Source: Chryseobacterium sp. ERMR1:04 (GTDB taxonomy: Bacteria > Bacteroidota > Bacteroidia > Flavobacteriales > Weeksellaceae). Taken from it: a stretch of 64,000 nucleotides of DNA. Where the stretch lies: assembly GCF_001297705.1 (NCBI RefSeq), contig NZ_LIRF01000008.1, positions 186,001 to 250,000 on the forward strand, in the 5' to 3' direction. Below the pieces are notes generated by a model. It was not told where the DNA came from. It made no database searches and saw nothing but the letters and a program-made list of their open reading frames with translations. The first letter of the stretch is position 1, and each line of letters opens with the position of its first letter. Positions 1-64,000 of this stretch are shown piece by piece. Made by a program: the position numbers and the translations under genes.

Positions 1-1156
1 CTCCGAATTCATTCTTCAATGTAATTGTTGTTAAAAGCCAAGGAACATAGTTGAAATTGTCTGCTCTTCTATTATTAAATATTCTTTCATTGACAAACTG
101 AGGCGTTGCAAATAAAACTTTATCGGCAATAATTTTCTTTGTCTTTTTTTGAACATTATCAAAGCTCAGCACCTCAACATGAGTCTCATTTAATTTTACG
201 TCAAAAACCAAATGATTTACTATATGCTTATCCTTTGTATATTTTGAAAGATGGTTCGCAAGTCTGGCATTTCCTTCCGGCCAAGTAAAAACCTGATCTT
301 TATATTTCTTACTCCAGTTATTTTTCCTTCCTGCAAAATAATGAATCCCCGCCCACGCAGAAACGTACTCTATTCCCAATCCGTAATCGTCGCGACAAGA
401 ATAATCTAATAACCAAAGAAGTTCTTCTGATGTAAAACTATGTGCAGTAAGAAAACCTTTAAAGGTAATTTTCTCCATTTGGATAATATCCTGATCTCTG
501 CTGGAATTTTCAATGGGAATCGTAAACCAATATTTCCCCTGAGTATCTTTTTTCTCACGATACCCATCCATCAATTTAAAAAATCGGGAAATCTCATTCT
601 TTGCTTCGTCAGAAATTCCCTTTTGAGGAACAATATCATTTTGCCATGAATTTTTATAAAACAACCTTTCATTTTGAGGAAACACAAGTTGATAATCATC
701 TAAAATAGGATCTCCATTTTCATCATCTCCCAGATATATTCCACATTCTTTTAAAAACTCAATGACTTCCAGGTCTTCTTTATTCGGTAAAGGAAGGTAG
801 TGAGCACCTAAAGGAAATTTTGAAAATTTATTTTCTCCGTTTGATGAATTTCCGCCTAAATGATCTTCCATTTCGAGCATAAGAAAATCATCAATCCCTT
901 TTTTACTTAATGCTCTGCATGCGGAAAGTCCTGAAATCCCACCACCAACAATTAAAAATTGGGTTTTAATTTCTTCTGAAGCTTTAGGGAAATCTTTCGC
1001 CCATAAACGGTGTCCTAAAACAGAGTTCGTTCCTGTAATTTTAAGTAAAAATGATTTTGCTTTCTTTTCACAATACTGCAAAAAGGAAAGTGCGATTCCT
1101 CCCCAAAATATTGTTGTCAGAAATTCTTTTCTATTGTACTTTTCCCCACTCTTCAT
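1..1156 (-). CDS. FAD-dependent amine-oxidase-like protein (partial, C-terminus outside window)
   Basis: Open reading frame running off the left edge. It starts at ATG 1156 and overlaps the end of the spermidine synthase gene by 26 bases, so the two are translationally linked. The first 30 residues carry an R-K-E-F-L motif (residues 9-13) followed by a hydrophobic stretch, which resembles a twin-arginine signal with one Arg replaced by Lys. A Rossmann dinucleotide motif GGGISG lies near residue 71, followed by an acidic strand end (MLEMEDHLGG), as in flavin monoamine and polyamine oxidases. Last gene seen in the SpeH-SpeE cluster, so a role in oxidising polyamines or an envelope amine is plausible but inferred. 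The substrate cannot be read from the sequence. Confidence 0.75.
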   Translation of the reverse strand, partial: MKSGEKYNRKEFLTTIFWGGIALSFLQYCEKKAKSFLLKITGTNSVLGHRLWAKDFPKASEEIKTQFLIVGGGISGLSACRALSKKGIDDFLMLEMEDHLGGNSSNGENKFSKFPLGAHYLPLPNKEDLEVIEFLKECGIYLGDDENGDPILDDYQLVFPQNERLFYKNSWQNDIVPQKGISDEAKNEISRFFKLMDGYREKKDTQGKYWFTIPIENSSRDQDIIQMEKITFKGFLTAHSFTSEELLWLLDYSCRDDYGLGIEYVSAWAGIHYFAGRKNNWSKKYKDQVFTWPEGNARLANHLSKYTKDKHIVNHLVFDVKLNETHVEVLSFDNVQKKTKKIIADKVLFATPQFVNERIFNNRRADNFNYVPWLLTTITLKNEFG

Positions 1157-2645
1157 CAAAATATCTTACTAAAATTTGATTATCCAGTCGATTAACTTCT
1201 ACCTCTTTCGCCATCATATCTTTGCTAAAATAGCTCATCTGCAGAAAATTATAATCGTAAAATCTTAATCCCGGAATTCTTCGTATTACATGATTATTAA
1301 TTGAATCATTGGAAGCCATACAATATCCCCATTCCCCGAAAGAAGGAACGTAGGTATGATATGCCTTTGTAAAAGGAAATACCTGATTCAATGTTTTCTC
1401 GATACACCAAAAAGATTTCGGCGCAAAATAAGGCGACGTAGTCTGTACTACAATTCTGGTATCTTGAGTTGTTCTATTTTTTAATTCTTTATAAAACTGC
1501 AATGAATATAATTTTCCAAGGCTGTAATTTGAAGGATCCGGAAAGTCAATAATGATTACATCATATTTTTGAGTTGCGTTTTTTACCCATACATAAGCAT
1601 CCTTGTTGATCACTTTTAATTTAGAATTAGAAAGAGAACTATGATTAAGCTTTTTCATGGTTTCATTATCCTTGAAAAAATTTGTCATTTCTCCGTCTAA
1701 ATCTACTAATGTGATATCTTTTACCTCTTTATATTTCAATACTTCACGAACTGCAAAACCATCTCCACCACCTAAAACTAAAACATGATCTACCTTTTTT
1801 GCCATAGACATCGCAGGATGCACCAATGCTTCGTGATAGCGGTATTCATCGGTAGAAGAGAACTGAAGATTATTGTTTAAATACAATCGAAACTCATTGC
1901 TGTTTCTCGTAAGAACAATTCTTTGGTAAGGCGAATTATGAGAATACACAATATTTTCACCATATAATTTCTCTTCCGAAAACGCTAAAATCTTATCTGA
2001 AAAGATAAATAAAACAAGCAGCAATACAAAAGCTCCTATGAATTTCACCTTCAATGAAAAAGGTTTTAGCAAATCATTTTTTAAATAGAAACATAAAAAA
2101 ATAGCTATGGAAATATTAATTAATCCAAAAAACAAAGGCGTTTTAATAATTCCTAAACTGGGAATCAGAACCAATGGAAAAAGAATAGACGCCAATAATG
2201 CTCCCACATAATCAAATGCAAAAACATTAGAAACTAAATCTTTAAACTGAACTTTATCTTGCAAGATATTCATTAACAAAGGGATTTCTAACCCAACTAA
2301 ACATCCCGTGGAAAAAACAAATAGATATAAAGCCCATTCAAAGTGCCCCACCGTATTGAATAAAAGGAAAAGCACCACAGAACTTATTCCACCCACAATC
2401 CCAACTAGGATTTCAATTTCTATGAATTTATCTATTAAACTTCCTTTGATGAATTTTGCCAGATAAGAGCCAACCCCCATCGAAAAAAGATAAACCCCAA
2501 TAATGAATGAAAACTGTTTTACAGAATCTCCCAAAAGGTAACTTGCCAAAGCGCCTGCTACCAATTCATAAATAAGTCCGCAGGTAGCAATTACAAATAC
2601 AGATGATAATAAAAGAATTTCTAAAGACAGTCGTTTTCTATCCAT
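1131..2645 (-). CDS. speE: Membrane-anchored spermidine synthase (polyamine aminopropyltransferase)
   Basis: 504 residues. The first ~220 form about seven hydrophobic segments. The C-terminal half is a spermidine-synthase fold with the decarboxylated-SAM binding motif LGGGDG (about residue 290), the acidic LVDLDGEM strand end and the DFPDPSNYSLGKLYS active-site loop (about residue 367). The family transfers an aminopropyl group from decarboxylated SAM to putrescine or a related amine. The decarboxylase that makes the donor is in the same operon (4536-4895). Fusion to a multi-pass membrane domain is known in this family but not in cytosolic E. coli SpeE, and suggests action at the inner membrane. 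Overlaps the DUF350 gene by 8 bases and the downstream FAD gene by 26. Acceptor specificity is unknown. Confidence 0.88.
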   Translation of the reverse strand: MDRKRLSLEILLLSSVFVIATCGLIYELVAGALASYLLGDSVKQFSFIIGVYLFSMGVGSYLAKFIKGSLIDKFIEIEILVGIVGGISSVVLFLLFNTVGHFEWALYLFVFSTGCLVGLEIPLLMNILQDKVQFKDLVSNVFAFDYVGALLASILFPLVLIPSLGIIKTPLFFGLINISIAIFLCFYLKNDLLKPFSLKVKFIGAFVLLLVLFIFSDKILAFSEEKLYGENIVYSHNSPYQRIVLTRNSNEFRLYLNNNLQFSSTDEYRYHEALVHPAMSMAKKVDHVLVLGGGDGFAVREVLKYKEVKDITLVDLDGEMTNFFKDNETMKKLNHSSLSNSKLKVINKDAYVWVKNATQKYDVIIIDFPDPSNYSLGKLYSLQFYKELKNRTTQDTRIVVQTTSPYFAPKSFWCIEKTLNQVFPFTKAYHTYVPSFGEWGYCMASNDSINNHVIRRIPGLRFYDYNFLQMSYFSKDMMAKEVEVNRLDNQILVRYFDEEWGKVQ

Positions 2646-2853
2646 GAATCGCTGCTCCTATAATGATAGATATCCCGATAATGAAGGCACCAAAAACAAT
2701 TGCCAATGCTGTATTTTTGTTTTGAGAAATCTCATGCCATGTTCTTTCCGGCGTTATTTTTTCCAGAATAAAATAGCAGATCAGTAGAATAATAATTCCT
2801 AAAAATGAATACAGGACTGAATTGATAATCGGCACGTAATTTATATTTTCCAT
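2638..2853 (-). CDS. DUF350 family small membrane protein
   Basis: 71 residues with two hydrophobic helices (about 12-29 and 48-69) separated by a polar loop ITPERTWHEISQNKN, matching a single DUF350 unit (YjfL-type). Larger family members carry two such units. No catalytic motif is visible. Located between the DUF4178/small membrane protein genes and membrane spermidine synthase, with its 3' end overlapping speE by 8 bases. DUF350 genes recur beside polyamine enzymes and DUF4178 genes in other bacteria, so a membrane role tied to polyamines is likely, but the biochemical function is unknown. Confidence 0.8.
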   Translation of the reverse strand: MENINYVPIINSVLYSFLGIIILLICYFILEKITPERTWHEISQNKNTALAIVFGAFIIGISIIIGAAIHG

Positions 2854-2865
2854 AATAGCATGTTT

Positions 2866-3060
2866 TTATTTGTGATAGTATCTGTAGAACCCTCTTCCCG
2901 AAGAATGGCTTCTGGTAGTTCCGTCTCTATACGTTTCTGTTTTTTCGCAATCACAGACTTGGTTTCCGGCATATGTAAGATAGGTAAACCACCCCAGAAA
3001 TGCTCCTCCCATGAGACAGAGAAACCAATTTGCTTTGATATAGTTAAAAATGTGAACCAT
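2866..3060 (-). CDS. Small single-pass membrane protein of unknown function
   Basis: 64 residues. One hydrophobic helix at about 11-31 (WFLCLMGGAFLGWFTYLTYA), then a CDCEKTETYRDGTTRS segment and a Ser/Gly/Arg/Tyr-rich tail. It lies 3 bases after the DUF4178 stop and 12 bases before the DUF350 start, so it fits the operon. A longer reading in another frame (2841-3122) overlaps DUF4178 and lacks protein-like composition, so this frame was chosen. Not recognised as a named family. Confidence 0.65.
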   Translation of the reverse strand: MVHIFNYIKANWFLCLMGGAFLGWFTYLTYAGNQVCDCEKTETYRDGTTRSHSSGRGFYRYYHK

Positions 3061-3063
3061 AAT

Positions 3064-4533
3064 TTAAGATTTAGAATACGGTGAATTTGAACTGTTACTC
3101 CATTTTGAAACATTGAAAACATTTCTTCCCCAATAGCAGATTATAAAAAAGGCAAGCATTAAGATCAAAATAATAGTGAAATTCCAGAAAGAAACCGGAA
3201 GCCATGTTGCTTTGATATTGATAGTGCTGTCATCAGAAACTTTGTTGGCAGGAGGTGATTCTAGTACCGAATTGACCGTTAAAAGAGAATCTAAATTCTG
3301 ATTAGGAAACGTTTGCTTTACCAGTTTCCCTATTTCGGAGGAATCTTTTTCTAGCGTTCTTATGTCTCCAAACGCAACAGATTCTTTTGTACTATTATTT
3401 ACGACGTCTACAATTCCCGAGGCTTCTCTTGAAATGGTGACTCCTTCATTTGAAGGCACAAAATGAGAACTCGTAGAAGTGCCTACTGCATATTGCTTTT
3501 CAGCAGAAATAACAAAATGATATTTTCCGGGAGCAATTCCACATAAATTAAATTCTTCAGTCGTTTTCCCCTCACTCCAATTTTCGCCATCTTCATATCC
3601 GTGATATTGTTCTATATCTTTGGAGGTATAAACCGTTTCGTTGGTACTTTCGTTAACAAGGCTTAACTGTAAATTTGCCCATGAATTATCTACCTCAGAA
3701 TGGGCACTTACCTTCAATGGTGCTGAACCTCCCGAAAGGGTAAAACTTTTGGAAACCATTTCCTTGTTTTTTACATCTTCAAACTTAATGGTATCCTGAA
3801 AAACGGAAGTATTTGTTCGGGAAGTGTAAACATATAATTGAAGCAGGCAGATGAAAAGCCCTGCAATACCCAGAATATTTATCGCTTGCTTTATATCAAT
3901 ATAATAAGGCTGAACGATCCCAATTCCGGAATAATTCGGCATGTGGGAAAGTTTAAAAGATTTTTTAACTAAATGTTTAGAAATATGCTTCCCTGCAAAA
4001 TATTGATTCTTGCTTCCTGACTGTTCCTGAGAAATCATATTCGTTCCATTCACATATTCTTTATAGGTTGCCAGATTAAAATTAAGCTTTTCCTCAAAAA
4101 AACCTTCCGCCGCATGAATACTACATTCTGTGGTTTCATACCATCTGTAATTCCGAGTATGTAATTCTGCTATTTTGGAACTTTTCTTCTTGACATCTTC
4201 TGTATGAACAGGATATAAAAGAACCCAATGCCCATCGCTTTCGCTCAAGAAAGCATCATCTCCTTTCTTATCTTTTAAATAATATTCCCGCCAATAGATC
4301 TCAATTCCATATTTACGGACAACAATAGCGTCAACAGTATATTCTGTATTATCAAGAATTCCTTTTTGCCCAATTTCCAACACTACATTTTCTATCGGCT
4401 TTTTAACTAATTTTTTAGAGAAACTCTTTTCAACATCAATAAGGTATGAGCATGATTTACAAACGTACTCTTCAATAGAGTACATAAAATCACGGGGATT
4501 TTCTGTATTACAAACGGGACAAGTGTAATGCAT
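3064..4533 (-). CDS. DUF4178 domain membrane protein with N-terminal zinc ribbon
   Basis: 489 residues. Four cysteines (C5, C8, C25, C28) form a zinc ribbon, followed by a beta-rich region with motifs such as GQKGILDNTEYTV and YWREYYLKDK typical of DUF4178. Two hydrophobic segments (about 213-233 and 450-470) bracket a long Ser/Thr-rich beta domain (about 240-440) that would sit on one side of the membrane. Starts 2 bases after the speH stop, so the genes are co-transcribed. DUF4178 proteins co-occur with DUF350 and SpeH/SpeE in many bacteria, but their role is not established. Confidence 0.8.
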   Translation of the reverse strand: MHYTCPVCNTENPRDFMYSIEEYVCKSCSYLIDVEKSFSKKLVKKPIENVVLEIGQKGILDNTEYTVDAIVVRKYGIEIYWREYYLKDKKGDDAFLSESDGHWVLLYPVHTEDVKKKSSKIAELHTRNYRWYETTECSIHAAEGFFEEKLNFNLATYKEYVNGTNMISQEQSGSKNQYFAGKHISKHLVKKSFKLSHMPNYSGIGIVQPYYIDIKQAINILGIAGLFICLLQLYVYTSRTNTSVFQDTIKFEDVKNKEMVSKSFTLSGGSAPLKVSAHSEVDNSWANLQLSLVNESTNETVYTSKDIEQYHGYEDGENWSEGKTTEEFNLCGIAPGKYHFVISAEKQYAVGTSTSSHFVPSNEGVTISREASGIVDVVNNSTKESVAFGDIRTLEKDSSEIGKLVKQTFPNQNLDSLLTVNSVLESPPANKVSDDSTINIKATWLPVSFWNFTIILILMLAFFIICYWGRNVFNVSKWSNSSNSPYSKS

Positions 4534-4535
4534 TT

Positions 4536-4895
4536 TTATCGATAAATATTGTGTTTTTGAATAACTTTAGCCTTAAAATATTCAATAATCTCGTCAGCTA
4601 TTTTTTCTACTTTCTCCGTATTATCCTGAAGGTAATTACAAAGGAATACATCAAACGTTAGCTGTTTAAATTCCGGCCAAGTGTGAATACACAGGTGCGA
4701 CTCTTTAAGACAAACCGCAGAAGTAAAACTATTATTTTCAAAAACATGTTCTGTTACCCCTACGATCTCTACTTCCTTTGCTTCTAAAATTTCCTGTGTA
4801 TATTTTAGAAAACCCGTACTGTCTAATAATAAAGCTTCTGACTCCGTTTCCAAAGTCAGAAGAATATGTAAGCCTTTATTGCTTAATGATTTCAA
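4536..4895 (-). CDS. speH: S-adenosylmethionine decarboxylase proenzyme
   Basis: 119 residues, the usual size of the bacterial SpeH class. The motif KESHLCIHTWPE is the self-cleavage region: the chain is expected to break between E65 and S66, with S66 becoming the pyruvoyl cofactor, and the downstream DVFLC supplies the catalytic Cys. The product is decarboxylated SAM, donor for the aminopropyltransferase in the same operon. The best start is TTG at 4895, because no in-frame ATG lies between it and the upstream stop. The gene begins 22 bases after ctlX. Good family match; the start is less sure. Confidence 0.9.
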   Translation of the reverse strand: MKSLSNKGLHILLTLETESEALLLDSTGFLKYTQEILEAKEVEIVGVTEHVFENNSFTSAVCLKESHLCIHTWPEFKQLTFDVFLCNYLQDNTEKVEKIADEIIEYFKAKVIQKHNIYR

Positions 4896-4917
4896 TGAAT
4901 TAATTTTCGCAAATATA

Positions 4918-5841
4918 TTATTTTTTCGGCAGAAATACCTCAGCCAACATACAACGTGCGCTTCCGCCGCCGTTTACTTCAATAGTATTTAAGTCTGAAT
5001 AAATAATCTCGCAGTATTTTTCAATCGCTGAAACTTGGTCTTGATTTAAAGATTGATAAGCAGTTTGGCTCATTACCAAAAACTTTTCACCGTCTTTATT
5101 TTGTACCTGAAGCATATTTCCTGCAAATTGCTGCATTTGCTCTTCAGAAATTTCAATAATTTCTTTTCCTGAATTTTTGATGGTCTCGATCACTTTGCTT
5201 CTTTCCAATTCATTATCGATACAATCAAGGCAAATAACCACGAATTTGTCTGCCACACACATCATAACATTCGTATGATAAATTGGAAGTCTTTCTGAAC
5301 CTACCGTTTGAAAAGAATGAAAAACAATTGGTGTAAACCCATATTTATCACAGAATTCTCTGAATAATTTTTCATCTAATCGTAAAGAAACTGATCCATA
5401 CGCCAATTTATTATCGTGATCAAAAATCATACTTCCCGTTCCTTCCAAAAAGTGGCCTTGGATTTCCGGCAATGACCAGTCATCAATTTCAGAAACTTCA
5501 AAACCTTGTTCTTTTATTGTTTCAATAATATCTTCTCTTCTTTCCACTCTTCTGTTGGAAGCAAACATCGGATATAAAACTACTTTTCCATCTTTATGGA
5601 AACTCACCCAGTTGTTGGGAAAAATAGAATCCGGTGTGTGCGGATCCAACGTATCTTTTATCGTAATGACATTGATTCCTTTACTTCTTAATTTTTCAGC
5701 GAAAATATTAAATTCTGCCAACGCCTTCGACTGAACATCGGCACTCTTTTGGTCAACCTGAAAATAATTGTTTTCTGCCGTTTCTGCGTTATAACCGAAT
5801 GCAATCGGCTCTATCATTAATACTGTATCTGTTGTCTGCAT
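4918..5841 (-). CDS. ctlX: Citrulline hydrolase-like guanidino-group-modifying enzyme (CtlX type)
   Basis: 307 residues of the amidinotransferase/arginine deiminase superfamily. The N-terminal pattern VLMIEPIAFGYNAETAENN, the FPNNWVSFHKDG segment, LEGTGSMIFD, the IYHTNVMM histidine motif and the C-terminal NGGGSARCM with Cys297 are those of citrulline-utilisation hydrolases. These release ornithine from citrulline using a Cys nucleophile. Its position 22 bases upstream of speH suggests a supply of ornithine towards putrescine and spermidine, but no ornithine decarboxylase is present here. Substrate is inferred from family resemblance only; other ureido or guanidino substrates remain possible. 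Confidence 0.78.
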   Translation of the reverse strand: MQTTDTVLMIEPIAFGYNAETAENNYFQVDQKSADVQSKALAEFNIFAEKLRSKGINVITIKDTLDPHTPDSIFPNNWVSFHKDGKVVLYPMFASNRRVERREDIIETIKEQGFEVSEIDDWSLPEIQGHFLEGTGSMIFDHDNKLAYGSVSLRLDEKLFREFCDKYGFTPIVFHSFQTVGSERLPIYHTNVMMCVADKFVVICLDCIDNELERSKVIETIKNSGKEIIEISEEQMQQFAGNMLQVQNKDGEKFLVMSQTAYQSLNQDQVSAIEKYCEIIYSDLNTIEVNGGGSARCMLAEVFLPKK

Positions 5842-5890
5842 CTGTTTTAAGTTTGAGGGTGTTTTGAGTTTGAGAGTTTGAGAGTCTGAG

Positions 5891-5954
5891 TGTTTTAGTG
5901 TTTTAGTGTTTTAGTGTTTTAGTGTTTTAGTGTTTTAGTGTTTTAGTGTTTTAG
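5891..5954. repeat. Eight perfect tandem copies of an 8-bp unit
   Basis: The unit tgttttag is repeated eight times without error, preceded by degenerate tgag/tttgag-type units from 5851. It lies between the start of ctlX and the end of the four-helix gene. Such a tract is prone to slippage and could change the spacing of anything transcribed through it. No coding frame runs across it. Confidence 0.95.
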
Positions 5955-5960
5955 TGTAAA

Positions 5961-6362
5961 TTATTTTCTATCTTGATCTGCTGAAGAAAATGTACACCAA
6001 CTTTGTGACTGACTCATCATATTCACCAACATCCCTATTATTTGATTATACTGATTGTTTAAATTATTAAATTGTCCTTCATTGATATAATTGCATTTCC
6101 AAGCAAACTGAAGCCAGGTTTGAGTTTCTCTCGCCTCGCCTTCAGAATCTGTAAGTTTGGCAACAAAAGATTTCTCATATTTCCGCTTTCCCCAAGCCTC
6201 ACTAATATTTGCTGAAACTGATCTTGAAGATCTTCGAATTTGGTCTGTAAGAGAATAAAGTTCTTCCTTCGGAAAAGATTTTGAAAGTTCAAAAATAATC
6301 ATGGCTACATCAACCGATTTTTGAAAGACCTTTAAATCCTGATGAAATTTAATTATTGACAT
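5961..6362 (-). CDS. Four-helix bundle protein, 23S rRNA IVS (S23) family
   Basis: 133 residues with the family signature: FHQDLKVFQKSVDVAM near the start, LTDQIRRSSRSVSANISEAWGKR in the middle and SEGEARETQTWL in the third helix. Only the C-terminal tail (SSADQDRK) is unusual. Members form small oligomeric four-helix bundles and are encoded in 23S rRNA intervening sequences and as stand-alone genes; the molecular role is unproven. It interrupts the run from the second hydrolase gene to ctlX and is flanked by inverted repeats (5866-5886, 6403-6443), which suggests it was inserted as a unit. Confidence 0.85.
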   Translation of the reverse strand: MSIIKFHQDLKVFQKSVDVAMIIFELSKSFPKEELYSLTDQIRRSSRSVSANISEAWGKRKYEKSFVAKLTDSEGEARETQTWLQFAWKCNYINEGQFNNLNNQYNQIIGMLVNMMSQSQSWCTFSSADQDRK

Positions 6363-6458
6363 ATTTGTATTTTTATCTAAAATAGAAAAAAATATTTTTT
6401 GTAAACTCTCAAACTCTACTATTCTTCAACTCTCAAACACTAGAACTTTCCAACACTA

Positions 6459-7373
6459 TTAGTCTCTAACAAGCGGCATTGTAGAACATCTCAACAATCC
6501 TCCCATCTTAGAAATTTCTCTGTAAGGAATTTCTTCAACGGTCATTCCCCACTCGTTTCTCAGGTGATTGTTCATTCTGGTGAATGTTTGGTCTGAAACT
6601 ACAATTTCGGGAGAGATTGAGAAGATATTCGGGAACATTTCAAACATCTCTTCGTCTGTAACGTGGAAACAGTTTTCTTCTCCGAAAATATCAATGATCA
6701 GTCTATAATCACTTTCATCCACAAAACCATCTTTGTAAATAATACATTTATCTTTCCCAATAGGGTTAAATGTGCAATCTAAATGTAAAATACCCTCAAA
6801 TGGAATCTTATCGTTCTTCTTTAATTCTAAATCGATAATTCTTTTCTTTGGAAAGTATTCTTTTAGAATTTCTATCGCGTATTCGTTGGTTCTTGCTGTT
6901 TTATAATTTCTATAATCTTCGCTGAAGCATGTTCCGATAAAAATAAAATCATCCCAAACAATAACATCACCACCTTCAATATGAGCCGTTTCCGGAAGGT
7001 TGATAATGTTTCTCCATGCTACTTTTTCGTACACATTCTTGTAAGCTTCCTGCTCATCTGCTCTGTCGGCAATGACGTTGGAAATAATCATTTTATCATC
7101 AATCACAAAAGCTACATCTCTTGCGAAAACCTGATTGTAATCTTTAATGATACTTGGGCGTAGAACTTCTACATCATATTTTTTTAAAACTGCTTCAAAA
7201 GCATTCATTTCATTAACGATATCCTCTTCTTTAGGATACATATTATGTTGGATTGAGTAGTATGACTTGGCGTCATAACTTTCCTCAAGTGCGGGAACGG
7301 GTCCCATTGAATTAGGTTGGCCTAGAACTACCGATCTTAGCCTCCCCGTTTCGTTTTTAATGTTTAGTTTCAT
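6459..7373 (-). CDS. Amidinotransferase/arginine-deiminase-family hydrolase (DDAH-like)
   Basis: 304 residues. Superfamily motifs are in order: VLGQPN near the start, FARDVAFV (about residue 90), HIEGGDVIVWDD (about 135), the catalytic histidine in LHLDCTFNP and the nucleophilic Cys296 in LRCSTMPL. These fit enzymes that hydrolyse guanidino compounds (arginine deiminase, dimethylarginine hydrolase) or transfer amidino groups. Its sequence differs clearly from the CtlX-type neighbour, so it is not a tandem duplicate. The exact substrate is unknown; the context suggests arginine-derived compounds feeding citrulline, ornithine or polyamines. A TATATTTG box lies 20 bases upstream. Confidence 0.8.
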   Translation of the reverse strand: MKLNIKNETGRLRSVVLGQPNSMGPVPALEESYDAKSYYSIQHNMYPKEEDIVNEMNAFEAVLKKYDVEVLRPSIIKDYNQVFARDVAFVIDDKMIISNVIADRADEQEAYKNVYEKVAWRNIINLPETAHIEGGDVIVWDDFIFIGTCFSEDYRNYKTARTNEYAIEILKEYFPKKRIIDLELKKNDKIPFEGILHLDCTFNPIGKDKCIIYKDGFVDESDYRLIIDIFGEENCFHVTDEEMFEMFPNIFSISPEIVVSDQTFTRMNNHLRNEWGMTVEEIPYREISKMGGLLRCSTMPLVRD

Positions 7374-7392
7374 AAAGATTTATGCAATACTA

Positions 7393-7400
7393 CAAATATA
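7393..7400 (-). promoter_or_regulatory. Putative -7 box for the DDAH-like gene
   Basis: On the minus strand this reads TATATTTG, matching the Bacteroidota TAnnTTTG element, 20 bases before the ATG at 7373. At the expected -33 distance there is only a weak TTC. Confidence 0.5.
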
Positions 7401-7683
7401 AGTAAAGGTCTCTATTTAAGAAACTTTTGGGCTGTTTTAAAGGGAATATTTGATTTTATTCTGCGAAATCATCAATCTCTAGTTTTAGTTTATTTTTTAT
7501 TGAACAAAGACAGATTTTATTGCTTTCGAAAGCCCGTTTAGAAGATATTATTAAACATAAGTATCTAATCATTATCAATTTACATAAAAAGTGCATTTAT
7601 AATTAAAAATAAATTCATACATTAGTGATATAATAATTGATAACAAATTAAGACTTAATTATTAACATCAAAACACCAACACC
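7401..7683. other. Non-coding stretch before the GG-leader peptide
   Basis: Together with 7374-7400 this is about 310 bases without a gene. It is very AT-rich. No exact TAnnTTTG box in the plus direction, no strong hairpin and no convincing short reading frame were found. It must contain the promoter of the peptide gene at 7684. Confidence 0.6.
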
Positions 7684-7848
7684 ATGAACAAGAAAAATCC
7701 CGTGCTAAAACATGCACAAAAACTAGGAAGAGATCAACAAAAATCAATTAAAGGAGGCATTGGAATCGGCGGACCAAGATACTGCTGTGAATGGAATGAC
7801 GATGGATCATGCCGAATTTGGACTTGCGGTAACTGTGTTTGTCCGTAA
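7684..7848 (+). CDS. GG-leader, six-cysteine bacteriocin-like peptide
   Basis: 54 residues from ATG 7684. The N-terminal ~25 residues are charged and lead to SIKGG (G24-G25), a double-glycine leader of the type removed by peptidase-ABC exporters. The remaining ~29 residues are Gly-rich and hold six cysteines (34, 35, 43, 48, 51, 53) and two Trp, which suggests disulfides or other crosslinks. It is followed 13 bases later by a strong terminator, so it is a monocistronic unit. No transporter, immunity or modification gene is adjacent. A second peptide of the same design is at 62559. Antibacterial or signalling activity is inferred only. Confidence 0.8.
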   Translation: MNKKNPVLKHAQKLGRDQQKSIKGGIGIGGPRYCCEWNDDGSCRIWTCGNCVCP

Positions 7849-7861
7849 TCAAAAAATAATA

Positions 7862-7890
7862 AACCTGCTTTTTCTAAGCAGGTTTTCTTT
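7862..7890. terminator. Bidirectional intrinsic terminator
   Basis: Nine-base stem aacctgctt / aagcaggtt with a 5-base loop, followed by a T-rich run. It ends the peptide gene on plus and, by symmetry, can end the convergent receptor gene whose stop lies at 7890. Confidence 0.85.
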
Positions 7891-10061
7891 TATCTGGCTC
7901 TGTTTTCTTCTTCTGTCTTCTGTATATCTTTTGTCTGATATTTCGAGCTTCCAAAATTATAACTTAAAGACAAAATTAACTTTTGGGTATCCCACCAATG
8001 GGTAAGTCGGTTATCCATAATTTGTTTATGTCTGAATTCTAACCGTTGATCATAAGAATCAAAAATATTATTAAAACTCACTTTCGTATTCAGCTTATTA
8101 TCAAACCATGCTTTTTGCACTGAAATATCAACGGTATATCTTGGTTTAATAATGTATAAACTATTCCCGGTTTTAGATTCATAATTGGCAAAAATATTAA
8201 TTGTATAGCCTTTAGGTAAAGAGAAAACCTGATTGAATCTTACCTCATAATTATAAATTTTCAATGCAAAAACTTCATCAAGATACGGTCTAAATTCATG
8301 ATTGTAATATCCCGCGATCTGAGTGTTTATGTTCCACCACTTTGCTATCTTCACAGGAAAACTTATTTCTAAAGTAGCAAAATTACGATAAGGTAAATTC
8401 GTTCCTAAATATTCCAGCACATTGGTTTCAGGATTATAGATAGGATACCGCGTCATAACATCTGTTTCTTTTCCTATGGTGAAAGATGTCACCCAGTTTT
8501 TATATCGATACGTTGATTTGATTTGATTGGTAAAAGAGGGCTGCAGGTAAGGATTCCCAATCCAATAATTCAGCGGACTAAAATAAAATCTGAACGGATT
8601 CAGCTGTGAAAAAACCGGTCTTGTAATTTTTCTACTATAAGAAAAGGAAAGCTCACTAGATTTGTTGAATGCATAGCTCGCACTAAAAGAAGGCAGCCAT
8701 TTCAGATAATTTCTTGAGACAACAGAATCTATCGTTACTGCATGAGAAACGCTTTGAGTATTTTCAAATCTTAATCCTGCATTAATCTGAAGCTTATTAA
8801 ATTTCTGACTGTATCCCCAATATCCTGCCCATATTTTCTCTTGATATGAAAATTGATTACTCCGTGTAGGATCGAAAACAAATTGCTTATTAACCGACAA
8901 TGTATCGTATCTGATCATATTATTCGTTTTAGTATCACTGAATTTAATACCTGCCTCAAAGGTAGCATCCCCTATTTTCTGAGAAATATCAACTTGCCCT
9001 GTATAAATACGAATCTTGTTGAGAAGATCAGATTTCCAATAGGATAAAAGCTGTGAAGTCGGCTTATCGCTATTCGTAAAATCATCTTTTTGTTTATTTT
9101 CGACCGAAAGATAATTGCCTAAAAAGCTTAGCTTAAAATTTTTATGTTGGAAAGAATAATCTGTAGCGAGCCCATAATTATCTTGAAAATAGTTCGTAGG
9201 ATTTTTACTTTCTGTATTAAAAACCAATTGAGTTTCATCTTTATTTACTGTATAGAGTGAGCCTAAGCGAATCCGGTCACTCTCTCTAAAATTTCCTCTT
9301 AGATTCACTCCCACTCTATTTTTGTCGTTCAATTTATAATCAACTCCCAACTGAATCGCATACACTTCTGCATCATCTTTTTGGTAAGCCTGGGTTCTCA
9401 TAACGTTTGTATTTGCTAAACGTTGTAGCGCATTATAACGATATATTGAGATTCCATTGTTATAGCCTAACAGCAGATTATAGCCAATTTTCTCTGTGTT
9501 GTAAGAAAGGCTCAGGCTATTTTCTCTATAACTAAATCTATTGATGCTTGTGTTTCCAATATAGCTTCCTTTCCAGCCCAAATTGGTATTTTTCTTTAAT
9601 TTAATATCAATAATTCCTTTAAATTCCGCATCATATTTTGAAGATGGATTGGTGTTTACTTCAATAGATTCCACCATTTCCGGCGACAGAGATCTCAGGT
9701 AAGACTGCAATTCCTGATTGCTCATTACAACAGGTTTTCCATTAATAAAAATGGCAGGGCTCATTCTTCCTCCAATAAAAATTCCATCCTCAGAATCTAC
9801 CGTCACTCCTGGTGTTTTTCTTAAAACTTCGAGAATGTTAGTTGATGTTTTAAAATCTTTATTCCCGGAAACATTCATCACAATATTTCCTTGATTGAGT
9901 TTTACATCTCTCCGAGAAGATTGAATAATAACCTCTGAAATTGTTGCAATCGAATCTTTTTGCTGTATGGAATCCGAAACCTTAGCATTGAGAATTTCTT
10001 GAGATTTTGCTAAAAATGATACGAATAGCAACAAGATAAAAATCCATAATTTGGCGTACAT
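7890..10061 (-). CDS. TonB-dependent receptor, outer-membrane beta-barrel family
   Basis: 723 residues. Signal peptide of about 20 residues ending before SQE. Plug-domain features follow: SEVIIQSSRRDVKL, NILEVLRKTPGVTVD, IFINGKPV and PEMVESIEVNTNPSSKYDAEFKGIIDIKL. The remainder is a beta-barrel of the OMP_b-brl_3 type found with or without a carboxypeptidase-like N-terminal domain; that domain is absent here. It imports or exports an unknown ligand in the outer membrane. It lies 80 bases downstream of the AraC-type regulator gene in the same direction, which may control it. Convergent with the six-cysteine peptide gene; a functional link to it is speculative. Confidence 0.85.
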   Translation of the reverse strand: MYAKLWIFILLLFVSFLAKSQEILNAKVSDSIQQKDSIATISEVIIQSSRRDVKLNQGNIVMNVSGNKDFKTSTNILEVLRKTPGVTVDSEDGIFIGGRMSPAIFINGKPVVMSNQELQSYLRSLSPEMVESIEVNTNPSSKYDAEFKGIIDIKLKKNTNLGWKGSYIGNTSINRFSYRENSLSLSYNTEKIGYNLLLGYNNGISIYRYNALQRLANTNVMRTQAYQKDDAEVYAIQLGVDYKLNDKNRVGVNLRGNFRESDRIRLGSLYTVNKDETQLVFNTESKNPTNYFQDNYGLATDYSFQHKNFKLSFLGNYLSVENKQKDDFTNSDKPTSQLLSYWKSDLLNKIRIYTGQVDISQKIGDATFEAGIKFSDTKTNNMIRYDTLSVNKQFVFDPTRSNQFSYQEKIWAGYWGYSQKFNKLQINAGLRFENTQSVSHAVTIDSVVSRNYLKWLPSFSASYAFNKSSELSFSYSRKITRPVFSQLNPFRFYFSPLNYWIGNPYLQPSFTNQIKSTYRYKNWVTSFTIGKETDVMTRYPIYNPETNVLEYLGTNLPYRNFATLEISFPVKIAKWWNINTQIAGYYNHEFRPYLDEVFALKIYNYEVRFNQVFSLPKGYTINIFANYESKTGNSLYIIKPRYTVDISVQKAWFDNKLNTKVSFNNIFDSYDQRLEFRHKQIMDNRLTHWWDTQKLILSLSYNFGSSKYQTKDIQKTEEENRAR

Positions 10062-10082
10062 AAACTTTAAATTTTATGAAAC

Positions 10083-10090
10083 CAAAAGTA
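10083..10090 (-). promoter_or_regulatory. Putative -7 box for the receptor gene
   Basis: Minus strand reads TACTTTTG (TAnnTTTG), 21 bases before the receptor ATG at 10061. No TTG is found at the ideal upstream spacing, which would fit a promoter needing an activator. Confidence 0.45.
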
Positions 10091-10141
10091 TTGGAGATCG
10101 ATGAAAAGGAGGTTTTGAAGTTTAAATTCCGAAGTACAGAA

Positions 10142-11203
10142 TTATAAATCTAAACCCTGAAACCTAGGCTCAGAAGCCAGTTGAGATTGCTTATATAAAA
10201 GTGGTGTTGTATTTTTTATTTTCTTGAAGGTAGAGAAAAATGTAGATTTAGAATTGAATCCAACCTCATATCCTATTTCTTCAAATTTTAGATAAGAGCC
10301 ATTTTCAATCTTTTCGCATGCTTCACCAATTCTGTATTCATTGATATAGATTGAAAAACTTTTACCCAAATTATCATTTAATAATTGGGAAAGCTGATGC
10401 GCCGAGATATTCATTTCCATAGCAAGATCACTCAATTTTAAATTCGGATTTTTATATAGTTCTTCCATATTCATCAACCGTTCTAATTTTGAGACAAAGT
10501 TTTCAGCCTGTTGATCCGGTATCTTTTTATTAGAATATTTGCTTTCTTCTTTTACTGCTACGGATCTGTTTTTATTATTGAATAAGATCAAAACATTCCC
10601 ATATAAAACCAAAGAAAAGACAAGACTTCCACCCGCACAATATACCTGAATCAATCCTGTGGACATCAGTTGATAGGCTAAAAAGATAATCACATTACTT
10701 ACTACAATAGGGAGGATAAATTGAGCCGGTTTCTTAGCATCTTTTTTCGAAAAAATATAATATTCATAAACAGATAGAAAAATGAAAACCGTCCATATCC
10801 CATAAATAAATCTCGCAAAATAGGTATCCCAAGTAATAGGAAAAATTAAATATAAAAGCCCTACCATAGCAAGAATTAGTGTCAGAACGCCAAAAGATTT
10901 TCTTGTACTTTTAAGATCAAATTGCTCTTGCAAGAAAGAAGAACGAATATAATAATACAAAGCCGGACCCGTAAAAAATAGTGCCGACAAACCCAAATGA
11001 GGAATAATGCTAGGCCAATCTGGATAGAAATAAATACATACCGAAATTCCTACTCGGATGCTTAATGTCAATAAAATTAATCCTAAAAAGAAATCCGGAA
11101 TATGCTTTAATTTTTTAACAAACAACAAATAAATGCCTAATAAAAGCCCGTTAAAGGCTCCTATAACACTAAAGAAAAATAACATTTGCTGTCCGAAACT
11201 CAT
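10142..11203 (-). CDS. AraC-family regulator with N-terminal membrane domain
   Basis: 353 residues. About seven hydrophobic segments fill residues 5-210. A soluble C-terminal domain (about 235-345) carries two helix-turn-helix motifs: LKLSDLAMEMNISAHQLSQLLND and FEEIGYEVGFNSKSTFFSTFKK, followed by the TPLLYK of AraC proteins. This architecture is common in Flavobacteriia and suggests sensing at the membrane with DNA binding inside. The receptor gene directly downstream is the probable target, inferred from position. Confidence 0.88.
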   Translation of the reverse strand: MSFGQQMLFFFSVIGAFNGLLLGIYLLFVKKLKHIPDFFLGLILLTLSIRVGISVCIYFYPDWPSIIPHLGLSALFFTGPALYYYIRSSFLQEQFDLKSTRKSFGVLTLILAMVGLLYLIFPITWDTYFARFIYGIWTVFIFLSVYEYYIFSKKDAKKPAQFILPIVVSNVIIFLAYQLMSTGLIQVYCAGGSLVFSLVLYGNVLILFNNKNRSVAVKEESKYSNKKIPDQQAENFVSKLERLMNMEELYKNPNLKLSDLAMEMNISAHQLSQLLNDNLGKSFSIYINEYRIGEACEKIENGSYLKFEEIGYEVGFNSKSTFFSTFKKIKNTTPLLYKQSQLASEPRFQGLDL

Positions 11204-11275
11204 TGTTTATTAGCTTTTTATGAAACGTAAATTTAATGATTTCTGAGATGTAAATTTAGATAATTATGTAAAATA

Positions 11276-11647
11276 TTATTTCTCAGCGATATTTTCTAAT
11301 CGATTGAGGATAACTGTTCTAAGCCGTGCTTCATTCTTATCTCCCCATTCTCCAAGAACTGAAATAACAGGAATTAAAGTATACCCAAATTCAGTTAGGC
11401 TGTACTCAACTTTTGGAGGAACAACAGGATATATCTTCTTCGTCACAAGCTCATGATCTTCCAATTCTTTCAACTGCATATTCAACACTCTTCGGGAAGC
11501 ATCAGGAATTTTACGTTGCAGTTCACTTGGTCTTTGATACCCTTCATTGATAAACCATAACAAACGGATCTTCCACTTTCCATAAAGAACTTCACCAATT
11601 AAGTCAAGACCGCAATTTAAACTTGGAGGAATTTTTCTTTCATACAT
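11276..11647 (-). CDS. HxlR-family winged-helix transcriptional regulator
   Basis: 123 residues. HxlR signatures: LIGEVLYGKWKIRLLWFI, PDASRRVLNMQLKELEDHELV and PPKVEYSLTEFG. A single N-terminal cysteine (C12) stands where redox- or quinone-sensing members (YodB/HypR) have theirs. Divergent from the SDR gene with 121 bases between the starts, the usual arrangement in which HxlR proteins repress the neighbouring oxidoreductase in response to electrophiles. Confidence 0.88.
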   Translation of the reverse strand: MYERKIPPSLNCGLDLIGEVLYGKWKIRLLWFINEGYQRPSELQRKIPDASRRVLNMQLKELEDHELVTKKIYPVVPPKVEYSLTEFGYTLIPVISVLGEWGDKNEARLRTVILNRLENIAEK

Positions 11648-11768
11648 TCAACAAAATTAATCAATGTTCCAACACTAGCAATAGGGAAAAATTTATCCCT
11701 ATATGAATCGTAATTCCGTACTTGTACAAACCTTTCATACTGCTGAAATTTGTATAAAATTTAAAAAT

Positions 11769-12563
11769 ATGAACGAGCAATTTAATTTTAATAATGAATT
11801 AAGCAACACAATAGCATTGGTAACAGGCGGAACCAAAGGTACAGGAAAAGCCATTGCAGAAAGATTACTAAACGCTGGGGCTACCGTAATTGTAACAGCA
11901 AGGAACCATCCCGAAGCAATGAATGAAAAGATACATTTCATTTCAGCAGATCTAAGTAAGCCTGAAGGTACTCAAAAAGTTGTTGATGAAGTTTTATCAA
12001 CATATGGAAGGCTTGATATTTTGGTGAATACATTAGGAGGTTCTGAAACTCCGGGCGGAGGCTACTCGGTTTTAACAGATGAAGATTGGGAAAGTACTAT
12101 TCAAACGAATTTATTAGCTCCGGTTCGTTTAGACAGAGGATTTTTACCGCAAATGACTACGCAAAAACAGGGCGTAATTATTCATATTGCCTCAATTCAG
12201 GGAAGATTACCACTTTATGATTCTACTTTACCTTACGCAGCGGCAAAAGCAGGTCTTATTAATTACAGCAAAGGCTTATCTAAGGAAGTTTCAGCAAAAG
12301 GAGTTCGCGTACTGACGGTTTCACCAGGTTGGATTATGACAGATTCTGCTATCAGAATGATGGAACGAATTGCAGAAAGTTCAAATTCAACCATTGAACA
12401 GGCAACTCAAAGTGTGATGGATGCATTAGGCGGAATCCCCATCGGAAGACCTGCGCAACCCGAAGATATTGCTGAATTTGTGGGATTTTTAGTTTCACCA
12501 AGAGCAAGCTATTTAACCGGAACTGAGTATGTGATTGACGGGGGAACTATTCCTACTATATAA
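11769..12563 (+). CDS. Short-chain dehydrogenase/reductase
   Basis: 264 residues when started at ATG 11769. An upstream in-frame ATG (11703) would add 22 residues unlike the family, so it was rejected. NAD(P) motif TGGTKGTG (19-26), catalytic S142, Y156 and K160 (YAAAK), and the C-terminal YLTGTEYVIDGG. SDRs of this type reduce or oxidise small carbonyl compounds; the substrate is unknown. Paired divergently with the HxlR regulator, so expression is probably de-repressed by reactive electrophiles. Confidence 0.9.
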   Translation: MNEQFNFNNELSNTIALVTGGTKGTGKAIAERLLNAGATVIVTARNHPEAMNEKIHFISADLSKPEGTQKVVDEVLSTYGRLDILVNTLGGSETPGGGYSVLTDEDWESTIQTNLLAPVRLDRGFLPQMTTQKQGVIIHIASIQGRLPLYDSTLPYAAAKAGLINYSKGLSKEVSAKGVRVLTVSPGWIMTDSAIRMMERIAESSNSTIEQATQSVMDALGGIPIGRPAQPEDIAEFVGFLVSPRASYLTGTEYVIDGGTIPTI

Positions 12564-12608
12564 CTCGTAGTTAAAACTTTTGTATTTTAGTCATTCATTA
12601 AAAATAGA

Positions 12609-13046
12609 ATGAAAAAATCTGATAAATCCATTCATAGAATTTGTATTGCTAAAATTAAAAGAAGCACCATGAAGCCCTATGCTTTCAAATGGGCAGCTTT
12701 TTATGAGAATGATTCTAAAATTTTATTTCAAAACTATCCTTTCGAGTTACATAATGATGAATTAATTATTTGTTCAACAATTATTGATTCTGATAATTTT
12801 AGCATTTTAACATCCAGAAAACTGATTACCAATAAAAATGGAATTCTTCATTTTGGCAGTTTAATTAATGCTAAAAATAAATTGTATGGTGAATTTAAAA
12901 GTGACGATGAAGATGTTACTTTTGGAAAGGTTGAACTGGAAAATGGTGAGATTTTACAATACTTCATTGAAACAAAAAGGGGCTCGATGATTATGATTCA
13001 AGGTGTAAAAACATCAATAACCATCCAAAAAACAACAGAAAAATAA
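12609..13046 (+). CDS. Conserved-looking hypothetical protein
   Basis: 145 residues, no signal peptide or membrane segment. Predicted to be beta-rich, with alternating charged and hydrophobic stretches such as GEFKSDDEDVTFGKVELENGE. It lies 46 bases after the SDR gene in the same direction and may be co-transcribed. No recognisable family motif. Codon use and composition resemble the neighbours, so it is probably a real gene. Confidence 0.6.
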   Translation: MKKSDKSIHRICIAKIKRSTMKPYAFKWAAFYENDSKILFQNYPFELHNDELIICSTIIDSDNFSILTSRKLITNKNGILHFGSLINAKNKLYGEFKSDDEDVTFGKVELENGEILQYFIETKRGSMIMIQGVKTSITIQKTTEK

Positions 13047-13205
13047 ATTTAAAAAGTGACTCATATTTGAAATAAAAAAATAACTTGCTTAATGATGCAT
13101 AAAAACTAATAGACATATTCAAGGAAAAGGCACTCTTTTCAACAAGATTCACAAAGAATTTTCCGTTCGGATAATCATTAAACAATACCTTCAAAACGTA
13201 TAAAA

Positions 13206-13236
13206 CAAAAAATCCCAAAGCATAACTTTGGGATTT
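13206..13236 (-). terminator. Intrinsic terminator of gltA
   Basis: Eleven-base perfect stem AAATCCCAAAG / CTTTGGGATTT with a 5-base loop. On the minus strand it is followed by a T run. It lies 20 bases past the citrate synthase stop. Confidence 0.9.
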
Positions 13237-13256
13237 GTATTTATCTGAAACAAATA

Positions 13257-14512
13257 TTATCTGTTTACTAAATCGATATAGTCTCTTTTTTGAGCTCCTT
13301 GGTAAACCTGTCTTGGTCTTCCGATTGGGTCTCCTTTGATTCTCATTTCTTTCCATTGAGCAATCCATCCTGGAAGTCTTCCTAATGCAAACATTACGGT
13401 AAACATTTCTGTAGGAATTCCTAACGCTCTGTAGATGATTCCTGAATAGAAATCTACGTTTGGATATAATTTTCTTTCGATGAAGTACTCATCTTCTAGT
13501 GCTACTTTTTCTAACTGCATCGCAATATCCAACGCTTTGTCTTCAATTCCTAATGCACTTAATAAATCATCAGCAGCTTTTTTGATAATTTTCGCTCTTG
13601 GGTCGAAGTTTTTGTAAACTCTGTGTCCGAATCCCATTAAACGGAAGCTATCATTTTTATCTTTTGCTTTTGCAACCCACTTGTTTACATCTCCACCATC
13701 TTTTTCAATCAATTCAAGCATTTCGATTACCGCTTGGTTTGCCCCACCGTGAAGTGGACCCCAAAGTGCAGAAATACCAGCAGAAACTGAAGCAAAAAGA
13801 CCTGTGTGTGCAGAACCTACCATTCTTACAGTAGATGTAGAACAGTTTTGTTCGTGGTCAGCATGAAGGATTAATAATTTATCTAACGCTTGAACTACCA
13901 CAGGATTCATATCAAAATCAGCATTTGGTAATCTGAAAGCCATTTTGTAGAAGTTCTCTACATAGTTAAGATTGTTATCTCCGTGGTTAAGCGGCAAACC
14001 TTGACTTTTTCTATATGTCCAAGCACAAAGGTGAGAGAACTTAGCAATCATCAATTCAGCAGCATGATCCATCTCTTCTTTAGAATTAACATTTACCGCT
14101 TTAGGGTTAAAGGCAGTTAATGCAGAAGTTAAAGAAGATAAAACTCCCATTGGATGAGCAGAACGAGGGAAAGCATCGATGATTTTTTAATATTACCGTT
14201 AAAAGTGTTGAATTGGCCTTCAGTTGGTAACTCACCGTGTAACAAAAGGTACATTACCTCTGTAAAGTTAGACTTCTCTGCAATTTGTTCAATAGGGTAT
14301 CCTCTGTAGTATAATTCCCCTTTATCCCCGTCTAAGTAAGTGATGTCACTAAGTGTAGCTCCTGTATTTTTGTAACCTAAATCTAGAGTGATTAAACCTG
14401 TTTGGTCTCTTAGTTTTGAAATATCGATCCCTCTGTCTCCGATAGTACTATCCACGATTGGATATTCATATGAATTACCGTCGTAATTCAATATTACTTT
14501 GTTGTCTGACAT
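13257..14512 (-). pseudogene. gltA: Citrate synthase, reading frame broken as written
   Basis: The N-terminal 109 residues (from ATG 14512, ending NGNIKK) and the C-terminal ~309 residues (from IIDAFPRSAHPMG to the stop at 13257) are in different frames, meeting at the T6/A6 run at 14183-14188. The C-terminal part holds the catalytic set LWGPLHGGAN, FGHRVYK and LYPNVDFYSG. Adding one A at the run restores frame and gives about 418 residues. E. coli GltA (427, recalled) has about 10 more residues exactly at this junction, so a deletion near 31 bases fits better than one missing base. It condenses oxaloacetate and acetyl-CoA in the TCA cycle. Loss is unlikely in an aerobe, so sequence error is the leading explanation. 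Confidence 0.85.
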
Positions 14513-14550
14513 TATTTATTTTTTTCTAAATTTACTAAATTCCATAAAAT

Positions 14551-14578
14551 ACGGCAAACAAAAATTATCGTTTGCCGT
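14551..14578 (-). terminator. Hairpin between eno and gltA
   Basis: Nine-base stem acggcaaac / gtttgccgt with a 10-base loop. On the minus strand it is followed by ATTTTATGG, a modest U tract. It should end eno transcription. The distal arm supplies a TTTG followed 20 bases later by TAAATTTA, so the gltA promoter may overlap it. Confidence 0.65.
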
Positions 14579-14593
14579 TATTTATAATATCAA

Positions 14594-15898
<1,305 letters not shown>

Positions 15899-15910
15899 TT
15901 ATAGTTTATA

Positions 15911-15918
15911 CAAATTTA
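15911..15918 (-). promoter_or_regulatory. Putative eno -7 box
   Basis: Minus strand reads TAAATTTG, an exact TAnnTTTG match, 24 bases before the eno start. The -33 region lacks a clear TTG. Confidence 0.55.
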
Positions 15919-16023
15919 ATCAATTTTTAAGTTTTGGAAGCACTGAAGAGCCAATTTATACGTTTATCCTGAGTTAAATTTAAGTTAATTTTGAAGTTAT
16001 AATAAATCATTGATTTAAAAATG

Positions 16024-16063
16024 AATAATTCTCCAAGTCTTTAAAAAGTATTGGAGAATTATT
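16024..16063 (-). terminator. Terminator after the secreted hypothetical gene
   Basis: Thirteen-base perfect stem AATAATTCTCCAA / TTGGAGAATTATT around a 14-base loop, followed on the minus strand by CATTTTTAAA. About 40 bases beyond the stop at 16106. Confidence 0.75.
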
Positions 16064-16105
16064 TTAACTATTTAATCTAATTAGGATTCAGCAAGAAAAA
16101 CATTT

Positions 16106-17401
16106 TTATTGAATCTTTCTCTTAGTTCCTATACCGCTCAAAAATGAAATTCCTGCAATTACATTTCCTTTTTTAATAATATTATTGTCAAAATCTTTAC
16201 CTAAAGAAAGGGTTAAATGCTGATTGGCAAATATTGCATAATCTAAATTCAAAACACACTTCCATGTAGGCTTTAAATCTGAGCCAGAAATAAAGCTTCT
16301 GTATAAACCTTCTACACTTCCTGTAAATTTTGAATCTTTAGGTGAATATTCATATTTTACACCTGCATCAAAAGTGGAAAAGTTACCTTGTGGTTTAAAA
16401 TCTTCTACAGTCAACCAATCGTTTTTAGGATTGTACATATACCTTAAAAGGAAAAGCGGAGTTCCTGATTCTTTGGTTGCATAACCTAAAACGGTCCACA
16501 AACCTGCGTTATATATTTTAGAGTTATTAAAACGTTTTTCTTTGAATTGGATACTTGTACCGCCAGCGAAGTCCCAGAGAAAACCTGTACGATTAATTTT
16601 AAAATTTATACTTTTTATTTCTTCTGCATTTCTTCTAAGCATTTCATTATCCTCATACACTAAATGGTTTATCTCTTGTTCTTTCCATAAACGAAAAACA
16701 CTTTCCCACAACTTATATATTGGGTCATATAAAATTTCATTTTTTTCAGCAGCAGAAAGTTGATAAAAGTTTTTAAGATACTTTTTTTTAGCCATAGTAT
16801 TAAGCAACATATCTCTCTCAACAACAAATTCTTTATATTTTGTGCTATTTTCAACTTTACTATTAATTTCCCTCAATGTCATATTATGCTGATTCAACAT
16901 TCTTTTAATTCTTTCAAAACTAGAATTAGTGGTAGAATCAGGATTTCCTCTTTTTATAGAAAATTTAAACCCAACTGCTGTAAAAATAGAATTTATAGGG
17001 ATTTGTTCTTCTTGTGAATCATTAGTATTCCTTACTGCGAAAGAAAAAACAAAGGTTTGAGGAATAGCATATTTAATACTGTCATTTTTAAGCAGCATAC
17101 TGTTTATTGACTTATTTTTCTCTTTACTTGGAAAAAGCCAATATGGAGCAATATCAATTGCAAAACCACCATTATTTATAAAGTTTAAAGGAAGGTTTTT
17201 TAGGTTCATCATTAAATTCGCTACATCTGTAGGCTTATTAATCTCGCTACTTGCAATATTTAAAAGATTGGATGCAGGCGAAGCAAGTACTTTTAAAACA
17301 TCTGTATTAACGATTCCTTCTTTTGTTTCGTTTTGGGCAAAAGCCAAACTAAAAAAATGAACAAAACAAAAGATTATTAATAATTTTTTAGTTGGTTTCA
17401 T
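16106..17401 (-). CDS. Exported protein of unknown function, possible outer-membrane barrel
   Basis: 431 residues with a clear signal peptide ending at FAQ (about residue 23). The region after ~270 alternates aromatic and polar residues (WDFAGGTSIQFKEKRFN, GLWTVLGYATK, FLLRYMYNPK, FDAGVKYEY, GSVEGLYRSF, LTLSLGKDF) like transmembrane beta strands. The middle (about 150-260) is charged and helical. Begins one base after the stop of the 141-residue gene, so the two are translationally coupled. Not a family I recognise; the barrel assignment is inferred. Confidence 0.65.
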   Translation of the reverse strand: MKPTKKLLIIFCFVHFFSLAFAQNETKEGIVNTDVLKVLASPASNLLNIASSEINKPTDVANLMMNLKNLPLNFINNGGFAIDIAPYWLFPSKEKNKSINSMLLKNDSIKYAIPQTFVFSFAVRNTNDSQEEQIPINSIFTAVGFKFSIKRGNPDSTTNSSFERIKRMLNQHNMTLREINSKVENSTKYKEFVVERDMLLNTMAKKKYLKNFYQLSAAEKNEILYDPIYKLWESVFRLWKEQEINHLVYEDNEMLRRNAEEIKSINFKINRTGFLWDFAGGTSIQFKEKRFNNSKIYNAGLWTVLGYATKESGTPLFLLRYMYNPKNDWLTVEDFKPQGNFSTFDAGVKYEYSPKDSKFTGSVEGLYRSFISGSDLKPTWKCVLNLDYAIFANQHLTLSLGKDFDNNIIKKGNVIAGISFLSGIGTKRKIQ

Positions 17402-17402
17402 T

Positions 17403-17828
17403 TTATATAAATTTTAGCGTTACAAAAAAATATAGAACTCCTGAGCTATTAACCTTTGTAGTAAGATGAAAGGGTATATTTTTATATCCTCCTTTTACAT
17501 AAACAGTCAGCACACACACTTCTCCTTGATTACCACTCACAGATTTATTAAGTATTAATTTTTTCCCTTTAATGTCCTTATTACTGCCAATTAGAAAAGA
17601 TGTATTACTACTCTCCACATCTATTCCATCCAATTCTGTAAAAGTATCTCCATGTATAACATTTCCTGTAATTGTAACTGAAATAGTAACATCTTCAGAA
17701 TTATCAGAACACACATACATTGTATCAAGCACATTACCTGGAATATCACCTATCTTTAAAGATTCTAAACGATTATTCATGAATTTTTTAGATCCAATTA
17801 TTGCTGTAATTTCATTGAGTTTTTTCAT
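17403..17828 (-). CDS. Hypothetical beta-rich protein
   Basis: 141 residues without a recognisable signal peptide. After a short helical start (MKKLNEITAIIGSKKFMNN) the sequence is mostly strand-like with many Val, Thr and Gly, two cysteines and a hydrophobic end. The N-terminus resembles the leader part of small exported peptides in this phylum but lacks GG. First gene of a two-gene unit with the exported 431-residue protein, one base apart. Function unknown. Confidence 0.6.
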   Translation of the reverse strand: MKKLNEITAIIGSKKFMNNRLESLKIGDIPGNVLDTMYVCSDNSEDVTISVTITGNVIHGDTFTELDGIDVESSNTSFLIGSNKDIKGKKLILNKSVSGNQGEVCVLTVYVKGGYKNIPFHLTTKVNSSGVLYFFVTLKFI

Positions 17829-17910
17829 GGCTATTAATTTTTAATTTATACTCCAAAGTTCCTCTTAAAACAAGCCTCTGTCAATTACACAAACGGGTGA
17901 TTCTAGCAAC

Positions 17911-17944
17911 AAAAAAAGCAGCACCATTAAAAAATGATACTGCT
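17911..17944 (-). terminator. Terminator of the two-component operon
   Basis: Stem AGCAG..CCATT / AATG..CTGCT with a small internal mismatch. On the minus strand it is followed by seven T. It lies 20 bases after the histidine kinase stop. Confidence 0.7.
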
Positions 17945-17964
17945 ATATTGAACTTAAAAATTAA

Positions 17965-18750
17965 TTACAACTCTATTCTAAAAAATAAATGGGTTCCGTT
18001 TTCCGTGGTAACTTCACAGTGCCCATTTTGCTCCTGCATCCTACGTTTCATATTTCGTAGTCCGTTTCCTTCAGATTTTTCATGATTGATTCCTATTCCG
18101 TTATCTGATATTTTCATCATGAATTTTTTCTCTTTTTGGATAAACGAAAGCTTCAGCTGATTAGATTCGCTGTGTTTGTAAGCATTATTCAAGGCTTCTT
18201 TTAAACATAGAAATAAATTCCGTCTTTGTTCGGTCGTAATGGTAGTTTCAAAAATGATCCCATCCTCTACTATATTCAATTGAATTTTAGTTTTCTTTAG
18301 AAAATTATAAGCATACATTTTTGAGTAATCCATAAAACTACCCAACGTGTCATTTCCGGAGTTTAAACTCCAAAGCATTTCCCTCATAGAAAGATTCATT
18401 TCCTCGGAAGTTTTTAGAAGTTCATCGATATCACTTTTTAAATCTTCATCTTCGGCTCGCTGTTTCAAGAATTCTGCTTGGAGCTTTAAAGCAGAAATCC
18501 CTGCACCGAGATCATCATGCATATCATGTGAAATTCTCTCTCGTTCTTGCTCTATGGATTTTTGTTTTTCAAGTTCTTTTTGGAGGAGCTGGTTTTGATA
18601 TTCGGATTCTTTGAGCTGGTTTTCTTTTAAATTTAATAATTGTCTTTTATTGTACATTAAAACTACAAAAATGATAAAGCAAAAAAACAACATCATTATT
18701 GAGATTGCAATAATGTAAGCTAGTTTTATATCATCTTGAATATGAGTCAT
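17965..18750 (-). CDS. Sensor histidine kinase (NarX/DesK-like, HisKA_3)
   Basis: 261 residues. One membrane helix (about 11-32), a coiled coil (about 35-70), then the dimerisation box RERISHDMHDDLGAGISAL with phospho-acceptor H78, and an HATPase domain with N box LKEALNNAYKHS and G boxes ISDNGIGI and GNGLRNMKRRM. No extracellular sensor domain is present, so signal input probably comes from the multi-pass and lipoprotein partners encoded just upstream. It overlaps the 212-residue membrane protein gene by 4 bases. Expected partner: the LuxR-type regulator at 20126-20758. Confidence 0.92.
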   Translation of the reverse strand: MTHIQDDIKLAYIIAISIMMLFFCFIIFVVLMYNKRQLLNLKENQLKESEYQNQLLQKELEKQKSIEQERERISHDMHDDLGAGISALKLQAEFLKQRAEDEDLKSDIDELLKTSEEMNLSMREMLWSLNSGNDTLGSFMDYSKMYAYNFLKKTKIQLNIVEDGIIFETTITTEQRRNLFLCLKEALNNAYKHSESNQLKLSFIQKEKKFMMKISDNGIGINHEKSEGNGLRNMKRRMQEQNGHCEVTTENGTHLFFRIEL

Positions 18751-19385
18751 AACTTTAATTTCTTTTCATATTTCATCAGTGCTACATAAAACATAATATA
18801 CATACCGATATTAATAATATTCTGTCCCACACGTAAAAATTGAAGAAATTCATTATCTTCTTTTGCAAAATAAAACATAGGAGTAACTCTAAAGAGAAAA
18901 AAGCAACTCCACATTAATAAAGCAGTAGAAATCCAAAATATAGGATCATTATTAATTTTATATTTATCGAAAAAAGATATTTTATGATAAAACCATAGTA
19001 AAGAAATTACAATATAAAATAAGGTAATAATAATACCAATTTTCTTATCAAAGTCTTCACTTAAATAGTTGGTGAATGCCAAAATATATCCTAATGAAAA
19101 AATAGTTACTAATATTAATATTTTTTTCATTATCCCTGCAAAAAGTTTAAAAAAAAAGAAAGAAAAAAAGAAAATACAAAATATAAAGTAGAGATTATAT
19201 TGTAGCCCTACTTTTATATTTGAATTAATTAAATTTCTTACAAACGAAACCCATTCATTGACTGAAGTAACTAATAGATATATAAAAAGATTATTTTGGG
19301 TAGAAAACGAATATCTTCTACCCAAAATAAATGATTTTATAAGTGGAAATAATAATACTATTTTATAAACAATTCCTATTAACAT
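18747..19385 (-). CDS. Multi-pass membrane protein in a two-component operon
   Basis: 212 residues, very hydrophobic, with about six or seven membrane helices and few charged residues between them. Family not recognised. Starts 3 bases after the lipoprotein gene and overlaps the kinase gene by 4 bases, so the stoichiometry is probably coupled. The kinase itself has only one helix, which makes this protein a candidate sensor module; that is inferred from position. Confidence 0.7.
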   Translation of the reverse strand: MLIGIVYKIVLLFPLIKSFILGRRYSFSTQNNLFIYLLVTSVNEWVSFVRNLINSNIKVGLQYNLYFIFCIFFFSFFFFKLFAGIMKKILILVTIFSLGYILAFTNYLSEDFDKKIGIIITLFYIVISLLWFYHKISFFDKYKINNDPIFWISTALLMWSCFFLFRVTPMFYFAKEDNEFLQFLRVGQNIINIGMYIMFYVALMKYEKKLKL

Positions 19386-19388
19386 TAT

Positions 19389-20120
19389 TTATGGCTTTAA
19401 ATCACCCGCATCATATCCAATATCTGTAAAACCGTTATCATATATAGCATGCACAGCAAATGAAATTTTATCAAACTTGTTTTCACTAACTTCAGTATAA
19501 TTACTACCGTCATCTTCTTTAGCCTTACAAAAGTAGATCATTAAGAAATCTAGTTTTAATATTGCATTTTTTTTGCTTTCTATATTTATGAAATATTTTT
19601 CAATATCATACATATTATAAATTACACATTCTGTAACATGATTCCCATTTATACCTATTTGTTTTACCAAAGATGATTTGTAAATATTTATTTTATCTTT
19701 TAATTTTTCATCATTTACAAAGTAATTATTACTTAGTAAAAATTTTTGATCAGAACTAATATCGGTATAGTCAGAATTATTAGAAAAAGCAATACCAATA
19801 TTTAGTTTCGACTTATTATTTTCTTGTATAAAGAAAAACTTGACTTTAGAATACTTGCTATTTTTTAATATAAGATTTTTAAATTCTTTATAATTTAATG
19901 TTATTTTTTTTTGCAAATTTGGATTTCTATTTGCAACCGAGTCAAACTTTTCTAAATATTGCTTTTCAATATTACTTGGGATTTTCTCTCTAAAAGCAGC
20001 CATAGTATCAACTGAATAACTCTTATTCTTAGTAATGACTGTTTTATTTTGCTTATTTACACAACTTAGTATCACAAAATTCAAGATTATCAATGCAGAA
20101 ATTATTTTTGAAAAATTCAT
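19389..20120 (-). CDS. Lipoprotein of unknown function in a two-component operon
   Basis: 243 residues with a lipoprotein signal (hydrophobic core then FVILSC, Cys at 20). The mature part is Lys/Asn-rich with mixed strands and helices and has no family motif that I recognise. AT content and Lys/Asn bias are higher than in neighbouring genes. Located 5 bases after the response regulator and 3 bases before the membrane protein gene. A ligand-binding or signal-modulating role for the kinase is possible but unproven. Confidence 0.65.
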   Translation of the reverse strand: MNFSKIISALIILNFVILSCVNKQNKTVITKNKSYSVDTMAAFREKIPSNIEKQYLEKFDSVANRNPNLQKKITLNYKEFKNLILKNSKYSKVKFFFIQENNKSKLNIGIAFSNNSDYTDISSDQKFLLSNNYFVNDEKLKDKINIYKSSLVKQIGINGNHVTECVIYNMYDIEKYFINIESKKNAILKLDFLMIYFCKAKEDDGSNYTEVSENKFDKISFAVHAIYDNGFTDIGYDAGDLKP

Positions 20121-20125
20121 AGTTT

Positions 20126-20758
20126 TTAGTTTTTAAAATGGTTAAATTTATTAACAGCCTCCACTTTGTTATTAACGTGAAGTTTTCTGTAGATGTTTCC
20201 GACGTGTTTTTTTACGGTGTCGATACTGATAAATTTTTTGTCGGCAATTTCTTTGTAGAGAAGACCTTGAGATAAAAGTTCTAGGATTTCTTTTTCGCGT
20301 TCGGTGAGTTCGTCTAAGCCTTTTACTTCAGAGGATTTTCTTTCAAAATGATGTAATACTTTTCGGGCAATAGAAAAGCTCATTGGTGCACCACCGTTAT
20401 AGACATCTCGAATAGAGGAAAGAATTTTATCCATACTTTCTCCTTTCACAAGATATCCCATTGCTCCCGCTTTTAAAGAACTGAAAACCTTATCGTCCTC
20501 TTCGAAACTTGTACACATGATAAATTGGGTGCTTGGCATTTCCTTATTCAGTTTTTCAATAATATCAATCCCGAGCATATCTTGCAGCTGGATATCCATC
20601 ATGACAACATCCGGAGAAATATCCGAAAGATTTTTCAATGCAGTATTCCCGTCAAAAAATTGAGCAACAACTTTCATGTCACTCTGGTAATTGATGACCT
20701 TCTTCAACGCATTGTTGTAGTTTCTTTCGTCTTCTACGATTGCTATGGAAATGCTCAT
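20126..20758 (-). CDS. Response regulator, NarL/FixJ (LuxR HTH) type
   Basis: 210 residues. Receiver domain with acidic pair E9/D10, phosphorylation site D55 in VVMMDIQLQD and the MCTSFEEDD and KAGAMGYLVKG motifs. The C-terminal LuxR helix-turn-helix is LTEREKEILELLSQGLLYKEIA then SIDTVKKHVGNIYRKL. It is first in the operon regulator-lipoprotein-membrane protein-kinase, the reverse of the common kinase-first order. It probably binds its own promoter and other targets. Confidence 0.93.
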   Translation of the reverse strand: MSISIAIVEDERNYNNALKKVINYQSDMKVVAQFFDGNTALKNLSDISPDVVMMDIQLQDMLGIDIIEKLNKEMPSTQFIMCTSFEEDDKVFSSLKAGAMGYLVKGESMDKILSSIRDVYNGGAPMSFSIARKVLHHFERKSSEVKGLDELTEREKEILELLSQGLLYKEIADKKFISIDTVKKHVGNIYRKLHVNNKVEAVNKFNHFKN

Positions 20759-20975
20759 ATTCTTTTAGTTTGAGACAAATTTCGACAGAAAACAAAGCAG
20801 AATCAATTACACCTTTGTGTAATATTAAAGTTTTGAGTCCTTGGTTATGTTTAGTTTTTAAGTTTATTAAATTTAACAAATTTTCAATACAAAAATGAAA
20901 TATTTTAAGAATATTTTTTAATAAATACTAATTACTATTGAAATTATAGCAATCTATCGATAAATTTAATGCGAA

Positions 20976-22862
20976 TTATTTTGCAAGTTGATCCAAAATT
21001 GGAGTTTTAACCGTTGAAACTTTCGTTTGCACCGTTTCGTTGAGCTGATCGAAAATAATAACTTCATTCTTTCCTTTCTTAAGCCATACACCGGGAATAT
21101 AAAGAGTCTGTTGTGGTCCTTGTTTCCAGAAACGCCCAATATTTTTTCCGTTAACAAAGATTACTCCCTTTCCCCATTTTTGCATATCAATAAATGTATC
21201 TCCGACTTCATTTAAATCAAATTCCCCTTGATAAACTGTCGGAACATCTTTTAATTTCACTTGCTTTCCTTCGTCAACAGGTTTTGCTTTAATAGTAGAT
21301 GCAAAATCATTTAAGAAAGGTAATTTAGTCATTTCCCAATTCCCGGTAATTTCGGTATCTCCTATTTTAACTGCTGAGATAATACCTTTTGTATTTTCGT
21401 TAATACGTTCACCATAATTAATTCTGCCCCAATTCTCTACCAAAATCTCCAATTTAGCATTAAAAGGAATATCAATAGGCATTGTATATTGGTTGTAATA
21501 CCTATTGAGTTCTCCTACTTTTTCTCCGTTGATGTAAATTGTTGCATAGTCACGTAAGCCTTTCAAATCTAGTATCCCTTTAATAGGCTGATTAAAGTGA
21601 CGGCGATACAAAACATATCCATGTCCCTGATTGAGTTCTTCAAAAGATTGAGGCTTGTCGCTTTTAATGATCTCTTGCCCTGCAGCATAATTAAACAGAT
21701 TATATACCTTATTTAATTGAATATCTTTTATCTCGATAACTTTTATCGGTGCAGGAATTTCCGGAAGTTTAGCTTTTGTATGTTTTGAGATAACGGCGCG
21801 TAGTGAGTCATACTTCGGTGTTCTCCAACCTGCTTCGGTGATGGGTGCATCGTAATCATATGAAGTTAAATCAGGTTGAATATCATGGTTCTTATCATAG
21901 TTTGCTCCGTTGGTAAACCCAAAATTAGTTCCGCCATGTACCATGTAATAGTTGAAAGAGACATCATTCTTTAAATATTTATTCGTTTGGCGAGCAACCG
22001 TGGTGGCATCCACTCTTGGAAATTCCTCCGCCCAGTGTCCTAACCAACCAGGATAGAATTCGGCAACCATATAGGGTCCCTGATTATTGTTATACTGATT
22101 AACGATCTTTTTCAGATTCTCAACATTATCTTCTCCATTAGCAGTGGGCAAAGCTCCTACAACACTTCCTCCTTCAAATAACCATGACCCATCAGACGTA
22201 AATAGAGGTACGCTAAATCCTGCATCTTTAAGTTGCTTGACAATTTTGGCGTTATACGTACGATGGCTTGCCAATGGAATATCTTTACGCTGTGATACAA
22301 ATGACCCGAATTCATTCTCTGCCTGAACCATAATTACAGGCCCTCCATTGGTAATTTGTAAGTCTTTTACCTGATTATATAGCTGCGTAATATATTTTTT
22401 TGTTTCGATTAGGAATTGATCATTGTCTTCACGAATTTTCAGTCCTTTAATATTTTGTAACCACCAAGGATACCCCCCAAATTCCCATTCAGCACATACA
22501 TAAGGTCCCGGTCGGATAATGACATACAATCCAACTTCTTGCGCTGTTTTTATAAATTGTTGTAAGTCTTTCTCTCCTGAAAAGTTCCATTTGCCAGGAG
22601 TTTCTTCATGGTAATTCCAGAAAACATAGGTGGTAACTGTATTTAGTCCCATTGCTTTCATCATTTGCAATCTATGCTTCCAATATTGGGAAGGAACTCT
22701 GGGATAATGAAGTTCTCCGGAATAAATGGAAAATGGCTTTCCATTCAGTAAAAAATGTCCATCTTTGATTTCAAAATTCTTATTGATTTTTTGGGAGAAA
22801 GCGGAAACAGTAGTTAGAATTAATAAGAATGTCCATACATACTTAAGCTTAGTCTTCATCAT
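20976..22862 (-). CDS. Exported beta-galactosidase, GH35
   Basis: 628 residues with a signal peptide ending near AFSQ. GH35 catalytic barrel at about 28-350: FSGELHYPRVP, TVTTYVFWNYHE, RPGPYVCAEWEFGGYP, acid/base Glu in AENEFGS (about 182) and nucleophile Glu in MVAEFYPGW (about 268). C-terminal jelly-roll domains (about 410-620) end with GVIFVNGKNIGRFW. It removes terminal beta-galactose from oligo- or polysaccharides in the periplasm or outside the cell. No SusCD pair is adjacent, so it is not part of a visible polysaccharide locus. Confidence 0.92.
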   Translation of the reverse strand: MMKTKLKYVWTFLLILTTVSAFSQKINKNFEIKDGHFLLNGKPFSIYSGELHYPRVPSQYWKHRLQMMKAMGLNTVTTYVFWNYHEETPGKWNFSGEKDLQQFIKTAQEVGLYVIIRPGPYVCAEWEFGGYPWWLQNIKGLKIREDNDQFLIETKKYITQLYNQVKDLQITNGGPVIMVQAENEFGSFVSQRKDIPLASHRTYNAKIVKQLKDAGFSVPLFTSDGSWLFEGGSVVGALPTANGEDNVENLKKIVNQYNNNQGPYMVAEFYPGWLGHWAEEFPRVDATTVARQTNKYLKNDVSFNYYMVHGGTNFGFTNGANYDKNHDIQPDLTSYDYDAPITEAGWRTPKYDSLRAVISKHTKAKLPEIPAPIKVIEIKDIQLNKVYNLFNYAAGQEIIKSDKPQSFEELNQGHGYVLYRRHFNQPIKGILDLKGLRDYATIYINGEKVGELNRYYNQYTMPIDIPFNAKLEILVENWGRINYGERINENTKGIISAVKIGDTEITGNWEMTKLPFLNDFASTIKAKPVDEGKQVKLKDVPTVYQGEFDLNEVGDTFIDMQKWGKGVIFVNGKNIGRFWKQGPQQTLYIPGVWLKKGKNEVIIFDQLNETVQTKVSTVKTPILDQLAK

Positions 22863-22879
22863 ATTACTTGTGGTTTTTA

Positions 22880-22887
22880 CAAATCTA
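22880..22887 (-). promoter_or_regulatory. Putative -7 box for the GH35 gene
   Basis: Minus strand reads TAGATTTG (TAnnTTTG) 18 bases before the ATG at 22862. No TTG at optimal upstream spacing. Confidence 0.45.
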
Positions 22888-22983
22888 CATAAAAAATGAA
22901 TAATTAATCACAGCCATATTATTTAAGTATTTATGATAATTCAATTACAGATTTACATAATCTTTGGATTTAAATAATAATTA

Positions 22984-23012
22984 TTGGTTTGTTTTTTGTT
23001 TTGTTAAATTTG
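22984..23012 (+). promoter_or_regulatory. Promoter of the small lipoprotein gene
   Basis: TTG at 22984-22986 and TAAATTTG at 23005-23012, 18 bases apart, a good fit to the Bacteroidota sigma-A consensus. The start of transcription would leave a leader of about 50 bases before ATG 23070. Confidence 0.7.
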
Positions 23013-23069
23013 CTGTAATTCATTAACTATAGACAACCTATTTTAAAATACATTAAAAAATTATATACT

Positions 23070-23504
23070 ATGAAAAAAGGACTTTTAATCACAGTTTCAT
23101 TGGTAGCTTTATCATTAGTTAGCTGCAATAAAACTGAAAGCGGAAATAAAAGCGTTATCAAATCTGACAGTTCAGAAACAACTGTTGTAGATAATAATGG
23201 GAAAATAGATTCTTCAACAGTAAGTTCATCTACTGTAGAAGTGAATGGTCAAAAAACAGAAAAGACGGATTTCGTTTATAAAGCAACAGACGGTGCTTTA
23301 GTAAAAGTAGTTTTCAAAAACGATCCGAAAGAAAGTACGGTTGCTATTACGAGCAATAAAAAAACATTCACTTTACCTAAAACAGAGACGAAAGGTGATG
23401 AAACCGTTTATAAAAAAGATGATATGACGGCTAGAGTAAAAGGAGATAGCCTTCACCTTGAGCAAGGGAATAACATTATTGAATTGAAAAGAACAAAAAT
23501 CTAA
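23070..23504 (+). CDS. Small lipoprotein of unknown function
   Basis: 144 residues with a lipoprotein signal (LSLVSC, Cys at 19). A Ser/Thr-rich linker (about 20-60) leads to a beta-rich domain with YKATDGALVKVVF, FTLPKT and VKGDSLHLEQGNNIIELKR. The C-terminal half resembles small inhibitor-like or MliC-like folds in strand pattern, but no diagnostic motif is present. Own promoter and terminator, so it is monocistronic. Confidence 0.7.
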   Translation: MKKGLLITVSLVALSLVSCNKTESGNKSVIKSDSSETTVVDNNGKIDSSTVSSSTVEVNGQKTEKTDFVYKATDGALVKVVFKNDPKESTVAITSNKKTFTLPKTETKGDETVYKKDDMTARVKGDSLHLEQGNNIIELKRTKI

Positions 23505-23510
23505 GGCATA

Positions 23511-23542
23511 AAAAAACCGTTCAGAAATCTGAACGGTTTTTT
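23511..23542. terminator. Bidirectional terminator between the lipoprotein gene and rplQ
   Basis: Fourteen-base perfect stem AAAAAACCGTTCAG / CTGAACGGTTTTTT with loop AAAT. The A and T ends make it work in both directions. It closes the long ribosomal operon on the minus strand. Confidence 0.93.
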
Positions 23543-23559
23543 ATTTATATCTGAGAATA

Positions 23560-24087
23560 TTATTCTGCAGTTTTTTCCTCTGTAGAATCAGTTGCTTCTG
23601 CCTTAGGCTCTTCAACTTTTTCTTCTACTTTAGGAGCATCAGCAACTACAGCTTCTTTCTTAGCAGTTGTTGTAGCTCTTCTACTTCTTCTAGTAGTCTT
23701 TTTCTCGTCAGCATTAGGGTTGTAAAGCTCGTTGAAATCAACTAGCTCAATAAGAGCCATGTCAGCAGCATCACCTTGTCTGAAACCAGTCTTGATGATT
23801 CTTGTGTAACCTCCGTTTCTTTCTGCGATTTTAGGAGCTACTGATCTGAAAAGTTCAGTAACTGCTTCTTTACTTTGAAGATATGAAAAAACAATTCTTC
23901 TATTGTGTGTAGTATCTTCTTTTGCCTTTGTTAAAAGAGGCTCAACATATACTCTTAAAGCTTTTGCTTTAGCTACAGTAGTGTTGATTCTCTTATGCTC
24001 AATTAGAGAACAAGCCATATTAGAAAGTAAAGCACTTCTATGAGAAGCTGTTCTTCCTAAGTGATTGAATTTTTTACCGTGTCTCAT
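23560..24087 (-). CDS. rplQ: 50S ribosomal protein L17
   Basis: 175 residues. The L17 core ([17 protein letters not shown] at the start, RNGGYTRI and DMALIELVD later) occupies about the first 115. The rest is a Lys/Glu/Ala/Thr-rich tail of about 55 residues absent from E. coli L17 (127 residues). Binds near the peptide exit tunnel. Last gene of the operon, 6 bases after rpoA. Confidence 0.97.
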
Positions 24088-24093
24088 TATTAA

Positions 24094-25089
24094 TTATTTA
24101 TCAGCGTCTAACTTATATTTTGCAACGTCGAAACCGAAGTTAAGACCTTTTGAATGCACTAATTCTTCGAGTTCTGTCAAAGATTTTTTACCAAAATTTC
24201 TGAATTTCATCAAATCAGACTTACTGTAAGAAACCAATTCTCCAAGAGTTTCTACTTCAGCCGCTTTTAGACAGTTAAGGGCTCTTACTGAAAGATCCAT
24301 ATCTGCTAATTTAGACTTAAGAAGTTGTCTTGTGTGAAGAGTTTCTTCATCGTATTGGATAGATGCTTTTACGGCTTCAGTTTCAAGCGTGATTCTCTCA
24401 TCAGAGAACAACATGAAGTGATAAATTAATATCTTAGAAGCTTCTGTTAAAGCATTTTGAGGGCTAATAGACCCGTCAGTTTCTATATCTAATACAAGTT
24501 TTTCGTAGTCTGTCTTTTGCTCTACACGATAATTTTCAATACTGTATTGTACTTTCTTAATAGGGGTAAAAATAGAGTCAATAGCAATAGTACCTACAGG
24601 TGCATTGTTTGTCTTATTTTGTTCCGATGGAACATACCCTCTACCTTTCTCTACATTGAAAGTGATTTCGAAAGTTACATCACTGTTTAGGTTACAGATC
24701 ACTAAATCTGGATTTAGAATCTCAAATCCGTTTACTGATTTACCTAAATCTCCAGCAGTAATAATCGTCTGTCCCGTAACTTTAGCAACAACCTGCTCAT
24801 TCGTCTGGTTTTCTGCTGTAGATTTTAATCTTACCTGCTTAAGGTTAAGAATAATTTCGGTAACGTCTTCGATTACTCCTGGAATAGTTGAAAATTCGTG
24901 CTCTACACCTTCTATTTTGATAGATGAAATAGCGTATCCTTCCAGAGAAGAAAGCAACACTCTTCTCAAAGCATTACCGATTGTAAGCCCGAAACCTGGT
25001 TCTAGAGGTCTAAATTCGAATTGACCTTTAAATTCATCAGAGTTAAGTAAAATTACTTTATCGGGTTTTATGAATTGTAAAATTGCCAT
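24094..25089 (-). CDS. rpoA: RNA polymerase alpha subunit
   Basis: 331 residues. N-terminal dimerisation domain with [23 protein letters not shown], linker, and C-terminal domain with [23 protein letters not shown] and [15 protein letters not shown], which contacts promoter DNA and activators. Standard alpha-operon position between rpsD and rplQ. Frame intact. Confidence 0.98.
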
Positions 25090-25122
25090 ATTATTGGGTT
25101 GAGCAAAAATTTGATTAAAAAA

Positions 25123-25731
25123 TTATTTAGAGTAAAGTTCGACGATAAGTTGTTCCTTAATGTCCTCCGGAATTTGGATTCTCTCAGGAGCAGAAATGAA
25201 AGTACCTTCTTTCTTCTCATCGTTGAATTGTAACCACTCATAATTTGCTTTAGCAGCCAATGAGTCAGTAACAACCTCAAGAGACTTAGATTTTTCTCTT
25301 ACAGCGATTACATCACCAGCTTTTACTAAATAAGAAGGAATGTTAAGGATCTCACCATTCACAGTGATGTGTCTGTGAGAAGTTAACTGTCTTGCACCAG
25401 ATCTAGTTTTAGCAAAACCTAATCTGTATACAACGTTATCCAATCTTGATTCACAAAGCTGTAATAGAACTTCACCTGTTACACCTTTACTTCTGTGTGC
25501 TTTATCAAATAAGTTAGCAAACTGTCTTTCTAAAATACCGTAAGTATATTTAGCTTTTTGTTTTTCAGCTAGCTGAACTGCATATTCTGATTTTTTAGCA
25601 CCTCTTCTTTTGTTAGGACCATGTTGTCCTGGCGGTTGGTTTTTTCTCTTTTCGAAGCTTTTATCATCTCCGTAGATTGCAGCGCCAAACTTTCTAGCAA
25701 TCTTAGTTTTAGGTCCAATATATCTTGCCAT
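25123..25731 (-). CDS. rpsD: 30S ribosomal protein S4
   Basis: 202 residues: [16 protein letters not shown] at the start and the S4 domain with [16 protein letters not shown] and [13 protein letters not shown]. The N-terminal region has no cysteine cluster, so this is the zinc-free form. A primary 16S rRNA binder and, in E. coli, the repressor of this operon; whether that applies here is unknown. Confidence 0.98.
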
Positions 25732-25750
25732 AATGGGTAAATTCTAAAAA

Positions 25751-26140
25751 TTAAACTCTTCTTCTTTTCGGTGGTCTACATCCATTGTGTGGCATAGGAG
25801 TAACGTCAATAATTTCGCTAACTTCAATACCTGAATTGTGAATTGTTCTGATAGCAGATTCTCTACCTGCACCAGGACCTTTCACGTACACCTTTACTCT
25901 TCTTAGTCCAGCTTCGTGAGCTACGTTAGAGCAATTTTCAGCTGCCATTTGAGCAGCAAATGGAGTATTCTTTTTAGAACCTCTGAAACCCATTTTACCG
26001 GCAGACGCCCAAGAGATAACTTCTCCGCTTTTATTTGTTAAAGAAATGATGATGTTATTGAAAGAAGCTTGAATATGCGCTTCACCAATAGCTTCAACTT
26101 TTACTTTTCTTTTTTTAACTACTTTACTTTGTTTTGCCAT
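25751..26140 (-). CDS. rpsK: 30S ribosomal protein S11
   Basis: 129 residues. Typical [39 protein letters not shown] and the C-terminal [18 protein letters not shown]. Forms part of the 30S platform with S18 and S21. Lies between rpsM (12 bases) and rpsD. Confidence 0.98.
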
Positions 26141-26152
26141 AATTCCTAACGA

Positions 26153-26530
26153 TTATTTACTTGCTTTTTTCTTGTTAGCAACTGTTTTTCTCTTTCCTTT
26201 ACGGGTTCTAGAGTTGTTTTTCGTTCTCTGGCCTCTTAAAGGTAGTCCTAGTCTGTGACGTATTCCTCGTTGGCATCCTATGTCCATCAATCTCTTGATG
26301 TTCAATTGCACTTCAGATCTAAGCTCTCCTTCTACTTTTACGTTTTCTGAGATATAGTTTCTGATTGCAGCCAAGTCATCGTCATTCCATTCGTTGACTT
26401 TCTTATCTTCGCTAATACCGGCAACTTTAAGGATTTCAGAAGAAGTACTTCTTCCAACTCCATAAATATAAGTCAAACCGATAACGCCTCTTTTGTTTTT
26501 TGGTAAATCAATACCTGCAATTCTCGCCAT
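26153..26530 (-). CDS. rpsM: 30S ribosomal protein S13
   Basis: 125 residues. [24 protein letters not shown] at the start, [21 protein letters not shown] later, and a basic tail reaching towards the P-site tRNA. 9 bases after rpmJ. Confidence 0.98.
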
Positions 26531-26539
26531 AATTTAATA

Positions 26540-26656
26540 TTAGCCTTGTCTTTGTTTAAATTTTGGGTTCTTCTTGTTAATCACAAATAGTACACCTTTT
26601 CTGCGTACGATCTTGCAATCAGCACTTCTTTTTTTGATTGATGCTCTAACTTTCAT
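26540..26656 (-). CDS. rpmJ: 50S ribosomal protein L36
   Basis: 38 residues read from ATG 26656: starts [20 protein letters not shown] and ends [11 protein letters not shown]. Only one cysteine remains of the CxxC...C...H zinc knuckle in the zinc-binding form, so this is the zinc-independent type. Sits between infA and rpsM as in most bacteria, behind a strong hairpin (26683-26713). Confidence 0.93.
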
Positions 26657-26675
26657 TTGATAGTATTTATTTTTT

Positions 26676-26720
26676 AACAATAGCCAAATGGAAACCCGAA
26701 GACTCCATTTGGCGGTTGTT
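26676..26720 (-). promoter_or_regulatory. Strong hairpin between infA and rpmJ
   Basis: Ten-base perfect stem gccaaatgga (26683-26692) / tccatttggc (26704-26713) with an 11-base loop, and a possible outer extension aacaa / ttgtt. It begins right at the infA stop. No long T run follows on the minus strand, so it is not a classic terminator. It may be a processing, attenuation or protein-binding site setting L36-S13-S11-S4-alpha-L17 levels. Confidence 0.6.
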
Positions 26721-26935
26721 TAATATCTAAAAGTAATTCTCCCTTTTGTCAAATCATAGGGAGACATTTCTAGTTTTACCTTATCACCAGGTAAAAGTTT
26801 AATATAATGCATTCTCATTTTACCAGAAATATGAGCGATAAGCATATGCCCATTTTCTAGCTCTACACGGAACTGGGCGTTCGAAAGTGCTTCCGTAATA
26901 ACGCCGTCTTGTTCAATATGTTTTTGTTTTGCCAT
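26720..26935 (-). CDS. infA: Translation initiation factor IF-1
   Basis: 71 residues, full length. OB-fold with [41 protein letters not shown] and [10 protein letters not shown]. Occupies the A site during initiation. Three bases after secY, in the spc/alpha arrangement. Confidence 0.98.
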
Positions 26936-26938
26936 AAA

Positions 26939-28318
26939 TTAATATCCAGTCGTTCTTGACAGTTTAGACTGCATTAAGCCATCATAATGATGATTCAGCA
27001 GATATGTATTAATCTGTTGAACAGTATCCAAAATAACTCCCACCATAATCAATAGTGATGTTCCCCCGAAAAATAGGGCGAACGCATCTGTCTGAACAAA
27101 GCTTCCATGCACAATTGCTGGAAGGACTGCAAAGATAGATAAAAATATTGCACCTGGCAAGGTAATTTTTGATAAAATATCATCTAAATAATCAGCTGTC
27201 TCTTTACCGGGTCTTACTTTCGGTACTAAACCTCCATTTCTCTTCAAATCATCAGCCATTTGGTTTACCGGAATTGTAATTGCAGTATAGAAAAATGAGA
27301 AGATAATAATTAATAGCGCAAACAATACGTTGTATTGCCAGCTAAAAACATTCTTGAAACCTGCAAGAAAAGTATTAGACTCATCAAATTTTGTTAATAA
27401 ACCTGGTACAAACATCAATGCCTGAGCAAAGATAATTGGCATAACTCCAGCAGCATTAACTTTTAATGGAATCCATTGTCTTGCTCCTTGCATAAGATTT
27501 CTATTTACACCTCCTCTTGCTTGAGCTCTGCTTACATATTGAATTGGAATTTTTCTAACAGCGACCGAGAGGACGACTGCTAAAAGAACTACCAACATCC
27601 AGAATATCACTTCAATAAGGATCATAATAGATCCCATTCCTCCTTTTCCGTTCTGCACGGCCATTTCCTGTACAAATGCTTCTGGAAGTCTAGATAAGAT
27701 ACCAACCATAATAAGGATAGAAATACCATTTCCGATTCCTTTGTCAGTAATTTTCTCACCTAGCCACATTGCAAATACTGAACCGGCAACAAGTATAACA
27801 ATACTTGGTAACCAGAACATGATAGAGTTTGGCTCTACATAGTATGCAGATTGGAACTGAGCATATGGTAAGAATAATTGAGTAATAGAAGTTAAATAAG
27901 AAGGTGCCTGTACAAGACAAACCCCAATTGTTAACCATCTAGTAATTTGATTCAATGTATTTCTACCGGACTCTCCATCTTTCTGAAGTTTCTGAAGATA
28001 AGGAATAGCCATCCCCATCAACTGAACAATAATAGAAGCTGAAATATAAGGCATGATACCTAACGCCATTACAGAAGCGTGGCTGAAAGCCCCACCCGTA
28101 AACGACGAAAGCAAGCCAAGGAGACCTGCTCCTTGCTTGTTACCGCCTTGATTTTTATAATGCTCTAAGAGATCTCCTACTTCTGCAAGGTTAATTGCAG
28201 GTAATGAGATATAAGATGCGAATCTATACACAAGGATAATACCTAACGTAAAGAGAATTTTATCTCTTAATTCCTTTAGGCTCCAAATATTCTTAAGGGT
28301 TTGTATAAATTCTTTCAT
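26939..28318 (-). CDS. secY: Preprotein translocase subunit SecY
   Basis: 459 residues with ten membrane helices. Signatures: GIMPYISASIIVQLM (plug/TM2 region), KITDKGIGNGISILIMVGI and the cytoplasmic loop with PVNQMADDLKRNGGLVPKVRPGKETADYL, the SecA/ribosome contact. Forms the Sec channel with SecE and SecG. 9 bases after rplO. Frame intact. Confidence 0.98.
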   Translation of the reverse strand: MKEFIQTLKNIWSLKELRDKILFTLGIILVYRFASYISLPAINLAEVGDLLEHYKNQGGNKQGAGLLGLLSSFTGGAFSHASVMALGIMPYISASIIVQLMGMAIPYLQKLQKDGESGRNTLNQITRWLTIGVCLVQAPSYLTSITQLFLPYAQFQSAYYVEPNSIMFWLPSIVILVAGSVFAMWLGEKITDKGIGNGISILIMVGILSRLPEAFVQEMAVQNGKGGMGSIMILIEVIFWMLVVLLAVVLSVAVRKIPIQYVSRAQARGGVNRNLMQGARQWIPLKVNAAGVMPIIFAQALMFVPGLLTKFDESNTFLAGFKNVFSWQYNVLFALLIIIFSFFYTAITIPVNQMADDLKRNGGLVPKVRPGKETADYLDDILSKITLPGAIFLSIFAVLPAIVHGSFVQTDAFALFFGGTSLLIMVGVILDTVQQINTYLLNHHYDGLMQSKLSRTTGY

Positions 28319-28327
28319 TAGTTACTA

Positions 28328-28777
28328 TTATAATGTAATTGCTTGTCCACCTACTTTAGAGATAAGCTCTAATGCAGATTTAGTGAATTTATCAGCAGAG
28401 ATTGAAACCGCAGATTTCAATTCTCCTCTACCCATAATTTTCACTGATTCGTTTTTAGTAGCTAAACCGTTCTGTACTAAAACTTCTTTTGTAATATCTC
28501 CTGTTATAGATTTAGTATCAATTAAAGTTTGAATATCGTCTAAGTTAATAGCTCTAAATTCTTTTCTGTTTACATTTTTGAAACCGAATTTCGGTAATCT
28601 TCTCTGTAAAGGCATCTGCCCTCCTTCGAAACCGATCTTCTGAGAATAACCAGCTCTTGCTTGCTGACCGTTGTGTCCTTTCCCAGCTGTTCCTCCTTTT
28701 CCACTACCTTGTCCTCTACCTATTCTTTTTGAACTAAAAGTAGAACCTGCTGCAGGCTTTATGTTGTTTAAATTCAT
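28328..28777 (-). CDS. rplO: 50S ribosomal protein L15
   Basis: 149 residues when started at ATG 28777 (MNLNNIKPAAGSTFSSKRIGRGQGSGKGGT). An upstream in-frame start at 28813 adds 12 residues of low complexity that overlap the space after rpmD and do not fit the family. Gly/Lys-rich N-terminus threads into 23S rRNA. Confidence 0.95.
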   Translation of the reverse strand: MNLNNIKPAAGSTFSSKRIGRGQGSGKGGTAGKGHNGQQARAGYSQKIGFEGGQMPLQRRLPKFGFKNVNRKEFRAINLDDIQTLIDTKSITGDITKEVLVQNGLATKNESVKIMGRGELKSAVSISADKFTKSALELISKVGGQAITL

Positions 28778-28796
28778 CTTAATTTTTGTTTTAAAA

Positions 28797-28973
28797 TTAT
28801 TTTTGAACTTCAAGTAAATGACTAACTGCAGCTATCATTCCTAAGATAGAAGGAGTAGCTTCGTGTTCTACAACTTGGTGAAGTTTCTTAAATCCTAATG
28901 CTTCAAGCGTTCTCTTTTGGGTTTTTGTTCTACCAATAGCGCTTCTTACTTGTTTTACTTTAATTGTTGCCAT
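28797..28973 (-). CDS. rpmD: 50S ribosomal protein L30
   Basis: 58 residues from ATG 28973: MATIKVKQVRSAIGRTKTQ, then LEALGFKKLHQ and a C-terminal strand. The usual bacterial L30 length and position between rpsE and rplO. Short, but unambiguous by sequence and synteny. Confidence 0.93.
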   Translation of the reverse strand: MATIKVKQVRSAIGRTKTQKRTLEALGFKKLHQVVEHEATPSILGMIAAVSHLLEVQK

Positions 28974-28983
28974 TGTTTATATA

Positions 28984-29505
28984 TTAACCGTTAAACACTT
29001 TACTTAGAGAAACTCCTCTCATTCTTGCAATTTCTTCTGGTCTTCTGATGTCTAACAACGCTTTGAAAGTAGCTTTCACTACGTTGTGAGGGTTAGAAGA
29101 TCCTTTAGATTTTGAAAGGATATCGTGAATACCAGCAGATTCCAATACCGCTCTTACCGCACCACCTGCGATAAGTCCTGTACCGTGAGAAGCAGGTCTT
29201 AAGAAGATATCTGCACCACCGTATCTTGCAGTAGTTTGGTGAGGAATCGTATGATTCATTACAGGCACCTTAACAAGGTTTTTCTTAGCGTCTTCAACTG
29301 CTTTAGCAATTGCAGAAGCAACCTCTTTAGATTTACCTAAACCGTAACCAATAACTCCATCTTCATTTCCAACAACAACGATAGCAGAAAACCCGAAAGC
29401 TCTACCACCTTTTGTTACTTTAGTTACTCTGTTAACTGACACGAGACGATCTTTTAATTCTAATCCTCCCGGTTTTACTCTTTCTATATTATCTAGTCCT
29501 AACAT
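28984..29505 (-). CDS. rpsE: 30S ribosomal protein S5
   Basis: 173 residues. [25 protein letters not shown], the [14 protein letters not shown] segment and [18 protein letters not shown]. Involved in decoding accuracy and mRNA helicase activity. 10 bases before rpmD. Confidence 0.98.
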
Positions 29506-29524
29506 ATTTTCCGAAATTTAATGA

Positions 29525-29878
29525 TTAGAATTTAAGTCCTCCTTCTCTCGCGCCATCAGCTAGAGCTTTCACTCTACCATGGTATACGAAACCGTTTCTA
29601 TCAAATACAATAGCTTCAATTCCTGCAGCAACTGCTTTGGCAGCAATAGCTTTACCAACAGCGGCAGAAACTTCAATCTTAGTACCGTTAGCGTCAACTC
29701 CTTTCTCTCTAGAAGAAGCAGATGCTAAAGTTTTGCCATCTTTATCGTCGATTAACTGAGCGTAAATTTCCTTATTACTTTTATATACAGATAATCTTGG
29801 CAATTCAGAAGTTCCAGAGATTTTCCCTCTTACTCTTCTTTTTATTCTTATTCTTTTTTCTACTTTACTTAATGCCAT
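29525..29878 (-). CDS. rplR: 50S ribosomal protein L18
   Basis: 117 residues. Basic N-terminus [33 protein letters not shown] and the C-terminal [24 protein letters not shown]. Binds 5S rRNA with L5. Confidence 0.98.
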
Positions 29879-29893
29879 AATACTTATAATTTA

Positions 29894-30439
29894 TTAAGCA
29901 GATTTACCAGCTTTACGTCTAACAATTTCCCCAACGAATCTTACACCTTTTCCTTTGTACGGCTCAGGCTTTCTGAATGAGCGGATTTTTGCTGCCACCA
30001 TTCCAAGAAGTTGCTTGTCATGAGACGCTAAAGTAATAATTGGATTTTTACCTTTTTCAGTCAATGTATCAATTACAACTTCTTTTGGAAGTTCTAAAAC
30101 GATACCGTGAGAGAATCCTAAAGCTAACTCAAGTTTTTGACCTGTGTGTGATGCTCTGTATCCTACCCCTACTAGTTCTAACTTTTTTGTGAAACCTTCT
30201 GCAGTTCCCAAAATCATGTTATTGATTAACGCTCGGTATAAACCGTGTAGCGCTCTGTGTTGTTTAGAATCAGACGGTCTGCTGAATGTAAGCACACCAT
30301 CGTTTTGTTCTAAAGTAATTCCTTCTGTAAGCTCCTGAGAAAGTTCTCCTTTAGGACCTTTTACAGTTACCACACCTTCTTTTTCAGTGACAGTAATTCC
30401 AGCGGGAATTGTTATAATTGCTTTACCAATTCTTGACAT
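29894..30439 (-). CDS. rplF: 50S ribosomal protein L6
   Basis: 181 residues. MSRIGKAIITIPAGITV, TVKGPKGELSQEL and the C-terminal PEPYKGKGVRFVGEIVRRKAGK. Lies near the factor-binding stalk base. 15 bases before rplR. Confidence 0.98.
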   Translation of the reverse strand: MSRIGKAIITIPAGITVTEKEGVVTVKGPKGELSQELTEGITLEQNDGVLTFSRPSDSKQHRALHGLYRALINNMILGTAEGFTKKLELVGVGYRASHTGQKLELALGFSHGIVLELPKEVVIDTLTEKGKNPIITLASHDKQLLGMVAAKIRSFRKPEPYKGKGVRFVGEIVRRKAGKSA

Positions 30440-30456
30440 TTTCCTTTGATTAAAAA

Positions 30457-30855
30457 TTAATAAACATAGCAGATTACTTCACCGCCTACTTTTTCTTGTC
30501 TCGCTTTTTTATCTGTCATTACTCCTCTTGAAGTAGAGATAATAGCTACGCCCAAACCGTTTAAGACTCTTGGAAGTTCAGTAGAACCTTTGTATTGTCT
30601 TAGACCTGGTCTTGAAGCTCTTTGAATAGACTTTATTGCAGGTTTGCTAGTTTGTTTGTCATACTTCAAAGCTATTTTGATCGTTCCTTGAACTGCGCTC
30701 TCTTCAAACTTGTAGTTTAAGATATACCCTTGTTCAAATAAGATCTTTGTAAGCTCCTTTTTGATTTTCGATGCAGGAATTTCCACCACTTTGTGGCCTG
30801 CGCTTTGTGCGTTCCTTACTCTTGTTAGGAAATCTGAAATTGGATCTGTTACCAT
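30457..30855 (-). CDS. rpsH: 30S ribosomal protein S8
   Basis: 132 residues. DPISDFLTRVRNAQSAGHKVVEIPASKIK at the start and the C-terminal STSRGVMTDKKARQEKVGGEVICYVY. A 16S rRNA binder and, in E. coli, the repressor of the spc operon acting near rplE. Here a long hairpin (30913-30949) precedes it, in an unusually long 147-base gap after rpsN. Confidence 0.98.
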   Translation of the reverse strand: MVTDPISDFLTRVRNAQSAGHKVVEIPASKIKKELTKILFEQGYILNYKFEESAVQGTIKIALKYDKQTSKPAIKSIQRASRPGLRQYKGSTELPRVLNGLGVAIISTSRGVMTDKKARQEKVGGEVICYVY

Positions 30856-30912
30856 TTTTCTTTTTTAAATTATTGGTTAAAGACAACCAGTATTGAACGG
30901 ACTTGAAGATTA

Positions 30913-30949
30913 AAATATCAGACGTCAGAAAAACTTCGGTCTGATATTT
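30913..30949 (-). promoter_or_regulatory. Eleven-base-pair hairpin between rpsN and rpsH
   Basis: Perfect arms aaatatcagac (30913-30923) and gtctgatattt (30939-30949) with a 15-base loop. A second small hairpin (GACAA...TTGTC, about 30963-30977) lies next to it. The 147-base gap is the longest inside this operon. No long T run follows on the minus strand. Candidate S8 feedback site, attenuator or RNase processing site. Confidence 0.6.
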
Positions 30950-31002
30950 ATTTCTTTAGTATCCAGACAACTTAATTGTCCCGATTTTTTAATTAGCAAT
31001 TA

Positions 31003-31272
31003 CTACCAACTAGCTTTTTTCACTCCCGGAATAAGACCATTATTGGCCATTTCACGGAAAGTTACTCTAGAAAGACCGAAAGTTCTCATGTAACCTCTTG
31101 GTCTACCTGTTAATTTACATCTGTTGTGTAATCTTACAGGAGAAGCGTTTTTTGGTAATTTTTGAAGTCCTTCATAATCACCAGCTTCTTTTAAAGCTTT
31201 TCTTTTTTCAGCGTATTTAGCAACAACTGCTTCTCTTTTGCGCTCACGCGCTTTCATTGATTCTTTAGCCAT
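31003..31272 (-). CDS. rpsN: 30S ribosomal protein S14 (long, zinc-free type)
   Basis: 89 residues. [24 protein letters not shown] then [32 protein letters not shown]. Only one cysteine, so it lacks the CxxC zinc site of the short form. 3 bases after rplE. Confidence 0.98.
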
Positions 31273-31275
31273 TTC

Positions 31276-31827
31276 TTAGTTCTTTTTGAAAGGTAAACCG
31301 AAGTGAGTTAACAATGCTTTAGCTTCTTTGTCTGTTTTCGCAGTTGTAACGAAAGTGATGTCCATCCCTTGGATTTTTTTCACTTTGTCGATTGCGATCT
31401 CAGGGAAGATAATTTGCTCAGTAATACCTAAGTTATAATTACCTCTACCATCGAAACCATCAGCTTTAATACCAGAGAAATCTCTAATACGTGGCAAAGC
31501 AGAAGCGGTAAGTCTGTCTAAGAATTCGTACATTTTGCTAGCTCTAAGAGTTACCTTAGCACCTACAGGCATACCTTTTCTTAATTTGAAAGCTGCTTCA
31601 TCTTTCTTAGAAATAGTACCTACAGCCTTTTGGCCAGTAATATTTGTAAGTTCTTCTACAGCATAATCAATAATTTTCTTGTCTGCAGTAGCATCACCTA
31701 AACCTTGAGATAAGATGATTTTTTCTAATCTAGGTACCTGCATTACAGATTTGTACCCAAATTCTTCCATCATTGCAGGAACAATTGTTTCTTTATATGC
31801 TTTCTTGGGTCTTGCGATATATTCCAT
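31276..31827 (-). CDS. rplE: 50S ribosomal protein L5
   Basis: 183 residues. [47 protein letters not shown] and [21 protein letters not shown]. Binds 5S rRNA and contacts P-site tRNA. 13 bases after rplX. Confidence 0.98.
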
Positions 31828-31840
31828 GTGTTATTTAAAA

Positions 31841-32167
31841 TTATAAAGTTTCACCCGTTTTTTTGTCGATTCTTACTTTCTTATCTCCATCGATTTTGTA
31901 ACCGATTTTGATAGCTTTTCCGTCTTTACCAACTAAAGCTATGTTTGAGATATGAATAGAAGCTTCTTTTTCTGTGATTCCTCCTTGAGGATTTGAAGCT
32001 GAAGGCTTAACGTGTTTTTTAACGATGTTAAGTCCTGCAACGATAACTCTAGGGTCTTTTCCTTCTTTTTTGATCACTTCAATAACTTCACCAGTTTTAC
32101 CTTTGATATCTTTTTTACCAGTAGTAATGATTACGTTATCTCCTCTTTTTATTTTTAACTTTGACAT
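31841..32167 (-). CDS. rplX: 50S ribosomal protein L24
   Basis: 108 residues. KOW motif region GDNVIITTGKKDIKGKTGEVIEV, then GLNIVKKHVKPSASNPQGGI. One of the first proteins in 50S assembly. Follows rplN by 22 bases. Confidence 0.98.
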   Translation of the reverse strand: MSKLKIKRGDNVIITTGKKDIKGKTGEVIEVIKKEGKDPRVIVAGLNIVKKHVKPSASNPQGGITEKEASIHISNIALVGKDGKAIKIGYKIDGDKKVRIDKKTGETL

Positions 32168-32189
32168 TTTCTTTTAAAAATTTTTAAAA

Positions 32190-32558
32190 TTAAAGTACTT
32201 CAGGAGCCAATGAAATGATCTTCATGTATTCTTTGTCTCTCAACTCACGAGCAACAGGTCCGAAAACACGTGTTCCTCTCATTTCTCCACCAGCGTTTAG
32301 TAAAACACAAGCATTGTCTTCAAATTTGATGTATGAACCATCTTTTCTTCTAACTGCTTTTTTTGTTCTTACTACTACCGCTTTAGATACTTGACCTTTC
32401 TTTGCGTTTCCTGATGGTGTAGAATGTTTGATAGTAACTACGATCTTATCACCAACTGAAGCATATCTTCTTCTGGTACCTCCCAGAACTCTGATAACCA
32501 ATACCTCTTTAGCACCAGTGTTATCAGCAACTTTTAATCTTGATTCTGTTTGTAACAT
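32190..32558 (-). CDS. rplN: 50S ribosomal protein L14
   Basis: 122 residues. [24 protein letters not shown] and the C-terminal [26 protein letters not shown]. Its first base is the last base of the rpsQ stop codon (32558), a one-base overlap. Confidence 0.98.
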
Positions 32559-32812
32559 TACTTAGCTTTTTCAATGATTCTTACTAATCTCCATCTCTTA
32601 CTCTTGCTCGTAGGTCTAGTTTCTTGGATAAGAACTGTATCTCCTTCTGTGCATTCGTTGTTTTCGTCGTGTGCAGTATATTTTTTCGTTTTCAATACGA
32701 ATTTACCGTACATCGGGTGTTTCACTCTAGTAGTCTCACTTACAACAATGGTCTTTTCCATTTTATTGCTGGAAACTATTCCGATTCTTTCTTTTCTTAA
32801 GTTTCTTTCCAT
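32558..32812 (-). CDS. rpsQ: 30S ribosomal protein S17
   Basis: 84 residues. [42 protein letters not shown] and [18 protein letters not shown]-fold 16S rRNA binder. One-base overlap with rplN; 14 bases after rpmC. Confidence 0.98.
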
Positions 32813-32826
32813 AATGTATGAAAATC

Positions 32827-33015
32827 TTATTGTTGTTTGTTAGTTAACTCCGTATTTAGTCTTGCGATTGTTTTTCTCAAATCTTTGATTTGAATTGGAT
32901 TTTCAAGTGGGCTAATTTTATGAGCTAACTTCATTTTAGTAAATTCAGTTTTAGCTTCAGCCAATTTCACTTGAATATCTTCAGCGCTTAGATTTTTAAT
33001 TTCAGCTTGTTTCAT
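32827..33015 (-). CDS. rpmC: 50S ribosomal protein L29
   Basis: 62 residues from ATG 33015 ([20 protein letters not shown]). A TTG at 33024 would add three residues and is less likely. C-terminal [15 protein letters not shown]. Two-helix protein at the tunnel exit, a docking site for trigger factor and SRP. Confidence 0.95.
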
Positions 33016-33027
33016 TGTATTCAAAGA

Positions 33028-33453
33028 TTATAAAGGTTTAACAAAATCATTAGCAACTACAAAATTGGTAACTACCGGTAATTTTTGTGCAGCAAGTCTT
33101 AGAGCTTCTTTAGCGATATCGTAAGATACTCCTCCAACTTCGAACAAAATTTTACCTGGTTTTACTACAGCTACCCAATATTCTACAGCACCCTTACCTT
33201 TACCCATCCTTACTTCGGCTGGTTTTTTAGTAATAGGCTTATCTGGAAATATTTTGATCCATAGTTGACCTTCTCTCTTCATATATCTTGTAGCAGCGAT
33301 ACGAGCAGCTTCGATTTGTCTTGCAGTGATCCAAGCTCCTTCTGTAGCTTTGATTCCGAAAGTTCCGTAAGCAAGTTGATTACCTCTTTGAGCAATCCCC
33401 TTCATCTTCATCTTATGAACTTTACGGAATTTGGTTCTTTTTGGTTGTAACAT
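33028..33453 (-). CDS. rplP: 50S ribosomal protein L16
   Basis: 141 residues. [60 protein letters not shown] and KILFEVGGV. Contacts A-site tRNA. 78 bases after rpsC; that gap holds TTTAGATTTTAGAATTTAG-type low-complexity sequence. Confidence 0.98.
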
Positions 33454-33531
33454 AATTTCTTAAATTTTAGATTTTAGAATTTAGATTTTAAAAAAGTAAC
33501 GGTCGTTTAAAAACTATCCTCTAAAATTTTA

Positions 33532-34269
33532 TTAATTATTTTTTTTATCTCTTGAAGGTCTTCTGTTATCTCTATCACCTCTGTTTCCACCACCTGAAGG
33601 ACCACCTTTCTTCTGTTGTCCTACTAATGGCATAAGATCTCTCTTACCATAAACTTCACCCTTCATAATCCAAACTTTCACTCCAAGTTTACCGTACTGA
33701 GTTAATGCTTCACCAATGTGGTAATCGATATCAGCTCTGAAAGTAGACAAAGGAATTCTTCCGTCTTTGAAGTTTTCAGAACGTGCCATTTCAGCACCGT
33801 TCAATCTACCAGAGATTTGAACTTTGATCCCTTCAGCACCCATTCTCATTGTACTAGCGATAGCCATTTTAACAGCTCTTCTGTAAGAAATTCTGTTTTC
33901 AATTTGCTTAGCAATACTATCAGCAACTAATACAGCATCAAGTTCAGGTCTTTTGATTTCGAAAATGTTGATTTGAATATCCTTTTTAGTAAGTTTCTTC
34001 AATTCTTCTTTTAACTTGTCAACTTCCTGACCTCCTTTACCGATGATAAGTCCCGGTCTAGCAGTAGTAATAGTAACTGTTACTAATTTTAATGTTCTTT
34101 CAATATAAATTTTTGAAATACCACCTTTAGATAATCTAGCTTCAAGGTATCTTCTGATTTTGTAGTCTTCAGCGATTCTGTCTCCATAATCTTTACCACC
34201 AAACCAGTTTGAATCCCATCCTCTGATGATACCTAGTCTGTTACCAATTGGATTTGTCTTCTGTCCCAT
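33532..34269 (-). CDS. rpsC: 30S ribosomal protein S3
   Basis: 245 residues. [25 protein letters not shown] motif region [18 protein letters not shown] and [12 protein letters not shown]. The end is a Gly/Arg/Asp/Asn-rich tail ([20 protein letters not shown]). Part of the mRNA entry site. Confidence 0.98.
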
Positions 34270-34276
34270 ACCTTGA

Positions 34277-34675
34277 TTAATTTTCTTTATTACCTAAGAT
34301 TAGTGTAATGTGGTTAGATCTTTTTCTGATTCTGTGTCCTCTACCTTGTGGTGCAGGTCTTAGTCTCTTCAATTGTCTAGCACTGTCTACAAAAATTTCT
34401 TTAACGATAAGATTAGCTTCTTCAATATCAGCACCTTCGTTCTTCAATTGCCAGTTAGCCATTGCAGAAAGTAATACTTTTTCTAATTTGTTTGAAGCGT
34501 CTTTCTTTGAATATTTTAGGATGCTTAAAGCTTTGTCAACTTCTACCCCTCTGATGATATCAGCTACTAATCTCATCTTACGTGGAGAAGTAGGGCAATC
34601 GTTATGTAATGCTTTTACTACATCTTGATTTGTTAATTTACGTGCTAATGCACTTTCTCTTTTTCTTGATCCCAT
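34277..34675 (-). CDS. rplV: 50S ribosomal protein L22
   Basis: 132 residues, with a ~20-residue N-terminal extension before the core ([17 protein letters not shown]). C-terminal [24 protein letters not shown] includes the loop lining the exit tunnel, the site of macrolide resistance changes in other bacteria. 7 bases before rpsC. Confidence 0.97.
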
Positions 34676-34677
34676 GA

Positions 34678-34956
34678 TTATCTACTTCCTTTGTTTTTAT
34701 TACCACCATGACCTCTAAAAGATCTTGTTGGAGAAAATTCGCCTAACTTGTGACCAACCATGTTCTCAGTAACATAAACAGGGATAAAAGATTTCCCGTT
34801 GTGTACTGCAATAGTTTGTCCTACGAAGTCTGGAGAGATCATAGACGCTCTAGACCAAGTTTTGATAACTGTTTTCTTACCAGCCTCTATATTTGCCTGA
34901 ACCTTCTTATCTAAAGTATATGCGATGAATGGTCCTTTTTTAAGTGATCTTGCCAT
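34678..34956 (-). CDS. rpsS: 30S ribosomal protein S19
   Basis: 92 residues. [41 protein letters not shown] and [17 protein letters not shown]. Forms the 30S head with S13. 2 bases between rplB stop and this gene and 2 before rplV. Confidence 0.98.
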
Positions 34957-34958
34957 AA

Positions 34959-35780
34959 TTATTTACGTTTAGATATGATATGACGGTTAGACGCTTTGTT
35001 TTTCTTTCTGGTTTTGTAACCTTTAGCTGGCATACCGTTTCTAGATCTTGGGTGACCTCCAGATGAACGTCCTTCACCACCTCCCATTGGGTGATCTACA
35101 GGGTTCATTACTACCGGTCTAGTTCTAGGTCTTCTACCTAACCATCTGCTTCTACCAGCCTTACCTGAAACAGTTAACTGATGATCAGAGTTAGAAACAG
35201 ATCCAATCATTGCATAACACTCAGTAAGGATCATTCTAGATTCTCCTGAAGGCAATTTGATGATTGCATATTTTCCGTCTCTTGAAGTAAGTTGAGCTGA
35301 AGAACCAGCACTTCTTGCTAAAATAGCACCTTGTCCAGGCTTCATTTCAACACAAGAAATTACTGTACCCAATGGAATATTTTTCAATTTCATTGCGTTA
35401 CCGATATTCGGTTCTACAACCTCACCTGAAACTACCTTTTGATCTACTTTGATACCGTTTGGAGCGATGATATATCTCTTCTCTCCGTCAGCATACTCTA
35501 ATAGAGCGATAAATGCAGTTCTGTTTGGATCATATTCTACAGTTTTTACCGTTGCTTCAACATCATGCTTGTTTCTTTTGAAGTCGATAATTCTGTATTT
35601 CTTTTTGTGTCCACCTCCGGTGTAACGCATGGTCATTTTACCAGTTTGGTTACGTCCACCTGACTTACTAATACCAACAGTTAGAGATTTCTCTGGTTTG
35701 TTAGTAGTAATTTCCTCAAAATTGTTTACAATTCTGAATCTCTGTCCTGGGGTGATAGGTTTTAATTTTCTAACAGACAT
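34959..35780 (-). CDS. rplB: 50S ribosomal protein L2
   Basis: 273 residues. [42 protein letters not shown] and the conserved peptidyl-transferase-region [21 protein letters not shown]. Frame intact; 22 bases after rplW. Confidence 0.98.
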
Positions 35781-35802
35781 TACTATTATTTATAATTAAT
35801 AA

Positions 35803-36093
35803 TTAATTTACAGCAAAAATATCGATTACTTCCCCTTCTGCAAGAGTGATAATCGCTTTTTTCAATTTGTTTGTCTTTCCTACTTGAAGACCTTTTTTAG
35901 TGTATTTTGAAGAAACCTTCGGAGCATAAATCATTGTTCTAACGTCTGCTACTTTTACACCGTAAGCTACTTCTACAGCTTTTTTAATTTGGATTTTATT
36001 CGCCTTAGGTTGTACTAAGAAAGAATAAGCACCTCTTAAATCTGTAAGATAGTTTGCTTTTTCTGAAATAACTGGTTTAATAATTAGTGACAT
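35803..36093 (-). CDS. rplW: 50S ribosomal protein L23
   Basis: 96 residues. LIIKPVISEKANYL, KANKIQIKKAVEVAYGVKVADVRT and the C-terminal strand VIDIFAVN. Tunnel-exit docking protein. 3 bases after rplD. Confidence 0.97.
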   Translation of the reverse strand: MSLIIKPVISEKANYLTDLRGAYSFLVQPKANKIQIKKAVEVAYGVKVADVRTMIYAPKVSSKYTKKGLQVGKTNKLKKAIITLAEGEVIDIFAVN

Positions 36094-36096
36094 GAT

Positions 36097-36726
36097 TTAT
36101 TTCTTTAAATTTTCCTGGAATTTTTCAACTGCACCTTCTAAGAAAACGATCTCACCTGCATTGATTAAGTCATAAGAAGAAATTTCGTTGAATTTCATTA
36201 CTTTAGTCTTAGGTAAGTTTCTTGAAGATAAATATACATTCTTGTTTGTATCAGGAAGAATGAATAAAGACTTCTTATCGTTTAATGCTAATGCATTCAA
36301 GATAGTGATGAAATCTTTAGTTTTAGGAGCATTGATGCTCAAACCTTCTACAATTTTAATACTGTTGTCTCTCATTTTCTGAGAAAGAACAGATTTTTTA
36401 GCCAATCTCTTAAGAGCTTTGTTCAATTTGAATCTGTAGTCTCTCGGTTTTGGACCGAAAATTCTACCTCCACCTCTGAAAACTGGCGATTTGATATCAC
36501 CATATCTTGCAGAACCTGAACCTTTTTGCTTTTTCAACTTTTTAGTTGAACCAGAGATTTCGCTTCTTTCTTTTGATTTATGAGTACCTTGACGCTGAGC
36601 AGCAAGATATTGTTTTACTTCTAAGTAAACCGCGTGCTTATTTGGCTCAATACCGAATACAGATTCGTCTAGAGTTACTTTTTTTCCGGTTTCCTTTCCT
36701 GATGTATTTAATACTACTAGTTCCAT
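36097..36726 (-). CDS. rplD: 50S ribosomal protein L4
   Basis: 209 residues. [18 protein letters not shown]-type loop, [30 protein letters not shown], then the globular C-terminus. Starts inside the last codons of rplC (10-base overlap), so translation is coupled. In E. coli L4 represses the S10 operon. Confidence 0.97.
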
Positions 36727-37343
36727 TTTCTGATAATTACATAAGAATTTTTAGCTCCCGGAACAGCACCTTTTACTACTAAAAGATTTTGTTCTTGATC
36801 CACTTTTAATACTTGAAGGTTTTGTACAGTTACCTGCTTACCTCCCATTCTACCTGCCATTCTCATTCCTTTGAATACTCTTGAAGGATCCGATCCAGCA
36901 CCGATAGAACCTGGAGCTCTAAGTCTGTTGTGCTGACCATGAGTAGCTTGCATTACACCTCCAAATCCGTGTCTTTTAACAACACCTTGGAAACCTTTAC
37001 CTTTAGAAGTACCTGTTACATCTACATATTCACCTTCAGCGAATAATTTCACAGTTACATCCACTCCTACTGTTACTTGGTCTACGAATTCTCTGTAGAA
37101 TTCTACCAACTTAGCTTTAGGAGTTGAACCAGCCTTTTTAAAATGACCAGCTAACGCTTTACCAACGTTCTTCTCACTCTTGTCATCGAAACCTAATTGA
37201 ACTGCTTTATAGCCGTCCTTTTCAATGGTTCTGACCTGTAAAACCGAGCATGGACCAGCTTGGATAACTGTACAAGGAATGTTTTTTCCTTCTTCGTTAA
37301 ACAAAGATGTCATACCGATTTTTTTACCAATAATACCTGACAT
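36717..37343 (-). CDS. rplC: 50S ribosomal protein L3
   Basis: 208 residues. [41 protein letters not shown] and [23 protein letters not shown]. First gene of the S10-like block here; rpsJ, which normally precedes it, lies 18 kb away at 55785. A good promoter is 110 bases upstream. Confidence 0.98.
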
Positions 37344-37452
37344 TATTTATATAATATGTTATAAAATTTCCTTGGATTCACATTCATTTTAGAAAGGTTT
37401 ATTGTAATTTCTACTTTTGATATAGGCATACTCTACCCCTAAAATGAGTGTG

Positions 37453-37483
37453 CAAATTTATGAATAATTTTTAAATTGACAAA
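37453..37483 (-). promoter_or_regulatory. Promoter of the rplC-rplQ operon
   Basis: Minus strand: TTTG (37483-37480), 19 bases, TAAATTTG (37460-37453), an exact Bacteroidota promoter. Predicted start near 37446 gives a leader of about 100 bases before rplC. Confidence 0.8.
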
Positions 37484-37576
37484 TTTTATTGCAAAATATT
37501 TTGATTTTTAGCAGTTTACAAAAAATAAGCTGCCCTTCACATGATTTTAACATCAATAATGAAGATATACTTAAAA

Positions 37577-38341
37577 TTATTTTGTAATAACAGAGACTCC
37601 AACTTCTTCAAGTCCCTTTCTGTCTTCTTTTAAAATACCATCATCTGTAATCAAACAATCTATTTGATCCAGCGTAGCAATCCTCCCAAACCCTTTTTTA
37701 TTAAGCTTTGAAGAATCGGCCAATATCACTACCTTATCCGAACATTCAATCATCAACTGATTAAGATGAGCCTCTGCCGCATTGGATGTACTAATGCCAA
37801 AATCTAAATCAATACCATCTACTCCTAAAAATAATTTATTGCAGGAAAACTGCTTTAGAATAGTTTCGGATATAGAACCTACAATAGAAGTAGAACTTTT
37901 TCTCACCTCCCCTCCTAATTGTATAATATTAATGTTAGGATTATTACAAAGCTCAAGCGCCACTCTTAAAGAAGACGTAAGAACCGTAAGCCTTCCAAAA
38001 TTCACCAACATTCTTGCCAAATAATGCATCGTGGTCCCGGAAGCTAATATAATACAGTCATTTTCCTGAATCATCTGCAAAGCAGCTTTAGCAATACTCT
38101 GTTTTGCCTCTACATTGATGTTTTCTTTTTCATCTACATTTTTCTCATACGCATATCGCACGTACTTACTCGCTCCTCCATGATTACGAAACAGCAATCC
38201 CAAACTTTCTAAATAGTTCAAATCCTTTCGAATGGTAACAGAAGACACATTAAATTTCTCACATAGATCCTGAACAAGAACGTAGTCTTTTTCATCTAAC
38301 ACCTTTAAAATATCACTATGCCTAGCTATTAACTTTTCCAT
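37577..38341 (-). CDS. glpR: DeoR-family glycerol regulator
   Basis: 254 residues. N-terminal DeoR helix-turn-helix (VLVQDLCEKFNVSSVTIRKDLNYLESLGLLFRNHGGA) and a sugar-phosphate-binding domain (IIQLGGEVRKSSTSIVG, KLFLGVDGIDLDFGI, VVILADSSKLNKKGF). Divergent from glpD with 117 bases between starts. Likely repressor of the glpDKF operon, released by glycerol-3-phosphate, as in the GlpR subgroup; inferred from context. Confidence 0.88.
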   Translation of the reverse strand: MEKLIARHSDILKVLDEKDYVLVQDLCEKFNVSSVTIRKDLNYLESLGLLFRNHGGASKYVRYAYEKNVDEKENINVEAKQSIAKAALQMIQENDCIILASGTTMHYLARMLVNFGRLTVLTSSLRVALELCNNPNINIIQLGGEVRKSSTSIVGSISETILKQFSCNKLFLGVDGIDLDFGISTSNAAEAHLNQLMIECSDKVVILADSSKLNKKGFGRIATLDQIDCLITDDGILKEDRKGLEEVGVSVITK

Positions 38342-38408
38342 TGAATTTATTTCATCAAATTTATCACTTTTTTCCGACTTCTTAAAAATTTCATTTATTT
38401 TCTTTTTA

Positions 38409-38470
38409 GTTTCGTTTTTAATTTATACATTTGAAAACGAAACATAAACGAAACAGTTATGAAACGAAAT
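38409..38470 (+). promoter_or_regulatory. glpD promoter with repeated CGAAA operator boxes
   Basis: TAnnTTTG box TACATTTG at 38426-38433. Around it are GTTTCGTTTTT (38409-38419) and three direct copies of ACGAAA (starting 38437, 38448, 38464), the last overlapping the glpD start codon. TTTCG/CGAAA repeats are typical DeoR-family operators, so this is the probable GlpR binding region. Occupancy would cover the transcription start. Confidence 0.7.
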
Positions 38471-40057
38471 GAAGAACTAAATAAATTAACCAATACTCAA
38501 GAGTGGGATTTTATTGTTATTGGCGGAGGAGCCAGCGGCCTAGGTTCAGCATTAGATGCAACAAGCAGAGGATTCAAAACTTTACTGATAGAATCTCATG
38601 ATTTTGCAAAAGCCACATCCAGCAGAAGTACAAAACTCGTGCATGGTGGCGTGAGATATCTGGCTCAGGGTGATATCGGACTGGTAAAAGAAGCATTAAA
38701 AGAAAGAGGACTACTGGCACAAAATGCAGCCCATGTTGTAAAGAATCAATCTTTCATCATTCCCAACTACACTTGGTGGGGAGGAATCTATTATAAAATA
38801 GGATTATCGATCTATGATTTTCTAGCAGGAAAACTAAGCCTTGGGAGAACTCAATACATAAGCAAGTCTAAAACCGTAAGCAAACTTCCAACCATCGAAC
38901 AGAAAAATCTGATGAGCGGGGTTGTATATCAGGATGGACAATTTGATGATGCCCGTTTGGCCATTAACCTTGCTCAAACCATTATTGAAAAAGGTGGAAG
39001 TGCTATTAATTATTTAAAAGTCATTAACCTTCTTAAAAATGATTCAGGGAAAATAAGTGGTGTACTTGCAGAAGATCAGTTTACGCAAAAGCAATACGAA
39101 ATTCGCACTAAAGTAGTCATCAACGCAACAGGAGTATTCACCAATGATATATTGAATATGAATAATCCTAAGCACGGTAAACTTGTTGTTCCAAGTCAGG
39201 GAATTCATTTGGTTTTAGATAAATCATTCTTAAAAAGCGATGATGCCATCATGATTCCTAAAACTTCAGACGGAAGAGTTTTATTTGTAGTTCCATGGCA
39301 CGACAGAGCTTTAGTTGGAACAACCGATACTCTATTAGAAAGCGAAAGTTTTGAACCTCGTGCTTTGGAAGAAGAGATCAATTTCGTTTTAACAACCGCA
39401 AGACAGTATTTATCTAAAAAACCAACCCGTGAAGACGTAAAATCTGTTTTCGCCGGATTAAGACCTCTTGCAGCTCCTGAAGGAGAAGGAAAAAGCACTA
39501 AAGAAGTTTCCAGAAGTCACAAAGTGATCACATCAGATACAGGACTGGTTTCTATCATCGGTGGAAAATGGACGACTTACCGTAAAATGGCAGAAGATAC
39601 CATCAACAAAGCCATGGAAATCCATCAACTGGGAATCACAACTTCTAAAACAGAAAACTTATCTATTCACGGGAATATGAAAGCAGATCTGGTAGACAGA
39701 AGCAGTCATTTATATGTATATGGTTCAGACATCCCTTCTATTAAAAAATTACAGGAAAGCAATCCTGCTTATTCTCAAAAAATCCATCCGGAACATCCAT
39801 TCACCGTTGCAGAAATAATTTGGGCTGTACGATATGAAATGGCAGAAACCATAGAAGATGTTTTGGCAAGAAGAGTCCGTATGTTATTCTTAGATGCAAG
39901 AGCAGCCATAGACAGCGCTCACAAAGTAGCCTCTGTCATTGCACAAGAAAGAGGACTTTCACAAGAATGGGCACAACAGCAGGAAAAAGAATTTATTGAG
40001 TTAGCAAATGGTTATTTATTAATACCCTATTCTCCGAAAACAATCAACCTTAATTAA
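38459..40057 (+). CDS. glpD: Glycerol-3-phosphate dehydrogenase (FAD)
   Basis: 532 residues. FAD motif IGGGASGLGSALDATSRG (about 22-39), SSRSTKLVHGGVRYL, GVVYQDGQFDDARLAI, and GLRPLAAPEGEGKSTKEVSRSHKV with IIGGKWTTYRKMAE. Oxidises glycerol-3-phosphate to dihydroxyacetone phosphate at the inner membrane, passing electrons to quinone. First gene of glpDKF; 9 bases before glpK. Confidence 0.96.
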   Translation: MKRNEELNKLTNTQEWDFIVIGGGASGLGSALDATSRGFKTLLIESHDFAKATSSRSTKLVHGGVRYLAQGDIGLVKEALKERGLLAQNAAHVVKNQSFIIPNYTWWGGIYYKIGLSIYDFLAGKLSLGRTQYISKSKTVSKLPTIEQKNLMSGVVYQDGQFDDARLAINLAQTIIEKGGSAINYLKVINLLKNDSGKISGVLAEDQFTQKQYEIRTKVVINATGVFTNDILNMNNPKHGKLVVPSQGIHLVLDKSFLKSDDAIMIPKTSDGRVLFVVPWHDRALVGTTDTLLESESFEPRALEEEINFVLTTARQYLSKKPTREDVKSVFAGLRPLAAPEGEGKSTKEVSRSHKVITSDTGLVSIIGGKWTTYRKMAEDTINKAMEIHQLGITTSKTENLSIHGNMKADLVDRSSHLYVYGSDIPSIKKLQESNPAYSQKIHPEHPFTVAEIIWAVRYEMAETIEDVLARRVRMLFLDARAAIDSAHKVASVIAQERGLSQEWAQQQEKEFIELANGYLLIPYSPKTINLN

Positions 40058-40066
40058 TATAACAGC

Positions 40067-41563
40067 ATGCGTGAAAAATTAATTCTCGCTTTAGATCAAG
40101 GCACTACCTCTTCTAGAGCCATTTTATTCAACCACAGTGGAGAAATAGAATATATTTCCCAAAAGAGTTTTGAGCAGATCTTTCCTACTCCGGGCTGGGT
40201 AGAGCATGATCCTAATGAAATTTGGTCATCACAAATTTCAGTTGCTGCAGAAATTATTGCAAAAGCAGGAATTTCAGGGCTAGAAGTCGCCGCTATCGGA
40301 ATTACCAATCAACGAGAAACAACCATTGTTTGGGATAAAGAAACCGGAGAACCGATCTACAATGCTATTGTATGGCAAGACAGAAGAACATCCAAATATT
40401 GTGATGAACTGAAAGAACAAGGCCATACCGATATGATTAAGAAGAAAACAGGACTTGTTCTGGATGCTTATTTTTCGGCAACAAAATTAAAATGGATATT
40501 AGACCACGTAGATGGTGCAAGAGAAAAAGCTGAAGCAGGAAAACTGTGCTTCGGAACTGTTGACACTTGGCTGGTATGGAAACTTACCCGTGGAAAAATG
40601 TTTATCACCGATGTTTCCAATGCCAGCAGAACCATGCTTCTGAATATTCACACCTTAGATTGGGACAATGAGTTATTGGAATTGTTTAACATTCCAAGAG
40701 CTATTTTACCGGAAGTGAAACAGAGTAGTGAAATTTATGGTGAGACAGCCACTACTTTATTTTCAACAAAAATTCCTATTGCGGGTATTGCCGGAGATCA
40801 GCAGGCTGCTTTATTCGGACAAATGTGTACCACTCCCGGAATGGTAAAAAACACGTATGGAACAGGATGTTTTCTATTGATGAATACCGGAAAAGAAGCG
40901 GTAGAATCTAAAAACAATCTACTTACTACCGTTGCATGGAAAATAAATGGAGAGGTAAATTATGCTTTAGAAGGAAGTGTATTTGTAGGAGGTGCAGCCA
41001 TACAATGGTTAAGAGACGGACTTAAACTGATTAATTCAGCAGAAGAAATCAATGATCTTGCTAAAACAGTAGAAGACAATGGCGGCGTTTATTTCGTGCC
41101 TGCATTAACCGGTTTAGGCGCTCCTTACTGGGATCAATATGCAAGAGGAACCATTGTTGGAGTAACTCGTGGAACTACCAACGGACACATCGCAAGAGCA
41201 ACGTTGGAAGGAATTGCTTTTCAGGTATATGATATTGTAAAAGCAATGGAAGCAGATTCCGGAAGACCAAGTCTTGAACTAAGAGTTGACGGAGGAGCTT
41301 CTGCAAGTGATCTATTAATGCAGATTCAGTCTGATCTTTTCTCTGTTAAAATCACAAGACCAAAAACATTAGAGACCACCGCTTTAGGTGCCGCTTACCT
41401 TGCCGGTCTTGCTGTTGGATACTGGAAAAACATTGATGAGATTCAATCTCAATGGATCGTAGATAAAGATTTCCATCCACAGTTGGAAAAAGAAAAATCT
41501 GCTCAAATGGTTCATTTCTGGCACAAAGCAGTAAAACGTTCCCAAAACTGGATCGAAGATTAA
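40067..41563 (+). CDS. glpK: Glycerol kinase
   Basis: 498 residues. FGGY family: [62 protein letters not shown] and [13 protein letters not shown], with [11 protein letters not shown] and [14 protein letters not shown] near the end. Phosphorylates glycerol with ATP. Between glpD and glpF (23 bases). Confidence 0.97.
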
Positions 41564-41586
41564 TAATCCCCAAATAAATAATACAT

Positions 41587-42318
41587 ATGACACCATTTGT
41601 AGCAGAAATAATTGGGACAATGCTTATGATCCTATTAGGAAACGGCGTTGTAGCAAACGTTGTTTTGAAAGATACTAAGGGAAACAATTCCGGATGGATT
41701 GTTATCGCTACCGCTTGGGCACTGGCCGTTTTTGTAGGCGTTCAGGTAGCAGGCCCCATCAGTGGAGCACATTTGAATCCGGCCGTTACCATAGGTTTGG
41801 CAGTAGCAGGAAAATTCTCTTGGGACCTTGTTCCCACTTACATAGCAGGTGAGATGATCGGAGCCGCATTGGGAGCATTTCTTGTATGGCTATTCTACAG
41901 AGATCATTTCGCTATCACTGAAGATGAAGGAGCCAAGCTTGCTTGCTTCAGCACAGGACCCGCTATTAGAAACCCATTATCAAATTTTATCAGTGAAACG
42001 ATTGGAACTTTCGTGCTTGTTTTTGTGATCTTTTATTTTTCCGATCCAAGCCTTTCCCTTCATAATGATACTACCGCAAAAATAGGATTAGGCTCTATCG
42101 GTGCATTACCTGTTGCTTTCTTAGTTTGGGCTATTGGTCTTTCGCTAGGAGGAACTACAGGATACGCTATCAATCCCGCAAGAGATCTTGGTCCCAGAAT
42201 CATGCACGCCCTCCTTCCTATTAAAGGAAGCAGCGACTGGGGATATGCCTGGATACCTATTGCAGCACCCATACTCGGGGCTTCTTTAGCAGCAATACTT
42301 TACAGTTTCTTAAACTAA
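41587..42318 (+). CDS. glpF: Glycerol uptake facilitator (aquaglyceroporin)
   Basis: 243 residues, six membrane helices and the two MIP-family half-helices with NPA motifs: SGAHLNPAVTIG and GYAINPARDLGPR. The Asp after the second NPAR marks the glycerol-conducting subgroup. Supplies glycerol to GlpK. Confidence 0.95.
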   Translation: MTPFVAEIIGTMLMILLGNGVVANVVLKDTKGNNSGWIVIATAWALAVFVGVQVAGPISGAHLNPAVTIGLAVAGKFSWDLVPTYIAGEMIGAALGAFLVWLFYRDHFAITEDEGAKLACFSTGPAIRNPLSNFISETIGTFVLVFVIFYFSDPSLSLHNDTTAKIGLGSIGALPVAFLVWAIGLSLGGTTGYAINPARDLGPRIMHALLPIKGSSDWGYAWIPIAAPILGASLAAILYSFLN

Positions 42319-42325
42319 TTTACCC

Positions 42326-43129
42326 ATGAAAAAAATCGCAACAATGATCTGCCTGGTAACCCTAGGCATAGGGAAGCTTTTTGCTCAAGAAGCTGAAGAA
42401 AACAAAGACAATGGTAGATTGGATTTCACGGCAAACATCCAGAATAATCACCTTTGGAGAGGATTAATCATTACTGATAAACCTGTTGTTATGGGAAATC
42501 TTTCTTATGCTCTGGATGCAGAAAAAAAATGGAAAGTGGGGATATGGGGAGCTTCTGCTCTGGCGGATGATAAAGATGGAACACATTATAAGGAGATCAA
42601 CTATTATGTTCAATATTCAAACGGACGTTTTTATATTGGGCTGTGGGATTTATTTAATTCAAGAAATATCAATACCACAGTAGCATCGGACGACATCTTT
42701 AATTATTCAAACAGAAGAACAGCTCATATTATTGATCTGAGGACCAATTATACTTTCGGACCTTCATTTCCAATTAACGTTGAAGCAGACATTATGCTTT
42801 ACGGAGGAGCCAATGCCGGAGAAGTTGTACTAGAACCGGACGGAAGCTATAAAAAGAATAAATATTCTACGTATGTACAGGTTAGTTATCCAGTGATAGC
42901 CGGTAAGAAAGTAAATCTGGATGCATTTGTAGGTGCCGGATTCGCTCTTAATGACCCAACATTTCTGTATGGCAACGGAAAAAACAGCTTCGATGTTGTG
43001 AATGCAGGCGTAAAAGCCACCAAAACCGTAAAGATTACAGACCACTACAGCCTTCCCGTCTCTATGATGGCAATGTGGAATCCTTCTAATAAATACGCAA
43101 GGATTCAATTAGCGGCAACTGTATTTTAA
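42326..43129 (+). CDS. Outer-membrane porin-like protein in the glp operon
   Basis: 267 residues with a signal peptide ending at LFAQ. Repeated strand patterns (LDFTANIQNNHLWRGLIIT, KKWKVGIWGAS, YYVQYSNGRFYIGLWDLFN) resemble the TorF/gcw_chp barrel family. It lies 7 bases after glpF and before the terminator, so it is the last glp gene. An outer-membrane route for glycerol or glycerophosphodiesters is a reasonable guess from context, not shown. Confidence 0.7.
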   Translation: MKKIATMICLVTLGIGKLFAQEAEENKDNGRLDFTANIQNNHLWRGLIITDKPVVMGNLSYALDAEKKWKVGIWGASALADDKDGTHYKEINYYVQYSNGRFYIGLWDLFNSRNINTTVASDDIFNYSNRRTAHIIDLRTNYTFGPSFPINVEADIMLYGGANAGEVVLEPDGSYKKNKYSTYVQVSYPVIAGKKVNLDAFVGAGFALNDPTFLYGNGKNSFDVVNAGVKATKTVKITDHYSLPVSMMAMWNPSNKYARIQLAATVF

Positions 43130-43150
43130 AATAAAAAATTGTTAGTAAGA

Positions 43151-43188
43151 AACAAGCCATTCCAGTTTTTGGGATGGTTTGTTGTTTT
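43151..43188 (+). terminator. Terminator of the glp operon
   Basis: Stem aacaagccattcc / gggatggtttgtt (13 pairs with wobble and mismatch) followed by GTTTT, 21 bases after the last glp gene. Confidence 0.75.
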
Positions 43189-43202
43189 GAACATGTTTTG
43201 GC

Positions 43203-43383
43203 TTTAACCACAAAAGACAAAAGTTTTTATTGACCGTTTTAAAGTTTAACTATCTTGAAAATAAAAGCTTGCAAAAGAATAAAAATAAAAGATTTTTTAA
43301 AACTTATGTGTACTTTTTAACAGAATAAATTTTAGCTTAATAAAAATTAAAGCGTTCAACCTTTTGTGTCTGTTGTGGTTAAA
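43203..43383. repeat. Long-range inverted repeat in an intergenic region
   Basis: tttaaccacaaaagac-type sequence at 43203-43223 faces cttttgtgtctgttgtggtt-type sequence at 43361-43383: TTTAACCACA and TGTGGTTAAA match exactly, with CTTTTGT again at the inner ends. The ~137 bases between are AT-rich and non-coding. It resembles dispersed non-coding palindromic repeats of flavobacterial genomes. The whole gap 43189-43490 holds no gene. Confidence 0.6.
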
Positions 43384-43490
43384 ATTTTAGCTCCCATAAA
43401 TTTTCATATATGATTGTGCATGTTTCAGTCAATCCTCGTGTTTTTACGGTTTAATTTTTGCTGAGATATCTTTAATTTTGAGGAAAAAAT

Positions 43491-43904
43491 ATGAAAAAAG
43501 CTTTCAGTGTATTTATTTTATCCATCAGTACTCTATCTTATGCTCAATCTAACGCTCCTTTCATCGGGAAACGAGATTTCAATATTATGGAAGGCTTCAG
43601 CGGAACCGGAACTCCAACTTATTATCTGGATATAAAGAAAAATGGTGATGTCTATTTTGGATTTGTTCAAATTAACCAAGCTAGCGGAGAGGAAACAAAA
43701 GAAGAAATCAATGCCGGAAAATACAATCCAAAAGTGATGAAAGTTCATTTCAAAACAGACAATGAAACATTGTATCTGAAATTCGACAAAGAGAAAATCT
43801 ACCTTACCGACGAAAAAGGAAATATTCAAAAATCAGAAGACTGCTGCTCTGTTTCAGAAACAGAAAGCGGAAGTTGCACCTGTGATAGCGCATTGTATCA
43901 ATAA
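43491..43904 (+). CDS. Small exported protein of unknown function
   Basis: 137 residues with a signal peptide ending LSYAQ. The mature domain is beta-rich (TPTYYLDIKKNGDVYFGFVQ, KVMKVHFKTDNETLYLKFDKEKIYL) and ends with a cysteine cluster (DCCSVSETESGSCTC). Its stop codon TAA shares its last A with the start of the next gene (TAATG), so the two are translationally coupled. Not a recognised family. Confidence 0.65.
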   Translation: MKKAFSVFILSISTLSYAQSNAPFIGKRDFNIMEGFSGTGTPTYYLDIKKNGDVYFGFVQINQASGEETKEEINAGKYNPKVMKVHFKTDNETLYLKFDKEKIYLTDEKGNIQKSEDCCSVSETESGSCTCDSALYQ

Positions 43905-44881
43905 TGAAAATCTTAAGAATATTATGTATCCTCTTTCTTGTGGTTTCATGCCAAAAGAAAAATAACCATCCGTATACCTTCTATTACTGGAAAACCAATT
44001 TCTCCTTACATCCGGAAGAGAAAAAAGCACTAGATAAAGCAACAATTCCATATCTGTACACGCGATTTTTTGATGTAGATAAAGTAGGCGGAAAATTTCA
44101 GCCGGTTGGTGTTATCACAAAAGACAACAATTTTCTGACCGATAAGCAAATCGTCCCAACTGTTTTCATTACCAATCAAACCCTATTGAATATTTCACAA
44201 GATGAGATTCGATTTCTTGCTGAAAGCATCAATCAGTTAATTCAGAAAAAAATCACAGAATATCAAATAAAGGTTACTAACGAAATTCAAATCGATTGCG
44301 ACTGGACCGCTGGAACAAGGGATGATTATTTTACGTTTTTAAAAGAGCTCAAAAAAATATCGGGAAAAGAAATCACTTGTACCCTTCGTCTTCATCAGGT
44401 GAAAGATAAAAATCAAACCGGAATTCCGCCTGTTGACAAAGTATATTTAATGTGCTACTCTACTTCTTCGCCTTTGGAAAATTCAAATAAAAATTCAATT
44501 CTGGATGTTACGGTTTTGAAAAGTTATCTTGCGAAAATTGAAGACTATCCCATCAAAAAAATAGACGTGGCTCTTCCGATCTATTCGTGGGGAATTGTCA
44601 CCAATCATTTAGGAAAACATAAATTGATTAATGCTTTGTCTAAAGGAGATTTAAACAATCCTAATTTCAAAAAAATATCCTCAACCGAAATTGAAATCCA
44701 AAAAGATGGATTCTATTTTGGAAATTATCTTAACAAAGGTTTCAAAATAAAAGTTGAAGAAATAGCGGATGATCAACTTCAGGAAGTTGTCGGTTTTCTG
44801 GAGAAAAAAATTAAGCATTTCAATATCGTTTATTATCAATTAGATAGTAAATTTGTTACAGGGCAGAATTTTAATTTTTAA
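43904..44881 (+). CDS. Lipoprotein of unknown function
   Basis: 325 residues with lipoprotein signal LFLVVSC (Cys 16). The mature part has PYTFYYWKTNFSLHPEEKKAL and YLYTRFFDVD, then IQIDCDWTAGTRDDYFTFLKELKK and a KVYLMCYSTSSPLENS segment. Asp and Trp-rich strand ends (QIDCDWTAGT, IDVALPIYSWG) look like a TIM-barrel of the glycoside-hydrolase kind, but no confirmed catalytic pair is visible. Coupled to the preceding gene by a one-base overlap. Confidence 0.65.
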   Translation: MKILRILCILFLVVSCQKKNNHPYTFYYWKTNFSLHPEEKKALDKATIPYLYTRFFDVDKVGGKFQPVGVITKDNNFLTDKQIVPTVFITNQTLLNISQDEIRFLAESINQLIQKKITEYQIKVTNEIQIDCDWTAGTRDDYFTFLKELKKISGKEITCTLRLHQVKDKNQTGIPPVDKVYLMCYSTSSPLENSNKNSILDVTVLKSYLAKIEDYPIKKIDVALPIYSWGIVTNHLGKHKLINALSKGDLNNPNFKKISSTEIEIQKDGFYFGNYLNKGFKIKVEEIADDQLQEVVGFLEKKIKHFNIVYYQLDSKFVTGQNFNF

Positions 44882-44901
44882 TTTAAATATTATTAATCAC
44901 A

Positions 44902-44951
44902 AAATCTGTAAAGATATAACGTTGTTTTTCTCCCTCAGATTACACAGATTT
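44902..44951. repeat. Short inverted repeat AAATCTGT / ACAGATTT
   Basis: aaatctgt at 44902-44909 and acagattt at 44944-44951, 34 bases apart, in the gap before the 905-residue gene. The right arm belongs to a ctcagattacacagatttac motif resembling repeats dispersed in Chryseobacterium genomes. Confidence 0.5.
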
Positions 44952-45010
44952 ACGTAGATAATTTGAATCCTTCTTTTAATTTTAAACTATAAAAAAACAC
45001 CATCTATACA

Positions 45011-47728
45011 ATGAAAAAGTACTTTCTTTCGCTTGCGGTTTTATCGCTTTTTTATACAGAATCCAATGCCTGTGGCTGGTCTGATCCGGATTATGAATAC
45101 TTTAATCTTTTTACTCAAAGTATTATAAAAGATAAATCATACTTGCCTTTTCTTCATAGTTATTCTACGAGATTCTACACGGGTTTTAAACCATCTCAGA
45201 TTCCGGATGAAAATATTGAATCCTGGAAAAAGTTTTTTAATAATCAATTGAGTTATTCCGAAACAGATTTCCTGGTCAATAAAATGAACATGAACGATCT
45301 GAATGAATTGAAAAAAGGAAATTCAACCAATACCCTACTTACAAAACTCGGTGCCGGCTCTTATCAAAAATATCATGAGGGAATTGATTATTTAATTGAA
45401 GCTAAATATTTGGAGCCTTACATGAGCATTAATTATGTTGAAAGTTCCAACTCATTTTATGATAACGAAGACAAAACCAGCAAGAACGCAACCAATCTAG
45501 ATTACGACAAGACAGTTTCAGCTTTAACATCTTTATATAATGCGGCGAAAAATCCTGAGATCAAACAACGTTACGGGTATCAGTTGATTCGTTTTAATCA
45601 TTATACAAGAAATTATGATGTTGCGCTTCAAGCATTTAAAACCTATGTAGAACCTGTAAAATTAAAAGGTCCAGTCTACTTTATGTCTCTTGATCAATTG
45701 GCAGGCGCACAGAGAGGATTAGAAATGAAGAATGATGCCAACTGGAATTTCTTTCAGGTTTTCATGAACAGCAAAAGCCGCAAGGAATCTGCATTTATTT
45801 CGATGAAGCTTTCGGATACCGCATCTTTCAATAACATCATGAAAAGAGCAGGAACCAATGATGAAAAGAATATGGCGTATTTCCTTTTAGGCTATGAAGA
45901 TTTTACCAATCCGATTCCTATTATGGAAAAAATGTACGACATCAATCCAGATTCCGAGATTTTGAAAGTAATGGCCGTAAGAAGTATCAATGAACTGGAA
46001 AGGAATTATCTTCCCACCTACTATTATGCTTCCACTAATGGAACTGACTCAAACGTACAAAAAAGTACAACCAATACAACCACCGATCAAACAAAAACTG
46101 AACCCACTGAGGTAAAAGAAAAAGAACTGTCTTTCTGGCAAAAAATTGTACGTTTCTTTAAAAAGCTTTTCGGTATAAAATCTGATGCCGTATCTGATAG
46201 CAATAAAGCAGATCAAAGTGACGATGAATTGCTGGATAACCCGAACAGAATTCCGTTTTACGCTAAAAACATCAGTTATTATTACGATGACAAGACTAAA
46301 GATTTCTTAGATGATCTGGAAAAATTTACAGAAAAAACTAAAACGAAATCCAAAGATGAATACTGGCAAATTGCAGATGCTTATCTTAAGTTTTTGAAAA
46401 AAGACTACAAAGCGAGTACTGAAATCTTAGAAGATATCAAAACCAATAACCCGGAATATCTTGAGCAAATAAAAAGAATGAAAGTTCTGAATGATATCGT
46501 TTCCCAACCTAAAATAACTGCGGAATATGAAAATCATTTAATGAAAGATTATTCTGAATATTTTATTGAAAAAGAGGGTAAAAAAGAACCTGTACAAACA
46601 GAGGAAGATTCCTATTACGGAACAGTTCCATCAACCGCTTCTTTCCTTAAAGATGTTTTGGCTAACCGTTATTTCTTACAGGGAGAAGACGGAAAATCAT
46701 TCTTAATGAGCAATAAACTTTCTGACCTTCAGTACAATCCCAATTCTCAATTGGTAAAAAGTGTTGAAGATTTTTACAGAAAACCCAACAAGTCTCAATT
46801 TGAGCAACAAATCATTGCTAAAAACATTAATAGCGTAGGTAATATTGATGCGTTTTTCAATCTAATTTACGGAGACAGAGCAATGAGAATGGCTGATTTT
46901 GAAAAAGCGAAATCGTATTATCAAAAAGCACAAGGCTTCGCCGGAATTCCAAGAATAGATTATGACTGGAGCAGCAATGTTGAGAAAACAAGTCTTCATC
47001 AATATAAACCTTCTGACTATAATGGATTCAATAATATTCCTAATCTTGTTTTCGGACATAATGTTTGGGAAAGTTTCCAAAGTGATGATGCAACGAGTAT
47101 GAAAATAGAAGATTACACGCCGTTCCCTTTCATTAAAACAGACATGAATAAGCTAGAGTTGGTAGACGCATTAATTCAACTTAAAACCATAGGAAACGGA
47201 AAAGATGAAAAGGCTGCAAAAGCCAATCAACTTGTTGGAAATTTATTATACAACACTTCTATTTTAGGATATTACAGAGAATTATTTGTGATGGATATTG
47301 ATAACAGCAATGGTGGAAAATACGACTTCTGGAATACAGACAAGAAAACACCTTACCGATATTATTACAAAAACTTCCTTGACTCCTCTTATATAGAACC
47401 CGATAACTTTGATCTGGCTATTAATTATTACAAAAAAGCACTAGATCTTGCCACCAATAAAGAACAGAAAGCCAGAATACTCTTCCAAATGGCGAGCGCA
47501 GAACAAGGTAAGTATTATCAATATGAAGCCAAAAATCAAGCTACTATCGATTATTCCGACCCTAAATATTCTGAGAAAAGTGATGCCCACCTCAAACAAC
47601 TGGACGAGATTAAAAATCAGAAATTCAGAACGTATTTTGCAATGATTAAAAATCAATATGCCGATACCGAAACTGCAAAAGGTCTTATGGGAAGTTGTTC
47701 TTATTTTGGGTATTTTATGAAGAGATAA
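45011..47728 (+). CDS. Large exported protein of unknown function, possibly TPR-like
   Basis: 905 residues with a signal peptide, the sequence after it beginning NACGWSDPDYEYFNLF. Helical repeats with spaced aromatic and small residues (GYQLIRFNHYTRNYDVALQAF, GDRAMRMADFEKAKSYYQKA, LAINYYKKALDLATNKEQKARILFQMASAEQ) suggest TPR-like solenoids. A Thr/Lys-rich insert (about 340-410) includes a short basic amphipathic stretch (FWQKIVRFFKKLFG). Own terminator follows. No known homologue recognised. Confidence 0.7.
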   Translation: MKKYFLSLAVLSLFYTESNACGWSDPDYEYFNLFTQSIIKDKSYLPFLHSYSTRFYTGFKPSQIPDENIESWKKFFNNQLSYSETDFLVNKMNMNDLNELKKGNSTNTLLTKLGAGSYQKYHEGIDYLIEAKYLEPYMSINYVESSNSFYDNEDKTSKNATNLDYDKTVSALTSLYNAAKNPEIKQRYGYQLIRFNHYTRNYDVALQAFKTYVEPVKLKGPVYFMSLDQLAGAQRGLEMKNDANWNFFQVFMNSKSRKESAFISMKLSDTASFNNIMKRAGTNDEKNMAYFLLGYEDFTNPIPIMEKMYDINPDSEILKVMAVRSINELERNYLPTYYYASTNGTDSNVQKSTTNTTTDQTKTEPTEVKEKELSFWQKIVRFFKKLFGIKSDAVSDSNKADQSDDELLDNPNRIPFYAKNISYYYDDKTKDFLDDLEKFTEKTKTKSKDEYWQIADAYLKFLKKDYKASTEILEDIKTNNPEYLEQIKRMKVLNDIVSQPKITAEYENHLMKDYSEYFIEKEGKKEPVQTEEDSYYGTVPSTASFLKDVLANRYFLQGEDGKSFLMSNKLSDLQYNPNSQLVKSVEDFYRKPNKSQFEQQIIAKNINSVGNIDAFFNLIYGDRAMRMADFEKAKSYYQKAQGFAGIPRIDYDWSSNVEKTSLHQYKPSDYNGFNNIPNLVFGHNVWESFQSDDATSMKIEDYTPFPFIKTDMNKLELVDALIQLKTIGNGKDEKAAKANQLVGNLLYNTSILGYYRELFVMDIDNSNGGKYDFWNTDKKTPYRYYYKNFLDSSYIEPDNFDLAINYYKKALDLATNKEQKARILFQMASAEQGKYYQYEAKNQATIDYSDPKYSEKSDAHLKQLDEIKNQKFRTYFAMIKNQYADTETAKGLMGSCSYFGYFMKR

Positions 47729-47750
47729 GCTATCGACTTTATTGACACAC

Positions 47751-47780
47751 AAAAGCCGCTGAATTAATTCAGCGGCTTTT
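47751..47780. terminator. Bidirectional terminator
   Basis: Perfect 30-base palindrome with arms aaaagccgctgaatt / aattcagcggctttt. It ends the 905-residue gene on plus and the convergent protease gene on minus. Confidence 0.93.
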
Positions 47781-47803
47781 ACTTTATATCATTCTATATA
47801 AAA

Positions 47804-50035
47804 CTATTTTTTAACAAACTTAGTTTTAAGATTCGTACCATTCTCATCTATATTGATAAAGTACACCCCTTTTACTAAATCTCTTACCACAATTTTACCG
47901 TCTCCAATTGTACCTTTAGATATCAATTGACCAGGCGCATTGTAAATATCGTATGTAGATTTTGAAGATATATTTTTAACATTTAAGATATCATCCACAG
48001 GGTTTGGATAAATCTGAACAGTTTTTACATTTCCAACTTCAGATGTTGACAAAGTACCCACGTTATTTCCTTTCACAGCATAAAATACATTCCCAATTGC
48101 AGAAACTCTTAAGTGTCCACTTTTACCAGATAAAGATGCAGGAACTAAAACACTAGCAGTTCCAGTATTAGGAACCGAAGCAGCCAATACAGTCCAAGTT
48201 GCTCCATTGTCAAAAGTATAATCTATTTTCACATTTGCAACATTGTATGGTGCGGCTGTTGTCCCAGAAGCTACCCATGAAACCGTAGAGTTTGCATTTG
48301 GAGTTAGTGTTGAAGCATTAACAGTAAATGCACTTGCAGAACCTACAACAATTGTTTGTGTTGCGTAAGCTGTCTGTGCTTGTCCACCAATTTTATTATC
48401 TCTTACCGTCACTCGGAAGTTCGTAGTTCTTGCTACCGTAGAAGCAGCTTCAAAATCTAGTATATTTTTCACAGCACCTCCAAGAACTGTTGACAATTTA
48501 GGGAAGTATCTTGTAGGACTTGTTGTTGCAATCCAAGATCTAAAACTTGCACCAGAAGTTGTATTTCCAATATTAGATTTTGTCACTCCATTACCTAATA
48601 AGCTTGAATTCACCTGTTCCCAGCTATATGTTAGCGGATCTCCATCTGGATCTGTTGCCGATGCTGTAAGAACAAAAGCTGTTGATTTTGGAATTGTATA
48701 ACTCGTTGTCATAGGAGTAACTATTGGTGGATTATTTGTAATAGGAGTTTCTACATCTACTGTTACTGATGCAAGATTCGCTTGAACCTGATCAATACTT
48801 ACACTATGAAAATAAGGATCAGAATGAGTCTGAACATCTGTTGTAGAACCTGTAATCCCTGCATATCCCATAATAGTAGAGCCAGAACCAGGCTCAACAC
48901 ATACTCCTGTTCCTTCATTGAAACTATACGTATGATTATCTCCTAGTTGGTGCCCTATTTCGTGAGCAACATAATCTATATCAAATGCATCTCCCATCGG
49001 AATTGCATTACCCGGTGAAGTGATGCCACTTCCTTTATAATTATTTGGAGAACTATATCCATATAATATTCCTGTAGAAGTCTCACATGCATCATTACTA
49101 CTAGCAGAAACTGTTGTAAAAGTAACATCATTACTCCCTATACATCCTATACATCCAGCATTTCCACCACCCCCAGTAGCACCAAATAAATGACCAATAT
49201 CATAATCAGCATCAGTAACACCATAATTTCCACCATGCAAGACATTCATCAATTCATAATTCCATCTACACATATAATCTGCAGTACTATATGGATCCGT
49301 AGCTGCATCTGTAAAAATAAGATTTGGTGCACTAATCATATTAAGATGCAAATTAAATTCCTGCTCAAAAACACCATCTACTTTCGTTAAGGTAGCATTA
49401 ATTTGAACAAGAGCATTTGCTGTCCCACCAAAATAGGCAGTATATTCTCCCGTTACAGATAAGGCAAGCTTAAGAGTATGGTACTTTTTATCTCCTGATT
49501 TAGCAGCTGCTCCCTTTGCCATCATTTGCTCCATTCTAGTAACAGACTCATGGCTTTCTTTGGTACTACAAATAAAAGCATGACCATTTTTACCTGTTTT
49601 CCCATGAATTGAATACACTGATTTATCTGCATTAGCAGGCTCAATGAACTCATATTTTCCATCATTTATGATCATAGACTGGAAATCATTAGGAGCTACA
49701 CTAAATCTAATATATTTTGTAGGATCATCTACTCCCACTCCTACATAAGAACCTAACTGGTATTGGCTTGCTAGAGCCTCATCCATTACCGGAAAACTGT
49801 TCACTGCAAATTTTTCAATACTTCCATTTAATGTAGGAATATTGATTGTTACCGCAGTCTCTCCAACTTTTTGAGCTCTTAATAATTGCGTTCTAATTTT
49901 GTTAATATCAAGATTGTAATAAACAGTTTTATCACTTCTTTTAACAACATCTTTCGTAGGTATTGTTTTATTCCATTGTGCACTTACCATTGAAGAGGCA
50001 ACTGCAAACAATACAAGGGGTAGTTTTGTTTTCAT
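47804..50035 (-). CDS. Secreted reprolysin-like zinc metalloprotease with T9SS sorting domain
   Basis: 743 residues from ATG 50035; an upstream start at 50074 would read through the promoter. Signal peptide ends MVSAQ. Propeptide-like region to about 180, then the catalytic domain with HEIGHQLGDNH (about residue 355) and a Met-turn segment GSGSTIMGYAGI. Beta-sandwich regions follow. The C-terminus VKTVQIYPNPVDDILNV ... LVKGVYFINI is a type A type IX secretion signal, so the protein is exported through the outer membrane by PorSS and processed. Role: degradation of external proteins. Confidence 0.92.
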   Translation of the reverse strand: MKTKLPLVLFAVASSMVSAQWNKTIPTKDVVKRSDKTVYYNLDINKIRTQLLRAQKVGETAVTINIPTLNGSIEKFAVNSFPVMDEALASQYQLGSYVGVGVDDPTKYIRFSVAPNDFQSMIINDGKYEFIEPANADKSVYSIHGKTGKNGHAFICSTKESHESVTRMEQMMAKGAAAKSGDKKYHTLKLALSVTGEYTAYFGGTANALVQINATLTKVDGVFEQEFNLHLNMISAPNLIFTDAATDPYSTADYMCRWNYELMNVLHGGNYGVTDADYDIGHLFGATGGGGNAGCIGCIGSNDVTFTTVSASSNDACETSTGILYGYSSPNNYKGSGITSPGNAIPMGDAFDIDYVAHEIGHQLGDNHTYSFNEGTGVCVEPGSGSTIMGYAGITGSTTDVQTHSDPYFHSVSIDQVQANLASVTVDVETPITNNPPIVTPMTTSYTIPKSTAFVLTASATDPDGDPLTYSWEQVNSSLLGNGVTKSNIGNTTSGASFRSWIATTSPTRYFPKLSTVLGGAVKNILDFEAASTVARTTNFRVTVRDNKIGGQAQTAYATQTIVVGSASAFTVNASTLTPNANSTVSWVASGTTAAPYNVANVKIDYTFDNGATWTVLAASVPNTGTASVLVPASLSGKSGHLRVSAIGNVFYAVKGNNVGTLSTSEVGNVKTVQIYPNPVDDILNVKNISSKSTYDIYNAPGQLISKGTIGDGKIVVRDLVKGVYFINIDENGTNLKTKFVKK

Positions 50036-50052
50036 GTAAAATTTTTGGAAAA

Positions 50053-50082
50053 CAAATGTAACGTTAATTACCAATTCTCCAA
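50053..50082 (-). promoter_or_regulatory. Promoter of the metalloprotease gene
   Basis: Minus strand: TTG (50082-50080), 19 bases, TACATTTG (50060-50053). A near-perfect Bacteroidota promoter whose start would be about 10-12 bases before ATG 50035, giving an almost leaderless mRNA and excluding the upstream start codon. Confidence 0.8.
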
Positions 50083-50410
50083 CAAAAAGAAGTAATTATT
50101 TAATAAATTAACTATTACATACAAATAATCTATCGAAATCTAAGTTTTTAATTTAATTATTAAATTAAACTTAAAAGATGAAAAATAATATTTATACTTT
50201 TTTTCACACTTATTCTTAAAACTATTTCCAATTTATACTTTTCAACATACCGAAATATTTGCTTACACTATGTTCTGGTTGTAATTTCATACCCACATTG
50301 AATACCTTATTAAAAAAGAGTAAATAAAAAACACCACTAATTATGAAAAACTTATCCTTCATTTTAAAATTTGCACCCTTTTATTATACATATCAAATAT
50401 TACTCGATCA
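50083..50410. other. Non-coding stretch
   Basis: About 330 AT-rich bases upstream of the protease promoter and after the small membrane protein gene (which ends at 50411). A 27-codon frame from 50343 exists but has no supporting signal. Nothing else seen. Confidence 0.6.
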
Positions 50411-50716
50411 TTATTTTTTCTTATAAACAGTAAAATAGGTAGCATCTTTATTTTTCACTATAGAATCTCCAACTTTAATTAATGTAATAATTTTCATATC
50501 TTCTAAATGGATTTTATTACTATCCGATGATTTAACTATATTAAAATGAGAAGTTTCATCATATGAATTTGAGACAACTATTCCATTGCAATACTGATCA
50601 AAATATTTATATCTAGAAAGATTCGGATCAAAGGCTTTCCTTATAATTAAAAAACAGAAGATAATTCCAAAAAGAACTAGAATAGTTTTATTAACATTTA
50701 CTTTTAAAAATCCCAT
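50411..50716 (-). CDS. Small membrane-anchored hypothetical protein
   Basis: 101 residues. One N-terminal hydrophobic helix (about 10-24, ILVLFGIIFCFLII) and a short mixed domain (IVVSNSYDETSHFNIV, IKVGDSIVKNKDATYFTVYKK) that looks like a small beta barrel. 47 bases after the iron permease-like gene and in the same direction. Family not recognised. Confidence 0.55.
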   Translation of the reverse strand: MGFLKVNVNKTILVLFGIIFCFLIIRKAFDPNLSRYKYFDQYCNGIVVSNSYDETSHFNIVKSSDSNKIHLEDMKIITLIKVGDSIVKNKDATYFTVYKKK

Positions 50717-50763
50717 ATTCTAATTAATCTTTTCCCGGCCTTAAATCAAAAGCTTTCATCAAC

Positions 50764-51255
50764 TTATCCCTTTTTTCCACCCTGCTTCTGCAACCATTCA
50801 TCATGCCTTTTTCTAAACAGGTCATGCTTATAATCCTGATTTCTTTTGGCTGCATCTATGGAATGTGAACTGTGAATATCCGCATCTTCTTCTGCAAAAT
50901 CTGCTAACTTCTCATAGTAACAATGGAGTTCGTCCAATTCTTTTTCTGTAAGATCTTCAATATCTACAATTCGGTTGCTGGCTTTTTCATTGGCAGCTAG
51001 TAGTTCATTTAACTTGATCTGGATGGCTTTCGAATCTTTATTTTGAGCTTTCTGGATAAGAAAAACCATCAAAAATGTAATAATGGTTGTTCCGGTATTA
51101 ATAACTAATTGCCAAGTTTCAGAATAATTGAATAGAGGTCCTGAAATGGCCCAAATAACAACAATAAGTGTTGCGCCAATAAAAGCTTTAGAGCTTCCCG
51201 TGAACTTGGTAGCCCAATTTGAAAATTTTTCGAAAAAATTATTCTTATCACTCAT
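50764..51255 (-). CDS. Low-affinity iron permease family protein
   Basis: 163 residues. N-terminal ~75 residues have two membrane helices with FEKFSNWATKFTGSSKAFIGATLIVVIWAISGPLF, the family signature. NKDSKAIQIKLNELLAA and a His/Asp/Glu-rich end (ELHCYYEKLADFAEEDADIHSSHSID) follow. Family name implies Fe2+/Cu transport, but most bacterial members are untested. Downstream of the siderophore-receptor group, supporting a link to metals. Confidence 0.8.
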   Translation of the reverse strand: MSDKNNFFEKFSNWATKFTGSSKAFIGATLIVVIWAISGPLFNYSETWQLVINTGTTIITFLMVFLIQKAQNKDSKAIQIKLNELLAANEKASNRIVDIEDLTEKELDELHCYYEKLADFAEEDADIHSSHSIDAAKRNQDYKHDLFRKRHDEWLQKQGGKKG

Positions 51256-51335
51256 CGTATATTATTTTAATGAATAAATGTATTAAATAATATCAGTCTT
51301 TGGATAAAGAAAATCATAAACTATATAAGAGATCA

Positions 51336-52532
51336 TTATTTCAATTTCTTTACCCGATGCCACCAGATCAATAAACCTGTTACAGGCAAAGAGCATCCGA
51401 TGAGACACACGATAAAATATAAAATAATACTGGGTAGTCCCATGATTTCTCCTGTATGTAAAGGCTTCGCTAACGCAGTAAATTGTTTATTTAATGGTTT
51501 GTCTGAAAACAATTCTTTGGTTTTAAATTCACCGGTTTTGTCAAAAGTGATTTCATCCGGAACCATCACACCCAGTACATTCTCTGTATTGGTTTTAACA
51601 ACAACATATCTGGGGTTATCTTTATTCGGCATTTCGATACTTGTAACGGCGTCATATGGGAGATATTGATTGGATAATTCTAAAATTCTATTAATCGACG
51701 CAGCCTTTACATCTTTTAAATTCTTTTTTTCACCTTGCTTTTGCAGCATATCTTCTAGAAGATTTCCAAATGCATCATTCTCCTTATTTTTTTCATTTGA
51801 AACTGCGTTAATAGATGATCCGCCTAAGGAAATAATAAATCCGTTTTTCACCCAAGGATAGGTTACATAAAGTCCTGTCAACGAAATAAATAAAAGCAAT
51901 AAGAAAGTATAAAAGCCTAGTGTGTTATGTAAATCGTAATTCAGCCGTTGAAACTTAGCATTCAGTTTTACTGTTAACCCTTGCTCCAAAAATTTCATTT
52001 TTTTAGGTAACCAAAGAATCAATCCTGAAATCAGTAAAAGACAAAATATTAACACCGATGCTCCTACAATTTGTCTTCCCACATTCCCCATCATCAAGTT
52101 TCGGTGAATATCCAAAACAACATCGAAAAATCGATTTGCTCCCACATCGGCATCACCAAGTAGTTCACCTGTATATTGATTATAAAAACCCGTCCGATCC
52201 AGTTGATTCTCCCGATAAGAAATAACATAGCTCCTATTCTTCTGCAAGGGAATCAACAAAGAAGTGAGTTCTTTATTACTTTTTAATAATTCCTCTTTTA
52301 TCTGATCCGGCTTGCGGGGGATTTTTGTATTTGAAGAAATATAGACTTTATCTCTGTTGGAAAAGTCTGTGATCTGATTTTTAAAAGCATATAAACATCC
52401 TGTAACACACATGATGAAAACGACGATACAGGATAAAAGTCCCATCCACAAATGAGCAAGCCACATAATGTATTTAAGGGCAGATTCGTTTTTTCTTTTT
52501 TTCCTATAGAGACTTTTTACTAATGGATTCAT
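51336..52532 (-). CDS. PepSY-associated membrane protein (putative iron reductase type)
   Basis: 398 residues from ATG 52532; seven more N-terminal residues are possible from the ORF start at 52553. Four membrane helices: LAHLWMGLLSCIVVFIMCVTG, then near 170, 215 and at the C-terminus. PepSY regions lie between them, with histidines at helix ends (AHLWMG, HRNLMMG, HNTLGFY, KPLHTGEIMG) that could bind haem. Such proteins often accompany TonB siderophore receptors and may reduce or release iron in the periplasm. Follows the lipoprotein gene by 80 bases. Confidence 0.85.
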   Translation of the reverse strand: MNPLVKSLYRKKRKNESALKYIMWLAHLWMGLLSCIVVFIMCVTGCLYAFKNQITDFSNRDKVYISSNTKIPRKPDQIKEELLKSNKELTSLLIPLQKNRSYVISYRENQLDRTGFYNQYTGELLGDADVGANRFFDVVLDIHRNLMMGNVGRQIVGASVLIFCLLLISGLILWLPKKMKFLEQGLTVKLNAKFQRLNYDLHNTLGFYTFLLLLFISLTGLYVTYPWVKNGFIISLGGSSINAVSNEKNKENDAFGNLLEDMLQKQGEKKNLKDVKAASINRILELSNQYLPYDAVTSIEMPNKDNPRYVVVKTNTENVLGVMVPDEITFDKTGEFKTKELFSDKPLNKQFTALAKPLHTGEIMGLPSIILYFIVCLIGCSLPVTGLLIWWHRVKKLK

Positions 52533-52612
52533 GATCTGTAATAACAAAAACATTAAGACAGTTGCCCGCCTTAATGTTTTCTATTTAAAATTGAATATGA
52601 ATGTTTATTGTA

Positions 52613-53230
52613 TTATTTTCTTCCTTTGAACTGAACCTCTTTTACAATGTTTTCAAACTTTGCATAATGCTCAGGACTCAATGCTTTTTGAATCGCCAGT
52701 TTTCTCTGTGCGTCAAACTTCTCCCAGTATTCTTTAGCTAAATCGTTGTTTCCGTGATACACATCATGGGCATCATTGAATGCTTTTTCAAAAGCATCAT
52801 TGGCAGCGTTTACCATGGTGAATTCTTCTTCTGATAATCCTGCTTCAGTTTTAATTCTTTCTAATAAAGCATTATCATATCTTGGTCTTTTACGAGAATT
52901 TTCGTCTACAAAAGCATTAAACTTTTGCAATTGCTCTGCATCTAAAACTTTAGCCATATCTAAAGACTGCTGATTTCTCAGTTCTTCATTTTTAATGCTT
53001 AACCCCACACGATCCATAGTTCCTCCCTGCCCTTTTGCAGCCTGAAAATTCTGTTCCTGTAGTTTTTGATATTTCGCCGTAATCTCATCAAAGCTTTTTA
53101 CCTGCTCAGGACTCAAGGTAACTTTTGTCTTAAACTGGTTATAATCAATTCCTTTTTTCTTATCTCCTGAACATGCTACGAAGAATAAGCTTAAAACGAA
53201 TGCTACTACTAGTACTTTTATATTTTTCAT
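52613..53230 (-). CDS. Lipoprotein, helical, next to a siderophore receptor
   Basis: 205 residues with lipoprotein signal SLFFVAC (Cys 20). The mature part is charged and helical, with two repeats of the form LSPEQVKSFDEITAKYQKLQEQNF and LSPEHYAKFENIVKEV; an LSPEQ-type motif in helical metal-binding proteins of the Spy/CpxP kind is similar. 14 bases after the receptor gene, so co-transcribed. Function unknown; possible periplasmic partner in iron uptake. Confidence 0.65.
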   Translation of the reverse strand: MKNIKVLVVAFVLSLFFVACSGDKKKGIDYNQFKTKVTLSPEQVKSFDEITAKYQKLQEQNFQAAKGQGGTMDRVGLSIKNEELRNQQSLDMAKVLDAEQLQKFNAFVDENSRKRPRYDNALLERIKTEAGLSEEEFTMVNAANDAFEKAFNDAHDVYHGNNDLAKEYWEKFDAQRKLAIQKALSPEHYAKFENIVKEVQFKGRK

Positions 53231-53244
53231 AAATTTAATGGTTA

Positions 53245-55428
53245 TTAAAATTTGTAATTTACCTGAACGGCAAAGTTTCTAGGCTGGATCTGATCGATAT
53301 ATCCTCCTCTGAAATAAGAATTGTATCCTACTGAATCGAAGATGTTATTGAAGAAACCTCTTAATCCCAATCCGTTTTTGAAAGTATACCCAATCTGAGC
53401 ATCTACAGTAGTATAATCAGGCATATTGAACGGTTTCTCATCTGGCTGCGTTCCATTTACATGCCCATTATCCAATACTGCCTTTAATTTATAATCATCA
53501 ACCGGTCTGTTTCCTACATAATAAATTCCTGCTCCAACATCAAGTCCTTCCAAAGCACCTGTATTAAATTTATAATTTAACCAAGCATTGGCAGAATGTT
53601 TAGGCGTATTAATAGGCGCTGAACCATTAACGAATGAAGGACTGTCTTGATATTGAGCATCTACATAGGCCCAACCGGTCATTACCTGAAGGTTTGGAAG
53701 GATTTTCCCAATCAATTCTACTTCCATTCCTTTTCTTTTTAACTCACCCGCTAAAGCAAATCTTCCGGTACCATTTCCTCCACTTCCGATAATTTCATAA
53801 GATAAATTATCCGTTTTGATATCAAAGAAGGTTACATTAAATCTTAATCTTTCATTAAGCCAGTCTGACTTAATTCCTGCTTCCCATTGTTTCGTTGTGG
53901 AAGCTCCAACAGTACCTCCTGCTGCTAATGGACTATTAGAACTTCTTAGAGAAGTTGTACTGGTATAAGATCCAAAAACATTCATGTTCTCAACCGGAGA
54001 GATCATAATCCCTAATGAAGGATTCCAGGCATAGTCTTTTTCTTTATCGGAACCAATGAGTCGGCTGTAACGAACTCCTAAATGAGCCTTGATATATTTA
54101 TTGAATGTGATAACATCCTGCGCCATTAATCCCATAGTAGGCGTTATTGTATTCACAATTGGATTATTTTTCATTAAATCAAATTTCTCAGCATCAATTG
54201 TATTGGGAAGAAAATTATTAATATCCTGCAAAACATTAATCTGATCAACGTCTTTTGATTGGTATGAAGTGGTTGTAACATTAGATTCTTTCCAATCGAA
54301 ACCTACCTGAAAAGTATGTTTCATAAAACCAGTCATCACATCTGCTCCAATAAAATCGAATTGGAAAACTTTGTTCAAATCTTCTCTGTCTGATCTGGTC
54401 AAGGTTCTTTTACGGAATTCATTTGGAGCTTTATTATTAACCGGAGCAAGTGCTGCTCCTATGATTTCAGACTGGTAAGAAGAGCTCATGAAAGCCGCTC
54501 TTAATTTTAATTTCTCTGTCAGTTTTCTTGTTGCTGTTGTAGAGAAATTAAAGGTCTCAATTTTCGCATTGTCTGAAGCAAAACCCAGAAACTTTCTTCC
54601 CGGCATTCTATAGATAGCTTCTGTATCTCCTTTTGCAAGGTTCACTGTCCCTCTGTCGGGCGTTGTATTATTGTGCATATAATCCATCTCCACAACAATT
54701 TCCGTTTTATCGTCCGGACGAATGGCGATGGATGGATTTACGTAGATACGATCTGTATGAATAAATCTTCTGAAGCTGTTGTTATCTTGATAAGCAGCAT
54801 TTAATCGTACCGCTACTTTCCCTTGAGAATCCAACACTCTTTGGAAATCTATTGTAGGTCTGTAGAAATCCCAACTTCCGTATCGGAACCCTACATTGGT
54901 TTGATTAATAAATTTTGGAACTTTTGTCACCACATTAATTACTCCTCCTGCAGCTCCAAGCCCATCTCCAATCCCTTGTGTAACGGCAGCCGAACCTTTT
55001 ATTACCTGAATACTTTCCACTCCCTGCATATCCGTCAACATTGCTCCTGTACGGAAATCTGAATCCATCTGAACTCCATTCTTTAAAACTGGAACTCCAC
55101 GGTATCCTCTGATAGACATACTTTCTCTTATTCCACCATAACTTCCGAATTGGGTTACACCGGGAACGTTTTTAGCAACATCTGTTACCGTTAATGCTCC
55201 AAGAGCTTCAATAGCTTTATAAGATATTACAGAAATACTTTGGATCTGATCTCTTGGTTTTAAAGGCAATCTGGTAATTGCTTCCAAGCCTTCGGGTTGC
55301 TTCTTTCTTTCTCCAAATAATTCTACTTCTTCTATCTTACTCTCTCTTTTAATAGAATCATTCACTTGCTGTGCGTTGGCAAAAACCCCACCTAATACAA
55401 GCAGAGAAACGGATACTATTTTATTCAT
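53245..55428 (-). CDS. TonB-dependent siderophore receptor
   Basis: 727 residues with a signal peptide ending NAQQ. Plug: KPRDQIQSISVISYKAIEALGALTVTDVAKNVPGV, MSIRGYRGVPVLKNGVQMDSDFRTG and VESIQVIKGSAAVTQGIGDGLGAAGGVINVVTK. The barrel ends with LGLRGFFNNIFDS and a final RNFAVQVNYKF strand. Imports ferric siderophores across the outer membrane with TonB/ExbBD energy. It heads a run with lipoprotein, PepSY and permease genes. Ligand unknown. Confidence 0.92.
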   Translation of the reverse strand: MNKIVSVSLLVLGGVFANAQQVNDSIKRESKIEEVELFGERKKQPEGLEAITRLPLKPRDQIQSISVISYKAIEALGALTVTDVAKNVPGVTQFGSYGGIRESMSIRGYRGVPVLKNGVQMDSDFRTGAMLTDMQGVESIQVIKGSAAVTQGIGDGLGAAGGVINVVTKVPKFINQTNVGFRYGSWDFYRPTIDFQRVLDSQGKVAVRLNAAYQDNNSFRRFIHTDRIYVNPSIAIRPDDKTEIVVEMDYMHNNTTPDRGTVNLAKGDTEAIYRMPGRKFLGFASDNAKIETFNFSTTATRKLTEKLKLRAAFMSSSYQSEIIGAALAPVNNKAPNEFRKRTLTRSDREDLNKVFQFDFIGADVMTGFMKHTFQVGFDWKESNVTTTSYQSKDVDQINVLQDINNFLPNTIDAEKFDLMKNNPIVNTITPTMGLMAQDVITFNKYIKAHLGVRYSRLIGSDKEKDYAWNPSLGIMISPVENMNVFGSYTSTTSLRSSNSPLAAGGTVGASTTKQWEAGIKSDWLNERLRFNVTFFDIKTDNLSYEIIGSGGNGTGRFALAGELKRKGMEVELIGKILPNLQVMTGWAYVDAQYQDSPSFVNGSAPINTPKHSANAWLNYKFNTGALEGLDVGAGIYYVGNRPVDDYKLKAVLDNGHVNGTQPDEKPFNMPDYTTVDAQIGYTFKNGLGLRGFFNNIFDSVGYNSYFRGGYIDQIQPRNFAVQVNYKF

Positions 55429-55442
55429 TTAATAATTTTTTT

Positions 55443-55450
55443 CAAATATA
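55443..55450 (-). promoter_or_regulatory. Putative -7 box for the siderophore receptor
   Basis: Minus strand TATATTTG (TAnnTTTG), 15 bases before ATG 55428, with no TTG at -33. A weak -33 fits an iron-regulated promoter. The rest of the gap 55451-55724 shows no gene. Confidence 0.45.
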
Positions 55451-55724
55451 TTATTTTTATTAATTCTAAATAAAGAATATAGAATGATATATCTCATCGG
55501 AAAGAATTACTATATATAAAGTCTTAATCATTTAACAGGTTTATGGAAAGACTCTTTTACTATAACCAAGTATCATTAAAAAATAGAAAAGAAAGCAAGG
55601 GATCAATTAATGGTTTTACAATCAATTTATATTGAGATATTTTGACATTTTTAAGACTTAATAACAATTTACTTGATGGTAGAGCTTTTACTATTCTTGG
55701 CTTTTTAAGTTCAATTATATGCAT

Positions 55725-55756
55725 AAAAAAATCCGCCCCTAAAAAGGGACGGATTT
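55725..55756 (-). terminator. Terminator of the str operon (after rpsJ)
   Basis: Arms aaatccgcccct (55729-55740) and agggacggattt (55745-55756), pairing with one wobble. On the minus strand a T run follows. It lies 28 bases past the rpsJ stop, so transcription ends here rather than continuing to rplC. Confidence 0.88.
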
Positions 55757-55784
55757 ATATAATTACGTGCAAAAATGCAAGTTA

Positions 55785-56090
55785 TCACACTTTAATTTCT
55801 ACGTCTACACCTGAAGGAAGTTCTAATTTCATTAGAGCATCAACAGTTTTAGAAGAAGAAGAGTAGATATCCATTAGTCTCTTGTGAGCTGATAATTGGA
55901 ACTGCTCTCTTGCCTTCTTGTTTACGTGAGGAGATCTCAACACAGTGAAGATTCTCTTATTAGTTGGCAATGGAATTGGTCCGTTTACAACAGCACCAGT
56001 AGCCTTTACCGTTTTTACGATTTTCTCAGCAGACTTGTCTACCAAGTTGTAATCGTAAGATTTTAGTTTTATTCTGATTCTTTGTGACAT
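55785..56090 (-). CDS. rpsJ: 30S ribosomal protein S10
   Basis: 101 residues. [53 protein letters not shown] and a final [13 protein letters not shown]. Part of the 30S head and, in other bacteria, a transcription antitermination factor with NusB. Here it is the last gene of the str operon, directly after fusA (17 bases), not the first of the S10 block. Confidence 0.98.
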
Positions 56091-56107
56091 TTCTTTACTT
56101 TAAAAAA

Positions 56108-58265
56108 TTAACCTTTTGCTTTAGCAATGATATCTTCCGCAACGTTCTGTGGAGTTGCTTGGTACTTCTCTAATTCCATAGAAGAAGTAGCTCTTCCTGA
56201 TGAAAGTGTTCTTAGAGTTGTTACATATCCAAACATTTCAGAAAGTGGAACTGAACCTTTGATAACTACGGCTCCGTTTTTCTCTTCCTGACCACTGATT
56301 GTACCTCTTCTCTTGTTAAGGTCACCAATGATGTTACCCATATATTCTTCTGGAGTTACAACCTCCAATTTCATAATAGGCTCCATGATTACTGGCTTAG
56401 CAGCACGTCCCGCTTCTTTAAATCCTAATTTAGCAGCTAATTCGAAAGAAAGTGCATCAGAATCCACTGCGTGGAAAGATCCGTCTTTAAGAACAACTTT
56501 AATACCTTCAACTTCGAAACCAGCCAAAGGACCGTTTTTCATTGCAGCTTTAAAGCCTTTTTCAATTGCAGGAACAAATTCTCTAGGAACGTTACCACCT
56601 TTGATTTCGTTAATAAATTCTAGACCAATTTTACCTTCTTCAGCAGGTCCAAGTTCGAATACGATATCAGCAAATTTACCTTTACCACCAGATTGTTTTT
56701 TGTAAACTTCTCTGTGTTGAGCAACTCTTGTAAGATTTTCTTTGTATTCTACTTGTGGCTGACCTTGGTTAACTTCTACTTTGAATTCTCTTCTCATACG
56801 ATCTACAAGAATGTCAAGGTGAAGTTCACCCATTCCTGAGATAATAGTTTGTCCAGAAGCCTCGTCAGTTTTAACCTGGAAAGTAGGATCTTCTTCAGCT
56901 AATTTAGCTAGAGCGTTACCCATTTTATCCTGGTCTGCCTTAGTTTTAGGTTCAACAGCGATACCAATTACCGGATCAGGGAAAACCATCGATTCAAGAA
57001 CGATTGGGTTTTTCTCGTCACACATTGTATCACCAGTTTTGATAGATTTAAAACCTACAGCTGCACCAATATCTCCTGCTTCAATAAATTCTACAGGATT
57101 TTGCTTGTTAGCGTGCATTTGATAGATTCTAGAGATTCTTTCTTTATCTCCTGAACGAGTGTTCAAGATATAAGAACCTGCATCTAATCTTCCAGAGTAT
57201 GCTCTGAAGAATGCTAATCTTCCCACGAATGGGTCAGTAGCAATCTTGAATGCTAAAGCTGCGAACGGCTCATTTACATCTGGTTTTCTTGTGATTTCAA
57301 GATCTGTTCTAGGGTCAGTACCTTTGATATCATCTTTATCCAATGGAGAAGGCAAGTATTTACATACTGCATCCAACATAAACTGTACTCCTTTATTCTT
57401 AAATGAAGAACCACAAGTCATTGGGATAATAGAAAGATCAATAGTAGCTTTTCTTAGCGCTTCGTTGATTTCGTCTTCAGAGATTGAATCTGGATCTTCG
57501 AAGAATTTCTCCATCAAAGTATCATCGTAGTCTGCAACAGCTTCTACTAGTTTCTCTCTGTATTCAAGAACTTCAGCCTTCATGTCTTCAGGAATTGGCA
57601 CTACTTCGAAAGTAGCTCCTTGTCCTGCTTCATCCCAGATGATCGCTCTGTTTTTGATTAAGTCAACAACACCTTTGAAATCTTCTTCAGCACCGATTGG
57701 TAAAACGATTGGAACTGCGTTAGATCCTAACATTGTCTTAACTTGGTTTACCACGTTAAGGAAGTCAGCACCTTGTCTGTCCATTTTGTTTACGAATCCC
57801 ATTCTTGCAACTTTATAGTTGTCAGCAAGTCTCCAGTTTGTTTCAGACTGAGGCTCTACTCCATCTACTGCAGAGAACAGTTAGTTCAACTCATTCTACT
57901 CCATCTACTGCAGAGAATAAGAATACCAAACCATCTAATACTCTTAAAGATCTGTTTACTTCTACTGTGAAGTCAACGTGACCTGGTGTATCAATGATGT
58001 TGAAGTGGTAAGGCTTACTTTCAGGTAACATTTTACCTTGGTCTGTTGGAAAATTCCAAGAACAAGTAGTTGCAGCAGAAGTAATTGTAATACCTCTTTC
58101 AGCTTCCTGCTCCATCCAGTCCATTGTAGAAGCACCATCGTGAACTTCACCAATTTTGTGGTTTACACCTGTATAGAATAAGATTCTTTCTGTAGTGGTA
58201 GTCTTTCCCGCATCAATGTGGGCAGCAATACCAATATTTCTTGTAAATTTAAGATCTCTACTCAT
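56108..58265 (-). pseudogene. fusA: Elongation factor G, interrupted by a 40-base insertion as written
   Basis: Two pieces: residues 1-124 (58265-57891) with the GTPase motifs [37 protein letters not shown] and [12 protein letters not shown], and a downstream piece whose frame continues [38 protein letters not shown] to the stop at 56108. After VDGVE the first piece hits TGA. A 23-base direct repeat at 57855-57877 and 57895-57917, offset 40 bases, causes this. Removing 40 bases restores a single 705-residue frame. EF-G drives ribosome translocation and is essential, so artefact, recent duplication or a second fusA copy must be considered. Confidence 0.93.
57855..57917. repeat. 23-bp direct repeat within fusA
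   Basis: tctactccatctactgcaga at 57855 and again at 57895 (23 identical bases, with gaa at the ends), with 17 unrelated bases between (57878-57894). The second unit would encode SAVDGVE again. It is the direct cause of the fusA frame break. Confidence 0.95.
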
Positions 58266-58271
58266 TTCTAA

Positions 58272-58748
58272 TTAGAATTTAAAGTGAGAGAAAGCTTTGT
58301 TAGCTTCCGCCATTTTGTGAGTATCAGATTTTTTCTTATAAGCAGCACCTTCTTCTCTAGAAGCCGCTACAACTTCGTTAGCTAATTTCAAAGCCATAGA
58401 CTTATCATTTCTAGCTGTAGAATATTTGATTAACCATTTCATTGCCATAGAAATTTTTCTATCAGCTCTGATTGGCATAGGGATCTGGAAGTTAGCACCA
58501 CCTACTCTTCTAGAACGTACTTCTACGTGAGGCATAACGTTAGTTAATGCATCTTTCCAGATTTCAAGGGCTGTTTTCTCAGTTTCTCCTTTTTTAGCTT
58601 CTACTAGCTCTAAAGCATCATAGAATATTTTAAATGCAATTGACTTCTTACCGTCTTGCATTAAATTGTTTACAAATCTTGTTACCAATTGATCATTAAA
58701 TTTCGGATCTGGTAACAACGGTCTTTTTTTCGCTTTTGTCTTTCTCAT
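58272..58748 (-). CDS. rpsG: 30S ribosomal protein S7
   Basis: 158 residues. [46 protein letters not shown] and [11 protein letters not shown]. Head assembly protein near the E site. 6 bases before fusA, 23 after rpsL. Confidence 0.98.
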
Positions 58749-58771
58749 TGTTTCTGTACCTTATTTAATGA

Positions 58772-59185
58772 TTATTTTTTCTTTCCTTTAGCTGGCGCAG
58801 CTGCTGCCTGACCTGGTTTAGGTCTCTTAGCTCCATACTTAGATCTTCTCTGCGTTCTTCCGCTAACACCTGCAGTGTCTAATGCTCCTCTTACGATATG
58901 ATAACGTACTCCCGGTAGGTCTTTCACCCTTCCGCCGCGTACCAATACTATCGAGTGCTCTTGAAGATTATGTCCTTCGCCCGGGATGTAGGCGTTGACT
59001 TCCTTCCCATTAGAAAGTCTTACCCTTGCAACTTTTCTAAGTGCAGAGTTAGGTTTCTTAGGAGTGGTAGTATATACTCTCGTACATACACCTCGTCTTT
59101 GTGGACAAGAATCAAGGGCAGCCGATTTACTCTTCTTGGTGAGTGCGACTCTTCCTTTTCTTACTAATTGTTGAATAGTAGGCAT
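58772..59185 (-). CDS. rpsL: 30S ribosomal protein S12
   Basis: 137 residues. [67 protein letters not shown] and a tail rich in Ala/Pro/Lys. The streptomycin-linked KPNSALRK lysine is present (wild-type-like). First gene of the str operon. Confidence 0.98.
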
Positions 59186-59209
59186 TTAATTGCTTTTTAT
59201 TTTAAGGTG

Positions 59210-59239
59210 CAAAAATAGTAATAATTTTTTAATCTACAA
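59210..59239 (-). promoter_or_regulatory. Promoter of the str operon
   Basis: Minus strand: TTG (59239-59237), 19 bases, TATTTTTG (59217-59210), an exact TTG-N19-TAnnTTTG arrangement 24 bases before ATG of rpsL. Confidence 0.82.
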
Positions 59240-59279
59240 GCAGTTGTGTAAATTTATTTATTATGAAAATTTAAAATTC

Positions 59280-60248
59280 TTATTTAAAAACATCTCTAAT
59301 TACTTTTCCTTTAGCATACTCCAAAGGCATTCCTAAAAGCTCTGCGATGGTACTTGCAACATCAATCTGCTCGTAATTTCCAGTGTTAATAATCGCATTT
59401 TTCTTAAAATCAGGACCCATTGCGAAGAACTCAATATGCCTGCATCCTGCGCAATCATCACCATGTTCTGCAAAACCTCCATGACTGTCTAAATGTCTTC
59501 CATGATCATTAGAAACAATTAATGTTGTTTTATCCTTATAAGCAGGAAGCGACTGAATATGATTCCAAATATCTTTAATAGAGGTATCGGTTGCTTTTAT
59601 AGCATTAATATATCCATTCCAATTATTATTGTTAGCATTATGAGCATGTCCATTAGAATCAACATCTTTTAAATTGATCACAATAATATTAGGAGAATAC
59701 TGCCCCATGATCGACTTCACTCTATCTACTGTTACAGCATCTTCTCTATAACCAGAGCCATTACCATTGATACCGCAGTCTGTACTCGGTTGAAATTTAT
59801 CTTTCCAACTGCTGAGCTTACAATTATTCAATATTTCTAATTTATCTTTAGAAGCGATGATCCAAGCTTTCTTTTTGTCTGCTCCTGTTTGTTTCAGCCA
59901 TTGCTGCATAATAGATGGATAACCTGGTAATTCTGTACCATTATTTTGTAAATTTTCATATACTCCACTACACAGTGCGCTGTGTCCAGGGTTGGTAAGA
60001 GTGGCCCCATTATTTTTAAAATTACTGATAAAAACCCCTTGGTTTAAAAGGTTTACTCTATTGGGAATGTACTTTCTGGTAGGTTCTTCCCAAGTTTCAG
60101 AAATACGGGGTCCATCAACAACTAGTAGAATTACATTTTTGGTTTGGTATTTATCTTGATTTTTTATTGGTCCCTGACCATCTTTATCACGATCGGTACA
60201 AGAAAAGATTAGGAATAAACACGCGAAATACGATACAATTTTCTTCAT
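59280..60248 (-). CDS. Alkaline-phosphatase-superfamily lipoprotein
   Basis: 322 residues with lipoprotein signal LIFSC (Cys 16). Phosphatase/sulfatase fold motifs: NVILLVVDGPRISETW (metal-binding Asp), GATLTNPGHSALCSGVYENL around the nucleophile region, NLKDVDSNGHAH and NDHGRHLDSHGGFAEHGDD (metal-binding His/Asp), with HIEFFAMGPDF near the end. Hydrolyses a phosphate or sulfate ester on the periplasmic side or cell surface; substrate unknown. Confidence 0.82.
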   Translation of the reverse strand: MKKIVSYFACLFLIFSCTDRDKDGQGPIKNQDKYQTKNVILLVVDGPRISETWEEPTRKYIPNRVNLLNQGVFISNFKNNGATLTNPGHSALCSGVYENLQNNGTELPGYPSIMQQWLKQTGADKKKAWIIASKDKLEILNNCKLSSWKDKFQPSTDCGINGNGSGYREDAVTVDRVKSIMGQYSPNIIVINLKDVDSNGHAHNANNNNWNGYINAIKATDTSIKDIWNHIQSLPAYKDKTTLIVSNDHGRHLDSHGGFAEHGDDCAGCRHIEFFAMGPDFKKNAIINTGNYEQIDVASTIAELLGMPLEYAKGKVIRDVFK

Positions 60249-60484
60249 AACATTTTATTATTTGTGAATTTTAATTGCAAAGCTAGGGAAACAACAAGTT
60301 AGACTACATTAACTAATTGTTATGTATATTTTAAATATGATCCTTATAGAATTACTATGAATTAGTTTTTATACTGCCAAGCTTATACCCCCTTTTCATA
60401 TTGATGATTTCTCCAAATTGTTTTTAAAAATCCTCTTATAGTTATGTTCTATTAATTACACCCCCCATTCGGCATAATATTTCC

Positions 60485-60492
60485 TAACTTTG
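60485..60492 (+). promoter_or_regulatory. Putative -7 box for dps
   Basis: TAACTTTG (TAnnTTTG), 23 bases before ATG 60516. No TTG at the -33 distance, where the sequence is C-rich (cccccc). This may indicate control by a regulator rather than by sigma-A alone. Confidence 0.5.
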
Positions 60493-60515
60493 TAGATATC
60501 CAAAAAAATAAACTT

Positions 60516-60992
60516 ATGAAAAATGCAAGTATTATCGGTTTAAAAGCAGCCGACTGCAAAAACATTTCGGGAAAATTAAATGTACTTTTAGCCAACTATT
60601 CAATATTTTATCAAAATACCAGAGGTTCTCACTGGAACATTAAAGGGGACCAATTTTTCACACTGCATCCAAAGTTTGAAGAACTTTACAATAGCCTGGT
60701 TTTGAAAATTGATGAAATTGCAGAAAGAATCTTAACATTAGGAGCAACTCCTGCACATAATTATTCAGACTATTTAAAAGTTTCCAGCATTAAAGAAACA
60801 AAAGAAGTTACTGACGGTAATAAAAGTGTAGAATATATTTTAAATTCATTTAAAATAGTTATTGATCTTCAAAGAGAGCTTTTAGATATTACGGACAAAG
60901 CTGGAGATGAAGGTACAAACTCTCAAATGAGCGACTACATCACGGAACAGGAAAAAGAAGTTTGGATGTATAACTCTTATTTGGGGAGATAA
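60516..60992 (+). CDS. dps: Dps family DNA-binding ferritin-like protein
   Basis: 158 residues. Iron/ferroxidase site residues at the dimer interface: SHWN (His) and TLHPKFEELY, plus KIDEIAERI (Asp/Glu). Forms a 12-mer that oxidises Fe2+ with peroxide and stores it. Monocistronic, with its own promoter box and terminator. Lacks a long Lys-rich N-terminal tail, so DNA binding may be weak. Confidence 0.93.
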   Translation: MKNASIIGLKAADCKNISGKLNVLLANYSIFYQNTRGSHWNIKGDQFFTLHPKFEELYNSLVLKIDEIAERILTLGATPAHNYSDYLKVSSIKETKEVTDGNKSVEYILNSFKIVIDLQRELLDITDKAGDEGTNSQMSDYITEQEKEVWMYNSYLGR

Positions 60993-61016
60993 ACAGATAC
61001 AATCATCAAAATATTT

Positions 61017-61050
61017 AAAAAAATCGTCTTACATTTAGACGATTTTTATT
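61017..61050 (+). terminator. Terminator of dps
   Basis: Stem aaatcgtct / agacgattt (9 pairs, extendable by A:T pairs) with a 7-base loop, followed by TTATTTTT. Confidence 0.88.
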
Positions 61051-61059
61051 TTTAATTAT

Positions 61060-61067
61060 TAAATTTG
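61060..61067 (+). promoter_or_regulatory. Putative -7 box for pncB
   Basis: TAAATTTG (TAnnTTTG) 18 bases before ATG 61086. The -33 region overlaps the dps terminator stem and lacks TTG. Confidence 0.45.
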
Positions 61068-61085
61068 CGTTAAAATCACACATAT

Positions 61086-62264
61086 ATGTACGACGTTCGA
61101 TTAAACTCCATCCTAGACAATGATTTCTATAAAATAACCATGCAGAATGCCGTGGTAAAATTGTTCCCAAGCTCTATTGTAAAGTATGAGTTTATCAACA
61201 GAGGGAAACATCATTTTCCTGCAGGCTTTGATGTCGCTTTAAGAGAAGCCGTGACAAAAATGGCAGAATTGAAGCTTACTAAAGATGAAAAAAAGTTTTT
61301 GGCAAGAACTTGTCCTTATCTAAACCTTCCCTATTTGGATTTCCTAGAAGGCTATCATTATGACCCTTCTGAAGTGAAAATTCATCAGGATGGAAACGAT
61401 CTTAGTGTTACTGTAGAAGGACTTTGGTACAGAACTATTTTATGGGAAGTTCCTTTATTAGCTTTAATCAGTGAATTGCATTACGAAATGAATCACATGG
61501 AAAGAGACTCTAATGAAGTGGTAATGAGTAAAACTGTTGAAAAAGCAGAATCTCTGAATAAACTTGGCGTTAATTTCGCAGAATTCGGTACCAGAAGAAG
61601 ACACTCTTATAAAGTTCAAAATTTGGTAATGGAAGCGTTAAATCAGAAGAAAGATTCTACATTTATCGGTAGTTCAAACGTTCATTTTGCCATGAAATAT
61701 AATGTAAAACCAATCGGAACCCATGCCCACGAATGGTTTATGTTTCACGGAGCAGAATATGGCTTTAAAATGGCCAACGAACTAGCACTGGAACATTGGG
61801 TTGATGTTTTCAGAGGTGATTTAGGAGTGGCACTTTCTGACACCTATACAACAGATGTTTTCTTCCGCCAGTTCGATAAGAAATTCGCTAAGCTGTTCGA
61901 CGGCGTACGTCATGACAGTGGCGACGCCTTAGAATTTGCAGATAAAACCATTGCCCATTATCAAAAAAACGGAATCAATCCTTTATTTAAATATATTATT
62001 TTCTCTGATGCCCTGAATCTTGAAAAAGTGGAAGAAATCACCAATTACTGCAAAGGTAAAATCGGAGTTTCTTTTGGAATCGGAACCAATCTTACCAATG
62101 ATGTAGGTTTAAAACCTATGAACATTGTCATGAAATTAATTGGCGTTCAGGCTCCCAATAAAGAATGGATTCCTACCGTAAAGCTTTCCGACGAACACGG
62201 AAAATATACGGGAGATCCTAAGATGATTGAATTGGCTAAGGAGTTTTTAAGGATAAAAGATTAA
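61086..62264 (+). CDS. pncB: Nicotinate phosphoribosyltransferase
   Basis: 392 residues. NAPRTase motifs: DNDFYKITMQNAV, YEFINRGKHHFP, NFAEFGTRRRHSY (substrate His), GTHAHEWFMFHG, GVRHDSGDALEFADK and FSDALNLEKVEEI, FGIGTNLTND. Makes nicotinate mononucleotide from nicotinate and PRPP with ATP, in NAD salvage. Frame intact. Confidence 0.96.
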   Translation: MYDVRLNSILDNDFYKITMQNAVVKLFPSSIVKYEFINRGKHHFPAGFDVALREAVTKMAELKLTKDEKKFLARTCPYLNLPYLDFLEGYHYDPSEVKIHQDGNDLSVTVEGLWYRTILWEVPLLALISELHYEMNHMERDSNEVVMSKTVEKAESLNKLGVNFAEFGTRRRHSYKVQNLVMEALNQKKDSTFIGSSNVHFAMKYNVKPIGTHAHEWFMFHGAEYGFKMANELALEHWVDVFRGDLGVALSDTYTTDVFFRQFDKKFAKLFDGVRHDSGDALEFADKTIAHYQKNGINPLFKYIIFSDALNLEKVEEITNYCKGKIGVSFGIGTNLTNDVGLKPMNIVMKLIGVQAPNKEWIPTVKLSDEHGKYTGDPKMIELAKEFLRIKD

Positions 62265-62462
62265 GTCTTTATAAAATAATATTTTAGTTGTATAATATTT
62301 CCCAACCCCGGATTCCTTTTATTATACTTAAAGCTCTATAACAAAAAATCAATAAATTGGGTTTTATAGCAAATTTTCATAATAAAATTTAATTGACATT
62401 AAGATTTGTATGAAAATAAAACATCATCATATTAAAGAAACAATTTTAAGCTAACTATAAAT

Positions 62463-62497
62463 AAATCACTACAATGTTATATAGTGATTTGTTTTTT
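62463..62497 (+). terminator. Terminator-like hairpin upstream of the second peptide
   Basis: Nine-base perfect arms aaatcacta / tagtgattt with a 10-base loop, followed by GTTTTTT. It may end pncB transcripts (about 200 bases downstream) or a short RNA, or act as an attenuator 60 bases before the peptide gene. Confidence 0.7.
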
Positions 62498-62558
62498 AAG
62501 TATATTAGATTCTCATTTTCAGATTTATACAAATTAAAATCAACAAAAAATTAAATCC

Positions 62559-62819
62559 ATGAAAAAAACGAACTTATCTAAAATTTCAAGAACAGCATTG
62601 AAAGATGTATTTGGAGGAACTCTGGTTCATGCCCTTGAGTGTTATTCAAACAGAGAATGTAGTGGCCGTGGCGAAGGCATGATCTTATGTCCGGACGGAA
62701 CAAGTTCGATGTCTGGCTATATCTGTATGGGTGGAACCTGTATGATGGCAACAGGATTTTGCGGTCCATTGGTTCTCGGACCTATTGATATTGATCCAGG
62801 ACCAAGAGTTAATCCGTAA
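62559..62819 (+). CDS. GG-leader, six-cysteine bacteriocin-like peptide (second)
   Basis: 86 residues. Leader MKKTNLSKISRTALKDVFGG ends in the double-glycine cleavage motif at 19-20. The mature part of 66 residues has six Cys (28, 34, 44, 56, 61, 68), Gly-rich linkers and a Pro/Asp-rich tail (GPIDIDPGPRVNP). Same design as the peptide at 7684: GG leader plus six Cys. Followed by its own terminator. No exporter or modifying enzyme lies in the window. Activity is inferred from type only. Confidence 0.8.
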   Translation: MKKTNLSKISRTALKDVFGGTLVHALECYSNRECSGRGEGMILCPDGTSSMSGYICMGGTCMMATGFCGPLVLGPIDIDPGPRVNP

Positions 62820-62830
62820 TCACACCATAA

Positions 62831-62862
62831 AAAATGAGCCAATTCGGTTCATTTTTTTTATC
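62831..62862 (+). terminator. Terminator of the second GG-leader peptide gene
   Basis: Arms aaaatgagcc / ggttcatttt (one G-U pair) with a 5-base loop, followed by TTTTTT, 11 bases past the peptide stop. Confidence 0.85.
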
Positions 62863-62937
62863 AGATATTAGAATAATTCTTTGCTCTTTAACCTATTTCG
62901 AGGATTTTATCTAAAGACTGTCTAATCAAACGTAATA

Positions 62938-62975
62938 CAAAAAAAGTTGCCGGGATCCTCACAATCCCGACAACA
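62938..62975 (-). terminator. Terminator of the efflux pump gene
   Basis: Arms gttgccgggat (62947-62957) and atcccgacaac (62965-62975), eleven pairs with one wobble, followed on the minus strand by seven T. About 27 bases past the pump stop. Confidence 0.9.
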
Positions 62976-63001
62976 ACAACTAACGTATAAAATTGAAAGA
63001 A

Positions 63002-64000
63002 TTATAGCGTTGCATTATATTTTTTCTGATAAGCATAATAGAAAATAATCGGCAGTATGGTAAATGATAATAACATACAGATGATTAATCCACCTACGAT
63101 CATAATCGCTAAAGGCTTTTGAATTTCAGAGCCCATACCGTTGGATATTGCCGCAGGGAAAAGTCCCATTGATCCCATTAGTGCAATCATGACAACCGGA
63201 CGAATTCTACTTTTTACTCCTTCAGCAATTGCCATTTTAAGTGGCATTTTATTTTGCAGATTTTCCTTCATCACCCCGATCAATACAATTCCATCAATAG
63301 TTGCGACTCCGAAAAGGATAATAAAACCAATCCCTGCAGAAATCCCGAATATCGTTCCTGTAAACCAAAGGGATAAAAACCCTCCAATAAATGCAAATGC
63401 CAATGTTACAGAAGAGATCAATGTATCTTTAATATTTCCAAAATTGAAATACAACAACATCAGAATAAGTACCAAGGAAATAGGAACTACCATTGCTAAC
63501 TGTTTTGCTGCTCTTTCCTTACTTTCGAATTCTCCTGCCCAAGTCATTTTATTATTCTTAGGAATATTCACATCTTTTGCCACTTTTTCTTTGGCTTCAG
63601 CAATGGTACTTCCAAGATCACGGCCTTCAATATTAAATCCAACTCCAATGTATCTGCTGTTTCCTTCTCTATAAATAAATGAAGGGCCTGTATGATAATC
63701 AATGGTTGCGATTTCTTTTAAGGGTACTTTCTTATTATCTTTTGTAGGAATCAGAATATTTCCAATCTTATCAGGTGTATCACGATATTGTTTTTCAAAT
63801 CTTAACATGACATCAAACATCCTTTCCTGTTCATAAAATTTTGTAGCAGCCTGGCCACCAATCGTCATTTCAATTACAGCTTGTGCGTCTGCTGTAGAAA
63901 TTCCGTACTTAGCCATTTTAGCATCATGAAGTTGTATTCTTAATTCCGGTAAACCGATATTTTTAAAAACATTCACATCAGAGATCCCAGGAACCGTTCT
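63002..64000 (-). CDS. Heavy-metal efflux RND permease, CusA/CzcA type (partial, N-terminus outside window)
   Basis: The frame continues through the right edge (upstream residues RTVPGISDV), so the apparent GTG start at 63976 is internal. Seen part: porter-domain sequence (ELRIQLHDAKMAKYGIS, GQAATKFYEQERMFDVMLRFEKQYRD, NILIPTKDNKKVPLKEIATI) and the last six membrane helices with SLVLILMLLYFNFGN, FGVATIDGIVLIGVMKENLQ and PVVMIALMGSMGLFPAA. Pumps Cu+/Ag+ or Zn/Co/Cd across both membranes with periplasmic adaptor and outer-membrane partners, which must lie outside the window. Metal specificity unknown. Confidence 0.9.
   Translation of the reverse strand, partial: RTVPGISDVNVFKNIGLPELRIQLHDAKMAKYGISTADAQAVIEMTIGGQAATKFYEQERMFDVMLRFEKQYRDTPDKIGNILIPTKDNKKVPLKEIATIDYHTGPSFIYREGNSRYIGVGFNIEGRDLGSTIAEAKEKVAKDVNIPKNNKMTWAGEFESKERAAKQLAMVVPISLVLILMLLYFNFGNIKDTLISSVTLAFAFIGGFLSLWFTGTIFGISAGIGFIILFGVATIDGIVLIGVMKENLQNKMPLKMAIAEGVKSRIRPVVMIALMGSMGLFPAAISNGMGSEIQKPLAIMIVGGLIICMLLSFTILPIIFYYAYQKKYNATL

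Follow-up and report, generated by a model that had tools for sequence, protein, structure and literature searches.

Genes for an N-terminal 7TM region joined to a spermidine-synthase-like domain, for DUF350 and for DUF4178 have already been associated in print, and there the association is likewise left without an assigned function (Ravi et al., 2024; PMC11237479). In the second group of loci described there, the three occur in one operon together with a CesT/Tir–PspA pair, the DUF350 protein has eight TM segments and a lipoprotein gene is part of the operon. The third group consists of ATP-grasp (glutathionylspermidine-synthetase-like)/DUF350 operons, of which variants with AdoMetDC and polyamine oxidase exist (PMC11237479). 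Bacterial homologues of the membrane protein–aminopropyltransferase fusion were reported in 2025 to have been shown by experiment to play no part in making spermidine or spermine (PMC12803844); this statement is general to such fusions, and the homologues assayed may not match the type described here.

The present locus lies at the beginning of a 64 000-nucleotide stretch of the Chryseobacterium sp. ERMR1:04 genome, the whole of which is referred to as the window. It comprises genes for SpeD, a DUF4178 protein, a small protein, a DUF350 protein, a membrane-fused aminopropyltransferase (SpeE-7TM), an FAD oxidase and a 342-aa membrane protein (TM342). In 2019, Li et al. reportedly described clusters of AdoMetDC, an MFS–SpdSyn fusion and DUF350, and a spermidine synthase mutant is said not to have been complemented; like the present locus, those clusters reportedly hold SpeD, a membrane–SpdSyn fusion and DUF350 together.

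Comparison with the second group of Ravi et al. (2024) shows the same fusion, DUF350 and DUF4178 in one operon, however there are several differences. The absence of PspA from the window recorded in the first-pass annotation extends to the whole genome (no PF04012 matches). DUF350 is here a 71-aa, 2-TM protein, the core genes are not interrupted by a gene for a lipoprotein, the DUF4178 domain continues into a long region with two TM segments, and SpeD, the FAD oxidase, the small protein and TM342 are additional. In a quick tree, a long starred branch separates the present type from five Bacteroidota rows, four of which have a DUF350 of 281–299 aa. In contrast to the third group, none of the seven proteins has a Pfam match to ATP-grasp, DUF1190, DUF2491, DUF4247 or DUF2617. 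The exact seven-gene set was not found described in a literature search conducted partly by titles and abstract beginnings in a limited body of papers. The locus had been annotated as a candidate uncharacterised system, which is correct, but the link between SpeE-7TM, DUF350 and DUF4178 had appeared in print before (PMC11237479), so that the locus varies on a type of operon that is known though uncharacterised.

Gene content and layout

All six open reading frames of the first-pass annotation are real, sit at the positions given there and lie on the minus strand. They encode a class 1b S-adenosylmethionine decarboxylase-like SpeD of 119 aa with a TTG start (4536..4895; PF02675, 70.7 bits), the 489-aa DUF4178 membrane protein (3064..4533; PF13785, 34.2 bits against a cut-off of 25), a 64-aa protein with no Pfam or NCBIfam match, kept between DUF4178 and DUF350 (2866..3060), the 71-aa DUF350 protein, a single two-helix unit (2638..2853; PF03994, 53.5 bits), the 504-aa SpeE-7TM (1131..2645; PF01564, 133 bits) and the part of the FAD oxidase within the window (1..1156 from the ATG at 1156, or from a TTG at 1159), which continues past the window edge. 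Intergenic gaps are 2, 3, 12, −8 and −26 nt, the last being the overlap of the oxidase start with the end of the SpeE-7TM gene from ATG 1156 (−29 from TTG 1159).

Extension to the left of base 1, which had been recommended, completed an oxidase of 531 aa (9564–11159 of the extended locus, L002; PF01593, 31.9 bits against 19.8; PF13450, 48.6 bits) and revealed TM342 (L002 8539–9567, contig C8 184539–185567), entirely outside the window and overlapping the end of the oxidase gene by 4 nt. The annotated set of six was therefore incomplete. Promoter-like sites are fewer than in shuffled sequence (23 versus 32.3), terminator-like sites number 6 versus 3.9 in shuffles, and an Rfam search of L002 gave no matches. 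The seven genes are read as one conserved, presumably co-transcribed, operon, as part of the main reading below.

Conservation of the operon

Conservation of gene order in the Weeksellaceae, proposed as a check on the cluster, is borne out: SpeD, DUF4178, DUF350, SpeE-7TM and the oxidase keep this order in 43 of 45 loci read, a count that includes a SpeE–oxidase fusion (L043) and an oxidase split in two frames (L055). Among 80 named loci chosen by SpeE-7TM alone, SpeE-7TM is accompanied by all four partners (SpeD, DUF4178, DUF350 and oxidase) in 54, and in 44 of the 52 that are well flanked, i.e. with at least 3.5 kb on each side. In the other 28, one flank of SpeE is shorter than 3.5 kb; ten of these have all four partners and seven have none. 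Genome G156, whose first locus (L018) is 2,556 bases, was left out of the counts. A similar gene order is present in nine phyla, with changing flanks.

Eight of the 80 loci (L132, L151, L152, L155, L159, L160, L161 and L164), a mainly proteobacterial group, lack SpeD, DUF4178, DUF350, oxidase and TM342; a looser search of these found an oxidase in L132 alone. Six of the eight have at least 4 kb on at least one side, therefore SpeE-7TM can stand without the operon. In genome G016, SpeD and SpeE are retained, as diverging genes, and the other operon genes are absent. The partnerless SpeE-7TM copies of the eight loci, together with TM342 relatives elsewhere in the phylum (the two small loci read there showed no partner genes), would fit the view that these are neighbours without joint function, relics of an ancestral arrangement. 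That view is very improbable, given the similar order in nine phyla despite changing flanks, the overlapping genes and the co-inheritance of SpeD and SpeE, which are present or absent together: of 197 family genomes, 46 have SpeD and 45, all of them among these 46, carry a strong SpeE (E no higher than 6e-12), with a single copy of each.

The flanking genes, for CtlX, an arginine deiminase-like protein and a GH43-like protein, are conserved among close relatives only. The CtlX gene precedes SpeD at a distance of 22 nt, with the arginine deiminase-like gene beyond it, and both are near the operon in all 29 Weeksellaceae loci that were selected by DUF4178 and are well flanked; in the remaining 12 loci, CtlX is present in nine and the arginine deiminase-like gene in eight. 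A link through arginine supply (CtlX and the arginine deiminase-like protein to ornithine to polyamines) was rejected, as CtlX flanks just 6 of the 52 named loci, as many as there are Chryseobacterium records in that set; these are lineage-specific neighbours instead.

SpeD and SpeE-7TM

SpeD falls below the cut-off of the equivalog TIGR03330 (63.6 versus 75.65 bits). It passes the residue test for class 1b AdoMet decarboxylases, with S66, H71 and C86 spaced as are S63, H68 and C83 of Thermotoga maritima SpeD, described as the self-processing Ser, catalytic His and catalytic Cys (PMC10407285). P74, invariant in 99 of 99 operon SpeDs, is a candidate for the Pro separating AdoMetDC from the ADC form. 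The equivalent of the catalytic Cys is Ser in 21 of the 99, making the supply of decarboxylated SAM uncertain in those.

SpeE-7TM has about seven N-terminal membrane segments by hydropathy, followed by an aminopropyltransferase domain at residues of about 230–480. The NF002956 match (640 bits versus a cut-off of 472) spans residues 7–503 of 504, placing the protein among the membrane-fused aminopropyltransferases (NF002956/PRK03612), as does the combination of N-terminal membrane segments with C-terminal catalytic residues. The NF002956 score alone would name it a polyamine aminopropyltransferase. The canonical spermidine synthase equivalogs TIGR00417 (146.4 versus 249.55 bits) and NF002010 (172.5 versus 260 bits) are failed. 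The relatives of SpeE-7TM with solved structures comprise spermidine/thermospermine synthases along with other aminopropyltransferases.

Residues Y270, D315, D349, D367, P369, D370 and P371 are invariant in 121 of 121 SpeE-7TM sequences. We take Y270, D315, D349 and D367 to have catalytic roles. With soluble SpeE the protein shares an aminopropyltransferase domain with the catalytic Asp; it differs in the fused membrane domain and in the acceptor loop, D-x-P-D-P in all 121 sequences versus D-L-T-D-P, D-L-A-D-P and D-S-T-E-P in three solved enzymes. A partial PADLOC hit to mad2, over residues 281–425 of SpeE (E 1.2e-15), was read as a shared Rossmann domain and not as a defence system.

FAD oxidase and TM342

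The oxidase passes the PF01593 gathering cut-off, and 10 of 11 aligned members match this model at E 0.001, so it belongs to the flavin amine oxidoreductase superfamily. An R-[RK]-x-F Tat-like motif is found near the N-terminus in 81 of 93 FAD oxidases; the window oxidase has R-K-x-F-L near its start, i.e. R-K rather than R-R, and an imperfect lipobox. In a single-sequence search, the best-scoring solved relatives are polyamine oxidases, and in a profile search these rank second to a putative aminooxidase.

TM342 has no relatives in Pfam, NCBIfam or the PDB. Four histidines (H57, H112, H241 and H327) are retained by all 51 near relatives aligned and by all eight distant ones, the latter after three of 11 candidates were dropped and with one of the eight probably a wrong-frame translation. 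A first structure model from eight sequences (pLDDT 52.7) was discarded in favour of one from 51 sequences (pLDDT 91.2), which had no PDB matches at E 0.001 and a top VIA-align Z of 6.4 (rhodopsins, UbiA-type), under the level that counts for helical proteins. The modelled structure therefore supports neither a new nor a known fold. TM342 always accompanies the oxidase among the 80 named loci (42 of 42), however it is absent from 18 of the 52 well-flanked loci and is therefore not core.

DUF4178, small protein and DUF350

The DUF4178 protein has an N-terminal Cys-pair motif (CxxC...CxxC, zinc ribbon-like) whose four Cys do not vary among the 13 homologues aligned, then the DUF4178 domain and, by hydropathy, TM segments at about 217–235 and 447–465 with a region of about 200 aa between them. 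The small protein shows no hydropathy segment above threshold and ends in CDC...KTE...YYHK; by eye, a similar tail ends the DUF4178 protein of L064, L085 and L111. DUF350 has two hydrophobic segments, with G19 and N47 invariant across 104 aligned homologues of 60–160 aa.

In Solitalea (L121) the DUF4178–DUF350 unit is doubled within the operon, an arrangement that would suit a PspA-less branch of the envelope-stress systems, in which DUF4178 and DUF350, with a band-7 neighbour in some other loci, form a membrane-integrity platform and the enzymes tune membrane charge or polyamine level under stress. The company of PspA and CesT/Tir chaperones kept elsewhere by SpeE-7TM, DUF350 and DUF4178 (PMC11237479) favours this too, as does a cluster of similar ORFs, its one scanned member being band-7/SPFH, at most 7 kb from SpeE in 13 loci. 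This explanation is nonetheless quite unlikely: there is no PspA here, PspA above cut-off occurs in just 8 of the 45 strong-SpeE family genomes and is located elsewhere in them, and the band-7 ORF cluster includes no Weeksellaceae loci.

Polyamine routes of the host

Of the 197 family genomes, 194 carry a deoxyhypusine-synthase-family gene, representing the homospermidine route, whether or not the cluster is there; completeness of the other three is 80, 56 and 93 per cent. The protein passes the Pfam cut-off and fails all NCBIfam equivalogs (126 versus 450 bits for the homospermidine model), and 'homospermidine synthase' is therefore a family-level reading. For the family in its circumscription at the time, PMC3072086 gives homospermidine as the major polyamine; a search of the papers examined for sym-homospermidine in Chryseobacterium was empty.

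The carboxyspermidine route was not recognised in the genome. Of five places with PF03435 matches, considered for carboxyspermidine dehydrogenase, three hold by eye other proteins (one HemA-like, one an epimerase of polysaccharide type and one an oxidoreductase that looks unrelated), and the other two matches are the weakest and below cut-off. Of the two PF02784 proteins, one is diaminopimelate decarboxylase and the other resembles arginine decarboxylase, scoring below its curated cut-offs.

The genome has no strong SpeE besides the operon SpeE-7TM, which, together with this lack of a recognised carboxyspermidine route, would be expected if the operon carries out membrane-localised spermidine synthesis. 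In that case SpeE-7TM would convert putrescine to ordinary spermidine, its membrane domain would move the spermidine out, and an exported polyamine oxidase would degrade or tune it. The spermidine/thermospermine synthase matches, the NF002956 cut-off and the ranking of polyamine oxidases among the oxidase relatives point the same way. Against this stand the published statement on such fusions (PMC12803844), the invariant P in the acceptor loop and homospermidine as the reported main polyamine (PMC3072086); in addition, the polyamine oxidase match covers mainly the FAD-binding N-terminus, common to the whole superfamily. Spermidine synthesis is thus a possible, if doubtful, role. The operon SpeD is the sole SpeD match in a search of the genome. 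The cluster thus holds the sole SpeD and sole strong SpeE, whereas the homospermidine-type gene is near-universal in the family, which argues for an accessory pathway. The cluster is optional in Chryseobacterium and relatives, nearly all of which have the homospermidine-type gene, so deletion of the operon should be viable.

Proposed function

The main reading, about as likely as not, is that the operon is a membrane-anchored aminopropyl-transfer module, accessory to the ordinary polyamines. SpeD would provide decarboxylated SAM, and the SpeE domain, tethered to the membrane's inner face by its 7-TM domain, would transfer the aminopropyl group to a membrane-associated, non-putrescine acceptor. 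DUF350 and DUF4178 may act as a membrane platform or sensor, and the FAD oxidase, after export and anchoring on the outside, would oxidise or remove the amine on the product; TM342, where present, may add a further membrane-embedded step at a candidate site formed by its four invariant His. The earlier proposal of polyamine work at the envelope stands as to location, with membrane segments predicted in DUF4178, DUF350, SpeE-7TM and TM342, the membrane domain of SpeE and the Tat-like motif of most oxidases. The polyamine product is not established, considering the statement in PMC12803844 and the presence of the homospermidine-type gene with or without the cluster.

A more specific version is speculative and rather unlikely as a whole: an envelope aminopropylation cycle in which SpeE-7TM modifies a membrane-bound acceptor (a lipid, lipid-linked precursor or quinone-like molecule) and the Tat-exported oxidase at the outer face, with TM342, oxidises or remodels the product. 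If true, the cycle would be a membrane modification of ancient origin that stands apart from polyamine metabolism. For the question of what bacterial membrane-fused aminopropyltransferases act on, the operon supplies a defined group of partners, with a SpeD dedicated to it, a flavin oxidase that is probably exported and, in many cases, a membrane protein with four histidines.

Gene content and order of the locus

The first-pass annotation had described six tightly packed genes here, and all six ORFs were found on the minus strand where it had placed them, with their families confirmed: SpeD (PF02675), a DUF4178 protein (PF13785), a 64-aa small protein without a family match in Pfam or NCBIfam, DUF350 (PF03994), the membrane aminopropyltransferase SpeE-7TM (PF01564/NF002956; window 1131-2645), and a protein of the FAD amine oxidoreductase superfamily (PF13450 and PF01593), referred to here as the oxidase. 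Gaps between the first five genes measure 2, 3, 12 and -8 nt; with the ATG taken as its start, the FAD gene shares 26 nt with the end of the SpeE gene. Extension to the left of base 1, as had been proposed, completed the FAD protein at 531 aa and revealed a seventh gene, encoding a 342-aa membrane protein (TM342), which overlaps the FAD gene by 4 nt in the extended locus L002. The earlier observation is confirmed, and also extended beyond six genes.

Upstream of SpeD, at a distance of 22 nt, lies CtlX (window 4918-5841; NF046062, 438.8 bits), followed further upstream by an arginine deiminase/dihydrolase-like gene (window 6459-7373); both adjoin the operon in most Weeksellaceae loci. Between them is a 133-aa ORF (window 5961-6362), presumably resembling the four-helix-bundle protein of rRNA intervening sequences; similar ORFs are found near the operon in 11 loci. 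A 54-aa ORF on the plus strand (window 7684-7848) is a candidate small secreted or bacteriocin-type peptide, as its leader ends in GG-like residues and its tail is rich in Cys.

Conservation in the Weeksellaceae

Among 197 genomes of the family, 46 have one copy of SpeD; 45 of these, and no others, also have one copy of a strong SpeE (E 6e-12 or better). Matches to PF01564 exceed the cut-off in 81 genomes when weak ones are counted, none above 37 bits outside the 45, and PF13785 detected DUF4178 in 34. Loci were read in 45 of the 46 (33 via DUF4178 and 12 via SpeD or SpeE only; genome G156 was excluded). Gene order, the test proposed for the cluster, is conserved in relatives: SpeD, DUF4178, DUF350, SpeE-7TM and the FAD oxidase occur in this order in 43 of the 45 loci, the DUF4178 count being circular here and in the phylum set, as both were partly chosen by DUF4178. 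The exceptions are L063, which has no more than SpeD and a short DUF4178, and L199, in which SpeD and SpeE are divergent and the other partners are missing. TM342 is next in line in 40 of the 45. Two of the 43 have altered oxidase frames: in L043, SpeE-7TM and the oxidase form one 1026-aa frame (L043 11667-14747), consistent with a small slip within their overlap, and in L055 the oxidase is split over two frames; in both, sequencing error and real change are indistinguishable.

Conservation beyond the family

Named genomes were scanned by SpeE-7TM alignment alone, the best 80 of at least 565 relatives being kept and same-strand partners counted up to 6 kb away. These 80 loci contain SpeD in 62, DUF4178 in 70, DUF350 in 66, the oxidase in 66 and TM342 in 42; the first four occur together in 54 and no partner is found in eight. 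In the 52 of the best 80 with at least 3.5 kb either side of SpeE, the counts are 50, 50, 48, 48 and 34, with the four together in 44 and none in one (L155). Outside the Bacteroidota, all four are present in 11 of 16 such well-flanked loci among the best 80 of at least 565. TM342 without the oxidase occurs in none of the best 80; in the Weeksellaceae set the sole TM342 row lacking a separate oxidase is L043, where it is fused to SpeE. CtlX, the arginine deiminase-like gene and a GH43-like gene are each found in six of the 52, and the six loci with the first two equal the number of Chryseobacterium records among the 52.

SpeE-7TM with DUF4178, DUF350 and the oxidase was found in loci labelled Bacteroidota, Pseudomonadota, Acidobacteriota, Myxococcota, Verrucomicrobiota, Gemmatimonadota, Spirochaetota, Bdellovibrionota and Elusimicrobiota, single labels among which may be wrong because many loci are metagenome bins. 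Some loci contain two DUF4178 genes, and Solitalea duplicates the DUF4178-DUF350 unit. In L131, titled Comamonas sp. KCTC 72670, SpeE-7TM falls in the Myxococcota branch, reflecting either transfer or a mislabelled record.

The phylum set (L076-L085) has the four partners together in just three of nine well-flanked loci: L076, L077, L078, L080 and L082 fall in a different SpeE-7TM branch, and the oxidase is missing from L081. DUF350 in that branch, where detected (L076, L077, L078, L080), is 281-299 aa long; in L077, DUF4178 is a gene of its own (184 aa), and a further ORF of 247 aa has no Pfam match. In a quick tree, which carried a long-branch warning, a long starred branch separates these other-branch rows from the present type. 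The parts are uncommon across the phylum: 12 of 296 genomes have DUF4178, and 23 of 395 have TM342 or a distant relative.

The partnerless loci among the best 80 of at least 565 are L132, L151, L152, L155, L159, L160, L161 and L164, six of which have at least 4 kb of sequence on one side or more; a looser search added just one oxidase, in L132. By record title, L151, L152, L155, L159 and L160 are Proteobacteria, and L161 and L164 are Myxococcota; the neighbours in L155 are riboflavin-synthesis, YceI and GGDEF-EAL genes. SpeE-7TM can therefore occur on its own in part of its range.

SpeE-7TM and SpeD as enzymes

Y270, D315, D349 and D367, which we take by comparison with spermidine synthases to be dcSAM-site and catalytic positions, are invariant in 121 SpeE-7TM sequences. 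All 121 read D-x-P-D-P in the loop that follows the catalytic Asp, where the three solved enzymes compared have D-L-T-D-P, D-L-A-D-P and D-S-T-E-P. On this basis we infer that SpeE-7TM would be an active aminopropyltransferase with an altered acceptor side. According to PMC12803844, which cites Li et al. 2019, experiments showed that the bacterial relatives of a fungal fusion between a membrane protein and an APT have no part in spermidine or spermine biosynthesis; this may hold for the present branch too. In PADLOC, residues 281-425 of SpeE-7TM gave a partial match to mad2 from the MADS defence system (E 1.2e-15), which probably reflects a common Rossmann domain.

The window SpeD retains Ser66, His71 and Cys86. 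Of 99 operon SpeDs, 21 (L083, L113, L115-L127, L133-L136, L146 and L157), all of them from Bacteroidota, have Ser in place of the catalytic Cys (T. maritima C83 equivalent), which makes ordinary AdoMet decarboxylation a less secure assumption in those loci.

Membrane placement, the oxidase and TM342

Hydropathy indicates two segments in DUF4178, two in DUF350, about seven in SpeE-7TM and several in TM342; in the oxidase and the small protein no segment exceeded the threshold. Of 93 oxidase sequences, 81 have at the N-terminus an R-[RK]-x-F motif with Ala or a hydrophobic residue next to it on the C-terminal side. By eye, a lipobox-like L-x-[AS]-C follows this motif in outgroup oxidases such as those of L064, L083 and L085, and the window protein reads L-Q-Y-C at that place. 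The oxidase is probably exported. Its match to polyamine and monoamine oxidases is mainly confined to the FAD-binding part. The C-terminal tail of DUF4178 in L064, L085 and L111 looks by eye like the separate small protein, suggesting a gene fusion linking the two.

Searches of Pfam, NCBIfam and solved-structure sequences gave no credible match for TM342. Modelled from 51 sequences (pLDDT 91.2, pTM 0.89), it is confidently predicted to be an all-helical membrane protein, and the model has no PDB match at E 0.001. H57, H112, H241 and H327, each on a separate helix, are invariant in 51 of 51 sequences and, with Q116 and D331, retained in eight distant relatives (eight aligned out of 11 candidates; L195 was probably read in the wrong frame); D54 and R115 are retained in seven of the eight, and E288 and E289 are invariant in the near family only. 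TM342 may have a membrane metal or haem site. Distant relatives of 392-441 aa (L192 1450-2628; L186 1360-2685), from a membrane family with conserved histidines, have no operon partners in their small loci and no significant Pfam match.

Relation to known operons and polyamine metabolism

Among systems already described, the operons of Ravi et al. 2024 (PMC11237479) come closest; the present operon is a sibling variant of that known kind, which is itself uncharacterised. PspA is part of those operons but has no match in the whole of the present genome, and DUF350 here is a single 2-TM unit, unlike theirs. In the family, PspA exceeds the cut-off in 28 of 197 genomes; eight of these belong to the 45 that carry a strong SpeE, and in them PspA lies elsewhere. 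To the known kind the present operon adds the oxidase immediately 3' of SpeE-7TM, the small protein and TM342, a combination reported in no paper in the literature searched.

The genome encodes a diaminopimelate decarboxylase, a single arginine decarboxylase-like protein and a member of the deoxyhypusine synthase family; among the profile matches inspected, none was recognised as a carboxyspermidine enzyme. The deoxyhypusine synthase homologue SpeY is one homospermidine route (PMC10407285), and a gene of this family is present in 194 of 197 Weeksellaceae genomes, irrespective of the cluster. Homospermidine is given in the Weeksella genome report (PMC3072086) as the major polyamine of all family members as then defined. 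The suggestion of the first-pass annotation, polyamine chemistry at the envelope, is supported in part: the envelope location is well supported, and polyamine as the product is not. Because of the near-universal deoxyhypusine-synthase-family gene and the homospermidine reported for the family, the cluster is taken to be an optional pathway there and not the bulk polyamine supply.
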